NCBI GenBank assembly: GCA_947258755.1
Contig: CAMYJO010000019.1
Location: 2,496 to 46,258 of the forward strand
DNA length: 43,763 bases
Source: an uncultured Gammaproteobacteria bacterium
GTDB taxonomy: Bacteria; Pseudomonadota; Gammaproteobacteria; JAADHQ01
Reading direction: 5' to 3'
The position numbers and the translations under genes are program-made. The notes under the pieces were generated by a model. That model did no database searches, was not told where the DNA came from, and was given only the letters and a program-made list of their open reading frames with translations. Numbering within the stretch: the stretch's first letter is position 1; every line of letters starts with the position of its first letter. Of this stretch, positions 1 to 43,763 are shown piece by piece.

Positions 1-1128
1 ACAAACGGCAATGAACAGCAAACATCACTGCAATGGAAAACAGTCAAGGTTAAGAACGGCGACACCATGGCGGAAATTTTTTCCAAGCTGGGTATCAGCG
101 CCAGTGTATTACACAAGATTGTCAATCTGGATAAATCTACACGCAGACTGGCTGCTATTCGACCCGGACACAGCATCCGTTTTCAACTCGACGATCAAGG
201 CAACTTATATCAACTGAATTACCCGTATGACATTGCCAACAGCCTGCACATCAGTAAGGTCGGCACGGGTTATAATGCCGACACGCTAACCAAAAGCCTG
301 GAAACACGTATTGCCCATACGTCTGCAAAAATAGAACACTCACTGTTTCTCGCCGGACAAGCCGCGGGACTGTCCGATAACATGACCATGAAACTGGCCA
401 ACATATTCGGCTGGGATGTTGATTTCGCATTAGACATACGCAAAGGTGATCACTTCACCGTTATCTATGAAGAAATCTTTCTTGATGACAAAAAAATCAA
501 GGACGGCAATATTCTCGCCGCCGAATTCCATAATAGCGGCAAGACCCACCAAGCCATTCGTTACCAGGACAGCAAGGGACAGAGTCAATATTATTCTCCA
601 GATGGCATGAGCATGCGCAAGGCCTTTCTTCGTTCACCGGTCTCGTTTTCACGCATCAGTTCACGCTTTAGTTTGGGTAGAAAACATCCTATCCTGAACA
701 AGATCAGGGCACACAAAGGGGTCGACTATGCGGCCAGCCGCGGCACCCCGATCAAGTCTACCGGTGATGGCAAGATTGTATTCAAAGGTAAAAAAGGCGG
801 TTACGGTAAAACCATTATCATCAAACATGGCAGTGCCTACAGCACGCTGTATGCACACATGCGTAGCTATAACAAAAAATCGCGCATTGGCAGCCGTGTC
901 AAGCAGGGACAGGTCATTGGCTACATAGGTAGCTCCGGTCTGGCAACTGGCCCGCATCTGCACTTTGAATTCCGTGTCAATGGTGTGCACCGCAATCCAC
1001 TCACGGTACGCTTGCCCAAGGCATCACCGTTACCCAAGAAATACCGCGATGACTTCAAAACCAAAGCCAAGAGCCTGGTCGCCCAACTCAACCTGATCAA
1101 AACCAACACCCTGGCATCCCTGCAGTAA
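1..1128 (+). CDS. M23-family murein endopeptidase with LysM-like (OapA-type) domain, 5' truncated by window
   Basis: This is the C-terminal part of a periplasmic or envelope-anchored peptidoglycan DD-endopeptidase of the MepM type. The reading frame is open from base 1, so the true start lies upstream. The first visible residues include VKNGDTMAEIFSKLGIS, a LysM/OapA-like segment, and the ATG at 67 is internal to it. The C-terminal half carries the M23 zinc motifs: HKGVDYAASRGTPI (HxxxD), LYAHM, and GPHLHFEFRVNG (HxH). An M23 peptidase directly upstream of anmK is a familiar gammaproteobacterial arrangement, often with tyrS next, which would fall outside this window. The family cuts stem-peptide crosslinks during wall growth. 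The family is certain, the exact cleavage specificity is inferred. Confidence 0.93.
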   Translation, partial: TNGNEQQTSLQWKTVKVKNGDTMAEIFSKLGISASVLHKIVNLDKSTRRLAAIRPGHSIRFQLDDQGNLYQLNYPYDIANSLHISKVGTGYNADTLTKSLETRIAHTSAKIEHSLFLAGQAAGLSDNMTMKLANIFGWDVDFALDIRKGDHFTVIYEEIFLDDKKIKDGNILAAEFHNSGKTHQAIRYQDSKGQSQYYSPDGMSMRKAFLRSPVSFSRISSRFSLGRKHPILNKIRAHKGVDYAASRGTPIKSTGDGKIVFKGKKGGYGKTIIIKHGSAYSTLYAHMRSYNKKSRIGSRVKQGQVIGYIGSSGLATGPHLHFEFRVNGVHRNPLTVRLPKASPLPKKYRDDFKTKAKSLVAQLNLIKTNTLASLQ

Positions 1129-1158
1129 CAGCGGTCAACAACAGACGCCACTGCCAAC

Positions 1159-2280
1159 ATGCCCGAATCCTATATTGGCCTGATGTCCGGCACCAGTATC
1201 GATGCGATCGATGCCGTGCTGGTCGACTTCACGGAACAAGGCGCACAGCTTAAAGCCAGTCTTAGCTACCCGATCGACGCAGGGCTGAAAGCGCGTCTGC
1301 ATCGTTTATGCCGCGCAGGCGCACATGCCAGCGTGGATGAATACAGCCAACTCGATGTCAACATGGGTAGATTGTTTGCAGATGCCGTTAAGCAACTACT
1401 GCAGCAGGCCGTTGTTGATGCCAAACAGATCGCCGCCATCGGCAGTCATGGGCAGACTGTTTACCACAATCCAGAAGGCGACACGCCGACCAGCCTGCAA
1501 ATCGGTGACCCCAATATTATCGCCGAACAAACCGGCATTACGACCGTGGCCGATTTCCGACGTCGTGATATCGCCGCCGGCGGTCAGGGTGCACCATTGG
1601 TTCCCGCCTTTCATCAAGCACTCTTGCAGCAGGACGATGAAGCCCGCGCCATTGTAAATATCGGCGGCATCGCCAATGTAACCCTGTTACCTGCTAAAAC
1701 AGATCAAGCCGTACTCGGTTTTGATACCGGACCGGGTAATACCCTACTCGACCAATGGGCGCTGCGCCACATCAAACAAAACATGGATAAAGACGCTCAG
1801 TTCTGCCGTCAGGGCAACAGCAATACGACGCTGCTGCAAACCCTGCTGGCCGACCCGTACTTCTCGCGGCCGCTGCCTAAAAGCACCGGCAGGGAATACT
1901 TTAACCTCGACTGGCTTGATGGCTACCTCAACGATACGTCACTGAGTCCGGCCGATGTCCAGGCCAGCCTGTGTGAACTGACAGCGACTACGATTATGGA
2001 TGCCATCAACACTTACGCGCCCTCGTCACGCCGACTGATTGTCTGCGGTGGTGGCGTGCACAATCCGGCATTGATGGATTTACTGAAAAATAATAAATCA
2101 GCAATTGCGGTTGATTCGAGTGCGCAATATGGCGTCGACCCGGACTATCTCGAGGGCATGGCCTTTGCGTGGCTGGCATACCAGACGCTGCATGGTAAAA
2201 ATGGCAATCTTAACAGCGTGACCGGTGCACACTCGGATCGCATCCTCGGCGGTATTTATCCGGGAGAACGTGGCTTGTGA
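1159..2280 (+). CDS. anmK: Anhydro-N-acetylmuramic acid kinase
   Basis: AnmK phosphorylates and opens 1,6-anhydro-MurNAc to MurNAc-6-phosphate, a cytoplasmic step of peptidoglycan recycling. The 373-residue length is normal for the family. The N-terminal phosphate-binding motif GLMSGTSIDAIDAVLVDF is visible at about residues 7-24, followed by IGSHGQT, GDPN, VADFRRRDIAAGGQGAPLVP, a GFDTGPGN motif and a CGGGVHNP motif, all typical of AnmK. The ATG lies 30 bases after the stop of the M23 peptidase gene, so the two are probably cotranscribed. AmpD, which releases anhydro-MurNAc, is encoded elsewhere in the window at 34.2-34.8 kb. Confidence 0.96.
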   Translation: MPESYIGLMSGTSIDAIDAVLVDFTEQGAQLKASLSYPIDAGLKARLHRLCRAGAHASVDEYSQLDVNMGRLFADAVKQLLQQAVVDAKQIAAIGSHGQTVYHNPEGDTPTSLQIGDPNIIAEQTGITTVADFRRRDIAAGGQGAPLVPAFHQALLQQDDEARAIVNIGGIANVTLLPAKTDQAVLGFDTGPGNTLLDQWALRHIKQNMDKDAQFCRQGNSNTTLLQTLLADPYFSRPLPKSTGREYFNLDWLDGYLNDTSLSPADVQASLCELTATTIMDAINTYAPSSRRLIVCGGGVHNPALMDLLKNNKSAIAVDSSAQYGVDPDYLEGMAFAWLAYQTLHGKNGNLNSVTGAHSDRILGGIYPGERGL

Positions 2281-2445
2281 TACCTATAGTGCTGTCGTTC
2301 AAACCTGGGCCGACAGAATACTGAATACATCTCGTTTTTCTCTGCCATTAAACTGCAAACTAAATGTCTTTAAACTCACGAACAGCCATTCACGATGATT
2401 GAATGTGAGGCAGCCATCGGCCACAAGCGACCGCTCCTTCCAACC

Positions 2446-2691
2446 GTCATCCCCGAGCGCCTTTATCGGGGATCCATGGATCACTCGATGGCAGTAAGCG
2501 CTCTGATTCCTTTAAGGCGATGGACCCCGACTAAACATTCGGGGATGACGATCAGGGGCGGCTCTTTCCGGCCGTCATACCCGCGCAGCCTGTCCCCGAG
2601 AGATTTAAGCGGGGAGCGGGAATCCATGCGAAAAAACGTGCTCTGATCACATTAATGCTATGGATCTCCGACTAAAACATTCGGGGATGAC
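2446..2691. repeat. Tandem palindromic GTCATCCCCGA repeat (MITE/REP-like)
   Basis: Two adjacent copies of an inverted-repeat unit lie between the convergent genes anmK and gltA. Copy one runs from GTCATCCCCGA (2446-2456) to its reverse complement TCGGGGATGAC (2539-2549). Copy two runs from GTCATAC (2574) to TCGGGGATGAC (2681-2691). Shared internal text includes ATCCATG and a CCGACTAAA(A)CATTCGGGGATGAC end. Short ORFs here have no protein-like features. This looks like a dispersed intergenic repeat, but genome-wide copies cannot be counted from one window. Confidence 0.7.
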
Positions 2692-2743
2692 GACTAGTGT
2701 TCGCTTTTTGGGTCGACTCCGGATGGTTACCCTATAATCCTCG

Positions 2744-2801
2744 CAGGTCTGCTCAGAGCTGATTCGAGACCTGGCCTATTGTCAGATCAAGTCCAGGCCA
2801 G
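2744..2801 (-). other. Overlapping hairpins downstream of citrate synthase
   Basis: Two perfect 7-bp stems lie just past the gltA stop codon: CAGGTCT (2744-2750) with AGACCTG (2767-2773), and CTGGCCT (2771-2777) with AGGCCAG (2795-2801). They share bases 2771-2773 and so cannot both form fully. No T-run follows on either strand. They may stabilise the 3' end of the gltA mRNA or assist Rho-dependent termination. A perfect TATAAT occurs at 2733-2738 on the plus strand, but no well-spaced -35 box was seen. Confidence 0.35.
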
Positions 2802-2824
2802 TACAGCTCAGGCTTTCATCAGGA

Positions 2825-3982
2825 TTAGCGCTGTTCCATCGGCACATACGGCCTGCGATCAACACCGGTATAGACCTGGGTCGGACGGAAGATACGATTA
2901 TCGGCGAGCTGTTCTCGCCAGTGTGCCAACCAGCCGACGGTGCGGGAGATGGCAAAAATGGTCGTGAACTGGTCAGCGGGTATACCCATTTCGGCGTACA
3001 GGATACCGGAATAAAAATCGACATTGGCGTATACACCCTTGCTACCGAGCCGGTCTTCACAGACCTCTTCGACCACTTTGGCCAGTTCAAACATCGGGTT
3101 CACATTACCACCGCGGTCTTCGATGAATTGATTTACCAAACCCTGTAGTATGGTCGCTCGCGGATCCTTGGTCTTGTATTCACGATGACCCATACCCCAG
3201 ATCACTTCCTTGTTGGCCAGTTTGGTATCGATATATTCCTCAACCTTGTCTACATGACCGATTTCCTGCAGCATCTCCAGCACTCGCTGGTTGGCACCAC
3301 CGTGCAAGGGGCCGGACAGGGCACCTATGGCTGCGGCAATGACACTGAAAGGACTGGCCAGCGTGGACGCATTAACCAGCGTGGCAAAGGTAGATGCATT
3401 AATGGTGTGCTCGGCATGCAGGATAAGACAGACATCCATGATGCGCGCCAGCATCGGATCGGGTTCCTTACCGGTAAACATATACAGGAAGTTTTCGGCA
3501 TAAGACAAGTCATCACGCGGTCCCACCGGATCATAGCCATTGCGAATATGCTGCCACATGGCAACGATGCTGGATACGCGCGCCATTATTTTTACTGTCG
3601 TGTTGTGAATGTAATTGATGTCATTACAGGCTGAACCGCCAATCAGACAATCGATATTCGGGTTATACATACCCAGACTGGCCACCACCGTCTGCAACAT
3701 ATCCATCGGATGACCGTTCGGTGGCAGGTTCTTCATCATACCGCGGGTGGTGAATTTCAGGCGTCGGTTGTCTACCAGTTGCTGTTTGAATTCATCCAGC
3801 TCTGCCGGTTTTGGCAGACAGCCGTCCAGCAACAACAAGGTCGTTTCTTCAAAACTACTGTTGGCGGCCAGCTCTTCGATGGCATAGCCACGATAAGACA
3901 GGAGTCCATTGTCACCGTCAATCTCAGAGATATTCGACTGCGTGGCAGGAACACCCGCCAGGCCAGGTAAATATTCACTCAT
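2825..3982 (-). CDS. gltA: Citrate synthase, short (dimeric/PrpC-like) type
   Basis: The enzyme condenses oxaloacetate with acetyl-CoA to citrate, entering the TCA cycle. At 385 residues it is shorter than the roughly 427-residue hexameric E. coli GltA and closer in length to the dimeric bacterial/archaeal enzymes and to 2-methylcitrate synthase. Catalytic residues are visible: His227 in GPLHGGANQ, His266 in MGHREYKTKDPRA, and Asp322 in VDFYSGILY. LHAEHTINAST is at about 189-199. No prpB, prpD or other methylcitrate gene lies nearby, which favours citrate synthase, but sequence alone does not rule out methylcitrate activity. It sits on the minus strand downstream of erpA. Confidence 0.9.
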   Translation of the reverse strand: MSEYLPGLAGVPATQSNISEIDGDNGLLSYRGYAIEELAANSSFEETTLLLLDGCLPKPAELDEFKQQLVDNRRLKFTTRGMMKNLPPNGHPMDMLQTVVASLGMYNPNIDCLIGGSACNDINYIHNTTVKIMARVSSIVAMWQHIRNGYDPVGPRDDLSYAENFLYMFTGKEPDPMLARIMDVCLILHAEHTINASTFATLVNASTLASPFSVIAAAIGALSGPLHGGANQRVLEMLQEIGHVDKVEEYIDTKLANKEVIWGMGHREYKTKDPRATILQGLVNQFIEDRGGNVNPMFELAKVVEEVCEDRLGSKGVYANVDFYSGILYAEMGIPADQFTTIFAISRTVGWLAHWREQLADNRIFRPTQVYTGVDRRPYVPMEQR

Positions 3983-4150
3983 GAAAAACTCCCATTCTGT
4001 ATTGGTAGCGGGTATACATAAGCCGGCCCATCATGGCCGACGTCTACAGGTAATTAATTCAGCCTCTGCTCAATGATCAATGGCGCCGGCGGACAACAGG
4101 ACTACGTGGCCGCGCACTGCGCCCTGAAAAGACCTTATTGTTGTGTTGGA

Positions 4151-4504
4151 TTATACTGAAAAGGAGGCGCCGCAACCACAGGTAGTCGATGCATTCGGGT
4201 TGCGAATAACAAAACGGGCACCTTCAAGATCATCAATAAAGTCGACCTCGGAGCCGGCCAGGTACTGGAAACTCATCGGATCAACAACAACGGTAACACC
4301 ATTCTTTTCAACGTCAGTATCGCCTTCAAGGGTCTCTTCATCAAATTTGAAACCGTACTGAAAGCCGGAGCAGCCACCGCCGGTCACGTACACACGCAGC
4401 TTCAGATTCGGATTATCTTCCTCGATCAATAATTGCTTGACCTTTTCTGACGCAGAGTCCGTCACATCCAAAGGGGCTGTTGCAAGTTGTACTTCAATAC
4501 TCAT
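4151..4504 (-). CDS. erpA: Iron-sulfur cluster insertion protein ErpA
   Basis: ErpA is an A-type carrier that delivers Fe-S clusters to target apoproteins. The protein has 117 residues, the normal size. The three ligand cysteines are present: Cys45 in [12 protein letters not shown] and Cys109/Cys111 in the C-terminal CGCGASFSV. The neighbours bactofilin, DUF6776-like and argC match the erpA neighbourhood in pseudomonads. The promoter region at 4622-4653 contains a close match to the IscR type-1 site, so expression probably responds to Fe-S status. Confidence 0.96.
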
Positions 4505-4621
4505 ACCTTGTTTACTCCTGATAGGATCTGTCGCTAGCGACAGAATACCATCGCGTTATTCCAGAAAAACTGTAGTTAATCATACACAAAGAGCGGCTCT
4601 GTATCAGCCTTTACTAATACT

Positions 4622-4653
4622 ATCTTACAATCTTGAGTGAAATAGTCAAGTAT
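4622..4653 (-). promoter_or_regulatory. erpA promoter overlapped by IscR type-1-like site
   Basis: Read on the minus strand, a -35 TTGACT (4649-4644) and a -10 TAAGAT (4627-4622) are separated by 16 bases. The segment 4653-4629 matches the published 25-bp IscR type-1 consensus (ATASYYGACTRwwwYAGTCRRSTAT) at 22 of 25 positions by hand. The site covers the -35 box, as at the E. coli iscR promoter, which implies repression by [2Fe-2S]-IscR. The erpA start lies about 120 bases downstream. An iscR gene is not in the window. Confidence 0.75.
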
Positions 4654-4693
4654 TAGCCCCGGCCTGCTGCCAGAATAGCCTATTTAATCATTA

Positions 4694-5125
4694 TTAATCA
4701 GCGGGTTGCAATTTTCCCTCAACATCCGGCTTAGGAGCAGTCACAGCACCTGTCTTGGACGTGAAGTCTTCCTGATGCACCAGGCTGCCATTGACCGCCG
4801 CACCCGTGGCCATCTCAAGCAGATTATAATAGACATTACCCTCTATTTTCGCCCGTTCTGCTAGCTCTATTTTTTCCGAGGCATAGACATCGCCATGCAC
4901 CTCGCCATTGAGGATGATATAGGGTACACGGACATCACCATCTACCCGACCATTATCACTGAGGGTCAGGACCGAGTCCGAGCCGTCGGCGGCAACGACA
5001 TTACCCTTCACACAACCATCAACATGCAGTCCACCGCTAAAAGACACATCGCCTTTTAATTCAGTGTTCTGGCCGACCAGGGTATCTATCCTGCCTGAAC
5101 GAGGTTTTTTCTTCTTTCCCAGCAT
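4694..5125 (-). CDS. Bactofilin family polymer-forming protein
   Basis: Bactofilins form cytoskeletal polymers that act in cell shape, wall synthesis or localisation of envelope machinery. The 143-residue product has a basic N-terminus (LGKKKKPRSGRID), then the right-handed beta-helix repeat pattern: VGQNTELKGDVSFSGGLHVDG, CVKGNVVAADGSDS, NGRVDGDVRVPYI, GEVHGDVYASEKIEL and AKIEGNVYYNLLEM. A strong AAGGAGGA ribosome site precedes the ATG. It follows the DUF6776-like gene by 9 bases and is probably cotranscribed with argC. Its neighbours suggest an envelope role, but the specific job is unknown. Confidence 0.9.
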   Translation of the reverse strand: MLGKKKKPRSGRIDTLVGQNTELKGDVSFSGGLHVDGCVKGNVVAADGSDSVLTLSDNGRVDGDVRVPYIILNGEVHGDVYASEKIELAERAKIEGNVYYNLLEMATGAAVNGSLVHQEDFTSKTGAVTAPKPDVEGKLQPAD

Positions 5126-5134
5126 AAGTCCTCC

Positions 5135-5845
5135 TTAGCCGGCTGCCGCTGGCCATTTGATTTTCCGTGTATCCCCCTTGATGTTCTTCTGCCGGGGAAC
5201 GACCTGGATCTCGATTGACGTTGGCTTGAAATTCTTAGGCAACTTCAGCCCACCTTCGAAACGTGCGAAATATTTAAAACGATAGCGTATTCTGGACTTT
5301 TTTTCAGGGCTGATTGCCGCAAATCGCAATTTTTTATTAACCCCGCCCTGCTGACCTTCAATGGATATACGCACGTCACCGTCTGATTCACGGTGGTGTT
5401 TCTTCGACCCCTGGATATGAATCAGCATCAATCGGTACTGGTACTGGCCATTGCTGCCCTGACTCAGATTGAAATCATGGATATGCATGCCCTGCCGGCC
5501 CTTGCCCGGCGATACAATCTGGCGGTAAAACTGGAGCTCTTCTCTTAGCACCTGGTTTTCCGATTCCTGCTCGGCAAGCGTATCCTTCACCGCCTGATTG
5601 GCATAGGTATCGACCTTTTTGGCGCTTTCCAGGCGAACCGCCTGGGCCCTGAATTCTGCAACCTGCGTTTCCAGCTCTGTTATTCTTTGTTCGTACTGGG
5701 TCTGGCGTTGACTAACTTCGACGCGATCAAATCCCGCCCGGTATCGGCCATAATCAAAGATCGTCCAGGCAACGAAGGCCACTATCAACAAAAAAGCCAA
5801 AGGTAAAACGATAATCTTCCAGTTGAATTTTTCTGTCATCGGCAT
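5135..5845 (-). CDS. DUF6776-like single-pass membrane coiled-coil protein
   Basis: The function is unknown. The 236-residue protein has one N-terminal membrane helix (about residues 10-28, IIVLPLAFLLIVAFVAWTIF), then a heptad-rich coiled coil (about 40-105, QRQTQYEQRITELETQVAEF onward) and a beta-rich, basic C-terminal domain, presumably periplasmic. An equivalent protein sits between argC and the bactofilin gene in pseudomonads, the basis for the family call. It starts 4 bases after the argC stop and ends 9 bases before the bactofilin start. A membrane partner for the bactofilin polymer is a reasonable inference, not shown. Confidence 0.75.
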   Translation of the reverse strand: MPMTEKFNWKIIVLPLAFLLIVAFVAWTIFDYGRYRAGFDRVEVSQRQTQYEQRITELETQVAEFRAQAVRLESAKKVDTYANQAVKDTLAEQESENQVLREELQFYRQIVSPGKGRQGMHIHDFNLSQGSNGQYQYRLMLIHIQGSKKHHRESDGDVRISIEGQQGGVNKKLRFAAISPEKKSRIRYRFKYFARFEGGLKLPKNFKPTSIEIQVVPRQKNIKGDTRKIKWPAAAG

Positions 5846-5849
5846 CGCA

Positions 5850-6878
5850 TCAGGGCATCAGGGCCACGGCATCAATGCCCTGAGTTTCATCCAGACCAAA
5901 CATCAGGTTCATATTATGCACGGCCTGTCCGGCCGCTCCCTTGACCAGGTTATCGATGACCGACAAGATCACGATCGTGTCGCGTCCCTGAGGTTTATGT
6001 AGTGCAATGCGGCAATAATTACTGCCCTTCACTGAACGGGTCTCGGGATGTGAACCGCTATCGAGTACATCCACAAATGGCTCATCGGCATAACGCTCTT
6101 GATAGAGTGCCTGCAAGTCCTGTGGCTTAACCTGGTTGGCATAAAGGGTCGCGTGGATACCACGAATCATCGGTACCAAGTGCGGCACGAAGGTCAGGCC
6201 GACCGGCATGCCGACGGCGGTCTCCAGTCCTTGTCTAATCTCGGGCAAATGGCGGTGGCCGGGCACCGCATAGGCCTTGAAACTCTCACTGGTTTCGCAC
6301 AACAGGGCGCCGACATTGGCCGAACGACCGGCACCGCTGACCCCTGATTTACAATCAGCAATCAAGTTATCGCTATCCACCAGCCCGGTTTCTATCAATG
6401 GTAAAAAGCCCAGCAATACAGCGGTAGGATAACAACCCGGGTTGGCCAACAGGCGTGCGTTCCTGATCAGCTCGCGGTTTACTTCAGGCAAGCCGTAGAC
6501 GGCCTCATCCAGCAGGTCCGGACAGGCATGAGTCATGCCATACCACTGCTCCCATTCAGCCACATCCTTGATACGAAAATCGGCCGCCAGGTCGATCACG
6601 CGAACACCGGCGTCGAGCAAGGCCGGCGTGGTCTGCATGGCGGTGCCATTGGGCGTGGCAAAGAAAACCACATCACAGGAAGACAGGCTGACCAGATCCG
6701 GCTCGGTGAACACCAGGTCTACCTTGCCACGCAGGTTGGGATACAGGTCAGCAACCGCCTTACCCGCTTCACCACGCGAGGTAATCACGCTCAGTTCCAC
6801 CTGCGGATGCATGCATAGCAATCGCAGTAATTCCACTCCGGTATAACCCGTTCCGCCGACAATACCTGCCTTGATCAT
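5850..6878 (-). CDS. argC: N-acetyl-gamma-glutamyl-phosphate reductase
   Basis: ArgC is the NADPH-dependent third enzyme of arginine biosynthesis and converts N-acetylglutamyl-phosphate to the semialdehyde. The 342-residue length is normal for the family. The Rossmann motif [17 protein letters not shown] is at residues 5-21, the active-site Cys149 is in [14 protein letters not shown], and the conserved [11 protein letters not shown] follows later. It is the first gene of a minus-strand run with the DUF6776-like and bactofilin genes. A terminator-like hairpin and a possible promoter lie upstream at 7006-7127 and could form a leader or a separate small RNA. Confidence 0.96.
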
Positions 6879-7004
6879 TGATAAACACCTGAAAATTTAG
6901 AATAAAACATATTGTCAGCCCTTGGCTGCAATAAAGACACCTATGATAATGCGGCGGCGACCACATTGCACGTCTGTAATTAATTCAAGGTATTTATTCA
7001 AGGC

Positions 7005-7092
7005 AATAAAAAAGCGGCATAAGCCGCTTAACATGGTGGTGAAACGTATTGTTATAGTTATGAAAACTGTATGGAACGCTTTATCAAGATTG
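7005..7092 (-). ncRNA. Candidate small RNA or argC leader ending in an intrinsic terminator
   Basis: On the minus strand a promoter-like pair, TTGACG (7127-7122) and TAACCT (7104-7099) with 17-base spacing, would start a transcript near 7092. It would end at the hairpin at 7029-7012, whose T-run continues to about 7005, giving roughly 85-90 bases. No protein gene lies between promoter and terminator. Read-through would reach argC, so this could instead be an attenuated argC leader. The -10 box is weak. This is inference from sequence only. Confidence 0.35.
7006..7029 (-). terminator. Intrinsic terminator upstream of argC
   Basis: A perfect 7-bp stem AAGCGGC/GCCGCTT (7012-7018 with 7023-7029) with a 4-base loop is followed on the minus strand by TTTTTTATT. 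The orientation is unusual because no minus-strand protein gene ends here. It lies about 130 bases upstream of the argC start. Confidence 0.7.
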
Positions 7093-7293
7093 AAACCGAG
7101 GTTAACGGGGATGGCATGTCACGTCAAGTTTTTTTATATATTTCAGCATATTAGAGTATTATTAAATAAAAGCAACAATCGTTAAGTTTATCTATCCAGC
7201 CCCTGACCTGACCACGTATCTACCTAATAATGTTGCAAAAAAATAAGAATTAGTGAATCCTAATAGCAATTTGAATCCTTTACCGCCATTGAG

Positions 7294-9051
7294 GTGAATT
7301 TGCCCAACAATATACAGCAGTGGTTTAGCCGACATCTTGATAAGCTTCGTCTGCGCCTTGCGCACGCCGATGCCATACCGCAACTGGCTATTATGGGCAT
7401 CATCAGTGGACTACTGGCCGGCCTGGTGATCATTGCATTTCGATTGCTGATTGAATCCGTGCAAACTGCCTACATGCCCGGTGGCGGAGGCGAAAACTTT
7501 GAGGCGCTGGACACTGTGTGGGTTGTTCTGCTGCCGCTACTGGGTGGCTTGGTCATCGGCCTGTTGTTTCAATGGGCATCGAAGGACGATACCCAGGTAG
7601 GCATTGTGCATGTCATGGAACGCCTGGCCTATCATCAGGGATATCTGCCCCTACGCAATGCCGTTCTGCAATTTGTCGGTGCGGCACTGAGTATCATGAG
7701 CGGACACTCCGTTGGGCGCGAGGGACCGAATGTGCATCTGGGCGCCGCGACGGGTAGCTTGTTAGGGCAATACATGACACTGCCCAATAACAGCATTCGC
7801 ACCCTGGTGGCCTGTGGTACGGCTGCGGCCATCGCCGCTTCCTTCAACACCCCTCTGGCTGGCGTAATATTTGCCATGGAAGTGGTCATGATGGAATACA
7901 CGATCACCGGTTTTATACCGGTCATTCTGGCCGCAGTCAGTGCAACCACGATCACTCGCATGGTATTTGGATCGGCACCAGCATTTGCCGTGCCTAGCAT
8001 GCAACTCGGTTCGCTAGCAGAGTTACCGTACATACTGGTGTTGGGCCTGGTCATGGGTGCATTGGCCGCCCTGTTTATACAACTACTGCAAATCTTCTCG
8101 CGCACACTCACCAGTCAGGCAATCTGGATACGCATGACCCTGGCCGGATTGGCCACCGGCTTGTGCGCCTTGATTGCGCCCGAGATTATGGGCATTGGTT
8201 ATGACACCGTGAATGCCGCCTTACTCGGGGAACTGAGTATAAAAGTCCTGGTACTGGTGGTGATATTCAAGGTACTCGCGACCACCATCGGACTTGGCCT
8301 GGGTCTGCCTGGGGGGCTGATTGGACCCACCATCGTCATCGGTGCAGCTGCCGGTGGCCTGATGGGTGCTTTTGGCTCGAGCTTATACCTGGGTGATGAT
8401 TTTTCCGCCGCCTTTTACGCCTTGCTCGGTATGGGCGCCTTGATGAGTGCCACTTTGCAGGCGCCTCTTGCGGCCCTGACTGCCATGCTCGAACTGACCG
8501 CCAATCCGGACATTATCCTGCCGGGCATGCTCGCGGTGATCAGTGCCAACCTCGCCAGTAGCCAGCTATTCGGTAAACAATCCGTCTATCTGGCGCTGAT
8601 GCAGGCACGTGGACTGGATTACAACAATAATCCCGTATCCCAATCCTTACGCCGCACCGGTGTTGCCAGTACCATGGATCGTGATTTCATCACTTTACAG
8701 GAAACGATCAATTTGGACGAAGCCCGAACAGCCCTCGAAAGCAAACCACGCTGGATCATCATACGTAACCAACAGCTGAAAATCCTGATGCCTGCGGCCG
8801 ACCTGGCACGTACATTACAGGAGCTGCAAACCGAAAATAAAGATGAAGCGACCGATATCGATCTGCTGGAGATTCCGGCACAGCGTTTACAACTGGCCTC
8901 TGTTCATATGCAGGCCAGTTTGCAGGAAGCGCATGAAATACTGAATAACAATCCCGCCGAAGCGCTTTATGTACAACGGCCGAATGCGCCGGGAATTGAA
9001 CATATCTACGGTATTCTGACCCGGCAGAAGATTGAGTCCAGTTATCAATAA
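7294..9051 (+). CDS. ClC-family chloride channel/transporter with degenerate C-terminal CBS-like region
   Basis: A polytopic membrane protein of 585 residues. The ClC signature GREGPNVHLGAATG (about 141-154) contains the gating/proton glutamate Glu143, and the pore motif GLGLPGGLIGPTIVIGAAAGG follows at about 323-343. The usual GSGIP selectivity segment is replaced by TQVGIVHVMERL (about 100-111), so anion selectivity may differ from E. coli ClcA. After the channel (about residue 450) comes a soluble tail resembling a worn CBS pair. The start is uncertain. The GTG at 7294 has no clear ribosome site, and a TTG at 7300 sits too close to GAGGTG. Base 7294 is used as the longest plausible frame. 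Confidence 0.88.
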   Translation: MNLPNNIQQWFSRHLDKLRLRLAHADAIPQLAIMGIISGLLAGLVIIAFRLLIESVQTAYMPGGGGENFEALDTVWVVLLPLLGGLVIGLLFQWASKDDTQVGIVHVMERLAYHQGYLPLRNAVLQFVGAALSIMSGHSVGREGPNVHLGAATGSLLGQYMTLPNNSIRTLVACGTAAAIAASFNTPLAGVIFAMEVVMMEYTITGFIPVILAAVSATTITRMVFGSAPAFAVPSMQLGSLAELPYILVLGLVMGALAALFIQLLQIFSRTLTSQAIWIRMTLAGLATGLCALIAPEIMGIGYDTVNAALLGELSIKVLVLVVIFKVLATTIGLGLGLPGGLIGPTIVIGAAAGGLMGAFGSSLYLGDDFSAAFYALLGMGALMSATLQAPLAALTAMLELTANPDIILPGMLAVISANLASSQLFGKQSVYLALMQARGLDYNNNPVSQSLRRTGVASTMDRDFITLQETINLDEARTALESKPRWIIIRNQQLKILMPAADLARTLQELQTENKDEATDIDLLEIPAQRLQLASVHMQASLQEAHEILNNNPAEALYVQRPNAPGIEHIYGILTRQKIESSYQ

Positions 9052-9097
9052 AGATATTATGCCAATACTGATATCCTGACTTGATTTGAGATAGTTC

Positions 9098-9601
9098 GTG
9101 AGATGTAAAAATATATTTATTGCAGCACTGGTCATCGGCATTCTGTCAATGCTCGCTACTGTCTGGCTAAGCCCTGACGGAACAGACACTGCACCTGATA
9201 TTAGCGTTGAAACGACTACGGGCCAGATAATAAATTTTTCAACATTATCTGCTGAAAAACCTGTACTGGTGGCCTTCTGGGCAACCACCTGCAAGAGCTG
9301 CCTCAAGGAAATGCCACATTTAATCGAACTCTATCAGGAGCTCCATGGTAAAGGCCTGGAGCTGATCAGTGTTACCATGGATTATGATCTACCGATCATG
9401 GTCGTGGACATGATCAAGAAACGCGGTATACCCTACCCGGTCGTTATGGATCTTGATAAACAAATCGTGCGCGCATTCGGAATGACTCGCAGCATCACGC
9501 CAACCACATTCCTGATTGCACCCGGCGGCAAGATTGTCATGCAAAAATTCGGACTGCTGGATATACAACAGCTTAAACAACAGATTGTCGGGTACCTGTA
9601 G
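9098..9601 (+). CDS. TlpA-like membrane-anchored thioredoxin-fold protein
   Basis: A 167-residue thiol-disulfide oxidoreductase of the TlpA/ResA/redoxin group. The first about 25 residues (IFIAALVIGILSMLATVWL) form a signal anchor that places the domain in the periplasm. The active site is WATTCKSC (Cys65, Cys68), followed by TPTTFLIAPGGKI with the cis-proline. It starts at a GTG with only a weak upstream GAG. It may act in cytochrome c maturation or disulfide reduction, but no c-type cytochrome gene lies nearby, so the partner is unknown. Confidence 0.87.
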   Translation: MRCKNIFIAALVIGILSMLATVWLSPDGTDTAPDISVETTTGQIINFSTLSAEKPVLVAFWATTCKSCLKEMPHLIELYQELHGKGLELISVTMDYDLPIMVVDMIKKRGIPYPVVMDLDKQIVRAFGMTRSITPTTFLIAPGGKIVMQKFGLLDIQQLKQQIVGYL

Positions 9602-9695
9602 TAGAATTTATAATCAGGAAGGCAGGATTTAATTATAAGAAAGCTCTGATTAATAAAAAAATGATTGTCATTGCGAACACAGTGGGGAAACTATT

Positions 9696-10121
9696 ATGCT
9701 CTGGGTAAAAGCCTTTCATATCATTTTCATGGTGACCTGGTTCGCAGGCCTGTTTTATCTGCCCAGGCTATTTGTCTACCACGCCATGTCGGATGACCAA
9801 ATCAGTAATGAGCGTTTCAAGATCATGGAGCGTAAGTTGTTTTACGGCATCATGACGCCTGGCGCCATTATCACTATTGCCCTGGGCCTGTGGATGTTGT
9901 TCGACTACGCCTGGAGTGCATATCAGCATAGCCACTGGTTGACAGTCAAACTAGTACTGACCGCCATTATCATTATCTATCACATCTATTGTGGTAAATT
10001 ACTGATCGATTTTCGTCATGATCGCAACACTCATGGACATGTCTTTTATCGCTGGCTAAATGAATTCCCGGTACTGTTATTGATCGCCATTATTATTCTG
10101 GTCATTGTAAAACCCTTTTAG
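9696..10121 (+). CDS. hemJ: Protoporphyrinogen IX oxidase, HemJ type
   Basis: HemJ oxidises protoporphyrinogen IX to protoporphyrin IX in the inner membrane, the penultimate step of haem synthesis. The 141-residue product has about four membrane helices and the typical N-terminus WVKAFHIIFMVTWFAGLFYLPRLFVYH with conserved histidines. WLTVKLVLTAIIIIYHIYCG and the terminal RWLNEFPVLLLIAIIILVIVKP are also characteristic. A GGGGA ribosome site precedes the ATG. Neither hemG nor hemY appears in the window, though this does not show their absence from the genome. Confidence 0.92.
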   Translation: MLWVKAFHIIFMVTWFAGLFYLPRLFVYHAMSDDQISNERFKIMERKLFYGIMTPGAIITIALGLWMLFDYAWSAYQHSHWLTVKLVLTAIIIIYHIYCGKLLIDFRHDRNTHGHVFYRWLNEFPVLLLIAIIILVIVKPF

Positions 10122-10224
10122 TCGCCGATATGTCCATTGTGCCGGTATGATTTGCCTTTATTACTGGCAAAAACATGGTAAAATCGAACATATATCGATT
10201 ATGTAATTGTTCAGGTACTGCGCT

Positions 10225-10506
10225 ATGGCTAAAATCATCGAATGCATTATTTTAAAACGCGAGGCCGAGGCCATGGAGTCCGCTCCACACCCGGGCGATT
10301 TGGGCGCTAGGATCCTCGAATCGGTTTCCGCAGATGGCTGGAACAAATGGCTCGAACATCTAACCATGATCATCAATGAAAACGGCCTCAATACCGCCGA
10401 CCCTCGCAGCTTGGAGTTCATTGAAAAGCACATGATTGGCTTCCTGTTCGACGAAGGCGAGTTTGCCGGAACCGCTGGCTTCACACCGCCAAAAGCTAAG
10501 AAATAA
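10225..10506 (+). CDS. YggX-like Fe(2+)-trafficking / oxidative damage protection protein
   Basis: A 93-residue cytoplasmic protein resembling YggX, which protects Fe-S clusters against oxidants. Key similarities are the early cysteine (Cys7 in MAKIIECIILKREAEAM), HPGDLGARILESVSADGWNKWLEHLTM, and IEKHMIGFLFDEGE, which align with the PGELGKRIF, WGEWIKKQTM and MVNFLFEG segments of E. coli YggX. The ATG at 10225 is preferred because AGG lies at a suitable distance upstream; the TTG at 10207 has no support. It is rather divergent, so the family is likely but the activity is inferred. Confidence 0.85.
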   Translation: MAKIIECIILKREAEAMESAPHPGDLGARILESVSADGWNKWLEHLTMIINENGLNTADPRSLEFIEKHMIGFLFDEGEFAGTAGFTPPKAKK

Positions 10507-10598
10507 ATACTCTCCCAACCTCAGACAATCTGCCCAGCTAACAGTGTCAGGTTACACGGCCCGACACTGTGAATCGCTCATATAAAATCGACACGCCT

Positions 10599-11384
10599 TT
10601 AGAAAATCTGCTTAAAGAAATCCTGCATACTTTGCCATGACTTTTTATCGGCAACAGGGTCGTAGGCCAAAGGCATATTGAATTTTTTCGCATAACCGTC
10701 TGCAGCAGGGCTGGTAAAACTGTGCTTGGCCCCAGGGTGGTTAATCAACTCGTATTGCACACCAGCGGCCTTCATTTCCTTTTCGAAATTTACGATATCC
10801 TCGGCTTTAACAAAAGGATCATCTGCGCCATTGTGCACCAACACCCTAGGCTTGACCTGACCCTTGACCGCCGGGTTACCCGTTTTCAGACTGCCATGAA
10901 AGCTGACCACGCCATCCAGGTCTACTCCCAGACGCGCCATTTGCAATACGATGCCGCCACCAAAACAATAACCAATCGCTGCCGTGTGCTTAGCATCGAC
11001 GCTCGCATGTTTGTGCAACAAGTCTAATGCTGCGATAAAACGAGACTTTGCCAATTCAAGGTTACCGCCAACGGCACTGGAAAAGGTTTTTGCATCCTTC
11101 GGATGTTCAGCACGCTTACCATCGCCGTACATATCGACTGCCAAGGCCGTATACCCAAGCCCGGCCAACATACGTGCGCGCTTGCGTGCGTAATCATTAT
11201 GACCCCACCATTCATGCACCACCAATATACCGGGACGTTTACCTTGCAAAGCATCATCATAAGCCAGGTAACCTTTTAATAGTGTTTCTCCTTGCCGGTA
11301 TTCCACATCCTTACCAACAACGGCCGCATTAACCGCGACATTAAATGCCAGCAGAGAAAATATCAGTATTAATTTAGTCTTCAT
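10599..11384 (-). CDS. Secreted dienelactone hydrolase family protein
   Basis: An alpha/beta-hydrolase of 261 residues with a signal peptide (about 1-20, ending VNAA). The DLH-type catalytic triad can be read: Cys in GYCFGGG (about 140), Asp in HNGADDPFV, and His in GAKHSF. The oxyanion region LVVHEWWGHNDYARKRARMLAG is typical. A GGAG ribosome site precedes the ATG. Export is unusual for chloroaromatic degradation, and no catabolic genes lie near, so a general periplasmic esterase role is more likely. The substrate is unknown. Confidence 0.88.
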   Translation of the reverse strand: MKTKLILIFSLLAFNVAVNAAVVGKDVEYRQGETLLKGYLAYDDALQGKRPGILVVHEWWGHNDYARKRARMLAGLGYTALAVDMYGDGKRAEHPKDAKTFSSAVGGNLELAKSRFIAALDLLHKHASVDAKHTAAIGYCFGGGIVLQMARLGVDLDGVVSFHGSLKTGNPAVKGQVKPRVLVHNGADDPFVKAEDIVNFEKEMKAAGVQYELINHPGAKHSFTSPAADGYAKKFNMPLAYDPVADKKSWQSMQDFFKQIF

Positions 11385-11467
11385 GCCCCTCTCCTTATTA
11401 AGCTGTTAATTTGGACAAACCTACTCACTAACGTTAAAAAGATACGTTATGAGTAATTTTATTTACA

Positions 11468-12196
11468 TCATTTAGTGGTAGACAATTCCTGCACCCACAT
11501 CTTTGTCGCCCCGGCCACAGCCGCAGGTATCACCAGCAGGTTCAGTAGTGGCACCAGCAAGGCCAGGGTCACAGCGGCACCGAACCCAAGTGACAGAAAC
11601 CGCCGCCGCTTCAGAATAGCCTTTTGTGATTTAAAGTCTAGCTCATGATTTCCCATCGGGTAATCAGCATACTCCATGGTCAACATCCACGCGCTGAACA
11701 TGACCCACAAAAAAGGGGCGGCAATATTGATCACCGGTATTAAAAATAACAACAACAACGGCAGCGCCCGCAACAGAATATAGAATAATTTGACTAACTC
11801 ACTGGTCACGGACTTTAACGCCGACCTGATAAATGTGGTACTAACACCTGGCGTAGACACCTTCCCCAGACGAAGCTCAACGGCATTCGCCAATGGTGCA
11901 TTGAACGGTGCAGCCAGCAGGTTACCAACCAGGGTAAATGTGAAGAAAAAAACGAATGTGATCGCCAGCACGAATATCGGCCACAACAGGTAACGTAACC
12001 ATTCCAGCCACCCCGGCACCGATGACAATAGCCAGTCCATCAAACTCCCGAACTGGAAATAGGCGACAATGCCTACGATAGTAAACAGCAAGACATTAAT
12101 AAAGAGTGGCCATATTGCATAACGAAATATGCCTGGCTTGAACATCAATCCGATACCACTGAAGAAAAAATAAAAGCCCTTAATGAAACTGGACAT
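11468..12196 (-). CDS. cysZ: CysZ/EI24-family membrane protein
   Basis: A 242-residue polytopic inner-membrane protein with the EI24/CysZ pattern: an N-terminal IKGFYFFFSGIGLMFKPGIF, several long hydrophobic helices, and the conserved TMEYADYPMGNHELDF segment near residues 175-190. CysZ mediates sulfate uptake for cysteine synthesis in E. coli. No cys genes lie nearby, so the sulfate role rests on family membership. GGGAG eleven bases upstream supports the ATG. Downstream on the same strand is the secreted hydrolase gene, 84 bases away. Confidence 0.85.
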   Translation of the reverse strand: MSSFIKGFYFFFSGIGLMFKPGIFRYAIWPLFINVLLFTIVGIVAYFQFGSLMDWLLSSVPGWLEWLRYLLWPIFVLAITFVFFFTFTLVGNLLAAPFNAPLANAVELRLGKVSTPGVSTTFIRSALKSVTSELVKLFYILLRALPLLLLFLIPVINIAAPFLWVMFSAWMLTMEYADYPMGNHELDFKSQKAILKRRRFLSLGFGAAVTLALLVPLLNLLVIPAAVAGATKMWVQELSTTK

Positions 12197-12277
12197 AGCT
12201 TACTCCCGAAACAATGAACGGGATTGTAAACGTTGACACTGGCCCTGACAATCGATAATCAATGCCAGGCTGCCCCA

Positions 12278-12727
12278 CTACTCTTTTGCCACACCCAGCT
12301 CGATATTAATGACAACTGACTCTGACAAGACAAAGGACGCATTTTTGTATGAAGGCGGGCCAAACAGGCCTTTAGCATTGTTGGAAAAACCCACCAGCTC
12401 GCTTGGGATGCCTAAAAACCCGGTATTGAGTTTGCCATTGCCATCCTCATCATAAACGATGCTAACGGCATATGTTCCCGGCTCTAATTGCTCTATATCA
12501 AATTCAGCCTGACCGCTGCTATTGATTGCTTTCTTTTGACTAAGCTTAGGCTTTTTGAGTTAGGTTTCGGCAGAACTAAAAAGTGATAATATCGCCTGGC
12601 CTTTCCCTGGCACCACGCCAGTCACGCTAACGATTAATGATATTTTTTCCTGATCAGGATAAGACGGAAAGCCTATAAATAATAGCAACAGGGAAAATAT
12701 ATAATAAAATGATTTATGCTTTTTCAT
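12278..12727 (-). pseudogene. DUF2141-family secreted protein with in-frame stop at codon 56
   Basis: Read from the ATG at 12727, the frame encodes a signal peptide (MKKHKSFYYIFSLLLLFIGF), then ISLIVSVTGVVPGKGQAILS and FSSAET, then TAA at codon 56 (12562-12560). It then continues in the same frame with LKKPKLSQKK, LEPGTYAVSIVYDEDGNGK, LNTGFLGIPSELVGFSNNAK and FGPPSYKNASF to a TAG at 12278. Both sides of the stop match the DUF2141 domain (DENGNGKLDTNFLG..GFSNNA-type motif), so a single nonsense change interrupts a whole gene of 150 codons. Recent decay, read-through or a sequencing error are all possible. Confidence 0.85.
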
Positions 12728-12970
12728 TCAGCTTGCTTCTGATATCAACAAGGCAAATGTAGGTTTGGTATCTAAGAATAAAACCTTCAAAAATTAAACG
12801 TGTCAATAGCAGCCCAAATATAAGCGCCATGATCCATGGCCCAATTATCATTTGTATACAGCCACCAGGTGGCCATATAAGGTGCCTGCAATACCCGCCC
12901 AGAACAACAACTGCAATGCGAAAGGCATTATGAATTTCTTGAAAAGAAGATAGTCGATCAGTTTACTCAT
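12714..12970 (-). pseudogene. Small two-helix membrane protein gene broken by two +1 frameshifts
   Basis: From the ATG at 12970 the frame reads MSKLIDYLLFKKFIMPFALQ then LLFWAGIAGTLYG and stops early. Removing one base near 12871 and one near 12838 restores a continuous protein: TLYG-TWWLYTNDNWA-WIMALIFGLLLTRLIFEGF, then ILRYQTYICLVDIRSKLNEK to TAA at 12714. The repaired length is 84 residues with two membrane helices, resembling DUF4282-like small proteins. It overlaps the start of the DUF2141 pseudogene by 14 bases, as in a translationally coupled pair. No other even partly convincing frame fits. Confidence 0.72.
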
Positions 12971-13052
12971 GACTATTCCACTAATTCAACCAACAGGAGC
13001 TAGCAGTAAATTGCGCCTTTATCTGAGTACCTTATTTCTGTTGCGGCTATGA

Positions 13053-14003
13053 CTAATACCCCATCATCTTTCTTCTTTCCGTATTTCTTTTAAGACGGTT
13101 CTGCTTATCGATTTTACTGTATTTGATATTAACCATGCGGTTTTGTTTTGATATTTCCGCCATTTTTGCTGACAACTCCTGCTGCTTTAATCGCATATTA
13201 CCGCCGGCAGCTATAAACGAATTATAATAGGCCTGCTCATTTTGCAGCGCGTGTATTTCGCTTTTCTTTTGCCATTTTAATTTAAAATCTTCACGCTTAT
13301 TATTAATTTCCCACTCGCGCAACTTTGCGCCCTTGGTATATTCGCGCAATTGTCGCTGGTTATTGCTATACATCCGTTCGACTTCCTTTTGTTCCCGCTT
13401 ATTCCAACGCTCTTCCTGACTTGTTAGGGCGCCGCCTATCGGCTTGGCCAAGATTGGCTGCTGCTTTGTCAGCAGCCCGAGCGCCTTGGCCTTGTCCAGC
13501 GCTTGCTGGTCACGTTCACTCATTACTTTATGTTTGTTTTTTTCAACTCCGATATATTCGTTGTGTTCATCTGTAGCCGCCTGTTTTTTGATCGCAAACA
13601 CTTTATCCTGATGCGACTTCATATCGACCTTGAATTTCTCCATCGCTTTCAGGTTATCCATACTTTGGGGATTCAGATATAGCTGACTGATATTCTGGTG
13701 CATTTCAGACTCGGCCTCTGCGATTTTCATATCACGCTGCGCCTTAAGCTCTATCTTCTGCATGCGGTAATCGGTATCCATACCACGCGTTTTTTCTTGA
13801 TATTCCTGATTTAAATCACGGGTGAAATCGCGAAAATCAGCCATTGCAGCGTGATTTTTTTTGTTACGCTCATTGACCTGCTGCTGTCGCTTTTTTTGCG
13901 CTTCGTTGCGTTCGGCTCTGAGTGCCCTATCGTCTTTCGCGAATGCAGTGGAATAAGGCAAGCTCATCATCAGCAGCAGCAATCCTGTTATCATTAATCT
14001 CAT
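13053..14003 (-). CDS. Secreted, highly charged coiled-coil protein of unknown function
   Basis: I do not recognise the family. The 316-residue product has a signal peptide (MRLMITGLLLLMMSLPYSTAFA) followed almost entirely by Lys/Glu/Gln/Arg-rich helix with heptad character, for example RNEAQKKRQQQVNERNKKN and YRMQKIELKAQRDMKIAEAE, and a basic end (RLKRNTERRKMMGY). A short break (LLTKQQPILAKPIGGALT) divides two coil blocks. The ATG at 14003 was chosen over the longer frame starting at 14066 because AGGAGAGGT lies just upstream and the signal peptide starts there. It may be a periplasmic chaperone or scaffold, but nothing in the sequence proves that. Confidence 0.8.
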   Translation of the reverse strand: MRLMITGLLLLMMSLPYSTAFAKDDRALRAERNEAQKKRQQQVNERNKKNHAAMADFRDFTRDLNQEYQEKTRGMDTDYRMQKIELKAQRDMKIAEAESEMHQNISQLYLNPQSMDNLKAMEKFKVDMKSHQDKVFAIKKQAATDEHNEYIGVEKNKHKVMSERDQQALDKAKALGLLTKQQPILAKPIGGALTSQEERWNKREQKEVERMYSNNQRQLREYTKGAKLREWEINNKREDFKLKWQKKSEIHALQNEQAYYNSFIAAGGNMRLKQQELSAKMAEISKQNRMVNIKYSKIDKQNRLKRNTERRKMMGY

Positions 14004-14164
14004 ATCTACCTCTCCTGATCTTGAAAAAATCACAATTGATAAGACACTACAATTAGCAAACAGCATGTAAAAACGGGGATAAATATTAGTATAGAATATT
14101 AGAGCGCATTGTTCTGTGCAGATATTTCAAGCTTTGCCATCTTTGGCTAATACCTTGTAATCCT

Positions 14165-14401
14165 TCACTTATTTTTTCGCAAGCGACTCAAACCTCGAAC
14201 CAACAAGGTCCATCCTAGCATTATCCCGATTACACCCAGGAACAGCACCGGGAGGTACCAGAAAATCAACGACTGATCAGGCTCGCCTATCCTGGCAAAG
14301 ATTGCCTCCCACACATACATAACAACAAACCCGGCCCCCACCAGGGCCAGCAGACCGCCGAACAGAATGGATAAATAATTTAGAATTTTCTTCAAATCCA
14401 A
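14165..14401 (-). CDS. Small two-helix membrane protein
   Basis: A 78-residue hypothetical inner-membrane protein with two hydrophobic helices (about residues 8-31 and 48-69) and a basic tail GLSRLRKNK. It starts at TTG (14401), supported by AGGA about nine bases upstream. No family was recognised. A Fur-like palindrome lies about 80 bases upstream at 14478-14496, so iron control is possible but uncertain. Confidence 0.6.
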   Translation of the reverse strand: MDLKKILNYLSILFGGLLALVGAGFVVMYVWEAIFARIGEPDQSLIFWYLPVLFLGVIGIMLGWTLLVRGLSRLRKNK

Positions 14402-14477
14402 AATAAGTCGTCCTTTTATTAATCTTGTGATTTTAGGCGCTATTTGGAAATTAATTAAATAGCGTGCTCTGACCTCA

Positions 14478-14496
14478 CTTATTAATTATCATTATT
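14478..14496 (-). promoter_or_regulatory. Weak Fur-box-like site
   Basis: The minus strand reads AATAATGATAATTAATAAG, matching 14 of 19 positions of the Fur consensus GATAATGATAATCATTATC by hand, with a perfect ATAATGATAAT core. It lies in the 304-base gap between the PepSY gene end and the small membrane protein gene. The region is A+T-rich, so a chance match is plausible. Confidence 0.35.
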
Positions 14497-14705
14497 ATGC
14501 ACTACCCTTCTTTTCATTAACCTAGGAATCAAATTTTTCTTTATTGATAACAAAGCGCTCATGCCGACCTTTTGAAATGAGACCAATTCAATCGTGAGCC
14601 TCGACTGTGAATACCAACCTCCTTCCCTCAACTTCGATTAATTCAACTGAAGCTGTTCGATTCGATAGACAAGTTACAGGGATCATTACCCGGCATAATC
14701 ATTTA

Positions 14706-15497
14706 TTAAACTGGCCGGTGTTGTTTTTTACGCCGACGTTGTCTTTTGCGGATAATCTGCTTGCCCCATAACCAGACACCAGACATGGCCAGAAATATCA
14801 ACAGCACCGCCGCCGCATCCATGATCAATGGTCCGCGACTACCGAACAGGCGGCCGCTGTGAAGGTCCAGCATTACTCTTTCAACGGGTAATTCATTGCT
14901 ACGATATAACTGCGCAACACGCTGTTTTAATGCTTCAGGGGCGGAGGTTTGCTCTGACCAGGTCACACCCGTTACCTGATCCTGTTCCTGCCATTTGAGA
15001 AAATCGCGATCGGTCAGGTAATAACCATGTGCTGCTTGAATGACTATGCGACCATCCTGCAGCTGTCCAATTCTTTTCATACCGGAGGGAACGCCTTGTA
15101 TGCCACCGAGTTGCTCGATCACCTCGGCATCAAAGGTCAGCATCAAGATCTTGCCAGTCGTGGCGACAGCGATAAAATGCGGGAACGACAACGCGCCAAC
15201 GGGCTGCGTATAGTTTCCATTCAGTCGCTGCTTGTCCAGGTACAGACTATCGCCCACATGCAGCAGCCATTTATTACCGACCTGGTAGGAGTGCTGTTCT
15301 GTCGGCGACTGGATGCCATACCAATCCAGCAACCAGTCGGATTCCACATAGTTACTGTCCAGCTTTAAGCGCTCGGTATGATTGAGTGCGATACCGGTTA
15401 TTGCCAGAATCAAGATAAACAGGGCGGCAACGATACCGACATACCGATGCCAGATATACAGGGACCTGAGTTTTCTGTGTTTGTGACGGACGGTCAT
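14706..15497 (-). CDS. PepSY-associated transmembrane protein
   Basis: A 263-residue inner-membrane protein with the PepSY_TM arrangement: a short basic N-terminus, helix 1 (about 17-40, containing WHRYVGIVAALFILILAITG), a large periplasmic section, and helix 2 (about 223-245, MDAAAVLLIFLAMSGVWLWG) with a very basic tail. Conserved histidines in WHRYVG and ALNHTE and the LHSGRLFG motif fit the family, members of which relay electrons across the membrane to periplasmic flavin domains. It overlaps the FMN-binding gene by four bases (ATGA), so the two are translationally coupled. Reductive iron assimilation is inferred from the upstream Fur box. Confidence 0.83.
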   Translation of the reverse strand: MTVRHKHRKLRSLYIWHRYVGIVAALFILILAITGIALNHTERLKLDSNYVESDWLLDWYGIQSPTEQHSYQVGNKWLLHVGDSLYLDKQRLNGNYTQPVGALSFPHFIAVATTGKILMLTFDAEVIEQLGGIQGVPSGMKRIGQLQDGRIVIQAAHGYYLTDRDFLKWQEQDQVTGVTWSEQTSAPEALKQRVAQLYRSNELPVERVMLDLHSGRLFGSRGPLIMDAAAVLLIFLAMSGVWLWGKQIIRKRQRRRKKQHRPV

Positions 15498-16015
15498 GGC
15501 TCGCTGTTTATATGCTGATCAAAATACAGTGCGAGGCGGGCTAGTTTACGCAAGGCACGTACCGACAAGGTCGCCCCGGAAATACCGTCAATAGATTTAT
15601 TTAGTTGCTGCTCTTTATCTATCGCTGCATCCTTGAACTGGTCGGTGAAAAAGGCATGACGTACCTCCCAACCCCTGCTTTCCCTGAACACGAGCACCTT
15701 GACGCGCTCTATCCTGCCATTATTGACGACGATACCGGTCGTAATCGGTTTTTCCTTGCCGATCTCTTCCAGTATCCAGACCGTCCTGGCGTCCTTGCGC
15801 CAGTAACGAATGCGCAGGGCATTGGGTTTGTGTCCCAGGATATTTTCAACTGTAGGCCGTATTGATCGCGTCACCCATAGCATGCCCGGTTCGGGCACAC
15901 CGTCGGCAAAGCTATCCTGCAGGAAGGCCTCGGGCTCCTGATAGACACCACGGGCATGAACGGCTGTGGATGCCAGTATCAAAAACAGTGGTAAAAGCAA
16001 GCATGATGCACGCAT
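15494..16015 (-). CDS. Periplasmic FMN-binding domain protein with flavinylation motif
   Basis: A 173-residue exported protein (signal peptide MRASCLLLPLFLILASTAVHA). The motif DGISGATLS near the C-terminus matches the ApbE-type covalent flavinylation site, with Thr149 as the predicted FMN acceptor. The ATG at 16015 is preferred over 16027 because GAGG inside the first ATGAGG lies seven bases ahead of it. The gene overlaps the PepSY gene and follows the porin gene after an intrinsic hairpin terminator, so its level is probably set below that of the porin. No apbE is in the window; the transferase must be encoded elsewhere. Confidence 0.85.
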   Translation of the reverse strand: MRASCLLLPLFLILASTAVHARGVYQEPEAFLQDSFADGVPEPGMLWVTRSIRPTVENILGHKPNALRIRYWRKDARTVWILEEIGKEKPITTGIVVNNGRIERVKVLVFRESRGWEVRHAFFTDQFKDAAIDKEQQLNKSIDGISGATLSVRALRKLARLALYFDQHINSEP

Positions 16016-16029
16016 CACAGACCTCATAT

Positions 16030-16059
16030 AAAAAAAGGGGGAAGCGGCCTGCTTCCCCC
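16030..16059 (-). terminator. Intrinsic terminator/attenuator between porin and FMN-protein genes
   Basis: A perfect 9-bp stem GGGGGAAGC (16037-16045) with GCTTCCCCC (16051-16059) and a 5-base loop is followed on the minus strand by seven T residues. It lies between two genes that look like one operon, so it probably lets only part of the transcripts continue into the FMN-binding and PepSY genes. Confidence 0.88.
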
Positions 16060-16080
16060 GGCTATCACCAGCGTATTCTA

Positions 16081-17274
16081 TCAGAATTGATAGCCCACAC
16101 CCAGATTGAAGCCGTCATCCGTGCCTGCTCCGCTTTGGTTCTGCACATCAAACTTGAATACGACATTTTCATGCGGCCAGTAATTTACACCAAAATCACT
16201 TTGCTTGACCTCGGTGTCCGCGGCGTCACCTGCATTATTATCCCAGGCACTGTAGCGTGCAAACACACCCCATTTGGAGTTGATCTTATAGGAAGGCTCG
16301 ATATACCAACCACTCTGCTCGTCTCGACCAACTGCTGCAGCAGCAGCACCATCGATGTCCCACTGCGCATACAGGGCACGCACGCCGAATGGACCTTTCT
16401 GATAGACCGCATGGGCCTCGATCATGTTTGCGCTGGCATCGGTACCTGCCACACCCTGGCCCTGGGTCAGGTCTGACTGATGCTGAACAGTTGCAGCCAA
16501 CTCCAGTCCAGGAACCCCCGTGTACTTGAGACGTCCAAGAACAGCCGGATCGTTCGCGACCGCTTCGGATACTTTCTGTCGACCACTACGAATCAGGAAC
16601 GCCTTACTACCAGTGGTCGGTGTTGCCAGACCAGATGTTAGGGCCAGGTCATAGCTGAAGCCGCTACCAAACTGTCCGCTCATCGCGACACCCGCTTCCC
16701 ACCAGGTAGTCGGGATGATGTTTTTCTCTACTGAATTTCGTTCCACACCGTAGAATGTATCCGGCTCATGAGTTTCATTGAGGATACCAACAGGCAGCAG
16801 AAAAAGCCCGGCCTTAGTTGACAGCCTGTCATTCAGATCCATTTCGATATAGGCCTGTTCGAGTTCAACCTCACCTTCCTTACCTTCGCCGGCCAGTGAA
16901 TGTTCGAGCTCCAATTCAGAGAAGAAGCGGATCTTGTCGGTAAACTCATGACCGAAGAACAAAACAAAACGGTGGAAATCAATCTCATCGTCCTTGTCCT
17001 TGATATTGTTGTAATGCAACTCACCATAGCCTCCAATGGACGTGGAACCCTTGGCTCCATGTCCGTGCCCCATTTTGTCATCCTTCTTTTCTGCAACTTC
17101 CATACTGACTTCCAGCTGCTCTGAAAGCTGCTTGTTTTCTTTCTTTAGTTTTTCGATCTGTTGCTGTTGTTGCTGCTGGTTCTTCCACATTTCATCCAGC
17201 GATGGTGTCTCGGCGGCGTTCGCACTCATGGATATCGCCGCACTAAATAATGTAGCTGTCGTCAGTAATTTCAT
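16081..17274 (-). CDS. Outer-membrane porin-like beta-barrel protein with N-terminal coiled coil
   Basis: A 397-residue outer-membrane protein: signal peptide (MKLLTTATLFSAAISMSANA), a short coiled coil (QQQQQQQIEKLKKENKQLSEQLE), a His-rich linker KMGHGHGAKGS, then barrel strands starting at IGGYGELHYNN and ending with the terminal phenylalanine GVGYQF required for barrel assembly. The ATG at 17274 was chosen over the longer frame starting at 17340 because GGAG and the signal peptide fit there. The Fur box at 17348-17366 overlaps the likely promoter. The His-rich segment hints at metal binding. The transported solute is unknown; an iron-linked role is inferred from regulation and neighbours. 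Confidence 0.83.
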   Translation of the reverse strand: MKLLTTATLFSAAISMSANAAETPSLDEMWKNQQQQQQQIEKLKKENKQLSEQLEVSMEVAEKKDDKMGHGHGAKGSTSIGGYGELHYNNIKDKDDEIDFHRFVLFFGHEFTDKIRFFSELELEHSLAGEGKEGEVELEQAYIEMDLNDRLSTKAGLFLLPVGILNETHEPDTFYGVERNSVEKNIIPTTWWEAGVAMSGQFGSGFSYDLALTSGLATPTTGSKAFLIRSGRQKVSEAVANDPAVLGRLKYTGVPGLELAATVQHQSDLTQGQGVAGTDASANMIEAHAVYQKGPFGVRALYAQWDIDGAAAAAVGRDEQSGWYIEPSYKINSKWGVFARYSAWDNNAGDAADTEVKQSDFGVNYWPHENVVFKFDVQNQSGAGTDDGFNLGVGYQF

Positions 17275-17347
17275 CTTGCCAGTCTCCAATTCTAAAAATA
17301 AATAAATGCCCAAAATCAACTGCGGAGAATTATTCCACAATATTATT

Positions 17348-17366
17348 ACAAATGCAAATCATTATC
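17348..17366. promoter_or_regulatory. Fur box upstream of porin/FMN/PepSY operon
   Basis: ACAAATGCAAATCATTATC matches 14 of 19 Fur consensus positions with a perfect right half (AATCATTATC), and the ATTATCATT text extends it. On the minus strand a likely promoter, TTGCAT then AATAAT with 17-base spacing, has its -35 inside the box. Ferrous Fur would therefore block transcription of the porin operon. Confidence 0.7.
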
Positions 17367-17603
17367 ATTTAGATTAACTAGTAGATTAGCATTATTTGTA
17401 AAATGCCGTGAATTCGACTCCAGCAGCAGCCTGAAATTTCATTTATTTCATTATTAATCAATAATCTATTGTATTTTTGAGAACTCCGTGATGAGCTCAG
17501 GGAGGGAACAAAATTACTGCTATGCTTGGGAAAATCAGCAAGTTAGCACCGAATCTAGTCAGGTGTTATCATTACTCTTATATAGTATGTACAGGAGGCG
17601 GGT

Positions 17604-18002
17604 ATGTCCCAGTCAGCATTAGCAGAAAACCTATTTAACACCGAATTGAGCGAAGCCGAAGTCAGCCTATCAACGTTGGCACAGGAAAAAATGGCCGCAT
17701 TAATTGCGGATGCCGAGGATGATATCGAAGCCATCCGTATCTATGTATCCGGCGGTGGCTGTGGCGGCATGACCTACGGCATGACCTTCACCGATAGCAA
17801 GTCCGATTTCGATACGATCAGGGACTTTGGTTCCTTCAAGATCTACGTTGATTCAGTTGCCCTATCCTACCTGAAGGGTGTTGAGGTCGATTATGTAGAA
17901 AAGCCGACAGGTGCCAGCTTTGTGTTCAATAATGTATTTGCCGCGACAGGTGGCAGTGGTGCCTGCGGAGCCTGTGGTTCCAGTGGCGGAGGTTGCGCCT
18001 AA
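17604..18002 (+). CDS. HesB/IscA-like Fe-S carrier with CxxC...C tail
   Basis: A 132-residue A-type iron-sulfur scaffold/carrier. Cys53 sits in SGGGCGGMTYGMTF, the family position, but the C-terminal pair is spaced differently from ErpA and IscA: CGACGSSGGGC, giving Cys121, Cys124 and Cys131 instead of CGC. An extended acidic N-terminus of about 25 residues precedes the domain. A strong AGGAGG ribosome site precedes the ATG. The next gene, an ATP-grasp ligase, begins within 60 bases and is probably cotranscribed. The altered cysteine spacing may change cluster type or client. Confidence 0.88.
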   Translation: MSQSALAENLFNTELSEAEVSLSTLAQEKMAALIADAEDDIEAIRIYVSGGGCGGMTYGMTFTDSKSDFDTIRDFGSFKIYVDSVALSYLKGVEVDYVEKPTGASFVFNNVFAATGGSGACGACGSSGGGCA

Positions 18003-18059
18003 TCGCAACAATATCCGTTCCCGTTCTTGAACGATACTGAACTTACACGGGCGGCAACA

Positions 18060-19322
18060 ATGCGCCCGTGTATTATTTTAATCGCCCCGCCTAGCAGTTA
18101 CCGACTCGGCCCCTATATCCGCACGGCTGAAAAACTCAACATTGATGTTATCGTCATCTCCGAGGGCAAGTACTCCCTGGTCAGCGCCATTGCCAGTGGT
18201 ATGCATGTTGATTTCAGCGATCCAGATGTAAGCCAACAGATCGTCAGTAGGCTTGAGGGTAGAGAAATCAAGGCCGTCGTCGGTACCGATGATCGGACCG
18301 TGGTGCAGGCGGCGCAGGTTTCAAAGGCATTGAAGCTTGCCCATAATGATCCGGCCGCCACCCGTTATACGCGACGCAAAGATCTCGCTCGCGCCTGCCT
18401 GGCAGAATCCAGCGTTAACATACCCGCCTTCGAAGTACACCCGCTGCAGGCATTGATCGACAAGGCTACAACCTCCCTGGACTATCCCTGTGTGATCAAG
18501 CCATTGGCCATGTCCGGTAGTCGCGGCGTTATACGCGTGAATAACCCGGACGAACTGCAACAGGCCGCCCGACGTTTGCAAGGCATACTGGCGAACGCCG
18601 GTGGCGAGGATATAGAACGCTCATCTGTTTTACTTGAGACGTATATCCCCGGCCTGGAGTATGCCTATGAAGGTTTGCTCAACCAGGGCCAACTGCAGAC
18701 CCTGGCCCTGTTTGACAAACCCGAGCCAATGGAAGGACCATTTTTTGAAGAGACTTATTATATAACCCCCTCCAGGCTGGACCACACCACACAGAAAAAA
18801 ATCCAACAGGCTGTGCAACAGGCCTGCGAAGCCTATGGCCTGGTTAATGGCCCGGTGCATGCCGAGGTGCGCATACACAACGGCCAGGTATGGTTTATGG
18901 AAATGGCGGCGCGAACCATTGGCGGACAATGTGCGCAGCTGGTTAATTACGTCACCGGTGTGGAGCTTGAAGAAATTGTACTCAGACAGGCTGCTGGTAT
19001 GGCGCTGGCATTGAAGCAAACACAACAGGCAGCGGGCGTTCTTATGATACCGACGACAGAACAGGGTCTTTTACGTCGTGTCGAAGGCATTTTGCAAGCC
19101 AGTCAGCTGGAGGGTATTGAAGACATCGAAATCAGTATTCACGAAGGTTATGAAATCGTCCCACTACCTGAAGGCGACAGCTACCTGGGATTTATTTTTG
19201 CCAAAGCGGCGACAGCCGAACAGGTTGAAAAGGCATTACGACAGGCACATGCCAAATTGAAAATTGTCACTTCGCCTTTATTACACCAAACAACACAAAG
19301 ATCTTCATTTGATCAAATATAA
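18060..19322 (+). CDS. ATP-grasp carboxylate-amine ligase-like protein
   Basis: A 420-residue soluble enzyme with an N-terminal preATP-grasp Rossmann part (CIILIAPPSSYRLGPYI, then VIVISEGKYS), the ATP-grasp core (DYPCVIKPLAMSGSRGV; LLETYIPGLEYAYEGLLNQG; VHAEVRIHNGQVWFMEMAAR with the metal ligands) and a C-terminal domain like that of L-amino-acid ligases and carnosine-synthase relatives. Such enzymes join a carboxylate to an amine through an acyl-phosphate. The substrate is unknown. The ATG at 18060 is chosen; a TTG at 18027 in the same frame would add 11 residues. It follows the HesB-like gene closely, which suggests a shared pathway. Confidence 0.83.
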   Translation: MRPCIILIAPPSSYRLGPYIRTAEKLNIDVIVISEGKYSLVSAIASGMHVDFSDPDVSQQIVSRLEGREIKAVVGTDDRTVVQAAQVSKALKLAHNDPAATRYTRRKDLARACLAESSVNIPAFEVHPLQALIDKATTSLDYPCVIKPLAMSGSRGVIRVNNPDELQQAARRLQGILANAGGEDIERSSVLLETYIPGLEYAYEGLLNQGQLQTLALFDKPEPMEGPFFEETYYITPSRLDHTTQKKIQQAVQQACEAYGLVNGPVHAEVRIHNGQVWFMEMAARTIGGQCAQLVNYVTGVELEEIVLRQAAGMALALKQTQQAAGVLMIPTTEQGLLRRVEGILQASQLEGIEDIEISIHEGYEIVPLPEGDSYLGFIFAKAATAEQVEKALRQAHAKLKIVTSPLLHQTTQRSSFDQI

Positions 19323-19395
19323 TAGCGGGTTTATTGCAAAGCATTTGCAGCATCTTTCGTAACATAGATATTCTTTTTATACTTAAATGCTAAAT

Positions 19396-19434
19396 AAAAG
19401 GGTGATGACAAACAATGTTGTCATCACCCCTTAT
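19396..19434. terminator. Bidirectional terminator between ATP-grasp and lipoprotein genes
   Basis: A perfect 12-bp stem GGGTGATGACAA (19400-19411) with TTGTCATCACCC (19418-19429) and a 6-base loop separates two convergent genes. T-rich text follows on the minus strand (TTTTATTT) and more weakly on the plus strand (CTTATTT). Confidence 0.85.
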
Positions 19435-19471
19435 TTAAGCTTTACAACGCAGATTGTATCCTGCGCAAAAC

Positions 19472-20098
19472 CTATAAACTCTTCATTAATTGTGTAACCA
19501 CATTTTCCGATATTTTTTCAAAACGCTTTGACATATTCTCTGGATCCTTGAAATAATCATCAAATGGAAGTGCCTCTACTCCATCGTTCATCGCGGTTAA
19601 AAACTCATACTCTTCCCAGAGCACCGTTCCATCAGTTGATACCAACTTGGCTGCCATTCCTAACGTAGGCCTGTACACACTCGAAAAACCATGCGTTTGC
19701 GAAATGCCGTAAAGACGTACTTCTACGACAAATTTTGCATCATGATCGATATTTTCATCACTGTTTATTTTATTCGCGAACTTTGGATTGAGTTTGATTT
19801 GTCTCTCGAATTCCTTGAGCGCTATCTTGCCAATATCAATATTATTCTTCTTCATGTAATCAACAATCAATTCATCTTTGGTGGTCGATGCTTCAGCTAC
19901 AATAGCACCTATTACACCGAAAACAGCGCCGGCTCCTTGCTCTGGGCCATAGTAATATGCCTTTGCTGGAACCGTTACATCTTTACTCAAGGCAATCTTA
20001 TTTAACTTATTTTCACTTTCCTTCGTTAATTGTGTTGTAGATGCACAGGCACCCAAACCCATAAAAATGATTGAAACAACAATATTTCTTATTTTCAT
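19472..20098 (-). CDS. Lipoprotein of unknown function
   Basis: A 208-residue lipoprotein. The signal sequence ends in a lipobox (LGAC, Cys18), followed by ASTTQLTKES. A hydrophobic Gly/Ala stretch (GPEQGAGAVFGVIGAIVAEAS) follows near residues 51-71. The rest is mixed and acidic, with VEVRLYGISQTHGF near the middle. I do not recognise the family with confidence; it recalls outer-membrane-associated lipoproteins that carry a Gly-rich helix. A TAGGA ribosome site lies upstream. Base composition is A+T-richer than its neighbours, a possible sign of acquisition. Confidence 0.78.
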   Translation of the reverse strand: MKIRNIVVSIIFMGLGACASTTQLTKESENKLNKIALSKDVTVPAKAYYYGPEQGAGAVFGVIGAIVAEASTTKDELIVDYMKKNNIDIGKIALKEFERQIKLNPKFANKINSDENIDHDAKFVVEVRLYGISQTHGFSSVYRPTLGMAAKLVSTDGTVLWEEYEFLTAMNDGVEALPFDDYFKDPENMSKRFEKISENVVTQLMKSL

Positions 20099-20207
20099 GC
20101 TATTAGTTCCTATTTAGATATGATTTGAAGCTCCGATATCCAGCTTCAGCCCCATGTTTTTAATTCATATATTTCAGTCTGTTAACTGTAATTGAGAACA
20201 ACTTTAT

Positions 20208-20393
20208 CTACTCGCTATCGCGTTGATAAATAATACCCACAATCGTATCCCCATATATTTCGGCCATTTTTCTGCTTTCTTTATACAAAAGCAGGCCGAT
20301 GGACCTCAGACTCGTCTGGCCCGTCATTTTTTGTGATTTTAATTTATTGAGATTGTTTCGTTGCCGTCTATTGATCTTTCCAACGAATAGCAC
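20208..20393 (-). CDS. Doubtful small ORF downstream of ptsP
   Basis: A 61-codon frame starting at GTG (20393) lies 14 bases after the ptsP stop on the same strand. It is basic at the N-terminus (GKINRRQRNNLNKLKSQK) and mixed after that, with no membrane helix or known motif. An internal ATG (about codon 23) could give a 39-residue product. It may be only the ptsP 3' region. Confidence 0.2.
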   Translation of the reverse strand: MLFVGKINRRQRNNLNKLKSQKMTGQTSLRSIGLLLYKESRKMAEIYGDTIVGIIYQRDSE

Positions 20394-20407
20394 TTTGATT
20401 GAGAGGT

Positions 20408-22675
20408 TTATTTACCTGCGCGTAACAGACCACCCAGACCAGCCCCTTCGAGGGCGGAGTTTAGATATTTACGAATGGCGTCTGCACTGGTGAATTGCAA
20501 CGCGCGCGTCAACATAATGCGTGCATCGCGTTGACTGAAACTACGAATAACCCATTTTATGCGCGGCAGTCCGGCAACAGTCATGCTCAAATTGTCCGCG
20601 CCCATGCCCAGCAACAGGATAGCGGCCGCCGGGTCTCCGGCAATCTCGCCACAGACACCGACCGGGCAGCCGTATTTATGTCCGGCATCAACGACCTGAT
20701 TGATGGCGCGCAATACCGCCGGGTGCAATGAATCATACAGTTTGGCCACACGACTATTATTACGATCAACCGCCAACAGGTACTGGGTCAGGTCATTGGT
20801 ACCAATTGACAGGAAATCAACACGCTGGGCCATCTCCTCAGCTTGATAAACAGCGGATGGTACCTCGATCATGGCGCCAATCTTGGGCCAACTGACCTTC
20901 TCCCCGTCTTCTTTCATTTCGGTGAACACTTGATCGATCAGGAAAATGGCCTCTTCCAGTTCACTCAGATCACTGATCATCGGCAACAGAATACTCAGGT
21001 TTTCCAGACCACTTGCAGCCCTTAACATAGCGCGAATCTGGGTCAGAAATATATCACGATGATCCAGTGTCACCCTGATACCACGCCAACCGAGAAAGGG
21101 ATTTTCTTCCTGGATAGGAAAATATGGCAATGCCTTATCACCGCCGATGTCCAGTGTACGCAGGGTCACCGGGCGTGGCGCGAAGGCCTTCAATGTCTCT
21201 CGATAAATCTTGCGTTGTTCTTCTTCTCCGGGGAAACGATCACGGATCATGAACGGAAATTCAGTTCGATACAAACCAACACCTTCAGCGCCACTTTTCT
21301 TTGACGGCGTTATATCTGCCATCAGGCCGGTGTTGACATACAGAGGGACCGTGACGCCGTCAGGGGTTTGTGCTAGCTCCTTACGCAGACCATTCAACTC
21401 CTTACCCAGCTGCGTATCCTCACGCGCCAGACGTGAATATTCCTTGCGCACGCCGGCAGATGACTCGATATATATCCGACCCTGGTAGCCATCGACTATA
21501 TATTCGAGGCCATCACTTTCGGACAGGTCCAGATCCACAGCACCCATGACCGTAGGGATGCCCATGCCACGTGCCAGTATCGCCATATGCGATGAACTTG
21601 AACCACGCGTGGAGACGACGGCAACAATATTTTTTATCGGCGCCTCTGCCAGGTCGGTGGCGCTGATGTTTTCACCCACCAGCACTGTTTTTTTAGGATA
21701 GCTACGTTCGACCTTGTCTTTATCGGTCAATTTTTGCAGGATACGGTGACCGATATCCTTGATGTCATCGGCGCGTTCACGCAGGTAAAGGTCATCCATA
21801 CCGGCAAATTTTTCCACAGTATCCTGTATGACATCGCGCAAGCTACCCTGCGCCCAGTTCCCGCCCCTGATTTTTTCGATGACGCTGTCGACAATCGTAT
21901 CGCTGTTGACCAGCAAGGCATAGGCATCAAACAACACTCGACTTTCTTCATCGAGATCCTCACCCAAGCGCTCTTTCATGTCGTCAATTTCTTTAACGAC
22001 TATGGCCAATGCATCCTGGTACTTGAACACTTCTTCATCAATATCTTCAACTGACCGATCCGGGACCAGACTAATGTCGGCATCCGGCGACAACACCATA
22101 GCGGTACCGATGCCGACACCAGGCGCCGCCGGCACACCATTAATAAACAACTCCGTAGACGCGGACTTTATTTTCTCGATGCTGCTGCCCTGGCCACGGG
22201 CCTCGGCATGCGCAATTGCACCGGCCAGTTGCGCCGCCAGGGTCACCATAAAGGCGACATCACCTTCGCTAAAGGCCGAATCACGACAACATTGAACAAC
22301 GAGTACACCGAGTACATCACGTTGGTAAATAACCGGCACGCCGAGGAAGGCATGCAAATCTTCCGCACCGATGCCTTTGAATAATTTATAGCGGGGATGT
22401 TTGTGCGCCTCGGCCAGATTGACCGGTTCTGCACGTCTGGCCACAAGACCGATCAGCCCCTCACCTTCATCAATGCGAATGGAATCCATGTCGTCGATAT
22501 CGAGCCCCTCGGTCAACATCAGAACATGTTGCTTACGTTCAAAGTCAGTCAGGTAAACAGAGGCCACATCGACCTCCATCGCCAGCCTGACTTCATTGAC
22601 GATGATGGCCAACACGTCATCGAGGTTTCGTGCGCGATTAACTTTCTGGACGATCAGTTGCAGGGTCTCAATCAC
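20408..22675 (-). CDS. ptsP: Phosphoenolpyruvate-protein phosphotransferase PtsP (EI-Ntr)
   Basis: PtsP starts the nitrogen-PTS phosphorelay by taking phosphate from PEP and passing it to NPr. The 755-residue length is normal. A GAF sensory domain occupies about residues 1-160. The PEP-utilising domain then follows, with the phospho-accepting His363 in GSSSSHMAILARGMGIPTVMG and the barrel motifs LRTLDIGGDKALPYF, IGTNDLTQYLL and PVGVCGEIAGDP (catalytic Cys). It is followed upstream on the same strand by rppH with a 51-base gap, the classical ptsP-rppH pairing. GAF binding of small molecules such as glutamine is known for the family. Confidence 0.97.
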   Translation of the reverse strand: MIETLQLIVQKVNRARNLDDVLAIIVNEVRLAMEVDVASVYLTDFERKQHVLMLTEGLDIDDMDSIRIDEGEGLIGLVARRAEPVNLAEAHKHPRYKLFKGIGAEDLHAFLGVPVIYQRDVLGVLVVQCCRDSAFSEGDVAFMVTLAAQLAGAIAHAEARGQGSSIEKIKSASTELFINGVPAAPGVGIGTAMVLSPDADISLVPDRSVEDIDEEVFKYQDALAIVVKEIDDMKERLGEDLDEESRVLFDAYALLVNSDTIVDSVIEKIRGGNWAQGSLRDVIQDTVEKFAGMDDLYLRERADDIKDIGHRILQKLTDKDKVERSYPKKTVLVGENISATDLAEAPIKNIVAVVSTRGSSSSHMAILARGMGIPTVMGAVDLDLSESDGLEYIVDGYQGRIYIESSAGVRKEYSRLAREDTQLGKELNGLRKELAQTPDGVTVPLYVNTGLMADITPSKKSGAEGVGLYRTEFPFMIRDRFPGEEEQRKIYRETLKAFAPRPVTLRTLDIGGDKALPYFPIQEENPFLGWRGIRVTLDHRDIFLTQIRAMLRAASGLENLSILLPMISDLSELEEAIFLIDQVFTEMKEDGEKVSWPKIGAMIEVPSAVYQAEEMAQRVDFLSIGTNDLTQYLLAVDRNNSRVAKLYDSLHPAVLRAINQVVDAGHKYGCPVGVCGEIAGDPAAAILLLGMGADNLSMTVAGLPRIKWVIRSFSQRDARIMLTRALQFTSADAIRKYLNSALEGAGLGGLLRAGK

Positions 22676-22726
22676 CGGAGACCCCCTGTTCTTTTTTCAG
22701 GTTTTGTGTAACTAGCAGGAAAAGCA

Positions 22727-23254
22727 TTAACGCCTGAACCCGTGAGGGCCTCGACGATTCTTTAGCTCGGGTAGTTGTTGATCAGGAAACAGTAGTGGGT
22801 AAAATTCCTTCAATGCCTGTAAATAGACTTTGCGCTTGAATGAGACTACATCACGGGCGGGCTTCCAGTATTCGACCCAACGCCAATGGTCGAACTCCGG
22901 TTTTTCGCTAGAATCCAGGCGCACCTTATGATCTGGTGTTATCAGGCGTAATAAATACCAGACCTGCTTCTGGCCGATGCATAATGGTAATGAGTCATGC
23001 CGAATCAGATGTTTAGGCAGATGGTATTTGAGCCAGCCCTTGGTATAACTTATGACTTCGACATCCGCAGAGCACAGACCCACCTCTTCCTCAAGTTCAC
23101 GATACAGGGCCTGCTCGTGGGTTTCACCTTGTTGAATACCACCTTGTGGGAACTGCCATGCATCTTGGCCAATGCGGCGCGCCCAGAAGACACGGCCGTC
23201 ATCCTGGCACAGAATAATGCCCACATTAGCTCTGTATCCCTCGGTATCAATCAC
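22727..23254 (-). CDS. rppH: RNA pyrophosphohydrolase
   Basis: RppH removes pyrophosphate from the 5' end of primary transcripts and so opens them to RNase E decay. The 175-residue protein carries a complete Nudix box, [23 protein letters not shown] at about residues 38-60, with the metal-binding RELEEEVG core, and the family-typical [21 protein letters not shown] start and [15 protein letters not shown] segment. The start is GTG (23254). It is divergent from the HAD gene and probably shares an mRNA with ptsP. Confidence 0.96.
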
Positions 23255-23423
23255 AATAAATCCCGGTCTATTTAACTTCTATGCTCTAATTTGCCACACT
23301 TGGTATAATATCAGCAAATTAGCGTTTCCACGTATTAGCAAGCACTTATGCCTGTTCGTTGTTATCAACGCTAATTTACTTTACCCTGTGAGCCCTAATA
23401 AATCCAATTAATAGAAAATAATC

Positions 23424-24080
23424 ATGAGCTTATCTATCTTTGATCTAGACAATACCTTGCTGAATGGCGACAGCGACTATCTGTGGGGGCAGTTCCTGGC
23501 TGAACAGGGGATTGTCGACGGTGAGCACTATGAGCAGCAGAATTTGGCCTTTTATGAACAATACAAACAAGGCTCGCTGGATATCTACGAATTCCTGAGC
23601 TTCTCACTGAAGCCACTCAGTGAGCATTCGTTGGACAAATTGCATCAATGGCGTGAGCAATTCATGCAGGAAAAGATCTTGCCGATTATTCTCGACAAGG
23701 CGCGCCAACTGGTGGAACAACATCGCCAACAAGGCAATACCTTGATGATCATTACGGCCACGAATCGTTTCGTGACCCAACCCATTGCCGATAATTTTGG
23801 CATACCACATCTGCTGGCAACAGACCCGGAAATGAAAGATGAACATTATACCGGCCGGGTCCAGGGTACACCCTGCTTTCAACAGGGCAAGGTCACACGA
23901 CTGCAGTACTGGCTGAACGAGCACAATGACAACCTGGACGATAGCTGGTTTTACAGTGACTCACATAATGATATCCCACTGCTGGACATCGTCACCCATC
24001 CGGTCGCGGTTGACCCGGATGATGCATTGCGGCAGCATGCCAGTTCCAATCAATGGGATATTATCAGTCTACGCGAATGA
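23424..24080 (+). CDS. HAD-superfamily phosphatase (IB subfamily, SerB/CicA-like)
   Basis: A 218-residue cytoplasmic phosphatase. The aspartyl nucleophile motif DLDNTLLNGDSD is at residues 7-18 (nucleophile Asp7, acid/base Asp9). Motif II is TLMIITATNRF, and motif IV is YSDSHNDIPLL. The all-helical cap lies between motifs I and II, as in HAD-IB enzymes. The rppH-HAD neighbourhood is also known in pseudomonads. The next gene, an ABC permease, overlaps its stop by four bases (ATGA). The physiological substrate (a phosphoserine-like or histidinol-phosphate compound) is not settled by sequence. Confidence 0.9.
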   Translation: MSLSIFDLDNTLLNGDSDYLWGQFLAEQGIVDGEHYEQQNLAFYEQYKQGSLDIYEFLSFSLKPLSEHSLDKLHQWREQFMQEKILPIILDKARQLVEQHRQQGNTLMIITATNRFVTQPIADNFGIPHLLATDPEMKDEHYTGRVQGTPCFQQGKVTRLQYWLNEHNDNLDDSWFYSDSHNDIPLLDIVTHPVAVDPDDALRQHASSNQWDIISLRE

Positions 24081-25045
24081 GCAAGAACCTACCTGCCCTG
24101 CTGTTGTTATTATTGGCTTGCCTGGGCAGTGTAATCCTTGCATTAAAGCTCGGCTCTGTGCCAGTGACATTTAGTGACCTGCTGTCCAGCCTGAGTAACC
24201 GACAGGGTCTTCATCAAGGGCTCATTTTTGAACTACGGCTGCCGCGCGCACTGGCGGCCTTCGTCTGCGGCGGCATGCTCGGTCTGGCCGGCCTGTTGAT
24301 GCAGGCGCTGTTAAGAAACCCGTTAGCAGATCCCTATATCCTCGGCGTCTCCGGTGGTGCAGCCAGTGGCGCGCTGTTGGCGATGCTGGCCGGCCTCGGT
24401 AGCTTGATGATTCAAGCTGCCGCATTCAGTGGTGCATTGCTGTCCATCGTCCTGGTCTTTGCCCTTGCCCATGGCAGTAGTAGCTGGACCTCGAATCGCC
24501 TGTTATTGACTGGCGTGGTGCTGGCGGCCGGCTGGAACGCCTTGATCAGCTTTCTACTGGTCATCAGCCCGAACCAACAAATCCATGGCATGTTGTTCTG
24601 GCTCATGGGCGACCTGAGCTATACACAGGCCGAAGTATGGGTTTTTGTGCTACTCGCCGTCATTACCCTCCTGAGCTTTATGCTTGCACGCCCGCTCAAC
24701 CTGATCAGCCGCGGTGAATTACAGGCGACCGCGCTCGGCGTCAACACCCGACAATTGCGTCTGCTATTGTTCTTTACCGCCTCATTACTAACCGCTGTCG
24801 CCATCAGCCTCGCCGGCAGCATCGGCTTTATTGGTCTGATGGCGCCACACATGCTCAGACTGGTCATCGGCTCCGACCACCGCAGCCTGGTACCGGCCGT
24901 AGTCCTGCTCGGCGGCACCCTGTTGATACTCGCCGATACTTTTGCCAGAACAGTACTGGCACCGACACAGTTACCGGTCGGCATTTTGACGGCCATCCTC
25001 GGCGTACCCACTTTTCTATACCTACTGTATCGGAATAATTCATGA
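24077..25045 (+). CDS. FecCD/BtuC-family ABC transporter permease
   Basis: A 322-residue inner-membrane permease with about ten helices. The family signature CGGMLGLAGLLMQALLRNPL followed by ADPYILGVSGGAASGALLAM is near residues 70-110, and the C-terminal GSIGFIGLMAPHMLRLVIG forms the coupling region. The ATG at 24077 overlaps the HAD stop. The family imports cobalamin, haem or ferric siderophores with a periplasmic binding protein; none is present here. The cobalamin genes at 29.5-31 kb make B12 a reasonable guess. Confidence 0.93.
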   Translation: MSKNLPALLLLLLACLGSVILALKLGSVPVTFSDLLSSLSNRQGLHQGLIFELRLPRALAAFVCGGMLGLAGLLMQALLRNPLADPYILGVSGGAASGALLAMLAGLGSLMIQAAAFSGALLSIVLVFALAHGSSSWTSNRLLLTGVVLAAGWNALISFLLVISPNQQIHGMLFWLMGDLSYTQAEVWVFVLLAVITLLSFMLARPLNLISRGELQATALGVNTRQLRLLLFFTASLLTAVAISLAGSIGFIGLMAPHMLRLVIGSDHRSLVPAVVLLGGTLLILADTFARTVLAPTQLPVGILTAILGVPTFLYLLYRNNS

Positions 25046-25803
25046 GTACATTGCGCTGCAAAAAATTAGGCGTAGTTATCGGTGATACTCGCGTTTGCGA
25101 GGACCTCAACCTCGAACTTGGTGATGGGCAAAGCTGGGCAGTCCTCGGACGCAACGGCAGCGGCAAGACCACACTGTTGCATACATTGGCAGGCCTGCGT
25201 CCGGCACAGCAGGGCAGCATCCTACTCAATGGGCAGAGCCTGGCAGAACAGTCGAAAAAACAGATCGCCCGCCACCTCGGCGTTTTATTTCAAACGGAGA
25301 TCGATCACTTTCCAACCACGGTACTCGAATACACGTTGATGGGCAGACACCCACATCTCGGTTGGTTGCAATGGGAGTCTGAAGCGGATATCGCTATAGC
25401 CGAACAGGCCCTGCAACAGGTCGACCTACTGGATCTGAAACAACGAGATATCTCCACGCTGTCGGGTGGCGAACGCCGACGCATGAATATAGCCTGCCTA
25501 CTGACCCAGGCACCTGACATCGCCCTGCTTGATGAGCCCAGTAATCATCTCGATCTGCAACACCAGATCGAGACACTGAGCCTGGTCAGGGAGCAATACC
25601 GACAACGCCTGTTGCTGATGTCGGCACACGACATTAACCTGGCGACCCGTTTTTGCAGTCATGCCATACTGTTATTTGGTGATGGAAAGCTAACACACGG
25701 TACATTCAATGATGTCGTTACAACAGCAAGCCTGCAACATTTGTATGGCGTAGCGATCAATAGTGTCCAGGCAGACGGACATACCTTGTACTACCCTGCA
25801 TAG
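25042..25803 (+). CDS. ABC transporter ATP-binding protein, BtuD/FecE type
   Basis: The 253-residue ATPase of the importer whose permease gene it overlaps by four bases. Walker A is GRNGSGKT (36-43), the signature is LSGGERRR (140-147), Walker B is IALLDEPSNHLDL (160-172) and the switch His is in SAHDINLATRFC. The Q-loop is in VLFQTEIDHFPTTV. The SAHDIN H-loop and overall length fit cobalamin/siderophore importers. The substrate is uncertain, as for the permease. Confidence 0.93.
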   Translation: MSTLRCKKLGVVIGDTRVCEDLNLELGDGQSWAVLGRNGSGKTTLLHTLAGLRPAQQGSILLNGQSLAEQSKKQIARHLGVLFQTEIDHFPTTVLEYTLMGRHPHLGWLQWESEADIAIAEQALQQVDLLDLKQRDISTLSGGERRRMNIACLLTQAPDIALLDEPSNHLDLQHQIETLSLVREQYRQRLLLMSAHDINLATRFCSHAILLFGDGKLTHGTFNDVVTTASLQHLYGVAINSVQADGHTLYYPA

Positions 25804-25805
25804 CC

Positions 25806-26261
25806 CTAAACCTTCCTGACCACATACTTCGACAATAGCATCATCATGATAATGGCTGCGGCGAATAAATAAATGCCATAATGCACAGTCACATCGGCCA
25901 TCGGCCCCAGCTTGATTGACACCAGCAAGATCGCCACAACAAACACATCCAACATCGACCACTTGCCGACAACATCCAGACCGTGAATCAGCTTTTCATG
26001 TTGTGACTGCCACAGTCTGGTGGAAAATTGCAGATAAAAAAGCAAGCCGATCTTGATCAATGGAAATAACACACTAAAAATGGCAATAATTGCAAACAAG
26101 GCATACTGCCCTTCGCGCCACAAGTCGGCAAGCGCGGACATCAAGGATACCGTGTTATCGAAAATATAAAATTTACTCAACGTAAACAATGGCGCAAAAC
26201 AAGCGAAGGCAAATAGCAACAACACCATCAATAACAAAGAATTTAACAGCCATTTATTCAC
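25806..26261 (-). CDS. PqiA-like integral membrane protein
   Basis: A 151-residue inner-membrane protein with about four helices resembling one half of the paraquat-inducible protein A family: FTLSKFYIFDNTVSLMSAL, then VLFPLIKIGLLFY, WSMLDVFVVAILLV and SIKLGPMADVTVHYGIYLF. It lacks the Cys-rich zinc segment of full PqiA and is about a third of its length. PqiA proteins work with MCE partners in lipid transport, none of which is near. It starts at GTG with AAGG upstream, and converges with the ABC ATPase gene two bases away. Confidence 0.82.
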   Translation of the reverse strand: MNKWLLNSLLLMVLLLFAFACFAPLFTLSKFYIFDNTVSLMSALADLWREGQYALFAIIAIFSVLFPLIKIGLLFYLQFSTRLWQSQHEKLIHGLDVVGKWSMLDVFVVAILLVSIKLGPMADVTVHYGIYLFAAAIIMMMLLSKYVVRKV

Positions 26262-26489
26262 AAAAATTACCTTATAAAAAACCAGACCGGACTCGCGGGT
26301 TTATATTACTTCAATTCAACAATGAAATCGCCTGCCCTGAAAAGATAAACATTGCAAAATCTAGGTATCAGTAGTGGTTCTTTTCTATAATATATCCTAA
26401 GCTATACTTTATAGCCGAGCCCACTATCAATTAAATGGCTTAGGGTAAATTATCCAACTGGCACGACGTTATGCCAAGAATTTAAATAT

Positions 26490-27056
26490 ATGCGCTTCAT
26501 TATATTGATCACATTGATATGGCCTACATCATTAATTGCAGACCCGGCAATCAACACGACCTATAAATATTACCTGATCAATACCAAGACATCAGCACAA
26601 CTCATGTCTGATTTGAATCATGCCAGCCCGATAAAAGAAAATGGCGAGATTTTCCACGGACACACTGATTCAAATATCCGCTGGAAGTTTTCATGGCAAA
26701 GCAAGCATGGTAAATGCCGAATCAGCAAGGTCAATACATACGTCGACATCACCTATACCTTGCCAAAGCGTATTCACAAAACGACGGACCGTGATCTTCA
26801 GAAAATCTGGGATGAATGGTTTCCGGCTTTACTGGCACATGAAAAAAACCATGCCACACATGCCATCAATACCGCCACCAAGATTGAACAGACGATAAAA
26901 AACCTCACACCCTACTCCAACTGCAAGGACCTGGAATTGGCAGCTAACAAAAAGGGCAACATACTAATTAAAGCACTAAATAAACTCGACAAAGAGTATG
27001 ATAAGAAAACTGATCATGGTCAAACGGAAGGCGCCAAGCTGACATCTTACTTCTGA
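26490..27056 (+). CDS. DUF922-family secreted putative zinc protease
   Basis: A 188-residue exported protein (signal peptide MRFIILITLIWPTSLIADP). The central segment LLAHEKNHATHAINTATKIEQ contains HEKNH, an HExxH-type metal-binding motif, with a conserved His three residues later, as in DUF922 proteins. The preceding WKFSWQSKHGKCRISKVN and VDITYTLPKR also fit. Two cysteines (Lys-Gly-Lys-Cys and Asn-Cys-Lys) may form a disulfide. It is divergent from the PqiA-like gene. No protease activity is demonstrated for most of the family. Confidence 0.82.
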   Translation: MRFIILITLIWPTSLIADPAINTTYKYYLINTKTSAQLMSDLNHASPIKENGEIFHGHTDSNIRWKFSWQSKHGKCRISKVNTYVDITYTLPKRIHKTTDRDLQKIWDEWFPALLAHEKNHATHAINTATKIEQTIKNLTPYSNCKDLELAANKKGNILIKALNKLDKEYDKKTDHGQTEGAKLTSYF

Positions 27057-27099
27057 GAATTTTTTGCCACTACAAAACAAGCAACTTGACAAAATTTAT

Positions 27100-28071
27100 T
27101 TACTGAGCCTTCTCCCTGGATCGTTTATATTCAAGCCAGCAACACAAGCCCTGTGCATTCAAATGCAAATCCAGATCCATAATGGCAAGCACGTCTTGCT
27201 CTGTCATTTCATTGCCGAAATCTGTCAACGCAGACAACAACATATTCTTCAGGGCCAGAAAGAGCTGTGATTCGCAATCATCGGTATCGGTATAGCTTAT
27301 ATTTTCCGTGATACCGACATGCGCATCTATCAATTGATGCAACATCTGTGCGGCACTACCAGGGTCTGACAAACAGCCGAAATGAGTCAGAAATATTTTT
27401 TCTGGCTGGTAGCTTATGATTCTGTCAATCGATGCATGCAAGGCATCCGGATCAAATTGTACTGGCGTTGTGGTCGGAAACATAAAGGGCCTGCCGTTCA
27501 CAAAAAGCGGTGGATAGGCCAGACCAAAGGTATCGCCGGTAAAGAAACTCTTGCTTTGCTGATCATAGACACAGTAATGGTGCCTGGCATGGCCCGGGGT
27601 GTCGATAAATAACAGTTCACGTCCATTCAGTACCAGGGTCATTTCATCTGTTGCCTCGATAACCCGATCTGCGGCTACTGGCTGAATGTCGCCAAAGGTC
27701 TTGCGTAATTTATCCTCACCATAAACTGCGGCTGCACCAGCAATCAGTTTCGCTGGATCGATCATATGCCTGGAGCCACGCGGGTGAACAACGAGTTTCG
27801 CCGCAGGCAATTCCTGCATCAAACTACCGGCAGCACCGGCATGATCCAGATGCACATGTGTCACCATTACATAGTCGACCTGTTCGGGCTGAATATCCAT
27901 GTCGGCCATGGCCGCGCGTATAACCGGCAGGCAACTGCTGGTGCCGACATCCACAAAGGCATATCGATCTCCCTGTCGAAGCAGATGACTGGCGACCAGC
28001 CCCGGGCGCTGAAAGCCGGTATCAATCGTGAAGATACCGTGCCCCTGATCAGTAACAATATCGTTAATCAT
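27100..28071 (-). CDS. MBL-fold metallohydrolase
   Basis: A 323-residue cytoplasmic metallo-beta-lactamase-fold enzyme. Metal motifs are present: THVHLDHAG (HxHxDH), FIDTPGHARHHYCV, FTGDTFGLAYPP, and FLTHFG near the C-terminus. It resembles glyoxalase II-like or flavodiiron-free hydrolases without a clear substrate. The start overlaps by four bases (ATGA) the relic 3' end of a methyltransferase gene, and a second copy of this start occurs at 28763-28807, so the ancestral layout was methyltransferase followed directly by this gene. Confidence 0.92.
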   Translation of the reverse strand: MINDIVTDQGHGIFTIDTGFQRPGLVASHLLRQGDRYAFVDVGTSSCLPVIRAAMADMDIQPEQVDYVMVTHVHLDHAGAAGSLMQELPAAKLVVHPRGSRHMIDPAKLIAGAAAVYGEDKLRKTFGDIQPVAADRVIEATDEMTLVLNGRELLFIDTPGHARHHYCVYDQQSKSFFTGDTFGLAYPPLFVNGRPFMFPTTTPVQFDPDALHASIDRIISYQPEKIFLTHFGCLSDPGSAAQMLHQLIDAHVGITENISYTDTDDCESQLFLALKNMLLSALTDFGNEMTEQDVLAIMDLDLHLNAQGLCCWLEYKRSREKAQ

Positions 28072-28235
28072 GACAGCACTGCTTTCCTCGCCAGGATCTG
28101 CACCACAGCGGCGCGGCCATGATGATACTTACCTTAGATAACATCGCGCTCGATCTCATGCGTCAGCTCCAGTTCAAGGCCTGGTAACTCCCGCTGCAGT
28201 GACCTGACTGGCAGCATCAACTCCGCTGTGCCGGG
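28027..28235. repeat. Diverged direct repeat, copy A (methyltransferase/MBL junction)
   Basis: About 209 bases align without gaps to 28763-28971, with many identical runs such as CCGTGCCCCTGATCAGTA and CTGCACCACAGCGGC. This copy keeps the intact MBL start, but its methyltransferase part is broken. The two copies flank a lipoprotein gene. Confidence 0.88.
28068..28235 (-). pseudogene. Truncated 3' relic of a SAM methyltransferase gene
   Basis: Minus-strand translation gives PGTAELM, LQRELPGLELELTHEIERDV, I, stop, GKYHHGRAAVVQILARKA. It aligns along its whole length with the C-terminus of the intact methyltransferase at 28804-29400 (LQQELQGLQLELAHEIERDV, I, EGKYHHGRAAVVQILARK). The glutamate codon is replaced by TAA, and the 5' two thirds of the gene are missing beyond 28235. 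This is the broken half of copy A of the direct repeat. Confidence 0.85.
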
Positions 28236-28268
28236 ATACTTTTGGGAAACTCCCTCAAATAATAGGCA

Positions 28269-28688
28269 TTAAGGTTTTGGTGTCGCCTTAACCATGCTGC
28301 TTAACTCAGGAAACGGACTTGTTATAAACCAACTCTTTTGCTTTTCATCATATTCCCATTTGAGATTAAACGTCACAGACTTTACGATCTGGTAAGCTTC
28401 AACATAGTATTTAAGTTCAATAATCTGCCGTGCATTTTTTTCATCGGGATCGATGATGTTGTTTATTGCTTCAAACTCCGAAACACGAATGTTCTTTAAT
28501 CGTGCCCGCTCTTTCTCGGTTAAAGGCTTTTCGTTCTTATGAAAAGAGTAGGCACTATAGAAATCACCCCAACGTAATGCTTTTTCATAGGCGCTCGATG
28601 ACATTTTATAGCTATCGAATTTATCGCTGGGAAGAACCCCGCAAGCAGAGAGCATCAAACCTAGCACAAGAACTGTGATTAAACGCAT
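28269..28688 (-). CDS. Small lipoprotein of unknown function, flanked by direct repeats
   Basis: A 139-residue putative lipoprotein. The signal sequence MRLITVLVLGLMLSACG ends in a lipobox (LSAC). The mature part (DKFDSYKMSSSAYEKALRWGD, then ARLKNIRVSEFEAINNIIDP and LKYYVEAYQIVKSVTFNLKW) resembles small gammaproteobacterial lipoproteins with a nuclear-transport-factor-like fold, but the family is not certain. The ATG at 28688 is preferred over the longer frame from 28721 since GGAG lies nine bases before it. It sits between the two copies of a 209-base repeat and so was inserted into, or trapped by, a duplication. Confidence 0.78.
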   Translation of the reverse strand: MRLITVLVLGLMLSACGVLPSDKFDSYKMSSSAYEKALRWGDFYSAYSFHKNEKPLTEKERARLKNIRVSEFEAINNIIDPDEKNARQIIELKYYVEAYQIVKSVTFNLKWEYDEKQKSWFITSPFPELSSMVKATPKP

Positions 28689-28762
28689 TGCGAGAATCTC
28701 CATCGTTATTATTGTTATCATGTTATCAAGCTCGTCAGAAAAAACCAGTTTTTCTTAAACCT

Positions 28763-28807
28763 CGTGAACATGCCGTGCCCCTGATCAGTAGTAATTTCGC
28801 TTATCAT
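28763..28807 (-). pseudogene. 5' relic of an MBL-fold hydrolase gene
   Basis: The start ATG at 28807 overlaps the methyltransferase stop (ATGA) and reads MISEITTDQGHGMFT, matching MINDIVTDQGHGIFT of the intact MBL gene. Similarity ends at about 28763, where the frame runs into unrelated sequence. This is the broken half of copy B of the direct repeat. Confidence 0.75.
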
Positions 28808-28971
28808 GACGATGCTGTTTTCCTCGCCAAAATCTGCACCACAGCGGCACGACCATGATGATACTTGCCTTCGATCACATCGCGCTCGATCTCGTGTGCC
28901 AACTCCAGCTGCAGGCCCTGCAATTCCTGCTGCAACGCCTGCAGCGACATCATCAATTCAGCACTACCGGG
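28763..28971. repeat. Diverged direct repeat, copy B (methyltransferase/MBL junction)
   Basis: Partner of 28027-28235, same orientation and length. This copy lies within the intact methyltransferase gene and extends into a lost MBL gene start. Substitutions are spread along the copies, so the duplication is not recent. Confidence 0.88.
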
Positions 28972-29400
28972 TCCACCCGTAGCAAATTCGAGTTGACGCG
29001 GGATATAGGCCTCAAGTATCAATACCCCGCCCGGCTTCAATGCCTGCACGACCCGGGCGTGCAGCTCAGCGCGTTGAGCTGGCGGTAGATGACAGAAAAT
29101 GGATACCACCGCATCCCATTGCTCGACACCAGGATCATAGTCATTCAGATCCATGACTACGGTATTTATGCTGAGATTTTTTGACAGTGCGAGCGACTGC
29201 GCCTTTTGCAAACCCACAGCTGAAGAGTCCACTGCGGTGACATCACATCCCTGTGCGGCCAGAAACACGGCGTTGCGGCCTTCGCCCTCCGCCAAAGACA
29301 AGACTTTTCCGGACCGGATCCGATCGGCCATTGCCACCAGAAAATCATTCGGTTCGGTCCCATAGGCATACCCCGATTCGCTATAGCGCTGATCCCACAT
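28804..29400 (-). CDS. Class I SAM-dependent methyltransferase (TehB-like)
   Basis: A 198-residue cytoplasmic methyltransferase. The N-terminus WDQRYSESGYAYGTEPNDFLV and motif I KVLSLAEGEGRNAVFLAAQG (about 32-51) fit the TehB/UbiE-like group; the acidic ribose-binding residue is in VTAVDSSAVGL, and motif post-I and IV are in VVMDLNDYDPGVEQWDAVVS and HLPPAQRAELHARVVQALKP. GGAG nine bases upstream supports the ATG. It has lost its downstream MBL partner in this copy. The substrate is unknown. Confidence 0.9.
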   Translation of the reverse strand: MWDQRYSESGYAYGTEPNDFLVAMADRIRSGKVLSLAEGEGRNAVFLAAQGCDVTAVDSSAVGLQKAQSLALSKNLSINTVVMDLNDYDPGVEQWDAVVSIFCHLPPAQRAELHARVVQALKPGGVLILEAYIPRQLEFATGGPGSAELMMSLQALQQELQGLQLELAHEIERDVIEGKYHHGRAAVVQILARKTASS

Positions 29401-29556
29401 CTATATAATCTCCCATGTTAATACCTGCATCATAGGGATCCGGCCTTGAAGGTACAATAGCCATTCGCCATTAGACTGACTACCTTGCTGTTTCCACAGT
29501 AGTTTCCTTTATAGCAATGATTTACTGAACCGATTCATGTATGATATGCCCATGAT

Positions 29557-29725
29557 TAGGGTGCTCCTGACGGAGTGAAACGTGAAGCTCGGTGAGCCTG
29601 CATAACAGGTAAGGCCGACACTGCCCCCGCAACGGTAATCAGGTGATTATCGGACATTGGCCACTGTGTACAACTACATGGGAAGGCGTCCGATAAGTTA
29701 GCCCTGTAAGTCCGGAGACCGGCCC
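29557..29725 (+). promoter_or_regulatory. Cobalamin riboswitch
   Basis: Conserved cobalamin aptamer parts are present in order: GGTGCTCCTGACGGAG near the 5' end, GCCGACACTGCCCCCGCAACGGTAAT (29614-29639, the B12-box region), GCCACTG (29660-29666), GGGAAGGCG (29680-29688), and AAGTCCGGAGACCGGCC (29708-29724). About 107 bases separate it from the TTG start of the TonB-like gene. A small hairpin GTTGC/GCAAC follows at about 29741-29755; no strong intrinsic terminator was seen, so control is probably translational or at an internal hairpin. B12 would repress the three genes downstream. Confidence 0.95.
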
Positions 29726-29832
29726 GAATTCATGGAATGCGTTGCGGCGGGCAACCTGACACCAGTACCTATCCTGCCTGCATGCATTTCACCTAAATAA
29801 CAGATGTTTGGCTGATGCCATGGTGATTTGAC

Positions 29833-30507
29833 TTGAATAGAAACATACTGAATCCTGCCGTATTTTTGCTGCTGTCGATCGGCCTGCATGTGCTGCTGAT
29901 CGCGGCCTGGCAATCCGACAGCAACACCGACATTTCTATTCACGGAGTCAACGAACCTCTGCTGCTAAGCCTGTCTGCAAACAAACCCCAGCAGGCTGCC
30001 AAACAAACAACAAAAACCGACGAAGCAGTACGCAAACCAGCTCGACAGCGCGTTACAATACCAAGCGCGAACAATACGCCAGCAAAAATAGCCCCGAAAA
30101 CAACATCGCAGGCACAGGCTTTGTCAGCAGCGCCTGCGCCCAAGACACAGGCAAGCAAAAGCGCAGATCAGCAGGCAGCAAGCACAACCGATGGTCATCG
30201 GCAACGACAGCAAGTGGGTGCGCGCATACAAAAGCAACTACGCGTAAAAATTGCATTTAATAAACACTACCCAGGTATCGCCATCCGCAATGCCTGGCAA
30301 GGCCGGGTCAAACTTGGCATCCGCGTGCAGGCCAATGGCAACCTGACCCATATCCATGTCATCAATAGTTCTGGATACCGCATGCTCGACAAGGCCGCAG
30401 TAAAAAGTGTGCACCATATCGCCGCATTACCCGAAGCGTCTGCATGGCTTCAGGGCCAGCCTATTGATGTTATACTACCGGTCATCTATCAACTCACTGA
30501 CAGTTAA
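29833..30507 (+). CDS. TonB-like energy transducer
   Basis: A 224-residue protein: one N-terminal membrane helix (about 9-27, PAVFLLLSIGLHVLLIAAW), a long Lys/Ala/Thr-rich periplasmic spacer (TTKTDEAVRKPARQRVTIPS and on), and a C-terminal TonB fold (HYPGIAIRNAWQGRVKLGIR, then INSSGYRMLDKAAVKSVHHI). It starts at TTG (29833); a stop lies three codons upstream in the same frame. TonB passes energy from the inner membrane to outer-membrane receptors. As the first gene after a cobalamin riboswitch, it probably serves BtuB-type B12 uptake, although no receptor or exbB/exbD lies nearby. Confidence 0.87.
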   Translation: MNRNILNPAVFLLLSIGLHVLLIAAWQSDSNTDISIHGVNEPLLLSLSANKPQQAAKQTTKTDEAVRKPARQRVTIPSANNTPAKIAPKTTSQAQALSAAPAPKTQASKSADQQAASTTDGHRQRQQVGARIQKQLRVKIAFNKHYPGIAIRNAWQGRVKLGIRVQANGNLTHIHVINSSGYRMLDKAAVKSVHHIAALPEASAWLQGQPIDVILPVIYQLTDS

Positions 30508-30516
30508 GCAAACCTT

Positions 30517-31083
30517 ATGGGTAACAGACTTTCAAAAATATACACACGTACTGGCGATGATGGCAGCACCGGCCTTGCTGACGGCAGCCGCATCGACAAA
30601 GACAGTCCACGACTGGAAGCGATAGGCAGTGTTGACGAACTGAACAGCATTGTTGGTATGGTTCTCAGCCATGACATCGCAGAATCAATCAGGCACTATC
30701 TAACCACTGTCCAGCATGACCTGTTTGACCTGGGTGGTGAACTTGCCATCCCGGACCACAGCATCATGAACGCCGGACACACGCTCACACTCGAACAGTG
30801 GCTCGATAAGCTCAATGAAGATCTGCCCTACCTGAAAGAATTTATCTTGCCGGCAGGCGGCAAGGCGACATCAAGCTGTCATCTTGCGCGTAGTGTATGC
30901 CGACGCGTAGAAAGACGTTGTGTCACCCTTAACCGACAAGAAAAAATCAACAGCGCGATTATTACCTATCTTAATAGGCTTTCCGACCTACTGTTCGTTA
31001 TCGCCCGCACCCTGGCCAGGGCTGAAGGCGGCACCGAGGTCTATTGGGATCGCGACAACAATACAAGCGGAACACCATCATGA
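30517..31083 (+). CDS. Cob(I)alamin adenosyltransferase, PduO type
   Basis: The enzyme adenosylates Co(I) corrinoids to form adenosylcobalamin. The 188-residue length fits the PduO group. The N-terminal ATP-binding segment IYTRTGDDGSTGLADGSRID followed by GSVDELNSIVGMV, and the later CHLARSVCRRVERRCVTL and YLNRLSDLLFVIARTLAR are characteristic. The start is nine bases after the TonB-like stop. It is under the cobalamin riboswitch and overlaps the next gene by four bases. Confidence 0.95.
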   Translation: MGNRLSKIYTRTGDDGSTGLADGSRIDKDSPRLEAIGSVDELNSIVGMVLSHDIAESIRHYLTTVQHDLFDLGGELAIPDHSIMNAGHTLTLEQWLDKLNEDLPYLKEFILPAGGKATSSCHLARSVCRRVERRCVTLNRQEKINSAIITYLNRLSDLLFVIARTLARAEGGTEVYWDRDNNTSGTPS

Positions 31084-31844
31084 AAAAGGCTATCGTCGTA
31101 ATTGGTATCGGTGAAATGGGCAGTGTGTTTGCGCGTGCTTTTTTGCGCATCGGACACCCCGTCTATCCAGTCACCCGTGATGCTGATATGCAACGCGCGG
31201 CCAAGGAAATCAACGACCCGGAAATGATCGTTGTCGCTGTAGCCGAAGGCGATCTACAGAATGTACTGGAAAAACTGCCTGACAACTGGCGACAGCACAC
31301 CGTACTACTACAAAACGAATTACTACCTCGCGACTGGAGTGCACACAATCTTATAGACCCCACCATTATCTCGGTCTGGTTTGAAAAGAAAAAAGGACAG
31401 GATTACAAGGTATTGATCCCATCGCCGGCATTCGGAGCAAAAGCGGCAATATTAAAAGAGGCCCTGGGTGCCATCGACATACCCTGCAAGGTACTCAACA
31501 ATAGTGACGAGCTGCTGCATGAGCTGGTACTTAAAAATCTGTATATCGTTACCACTAATGTCGCCGGTCTGGTCAGTGGCGGCACGGTCAGTGAACTGTG
31601 GCGAGACCATCAAGATCTGGCGCGTAATATCGCCGCTGAAGTCATGGATATACAGGAATGGTTGACGGCCAAGTCGTTCGATCGCGAGACCTTAATCAAA
31701 GACATGCTGGTCGCCTTCGACGGCGATCCGGAACACAAGTGCATGGGACGCAGCGCACCTGCACGCTTGCAACGAGCGATCAAGCTCGCAGACGAAGCCG
31801 GTCTTGCCGTAGCCAATATGCGCTCAATACAAAACGGTCTTTAA
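31080..31844 (+). CDS. Rossmann-fold oxidoreductase-like protein in B12 operon
   Basis: A 254-residue protein with an NAD(P)-binding N-terminus, KKAIVVIGIGEMGSVFARAF (GxGxMG at about 8-13), then VVAVAEGDLQNVLEKLP typical of NAD(P)-binding domains of the ketopantoate reductase/prephenate dehydrogenase type. The C-terminal half is helical (LYIVTTNVAGLVSGGTVSEL) with the likely dimer/substrate region. No specific family member was recognised. The ATG overlaps the adenosyltransferase stop (ATGA), so it is cotranslated with a cobalamin enzyme. A role in corrinoid reduction or a B12-dependent pathway is speculative. Confidence 0.8.
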   Translation: MKKAIVVIGIGEMGSVFARAFLRIGHPVYPVTRDADMQRAAKEINDPEMIVVAVAEGDLQNVLEKLPDNWRQHTVLLQNELLPRDWSAHNLIDPTIISVWFEKKKGQDYKVLIPSPAFGAKAAILKEALGAIDIPCKVLNNSDELLHELVLKNLYIVTTNVAGLVSGGTVSELWRDHQDLARNIAAEVMDIQEWLTAKSFDRETLIKDMLVAFDGDPEHKCMGRSAPARLQRAIKLADEAGLAVANMRSIQNGL

Positions 31845-31846
31845 CA

Positions 31847-32356
31847 TCAGACAGGCCGAATAACTGCGGTCATTGCCGCTCCTGAATTTTCGAACACCTT
31901 AAGCTTGTCCTGATAAACCGATAAGACCTGCTGCACCTGCGGCAATTCCTTGCGCTCATAGCGATGATTCCAGACCAGCAGACGCAATAACTCCATAAAG
32001 GTCTCACGCTTACCGGTATAAGATTTTCGTCGATGTTGAAAATAACGCCGTATGAGTCGCCAGTGACGTAACCACACCCGGGTCTTCAGCATGACGATAA
32101 CATCTGCCTGTTCAAAACACGGCGTTGTCCAATCATGGTATATACCTTCCATGATCCAGGCCGGTTCGGCCAGAATGTCGTCCAGCATTTTTGTTCGGGT
32201 AAGGACATCGGTCGCAATGCCATAGCGGTTTACATTCGGATCCCAATACAGGTGGTCCAATTCATGCGCTTGGACATTAAGCGATAATGATAGCAGTCGG
32301 GCAATATAGGATTTACCGCTACCCGGCGCGCCGATAATGTAAATCTTGTGATACAT
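31847..32356 (-). CDS. P-loop kinase-like protein (FlaR/adenylate-kinase-like)
   Basis: A 169-residue cytoplasmic P-loop protein. Walker A is GAPGSGKS (about 9-16), followed by an LDHLYWDPN segment and WIMEGIYHDWT; a basic stretch (RHWRLIRRYFQHRRKSYTGK) forms the likely lid. This layout is seen in proteins annotated as DNA topology modulation FlaR or as shikimate/adenylate-kinase-like. The phosphate acceptor is unknown. It converges with the Rossmann-protein gene two bases away and is separate in strand from the B12 operon. Confidence 0.82.
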   Translation of the reverse strand: MYHKIYIIGAPGSGKSYIARLLSLSLNVQAHELDHLYWDPNVNRYGIATDVLTRTKMLDDILAEPAWIMEGIYHDWTTPCFEQADVIVMLKTRVWLRHWRLIRRYFQHRRKSYTGKRETFMELLRLLVWNHRYERKELPQVQQVLSVYQDKLKVFENSGAAMTAVIRPV

Positions 32357-32399
32357 GTACTGACCTGGTTCTTAGCGTTTTTGTTGTGCGTCCAGTATA

Positions 32400-33293
32400 T
32401 CAAGCCCACAGCCAGGCCGCACCACGCACACCACTGGAATCACCATGCATAGCCGGCAGTAAACGTGTGTCGACACGATCACTGAAAACGTATTGCCCCC
32501 ATAGTGACGGCACGTTGTCGTACAGGCGCGAAATATTGGACAAGCCGCCGCCGAGGACAATGACCTCCGGGTCGATCACATTAATTATGCTGGCCAAGGC
32601 GCGCGCCAGGCGATGTTCATAACGCGCCAGACTGTGCTCGGCCTGCTCGTCTCCCACTAGCGCCTGTTGCAGGATTTCGACAGGGCTCAGCTGCTGTTGA
32701 GTGCGCTCGGCATGCTGTCTGCTCAGTGCCGGACCGGACAAGAAGGTTTCAATACAACCCTGTAGGCCACAATAACAGGCATGCCCCGGCAGCTCGTCAC
32801 CGTGCGGCCATGGCAATGGGTTATGACCCCATTCGCCGGCAATCGCATTAGGGCCGGCCAGCAAACGACCATTGATGACAATACCTGCCCCGGTACCGGT
32901 ACCGATAATAACGCCGAATATACTGGCCGCTCCTTTAGCTGCACCATCGACGGCCTCGGACAATGCAAAACAATCGGCATCATTGGCCAGACGTATTGGC
33001 CGCCCGAGCGCGTTAGTGAGATCCTGATCGAGAGCCTGACCATTGAGGCATACTGAATTCGCGTTTTTTATCAGACCCGTTGCCGGCGAAATAGCTCCGG
33101 GTGTAGCAATACCGATACTGCCTTGCATGCCCAGTTCATGTTCAACACCCTGTACCAGGGCCTGGATAGCTTCAAGCGTTGCGGAGTAGTCACCGGCGGG
33201 GGTGGACGCCCGCCGTCGCAGTAAGATCTGGCCATCATCGGCCAGGGCGATAATCTCGGTTTTGGTGCCGCCCAGATCGATGCCAATGCGCAT
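32400..33293 (-). CDS. ROK-family sugar kinase (fructokinase Mak-like)
   Basis: A 297-residue sugar kinase. The N-terminal phosphate motif is DLGGTKTEI (6-14); the catalytic aspartate lies in RLANDADCFALSEA; the ROK zinc site is formed by His157 (GEWGHNPLP) and the cysteines of CYCGLQGC (173-180); IETFLSGPAL and the ATP-binding VIVLGGGLSNI follow. Similarity in length and motifs to E. coli Mak suggests hexose, mainly fructose, phosphorylation. No sugar transporter lies near, so the substrate is inferred. Confidence 0.9.
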   Translation of the reverse strand: MRIGIDLGGTKTEIIALADDGQILLRRRASTPAGDYSATLEAIQALVQGVEHELGMQGSIGIATPGAISPATGLIKNANSVCLNGQALDQDLTNALGRPIRLANDADCFALSEAVDGAAKGAASIFGVIIGTGTGAGIVINGRLLAGPNAIAGEWGHNPLPWPHGDELPGHACYCGLQGCIETFLSGPALSRQHAERTQQQLSPVEILQQALVGDEQAEHSLARYEHRLARALASIINVIDPEVIVLGGGLSNISRLYDNVPSLWGQYVFSDRVDTRLLPAMHGDSSGVRGAAWLWA

Positions 33294-33313
33294 AAGTCTC
33301 TATGCACCCGTAT

Positions 33314-34201
33314 TCAGGATGCCCAACCGGCCACTGTCAATATCGCAATGACAAAACCCCAGGCCAACAAGGCCCTGAATACCAGGCCATGGCTTGCATG
33401 GATAGTCTCGACCTCAAATGCCAACATGCCGGCCTCAGTATCAGGCGGACCAAGATCGATTTGCAGTGCATGAAATCCGGCGCCCGCAAGGACAGCCTGA
33501 TTCAGCTCTTCCAGGTCTTCCGGCGGGTTCTTATAGACCTTCCGCCAACCAGTGATCGCATCGTCAAAGCTACCAACTACCGCATACGCAATAATCAACA
33601 ACCTGGCCGGCAACCAGTTCAAGATCGCATGCAGTTGATGACTGGCGGCCTTGAAGACGGTGTCAGTCATGTTGGATTGCTCACTGTAATACCAGCTCAA
33701 TCGATACATCAAGGCACCCACGGGTCCCAATAATGCGAACCAGACGATTACCGCAAACAGGCGTTCATTGACATTGACCAACAAAGCGGTACAAACCTGT
33801 TCAACCATATCCCGTTCTGTATCAGGCTGCTCGTCCAATATGTTGCCTGATTGTTCACACGCCAATTCATGGTCGCCGTTTTTCAGGGCCGTAGAAACGG
33901 CTTCGACATCCTCTTCCAGGTGTTGGAAACGCAAACAGTAAAACAGAATCAGGACGCTGAATACAAGTTCAAACAATCCTAACCAGATACCGTTTAAAAA
34001 AGATAGTAACAATGCGACCAACAACAACGGCAACAGCAGAACCGCCAGCAGACCCCAGGGCCCATCCCATAACGGGCTGCCGCGGAAAAGTTTTTTGATC
34101 TTTGATGCATAGGCATCGGCCCATTGATAACGGCGAAACCGATCAAGATGGGTTGTCAGTAATTCCAGGGCTAAGCTGAATAAGATACTTATCAATAACA
34201 T
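33314..34201 (-). CDS. ampE: AmpE-like inner-membrane protein
   Basis: A 295-residue polytopic protein with about four to five helices. It resembles AmpE and CobD/CbiB-type membrane proteins: LLISILFSLALELLTTHLDR at the N-terminus, VNERLFAVIVWFALLGPVGA and LMYRLSWYYSEQ in the middle, and NWLPARLLIIAYAVVGSFDD. AmpE lies directly downstream of ampD here, 6 bases away, as in enterobacteria, where the pair influences beta-lactamase induction. AmpE activity is poorly defined. No ampC or ampG is in the window. Confidence 0.87.
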   Translation of the reverse strand: MLLISILFSLALELLTTHLDRFRRYQWADAYASKIKKLFRGSPLWDGPWGLLAVLLLPLLLVALLLSFLNGIWLGLFELVFSVLILFYCLRFQHLEEDVEAVSTALKNGDHELACEQSGNILDEQPDTERDMVEQVCTALLVNVNERLFAVIVWFALLGPVGALMYRLSWYYSEQSNMTDTVFKAASHQLHAILNWLPARLLIIAYAVVGSFDDAITGWRKVYKNPPEDLEELNQAVLAGAGFHALQIDLGPPDTEAGMLAFEVETIHASHGLVFRALLAWGFVIAILTVAGWAS

Positions 34202-34207
34202 AATGAG

Positions 34208-34792
34208 TTAAGTGTTATCGACATCACCTGAAGATGCAAGCCTTATCGCCAGTTTTTTGCGCAGATAGGGCCAGTCAAAGGCAAGTCCGGGATCGGTTTT
34301 ACGTCCCGGTGCAATATCGGCATGGCCGACAATGCTCTCGGCTGTGATAGTCGGGTAGGCCTGCATCAACACTTCTATCAATTCGAGCAAGCGCTCATAT
34401 TGTCTGGCGTCGTAAGGGATCGTATCTTCGCCTTCGAGTTCTATACCCACAGAAAAATCATTACACGCGTTACGGCCATTAAAACAGGACTCACCCGCAT
34501 GCCAGGCACGCATATGCACGGGCACATACTGCGTGATCTCCCCTTCTCTACTGATCAGGAAATGACTGGATACCTGCAGTGCGGCGATATCGGAAAAATA
34601 GGGGTGCGCATCAGCATCAAGGCGATTGACAAACAGGTCCTCTATCCAGTGGCCACCGAATTCACCCGGTGGCAAGCTGATGCCATGGACCACAATCATA
34701 TTGATCTGCTCCATTGGCGGACGCTCATCAAAATTAGGGGATGGAACATAGCGAACGTCTTGTAACAAACCAGTCGACTTATCCAGCTTCAT
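34208..34792 (-). CDS. ampD: 1,6-anhydro-N-acetylmuramyl-L-alanine amidase
   Basis: AmpD is a cytoplasmic zinc amidase that removes the peptide from anhydro-muropeptides during wall recycling. The 194-residue protein has zinc ligands His36 (MIVVHGISLP), His157 (VGHADIAPGRKTDPG) and Asp167, and a GIELEG motif at about 116-121. HAGESCFNGRNACNDFS is also typical. It overlaps the thioredoxin-like gene by four bases and precedes ampE. Its product anhydro-MurNAc is the substrate of AnmK, encoded at 1.2-2.3 kb. Confidence 0.96.
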   Translation of the reverse strand: MKLDKSTGLLQDVRYVPSPNFDERPPMEQINMIVVHGISLPPGEFGGHWIEDLFVNRLDADAHPYFSDIAALQVSSHFLISREGEITQYVPVHMRAWHAGESCFNGRNACNDFSVGIELEGEDTIPYDARQYERLLELIEVLMQAYPTITAESIVGHADIAPGRKTDPGLAFDWPYLRKKLAIRLASSGDVDNT

Positions 34793-35133
34793 GGCAACTC
34801 CCCGGCTGGCACCAGCAATAAACCATTGATGGTCTGCTCAAGGACCTTGAGGCTGGCTTCACATTCTATTGGCGCATGGTATTGGCCGTTGTGGTATAGA
34901 AACATTGCCGGCAAATGAAATATTTCAAATTCATTGGTGAGCGCCATCTCGGTTTCGGCATCAATCTCAAAGACCTTGACCCCTGAGTGGTCTTGCATGT
35001 AATTTTGCAGCAACATTTTCCATGCACGACAGGAACTACACAAGGTGTGAGTGAAAAAGACCAGGCTTATCCCACGCTGCTCTTCCAATACATGATGAAA
35101 TTCATGTGCATTTAATGATATAAGTTTGGACAT
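34789..35133 (-). CDS. Thioredoxin-fold protein with CSSC motif
   Basis: A 114-residue cytoplasmic thioredoxin-like protein: MSKLISLNAHEF, a central VFFTHTLCSSCRAWKMLL with the CSSC redox pair, and IFHLPAMFLYHNGQYH with the cis-proline. Three starts are possible. ATG 35133 immediately follows a T-run of the upstream terminator, ATG 35145 lies within the hairpin, and TTG 35178 adds 15 residues. I use 35133, but 35145 has a slightly better upstream GAAAGA. It is coupled to ampD; the substrate is unknown. Confidence 0.82.
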   Translation of the reverse strand: MSKLISLNAHEFHHVLEEQRGISLVFFTHTLCSSCRAWKMLLQNYMQDHSGVKVFEIDAETEMALTNEFEIFHLPAMFLYHNGQYHAPIECEASLKVLEQTINGLLLVPAGELP

Positions 35134-35162
35134 AAAAAAACGCATATTCTTTCGAAGATGCG
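35134..35162 (-). terminator. Intrinsic terminator overlapping thioredoxin-gene start
   Basis: On the minus strand CGCATCTTC pairs with GAATATGCG (one mismatch) around a GAAA tetraloop, then TTTTTTT runs directly into an ATG. It ends the HDOD-gene transcript, yet the next gene starts at its last base, so read-through or an internal promoter must serve thioredoxin-ampD-ampE. Confidence 0.72.
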
Positions 35163-35195
35163 TTCCAGTGTACCTCAAAGATCACGATCAGAAAA

Positions 35196-36566
35196 TCAGG
35201 CAGCCATTTGCATAGCCATATAATCCAGGCCTTCCCTGTTTTCAATGATCATATCGAATATCTCCATAACACTATCGCTTGTCAGTCCCAGCCCTTGCAA
35301 TATGTCATCAGGTAATGAATCAGTTATCTCATCACCCATTCCCAACGACTTCAGCAGTCGGTTACTGATCAAGATCAGATTTGAGTAGACTGCATGGGTA
35401 TCATGAAAATCGGGATTATGATGTTCGCGGGTGGCGACAATTAATTCACTCGGCAGATTCCAGGCCTCCATCAGCCACACACCAAGCTCCATATGTGTCA
35501 CGCCGAGAACCTGCATTTCCAGTTCTACTAACTCGACACCGGGGTTATCCTTAATCGCCTTGGTCAGCATATTGAACTCTTTCCTGAACAGGTGCCCCAA
35601 CAACAGGATCCCTATATTGTGTAGCAAGCCGGCCAGGTAGGCCATGCCCGGTCGCGGGCGATGCTGTGCTGAAACAGCATTACCCAGTCTCTGCACCAGG
35701 GCTGCGGAATATGTGGCATGACGCCAGAAGGCATTCAGGCCAAGCGGGCCATCGGCAGGGTTCTTGAAGGCCTTACCCATGGATATGCCCAGGGCCATAT
35801 CCATGACCATATCAAAACCGAGCACGCGGGAAATAGCGTCGGTCACTGACTGAATTTCACCACGGTAACCATAGAAAGGCGAGCGCGCATAACGCAACAA
35901 CTGTGCAGACAAGCCTGGATCCTGCTCAATGATGGCCGACAGATCAGTCGTATTCGCGTACGGGTTACCGGCCAGTTGCAACACTTCCTGCGCAATCCGC
36001 GGCATTGCCGGAATATCGGTTAGGTTCATGACGCGGGATTTTATATACTCGCGCCGGTTGGCGACCTCCTCCACATCGACGATCGGTTGTACCCGCTTCA
36101 TGATCAATGAGTCTGTAGCCGTGGCGGATTCTTTATGCTGGAACACACTTTTATACCAGATGGCCGTGCCCTGCAGAATCTGAAAATCGGAGCCTGGCAC
36201 CCGGCACAAGGTCTGCTCATCAAAGACCATATACACCGGCTCATGCCCGAGCAAGTTCTCATCGACGATGGCATCGATGTGATACACAGCCGCCAACGGC
36301 ACATAGATCCCCTTGGCATTCAAAATGGTAAAGCGACGTTTCAAACGTGCATTCAATTCATCCAGCTTCAGCTTGCGGCTGACAGGGTAGATCACCATCA
36401 GCATCCCTTCGGGATCTCTGAGGATGGTCGCACGCACAACGCGATCGGCGGGTATAGCCAGATCCAACGCCGCTTCAAAGGCCGTCCGCTCTGGTGAATA
36501 CGAGATAAATTCATATTTAACGCCTTTATCACGCAGAAAACGCTTCAATATGGGTGGATATGCCAT
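35196..36566 (-). CDS. YbaK-like domain fused to HDOD signalling domain
   Basis: A 456-residue protein. The N-terminal part (about 1-150) resembles YbaK/ProX aminoacyl-tRNA deacylases: FLRDKGVKYEFISYSPERTA, then RVVRATILRDPEGMLMVIYP, and SRKLKLDELNARLKRRFTIL. The C-terminal part (about 175-380) is an HDOD domain: LTDIPAMPRIAQEVLQLAGN, IEQDPGLSAQLLRYARSPFY and AYLAGLLHNIGILLLGHLF. HDOD proteins lack true HD phosphohydrolase residues and act in signalling or motility. AGAGG upstream fits the ATG. The combination occurs in some proteobacteria; its job is unknown. Confidence 0.87.
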   Translation of the reverse strand: MAYPPILKRFLRDKGVKYEFISYSPERTAFEAALDLAIPADRVVRATILRDPEGMLMVIYPVSRKLKLDELNARLKRRFTILNAKGIYVPLAAVYHIDAIVDENLLGHEPVYMVFDEQTLCRVPGSDFQILQGTAIWYKSVFQHKESATATDSLIMKRVQPIVDVEEVANRREYIKSRVMNLTDIPAMPRIAQEVLQLAGNPYANTTDLSAIIEQDPGLSAQLLRYARSPFYGYRGEIQSVTDAISRVLGFDMVMDMALGISMGKAFKNPADGPLGLNAFWRHATYSAALVQRLGNAVSAQHRPRPGMAYLAGLLHNIGILLLGHLFRKEFNMLTKAIKDNPGVELVELEMQVLGVTHMELGVWLMEAWNLPSELIVATREHHNPDFHDTHAVYSNLILISNRLLKSLGMGDEITDSLPDDILQGLGLTSDSVMEIFDMIIENREGLDYMAMQMAA

Positions 36567-37054
36567 CTATACCTCTAATTTATTATAATTCAATGAGTTA
36601 AAAATTCCCCAAAATACCCTACTGCCTTCTGCCTGGGCCCATATCATCGACCAAGATTGCACCGTCATCTCGCTGGGCACTAAACACCGAACCTATTACC
36701 ATTCTAGAACAGATTTGAGCAGTTCCTAGTCATACAGCCCCTAAATATGATATCTGGCCCAACTAAACCGACAATCGGCCTACTTCAGGACAAGATTCTA
36801 GCAAATACCAACACATTTTATGTGAGGTAATCGAGACTTTGGACAGCCTGCAAGAGCAGCTGGCCTGGCCAGGTACTGCCCGGTGTCAAACTCTATTTAT
36901 TGTCCTGACACATTCCCTAGCAACAACAAGCATGGCACAATAGCCGATCTGGAAAGCAGGCACTTGCTCTCTGCTATCAATTTGTGTGATAAGCATTCAA
37001 CGGGGATGACTAGACTGACATCCTTTAAAAAGCAACAAAACAGGATCCCAAGAC
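36567..37054. other. 488-base region without a recognised gene
   Basis: It separates the divergent YbaK-HDOD and SH3-domain genes and probably holds promoters for both. No tRNA, repeat, strong terminator or convincing small protein was seen; the 62-codon plus-strand frame at 36883-37071 has no ribosome site or motif. Confidence 0.6.
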
Positions 37055-37723
37055 GTGAAATATCTAATTAGTATCAGTGCGGTCATCTTTCTATCCATCA
37101 ATATTGCCCATGCAAAAACACGTTATGTGACAGATATTTTCCAGGTCACGCTGAGATCCGGCAAAAGCACCCAGAATGAGATCGTCCGCATGCTCCCTAG
37201 TGGCACCGCCCTTGAGGTGATGGAGTCAGATAAAAAGACAGGCTATACACGTGTACGCACTCCGTCAGGCAAGGAAGGTTGGGTGCTGACTCGCTACCTG
37301 ATGGACCTACCCTCAGCCCGCGCCCGTCTTTCCCGTGCCGAAACCAAACTGGCACAAGCCGAGCAGCAACTAAGCAAGATAAAACAAGAATCGAATGTAC
37401 TCGGCAAACAACAAAATACACTTGAATCGGAACGTAAAAAACTCAGCGACCAAAATAGAAAGCTGTCCCGGGAACTGGCACGCATCAAGCAGATATCGGC
37501 GAATGCCATCCAGATGTCCAGTGAGAATCAACGCCTGAAAAAACAAATGGCCGAAAATGATCGCGAGATCCAGTTCCTGCAACAAGAGAACGCCAGCCTG
37601 CAAGACCGCAGTAGCCGCGACTGGTTTATCGTCGGCGCACTGGTAGTGGTCGCCAGCATGATCTTCGGTATCCTGCTGACCCGCATCCGCTGGAAAAAGA
37701 AATCCAGCTGGGGGGACTTGTGA
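37055..37723 (+). CDS. SH3-domain coiled-coil membrane protein (TIGR04211-like)
   Basis: A 222-residue envelope protein: signal peptide (MKYLISISAVIFLSINIAHA), a bacterial SH3 domain (about 22-90, ending PSGKEGWVLTRYLMDLPSAR), a long coiled coil (about 92-190) and one C-terminal membrane helix (WFIVGALVVVASMIFGILLT) with a basic end. This is the YgiM-like layout. It starts at GTG. A clear intrinsic terminator follows at 37767-37792. YgiM-like proteins have no settled function. Confidence 0.87.
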   Translation: MKYLISISAVIFLSINIAHAKTRYVTDIFQVTLRSGKSTQNEIVRMLPSGTALEVMESDKKTGYTRVRTPSGKEGWVLTRYLMDLPSARARLSRAETKLAQAEQQLSKIKQESNVLGKQQNTLESERKKLSDQNRKLSRELARIKQISANAIQMSSENQRLKKQMAENDREIQFLQQENASLQDRSSRDWFIVGALVVVASMIFGILLTRIRWKKKSSWGDL

Positions 37724-37766
37724 TAAAGGCAGCGGAAAGGGGAAAGATACAAGGGTAAAGCTGAGG

Positions 37767-37792
37767 AGACAGGCGGTGGCCTGTCTTTTTTT
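37767..37792 (+). terminator. Intrinsic terminator of the SH3-domain gene
   Basis: A perfect 8-bp stem AGACAGGC (37767-37774) with GCCTGTCT (37779-37786) and a 4-base loop is followed by TTTTTT. Confidence 0.9.
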
Positions 37793-38079
37793 GGAAGTCT
37801 CTTATCGCTAAATATAAAGGAATGCATGGATCCTACCTGGCTGAGCCAGCCTCATAAGCCAACTGATATAGATTGGCAATACCAAAGAAACACCGATTTG
37901 TCTGCACACATTAAGACAAGCAACACCAAAACCATGTAATTTATATGTTTTAGGGCATGCTTAATATCGAGGGCTTTGAACAGGACTAAATAAGCCTGTA
38001 TATCTCCCTTGCGATTATGACAATAAAGTAATAAAAAAATTTAGCCTTCATTTCAAAATTCAATGACTTACAGCGGTCG
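37793..38079. other. Spacer before the pst promoter
   Basis: A+T-rich intergenic DNA of about 290 bases. No gene, tRNA or repeat was recognised in it. A short GGCTGAGCC palindrome near 37840 is the only local symmetry noted. Confidence 0.5.
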
Positions 38080-38116
38080 CTGTAGTAAAACTGTAACATT
38101 CTATGTCCACTATAGT
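38080..38116 (+). promoter_or_regulatory. Pho box and promoter of pstS
   Basis: CTGTAGTAAAA (38080-38090) and CTGTAACATTC (38091-38101) form an 11-base direct repeat. Together they match the PhoB box CTGTCATAAAACTGTCACAT at 17 of 20 positions by hand. A -10-like TATAGT lies at 38111-38116. PhoB would activate the operon in low phosphate. The leader to the pstS ATG is about 160 bases. Confidence 0.85.
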
Positions 38117-38284
38117 CACCGTGAGCACGGAGGGACCCACTCCCGGGTATGCAGTCTGTTTCCGGGCATCAATTTAGGATGGATTACCGCTCACACAAAA
38201 TCAATTGTTCGAGCTATGAGTTCGCCTGAAGCGACTCTTTAGGCCGAGCTTATTAAATGACTAAAAATATTTTTGGAGGCACAT

Positions 38285-39439
38285 ATGTCAACACGCCAGA
38301 TTCTTGCATCGATAGGATTAGCGGGAGCACTTTCGGCGGCTGTGATTACAGGAGCTCATGCAGCATCTGCACGTGATCACATATCCATCGTCGGTTCTTC
38401 AACTGTTTACCCGTTCGCCACGGTTGTGGTTGAGCAGTTCGGTAAAACCACCAGCTTCAAAACCCCCAAGGTTGAGTCTACTGGCTCCGGCGGTGGTCTG
38501 AAACTGTTCTGTGCCGGTGTTGGTGTTCAACATCCGGATATCACCAATGCATCACGTCGCATCAAATCTTCAGAAGTTGCTAAATGCGACAAGAACGGCG
38601 TTAAAGACATCATTGAAATCAAGATCGGTTACGACGGCATTGCTGTCGCCAATTCCAAGAAAGCCGGTCAATTCAAGTTGTCACGTAAGGATATCTACCT
38701 TGCCCTGGCCCACAAGATCCAGGGTCCTGACGGTAAATTAATGGATAACCCGCACAAGACTTGGAAGGATGTCAATGCAAGCCTGCCTGACAGCAAGATT
38801 GAAGTACTCGGTCCTCCTCCAACATCCGGTACTCGTGACGCATTCAACGAGCTGGCCATGGGCGGTGGTGCCAAGAAAATTGATGACCTGAAAAAACTGC
38901 GTAAAATGAAACGCGGCTCACAGGAACTCAAGGATATGATGGCCAAGCTGGGCGTTCCGATGAGTGTCTGGACTGCCTACGAGAAGAAAAAAGGCAAAGC
39001 ACCTAAGGGTAAGGATATCTTTAAGCAGGTCGCCTATGCGATTCGTGAAGATGGCGCGTTCATCGAAGCCGGCGAGAACGACAACCTGATCGTGCAGAAA
39101 CTCGATGCCAACCCCAATGCCCTGGGTGTCTTCGGCTTCAGCTTCCTCGATCAGAACCTCGACAAGGTACAGGGCTCCATCATCGACGGTGTTGAAGCAA
39201 CATTCGAAACGATCGCAGACAATAGCTATCCGATCTCTCGTCCGCTGTACTTCTATGCCAAGAAGGCTCACGTAGGTGTGATCCCCGGCATGAAGGAATA
39301 CCTGATGGAATTCACCAGTGACAAGGCTTGGGGCGACGAAGGTTACCTGTCTGAGCGTGGCTTGATTCCGATGCCAAAAGCTGAGCGTGCCAAATTCGCT
39401 TCAGCCGCCAAGAATTTGACTCCATTAAGCTTGAAGTAG
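38285..39439 (+). CDS. pstS: Phosphate ABC transporter substrate-binding protein
   Basis: The periplasmic phosphate-binding protein of the Pst system. The 384-residue product has a signal peptide (MSTRQILASIGLAGALSAAVITGAHA approximately, cleaved after AHA). The family motifs are ISIVGSSTVYPFATVV, VESTGSGGGLKLFCAGVG, PDITNASRRIKSSE, PPPTSGTRDAFNELAM and NALGVFGFSFLDQN. The ATG at 38285 is chosen because GGAGG lies six bases ahead. A hairpin follows the gene, typical of PstS being made in excess over the membrane parts. Confidence 0.96.
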   Translation: MSTRQILASIGLAGALSAAVITGAHAASARDHISIVGSSTVYPFATVVVEQFGKTTSFKTPKVESTGSGGGLKLFCAGVGVQHPDITNASRRIKSSEVAKCDKNGVKDIIEIKIGYDGIAVANSKKAGQFKLSRKDIYLALAHKIQGPDGKLMDNPHKTWKDVNASLPDSKIEVLGPPPTSGTRDAFNELAMGGGAKKIDDLKKLRKMKRGSQELKDMMAKLGVPMSVWTAYEKKKGKAPKGKDIFKQVAYAIREDGAFIEAGENDNLIVQKLDANPNALGVFGFSFLDQNLDKVQGSIIDGVEATFETIADNSYPISRPLYFYAKKAHVGVIPGMKEYLMEFTSDKAWGDEGYLSERGLIPMPKAERAKFASAAKNLTPLSLK

Positions 39440-39475
39440 ATTCTTATTGAGCATCCAGGTAAATATGATTAAAGT

Positions 39476-39501
39476 ACAACGGTCGGTTCTCCGGCCGTTG
39501 T
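39476..39501 (+). other. Hairpin between pstS and pstC
   Basis: ACAACGGTCGG (39476-39486) pairs with CCGGCCGTTGT (39491-39501) around a TTCT loop, with one T-G pair. No long T-run follows, so it more likely stabilises or partly terminates the pstS mRNA, raising PstS over PstC and PstA. Confidence 0.8.
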
Positions 39502-39569
39502 GCTCTAATAATGACTAAAAAACTACAAAAAAACTTTCTAACTAACCAATTAATAATCGCGGTGCGGGC

Positions 39570-40952
39570 ATGCAATTTTCCATTCTGATGATCGTCCTAC
39601 TGGCCCTGTCCTCCCTGGCTTTTTATATGGGGAAGAAACGCGCATTCCAGGTTGCCCAGGGCAAGATCAGAAAGCTGCATTCACTACCAACCTATTATGG
39701 GCTGTACACGGCGATCTGGTGCGGTATACCGGCACTGATTATTTTCGCTTTGTGGATCGCATTTGAACCCGCCATTATTACCAATCTTGTGGTGGCTAAC
39801 CTGCCACAGGAAATAGTGAGCGTTGGCCCGGATCGTTTGAATCTGGTCATCAACGACATCAAGAATCTCGTCGACGGCAATATCACCACGGGTGATGTGA
39901 GCCCAGAATTACAGGCTGCTGCCAATCATTATCAGGAATTGAAAAGAACCAGCCACATTGCCCTGAGCATAGTCGTTTTATGCCTGGCCATTGGCGCCGC
40001 CGCCTTTACCTTGACCCGTATCAAGGCTCACCAGCGCGCGCGCAATGCTGTTGAGGGCTTCCTCACCGGCCTGCTGATTTTCTGCTCCAGTATCGCCATA
40101 CTGACAACCCTCGGCATTGTGCTGTCGGTACTGTTCGAGTCCATTCGTTTTTTCCAGGACATCCCGGTCACCGATTTCCTGTTTGGCCTGGAATGGAGCC
40201 CGCAAACCGCCATCCGTGAAGATCAGGTCGGGTCTTCCGGGGCCTTTGGCGCGGTACCATTGTTTGCCGGCACCATGCTGATATCACTAATTGCGATGAT
40301 CGTCGCCGTCCCGATTGGCCTATTGTCCGCTATTTACCTGTCAGAATTTGCCGGATCCGGATTCAGGTCCGTAGCCAAGCCATTACTGGAAATACTGGCC
40401 GGCATACCGACCGTGGTATACGGTTTTTTTGCGGCACTGATTGTCGCCCCCGCTATCCGCGATGCCGGCGGTATAATCGGACTGGATGTGGCTTCAGAAA
40501 GTGCGCTGGCCGCCGGGCTGGTCATGGGCATCATGATTATTCCGTTTGTGTCGTCATTATCCGACGATGTCATCAATGCCGTACCGCAGTCCTTACGCGA
40601 TGGCGCCTACGGACTCGGTGCGACCCAGGCCGAAACCATCCGCAAGGTCATTTTTCCAGCGGCCCTGCCGGGTATCGTCGGCGGTGTCTTACTGGCCGTT
40701 TCACGTGCCATCGGTGAAACCATGATCGTGGTCATGGCTGCCGGCCTGTCCGCCAACCTGACCGCCAACCCGCTCGAGGCCGTGACTACGGTAACCGTAC
40801 AGATCGTCACGCTGCTGACCGGGGATCAGGAATTCGACAGTACCAAAACACTGGCCGCATTTGCACTGGGCCTGATGTTGTTTGTCACCACACTGGTGCT
40901 AAACGTCATTGCACTGCATGTCGTACGCAAGTATCGAGAACAATATGAGTAA
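39570..40952 (+). CDS. pstC: Phosphate ABC transporter permease PstC, long form
   Basis: One of two membrane subunits of the Pst importer. The protein has 460 residues, well over the about 319 of E. coli PstC; the extra length is a two-helix N-terminal extension with a periplasmic section (residues about 1-150). The transporter core is from about 210 onward, with PLFAGTMLISLIAMIVAVPI and GLLSAIYLSEFAGSG, and the EAA loop DGAYGLGATQAETIRKVIFP. It ends overlapping pstA by eight bases. Confidence 0.94.
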   Translation: MQFSILMIVLLALSSLAFYMGKKRAFQVAQGKIRKLHSLPTYYGLYTAIWCGIPALIIFALWIAFEPAIITNLVVANLPQEIVSVGPDRLNLVINDIKNLVDGNITTGDVSPELQAAANHYQELKRTSHIALSIVVLCLAIGAAAFTLTRIKAHQRARNAVEGFLTGLLIFCSSIAILTTLGIVLSVLFESIRFFQDIPVTDFLFGLEWSPQTAIREDQVGSSGAFGAVPLFAGTMLISLIAMIVAVPIGLLSAIYLSEFAGSGFRSVAKPLLEILAGIPTVVYGFFAALIVAPAIRDAGGIIGLDVASESALAAGLVMGIMIIPFVSSLSDDVINAVPQSLRDGAYGLGATQAETIRKVIFPAALPGIVGGVLLAVSRAIGETMIVVMAAGLSANLTANPLEAVTTVTVQIVTLLTGDQEFDSTKTLAAFALGLMLFVTTLVLNVIALHVVRKYREQYE

Positions 40953-42261
40953 AGCCAACAATATGAACACCGCGTCCGGCAACAAGCCACGCACGATAGA
41001 CATCGTGCGTGCAGGACTGGCCAAACGCAAGGCCTCTGAACGCCGCTTCAAGCTTTATGGAAAAATAGCGATTGGACTGGGACTATTATTTTTGCTTTTG
41101 CTTTTCGGCAGTATCGCCGGCAACGGTTATACCGCTTTTGTGCAGACCTATGTCAAGCTCGATGTACATATCGACGCTGACAGGATTGATCCCGCTGGTA
41201 ACAGAGATCCAAAAGAACTATCGCGCGCCGATTATGGCGGCCTGGTCAAGGCCTCCTTGCGTGAGATGTTTCCCGAGGTCAATTCCCGCCGTGAGAAGCG
41301 GCAACTGTATCGCCTGGCTAGTACCGGCGCCAGCTATCAAATTCGTGAAATGGTTCTCGCAGACCCCGATCTGATCGGACAAAAATTGTCGCTGTGGGTG
41401 CCCGCGGATGACGAAATCGACATGTTGATGAAGGGGCACATCGATCGCAAATCAGCTGAGGACGATCGCCGCGTCAAGGACAACCAGATCGCCTGGGTGG
41501 ATCGACTGGTCAGCGAGGAGCGCATCGAAAAACGTTTCAATACCATCTTTTTCACCGCCGGTGATTCGCGTGACCCTGAACTGTCTGGTATCTGGGGCGC
41601 CGCTGCCGGCTCATTCTTCACCCTGATCGTAACCCTGCTGTTGTCATTCCCGATCGGGGTCGCAGCGGCGGTCTATCTGGAAGAATTTGCACCGCGTAAC
41701 AAGTTTACCGACATTATCGAGGTCAATATCAATAACCTGGCAGCGGTACCCTCGATTGTCTTTGGTTTGCTGGGCCTGGCCGTATTCATCAACTTCTTCG
41801 GTATGCCACGCTCGGCACCGATTGTCGGCGGACTGGTACTAACTCTGATGACCCTGCCTACCATTATTATCGCCAGTCGCGCGGCGCTGAAATCGGTACC
41901 GCCATCGATCCGCGAGGCTGCCCTGGGCATTGGTGCCTCACCGATGCAGGCCATGATTTACCATGTCCTGCCACTGGCCATGCCCGGTATGCTGACCGGT
42001 ACCATTATCGGCATGGCCCAGGCCCTCGGGGAAAGTGCGCCGTTGCTGATGATCGGCATGGTCGCCTTTATTGTCGATATCCCGCAGGGGGCATTTGACC
42101 CGTCAACGGTATTACCAGTACAAATCTACCTGTGGGCAGACAGCCCCGAAAGGGCATTTGTGGAGCGTACATCCGCAGCAATTATGGTATTATTGGCCTT
42201 TCTGATCACCATGAATGCCCTGGCGGTCATGTTGCGCAAACGGTTCGAGAGGCGCTGGTAA
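40945..42261 (+). CDS. pstA: Phosphate ABC transporter permease PstA, long form
   Basis: The second Pst membrane subunit, 438 residues against about 296 in E. coli. A cytoplasmic basic N-terminus ([18 protein letters not shown]) leads into one helix, then about 170 extra residues, apparently periplasmic ([20 protein letters not shown], later [17 protein letters not shown]). The permease core starts near [20 protein letters not shown], and the EAA loop is [20 protein letters not shown]. The ATG at 40945 overlaps the pstC stop. Both permeases carry extensions, suggesting the two periplasmic parts interact. Confidence 0.94.
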
Positions 42262-42311
42262 CCAGACGTGATTACTTATTCAAACACGGCATCAGAAAAG
42301 CGAGTGTTACT

Positions 42312-43196
42312 ATGGAAACAATAGACGAATCAAATATTACTGAGATGGATAAACCGATGGTGGAAAAACCGGAATTACCGTCAGCTAGCAGCAAGGTCGA
42401 TCGCGAGGACCGTGCGACCGTGGGTGAGACAATGGTCGATGATCCGCGCATGAGCTGCCGTGATGTCAACGTCTATTATGGTGAAAACCATGCCATTCAT
42501 GACGTCAATCTTGATATTGGTCGCAATGAAGTCATCGCCATGATTGGTCCGTCAGGATGCGGAAAATCCACGTTCCTGCGCTGCCTGAATCGAATGAATG
42601 ACACCATTGATATTTGCAGGGTCACCGGCAGCATTACCCTCGACGATGAAGATATAAATCATAAAAAAATAGATGTTGTACCGCTACGCGCACAAGTCAG
42701 TATGGTTTTCCAGAAACCCAATCCATTCCCGAAATCCATCTATGAGAATGTTGCCTTTGGTCCCCGCATTCACGGTCTGGCTGACAAAAAGGCTGATCTG
42801 GAAGAGATTGTTGTCACCAGCCTGAAAAAGGCCGGTTTATGGGATGAAGTCAAGGACCGCCTGGACCAGCCCGGGACGGGTCTGTCCGGTGGCCAGCAAC
42901 AACGATTGTGTATCGCGCGTACGATTGCGGTCGGTCCAGAGGTCATCCTGATGGATGAGCCCTGCTCTGCACTGGATCCCATTGCGACTGCAAAAATTGA
43001 AGACCTGATTGATGAGCTGCGTCAACAATACACTATCTGCATCGTTACGCATTCGATGCAACAGGCTGCCCGTGTTTCACAACGCACGGCCTACTTTCAC
43101 CTCGGCGACCTGATTGAGGTCGGTGACACCGACAGAATATTCACCAACCCGAGACACAAACTGACCGAGGACTATATAACCGGCCGCTTTGGTTAA
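42312..43196 (+). CDS. pstB: Phosphate ABC transporter ATP-binding protein
   Basis: The ATPase of the Pst system, 294 residues. Walker A is GPSGCGKST, the signature [13 protein letters not shown], Walker [14 protein letters not shown] and the switch His in [13 protein letters not shown]. An N-terminal acidic extension of about 38 residues ([15 protein letters not shown] and on) precedes the usual start near [12 protein letters not shown]. The frame is open further upstream into pstA; 42312 is chosen as the first ATG after the pstA stop, with only weak ribosome-site support. Later ATGs in the extension remain possible starts. Confidence 0.94.
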
Positions 43197-43224
43197 CACG
43201 CCAGAACCTGGACAGGAGTCAAGC

Positions 43225-43763
43225 ATGCAGCAACCCACTGAAGGCCATACCGTCGTTAGATATGATGGCGAATTGAACAGCCTGCATATTATGATGCTGG
43301 AGATGGGTAGCCTGGTTCTGGACCAGGTGCGCACGGCCCTGAAAGCACTCAAGGAAGTGGACCTGGTGGCTGCCCGACAGGTTCTGATACGGGAACATAA
43401 GGTCGATGAACTGGAAATCAAGGCAGATGACGAAGTCATCTCGGTCATCGCCCGACGTGGACCGGTGGCGCGGGATCTACGTATCATTATGGCTTTCTCC
43501 AAGACCATTACCGACCTTGAACGTGTCGGTGATGAGGCTGCGCGTATCGCCGGCATCATCGAAGAAATGTATGAAACAGACCGTAGTCACCCTAGTGGAC
43601 ACCTGTTACGTGATGTACATGTCATGGGTGCCCTGGTTTCCCAAATGCTGCAGAGGGCTCTCGGAATAATCGATGGACTCAAGGCCGCTGATGCCGAGGA
43701 ATTGGCTAAAGGCCACCAGGAACTGGATGCCGAGTTTCGTTCCAGCATGCGTCGACTAACCAC
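43225..43763 (+). CDS. phoU: Phosphate signalling protein PhoU, 3' truncated by window
   Basis: PhoU links Pst transport to the PhoR/PhoB system and represses it when phosphate is ample. The first 179 residues are visible; the window ends before the stop. The start has a CAGGAG ribosome site at 43213-43218. Family helices are recognisable: VRYDGELNSLHIMMLEMGSL, the metal-binding REHKVDELEIKADDEVISVI, and ITDLERVGDEAARIAGIIEE. It follows pstB by 28 bases, the normal order pstSCAB-phoU. Confidence 0.95.
   Translation, partial: MQQPTEGHTVVRYDGELNSLHIMMLEMGSLVLDQVRTALKALKEVDLVAARQVLIREHKVDELEIKADDEVISVIARRGPVARDLRIIMAFSKTITDLERVGDEAARIAGIIEEMYETDRSHPSGHLLRDVHVMGALVSQMLQRALGIIDGLKAADAEELAKGHQELDAEFRSSMRRLT

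Follow-up and report, generated by a model that had tools for sequence, protein, structure and literature searches.

A conserved porin, FMN_bind and PepSY_TM gene set apparently under Fur-type iron control in Gammaproteobacteria

Gene clusters that join PepSY-like proteins to flavinylation functions have been linked with the reduction of iron and, for some species, with Fur (Meheust et al. 2021, PMC8238504). Of the individual membrane proteins, FoxB is a ferrisiderophore reductase (PMC13038864), and VciB, according to PMC8238504, has no association with flavinylation parts. On the side of the outer membrane, psp, a PF07396-like porin of Geobacter and Desulfuromonas with a predicted Fur box, was proposed as a carrier of ferrous iron (Rodionov et al. 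2004, PMC545781), and Slr1908 of Synechocystis is an iron-selective porin (Qiu et al. 2021, as cited in PMC11126600). Non-siderophore iron passage through the diderm outer membrane, together with reduction in the periplasm, is a poorly defined topic, and it is addressed by the locus described here, a compact cassette of a dedicated porin and a flavin redox pair that lies beside fbpABC or feoAB in some relatives. No published description of a porin, FMN_bind and PepSY_TM trio was found in the open-access literature (subscription papers were outside the scope).

The locus was found in a window of 43,763 nucleotides, the whole stretch of DNA analysed, from an uncultured Gammaproteobacteria bacterium. 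A first-pass annotation had placed the three genes in one minus-strand run, the last two overlapping by ATGA, and both statements were borne out by the open reading frames and Pfam matches. In the order of the minus strand, from porin through FMN_bind to PepSY_TM gene, the features are as follows.

17350–17370, minus strand: Fur-type box AAATGATAATGATTTGCATTT, 21 bp, upstream of the porin gene; perfect copy of the de novo motif
17329–17358, minus strand: promoter-like pair from a consensus scan, with −35 TTTGCA from 17358, an 18-nt spacer with TG, and −10 AATAAT to 17329
16081–17274, minus strand: porin gene, start ATG at 17274 (PF07396, E = 1.6e-10)
16037–16059, minus strand: intrinsic terminator GGGGGAAGCAGGCCGCTTCCCCC followed by T7, a strong hairpin and T run between the porin and FMN_bind genes
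15494–16027, minus strand: gene of the exported FMN_bind protein, a precursor of 177 aa (PF04205, E = 1.6e-9; 28-member alignment)
15569–15571, minus strand: codon of T153, the residue of DGISGAT predicted to be flavinylated by ApbE, invariant in 28 relatives
14706–15497, minus strand: gene of the two-helix PepSY_TM protein, 263 aa, with a periplasmic domain modelled as beta blades (PF03929, E = 8.6e-15; PF16357, E = 1.5e-11)
15447–15449, minus strand: codon of H17 in the HRxxG motif of helix 1, invariant, candidate haem ligand
15378–15380, minus strand: codon of H40 at the end of helix 1, invariant, candidate haem ligand
14859–14861, minus strand: codon of H213 in the LHSGR motif before helix 2, invariant, candidate haem ligand

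Only four genomes represent the taxonomic order of the window, so distribution was followed in a class sample of 274 Gammaproteobacteria. The flavoprotein was present in 61 of these (about 22%), accompanied by the porin in 58 and by the PepSY_TM protein in 58, nearly always adjacent and in the same order, with a co-occurrence phi of 0.86–0.95 between trio members. Adjacency of the porin in related genomes had been set beforehand as one of the observations on which the grouping would stand or fall; the porin lay directly upstream of the FMN_bind gene in 84 of the 85 loci with room for it, and the PepSY_TM gene directly downstream in 88 of 89. Because about 100 distinct loci show this order, and because the 21-bp box emerges de novo upstream of the porin, the three-gene arrangement with its Fur-type box is more than chance. 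Carriers in the sample belong mostly to environmental lineages known from metagenomes, a cultured one being Thiohalobacter thiocyanaticus Hrh1 (L104). The cassette is also present in some Alphaproteobacteria, and a search of viral contigs returned no relative.

De novo motif discovery in the upstream regions of 39 porin homologues yielded the Fur-type motif, and in a larger set, partly overlapping the discovery set, a box matching at least 15 of 21 positions was found in 57 of 74 loci as compared to 3.4% of background windows. It was absent from the alphaproteobacterial copies of the trio. A strict palindromic Fur consensus reached 13/19 in only 20 of 41 promoters, and the asymmetric de novo motif fits the site better. 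The −35 element of the promoter-like pair sits within the box; the consensus scan is weak when taken alone (6 sites vs 4.0 expected). The Fur-like box first proposed to cover the likely promoter is upheld by its conservation across relatives, and it overlaps this pair. In the same genome, which encodes a FUR-family gene, Fur-type boxes also precede an FbpA-type gene and bfd-bfr, and the trio is apparently under Fur-type iron control.

A hairpin and T run occupied the same gap between porin and FMN_bind genes in 49 of 103 homologous loci, as compared to 16 of 1030 shuffles. The initial picture of a single operon has to be corrected, as the recurrent terminator, missed earlier, splits the porin from the redox genes, which should therefore not always be co-transcribed with it.

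The FMN_bind protein scores 38.7 bits against PF04205 (gathering score 22) and, judged by eye, has a hydrophobic N-terminal leader. Its SGAT, at residues 150–153, fits the [S/T]GA[S/T] motif, and D147, G151, A152 and T153 are invariant in the alignment of 28 relatives. The predicted flavinylation site is thus intact, but residue 149, to which the first-pass annotation had assigned the threonine, is Ile, and the threonine is T153 of the precursor. With RnfG model TIGR01947 the protein scored 17.1 bits against a curated cut-off of 102; no NqrC model appeared among the matches listed, and PDB sequence searches with the FMN_bind and porin profiles each yielded no convincing relative. The co-occurrence with apbE that had been anticipated was found, in 58 of 61 carriers versus 138 of 213 non-carriers (p = 6e-7), with no ApbE detected in three carriers. 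Three apbE genes are present in this genome, and apbE adjoins the trio in loci L107, L126, L145 and L154, in two of which (L107 and L145) it comes fourth in the run.

The PepSY_TM protein matches PF03929 at 55.8 bits (gathering score 28.8), as do 27 of 27 homologues. It has two hydrophobic segments, corresponding to two long helices, and residues 64–184, the periplasmic part, consist of strands only in the AlphaFold2 model (DSSP, pLDDT 93), with shape matches to beta-propeller blades. Its original label as a PepSY transmembrane protein is retained for the PF03929 and PF16357 matches, but has to be qualified for a periplasmic part modelled as beta blades and for the presence of just two membrane helices. 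H17, H40 and H213 are invariant in 27 homologues, the helices match FoxB (7ABW) by profile at E = 5e-7, and H17 and H213 align with the repeated FoxB motifs. The beta domain takes up the VIA-align shape list of the model, and the absence of FoxB from that list does not weaken the case for the helices, since their relation rests on the profile match.

Iron genes adjoin the trio in 24 of 102 non-redundant loci, in the arrangements bfr-porin-FMN-PepSY-fbpABC (L119, L131 and L149) and feoAB-porin-FMN-PepSY (L053 and L153) among others. The iron link put forward at the outset thus gained ground from these neighbours and from the boxes before iron genes of this genome. FeoB showed no association with the trio (29 of 61 carriers vs 91 of 213 others, p = 0.56), for which reason it was dropped as an argument; no FeoB was found in this genome. 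Three TonB receptors are encoded here, so other iron-uptake routes exist in this organism. Recurrent neighbours in some loci are thioredoxin-like, CLC-channel and FecCD genes, the FecCD permease lying close to the trio in six, the window included; their distance and strand vary, and they are therefore regarded as neighbours and not parts.

We consider it likely that the trio is a Fur-repressed reductive iron-acquisition module. The gene set and its conservation, the box, the terminator, the flavinylation motif, the invariant histidines and the iron-gene context can be read from sequence, which points to the regulation and the iron linkage; reduction and the cargo of the porin are proposed on top of these. 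When iron is scarce, Fur would leave the box and the operon would be transcribed, a leaky terminator allowing the porin to be made in larger amounts than the redox pair. Through the porin, whose lumen is acidic as judged by strand alternation, ferric iron or small iron complexes may then reach the periplasm independently of TonB. The PepSY_TM protein is probably a dimer with b-type haem on H17, H40 and H213; it would take electrons from a donor, most likely quinol, and pass them over the inner membrane to the exported FMN protein, on which ApbE is predicted to load covalent FMN at T153. The reduced flavin would reduce Fe(III) and so loosen its ligand, and the freed iron would be handed to an inner-membrane importer, presumably FbpABC in this genome and FeoAB in some others. 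Importers of the FbpA type take ferric iron; therefore, the use of reduction would have to lie in freeing the iron from its ligand. The relation of the PepSY_TM helices to FoxB and the published link of PepSY-like flavinylation clusters to iron reduction also speak for the module. Counting against it are FeoB, which shows no association with the trio, the alphaproteobacterial copies that have no box, the terminator, the three carriers in which no ApbE was detected, and the TonB receptors of this genome.

Control by Fur, taken alone, would also fit an iron-sparing role: when iron is short, haem or Fe-S carriers of a periplasmic redox chain would give way to the FMN protein, general uptake would be the task of the porin, and iron would control the set without being its substrate; flavinylated proteins have also been argued to be possibly favoured in iron-poor settings (PMC8238504). 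This is unlikely, as the membrane partner's own invariant histidines of haem-protein type would leave little iron saved, linkage to fbpABC, feoAB and bfr indicates iron supply, and no recurrent oxidoreductase adjoins the trio. Still less probable is a reductase acting on ferrisiderophores or xenosiderophores in the manner of FoxB or HiuB, with the pair freeing iron from TonB-imported siderophores and the porin as a minor companion. Helices related by profile to FoxB, the action of FoxB and HiuB on siderophores, and the TonB receptors and FecCD permeases noted above would suit it, but the fixed outer-membrane gene of the cassette is a porin and not a TonB receptor, and the adjoining Fbp and Feo importers carry bare iron. 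The protein itself also falls short of the at least four membrane helices per chain of the FoxB type, and its modelled periplasmic domain has beta blades in place of the alpha/beta PepSY domains and their cavity.

The porin is a precursor of 397 aa with a signal peptide-like start and a coiled-coil N terminus, and scores 41.3 bits against PF07396, Phosphate-selective porin O and P (gathering score 20.9). Its AlphaFold2 model is a 16-strand barrel (mean pLDDT 78) with fold matches to OmpC, OprP and DcaP, and strand alternation assigns 12 acidic and 6 basic conserved positions to the lumen. The His-rich HGHG segment singled out at first falls in a variable linker and was dropped as a functional signature because it is not conserved among homologues; the conserved histidines are H87, H101, H109, H169, H288 and H368. 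A Pst-type phosphate transporter lies at a distance in the window, from 38273.

We give very little credence to a flavin counterpart of porin-cytochrome conduits, in which the coiled coil on the periplasmic side of the porin would be the docking site of the reduced FMN protein, and electrons delivered from it at the pore, or through it, would reduce Fe(III) during entry. That the metal is copper, with a CrpH-like reductase and its own porin, recalls the encoding of CrpH with an outer-membrane copper importer (PMC13038864), but is rendered highly improbable by the Fur-type box common to fbpA-type and bfd-bfr genes here and by the iron-gene neighbours. Least credible is a phosphate porin merely beside an unrelated flavin pair, which the Pfam name, the terminator and the distant Pst-type transporter would favour, against near-perfect linkage in about 100 distinct loci, a Fur-type box on the porin itself and a lumen that strand alternation suggests to be richer in acidic residues, unlike the arginine ladder that the title of 2o4v gives for OprP.

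If the reductive iron-acquisition module is real, a so far unassigned FMN_bind family and the two-helix PepSY_TM subfamily would gain a function that can be tested, and the set would serve in environmental genomes as a marker of iron uptake that is reductive and TonB-independent. Among described porins, psp resembles that of the trio by description, with no FMN_bind or PepSY partner in its report; Slr1908 likewise serves iron entry, but is cyanobacterial and of SLH/OprB type (title of PMC8707739), with no flavin partner described. CrpH of Bordetella pertussis is also a PepSY_TM protein whose operon includes an outer-membrane metal importer, but differs in its copper-starvation control, TonB-dependent importer and at least four membrane segments (PMC13038864). 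FoxB of P. aeruginosa (7ABW) and HiuB of Caulobacter share the HRxxG and LHxGR-type motifs in PepSY_TM helices and a role in iron; FoxB, however, has the two-helix unit twice, with PepSY alpha/beta domains, where the trio protein has one unit and modelled beta blades, and HiuB is partnered by a TonB receptor. VciB of Vibrio cholerae is described as PepSY-like, with reports that it reduces iron and favours the uptake of ferrous iron. In the clusters of PMC8238504, PepSY_TM stands beside an ApbE substrate, as the PF03929/PF16357 gene stands next to FMN_bind here; those clusters mostly hold DUF2271 (2833/3220), DUF4198 and ApbE, whereas the trio has an FMN_bind substrate, with apbE usually elsewhere, and has as a fixed member a porin, a word absent from the main text of that paper.

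The porin, FMN_bind protein and PepSY_TM protein genes assigned to a single minus-strand run by the first-pass annotation are all present, each with a Pfam match above the curated cut-off, and the FMN_bind and PepSY_TM genes do overlap by the shared ATGA.

Features of the porin/FMN/PepSY_TM trio in the window
17350-17370, upstream of the porin: Fur-type 21-mer AAATGATAATGATTTGCATTT
17274 (ATG) to 16081 (end of stop), minus: porin (PF07396), 397 aa
16037-16059, in the porin-FMN intergenic gap: strong intrinsic terminator GGGGGAAGCAGGCCGCTTCCCCC-T7
15494-16027, minus: FMN_bind protein (PF04205), 177 aa
14706-15497, minus: PepSY_TM protein (PF03929), 263 aa

Two residue-level claims required revision. 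The FMN attachment site had been placed on Thr149, but residue 149 is an isoleucine and the SGAT threonine is T153, which is invariant in 28 relatives together with D147, G151, A152 and 27 other positions. The His-rich HGHG stretch of the porin exists but sits in a variable linker. The FMN protein scores far below the cut-off of the RnfG model. Also on the minus strand, 13053-14066 encodes an exported, probably coiled-coil, charged protein of 337 aa, for which all family matches fell under the cut-off.

Relatives of the FMN protein were found in 65 of 274 Gammaproteobacteria (61 with a stricter cut). When the porin and PepSY_TM protein were each searched separately across the same genomes, the hits fell largely in one set of genomes: the trio members were found in 61, 63 and 60, with all three in 55 (phi 0.86-0.95). 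The first-pass reading called for the porin to adjoin the FMN/PepSY pair in related genomes, and in nearly all loci read the FMN gene is directly flanked by the porin upstream and PepSY_TM downstream; the few exceptions include homologous loci L067 and L070, whose nearest porin is ~3 kb away. In a second set of 89 loci, which overlaps the first in part, PepSY_TM was adjacent in 88 and the porin in 84 of the 85 that extend far enough to show it. The neighbourhood is more than chance. Named loci include Thiohalobacter thiocyanaticus, Thiogranum, Cycloclasticus, an Alphaproteobacterium and a record labelled Pelagicoccus. In a phylum-wide draw of 299 genomes, only 9 had the FMN family, and five of these 9 came from a single family outside the class; the FMN family is therefore concentrated in certain lineages. 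Alphaproteobacterial (or so labelled) copies L107, L154, L166 and L168-L171 have retained the trio, and in two of them apbE is next to it.

A Fur-like box had also been proposed over the likely promoter, and this held: AAATGATAATGATTTGCATTT includes the -35 element of a promoter-like pair, and a Gibbs search of 39 porin upstream regions, run without a prior motif, returned AAATGAgAATGATTTGCATTT (21 bits) de novo. The 7-1-7 Fur consensus TGATAATNATTATCA is matched at 11 or more of 14 positions in 24 of these 39 regions, versus 2.9% of background windows; in a larger, partly overlapping locus set, at least 15 of the 21 positions of the full box match in 57 of 74 loci versus 3.4% of background windows, and the box is absent from the alphaproteobacterial copies in that set. 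The perfect box is unique in its own genome, which encodes a FUR-family protein (E 2.2e-45). Among the few boxes there with three mismatches, one closely precedes the gene of an FbpA-type iron-binding protein and another precedes bfd-bfr-bfr; both fbp and bfd are classical targets of Fur. Divergent from the porin, with a common upstream region, lies an ErpA/IscA-like Fe-S protein gene (17604-18002, plus), as also in L034, L037, L039, L041, L045, L046 and L061.

Iron genes recur beside the trio. Of 102 non-redundant loci, each about 11.5 kb, 24 carry a bacterioferritin (18), fbpA-type (6) or feoB (5) gene; by our own estimate, chance would give ~1 locus per 100 for a gene with one to three copies in a ~2.8 Mb genome. 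L119, L131 and L149 read, on one strand, bfr-type gene(s), porin, FMN, PepSY_TM, fbpA, fbpB and fbpC (bfr assigned by similarity; that of L131 is partly split). The order porin-FMN-PepSY_TM-fbpA is also found in L144 and L161. Among proteins of solved structure, the binding protein of L131 matches iron-binding ones, with 2pt1 the best at 7e-106. In L053 (with Pfam support) and L153, the order is feoA, feoB, porin, FMN, PepSY_TM. FeoB and the trio do not co-occur (p = 0.56; 61 genomes with an FMN protein relative versus 213 others), and FeoB is absent from the window's genome; the trio may therefore serve whichever importer is at hand. The suggested co-occurrence with apbE was borne out, with ApbE in 58 of the 61 carriers versus 138 of the 213 others (p = 6e-7, a statistic that ignores phylogeny). 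The fourth gene is apbE in L107 and, by similarity, L145; apbE precedes the trio in L126 and is divergent in L154. The window also holds a FecCD permease and ABC ATPase gene pair (24053-25803, plus), and five other loci have a related permease close to the trio.

The porin model, of moderate confidence, has 16 strands, a helical N terminus and the fold of OmpC, OprP and DcaP. A NETHEP loop is conserved, and conserved acids and histidines (e.g. E85, H87, D99, H101, E120, E122, E124) are predicted by strand alternation to face the lumen, which suggests cations or metal complexes as cargo rather than phosphate. A hairpin plus T run occupies the porin-FMN gap in 49 of 103 loci versus 16 of 1030 mononucleotide shuffles, with stem sequences that differ between loci; we infer that the porin would be produced in surplus, and the redox pair by read-through of the terminator.

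The PepSY_TM protein has two hydrophobic segments with positive ends, and H17, H40 and H213 are invariant among homologues. Its profile matches FoxB (7ABW, 5e-7), in which the HR and LH-type motifs occur twice; the window protein therefore seems to correspond to one half of FoxB and may work as a dimer. In the AlphaFold model (pLDDT 93), strands are confined to residues 64-184, shaped like beta-propeller blades and not an alpha/beta PepSY domain. Across this protein and 26 relatives in the PepSY_TM alignment, two helices accompany a periplasmic part whose model shows three blades of four strands each; this combination deserves its own family description. A read-through alignment placed a single in-frame stop, mostly near an end, in several copies (L010, L029 and others), probably start-site effects.

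A Fur-controlled role for the trio in iron supply is, in our estimate, very likely. Iron shortage would lift Fur repression, the porin, flavoprotein and membrane protein would be produced, and iron complexes would pass inward via the porin. Electrons from the quinol pool would then flow through the PepSY_TM protein and covalent FMN to Fe(III), and the iron set free would pass to FbpABC or FeoAB. The parts, order, conservation, box, terminator, motif and context are shown by the sequence; haem, dimer, electron donor, reduction and porin cargo are what we infer. The mechanism as a whole, from Fur control and porin entry to flavin reduction and handover to an importer, seems probable.

No published description of the trio was found in the open-access literature. 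It belongs among the PepSY-like flavinylation clusters reported in 2021, which mostly contain DUF2271, DUF4198 and ApbE, and whose description does not mention a porin in its text (PMC8238504). Iron-selective porins exist in cyanobacteria, according to work cited in PMC11126600. In 2004, a porin belonging to the trio porin's Pfam family was predicted to have a Fur box in Geobacter, but without FMN_bind or PepSY_TM partners (PMC545781). FoxB and HiuB share a superfamily with the trio's PepSY_TM protein, but are siderophore-linked and differ in architecture.
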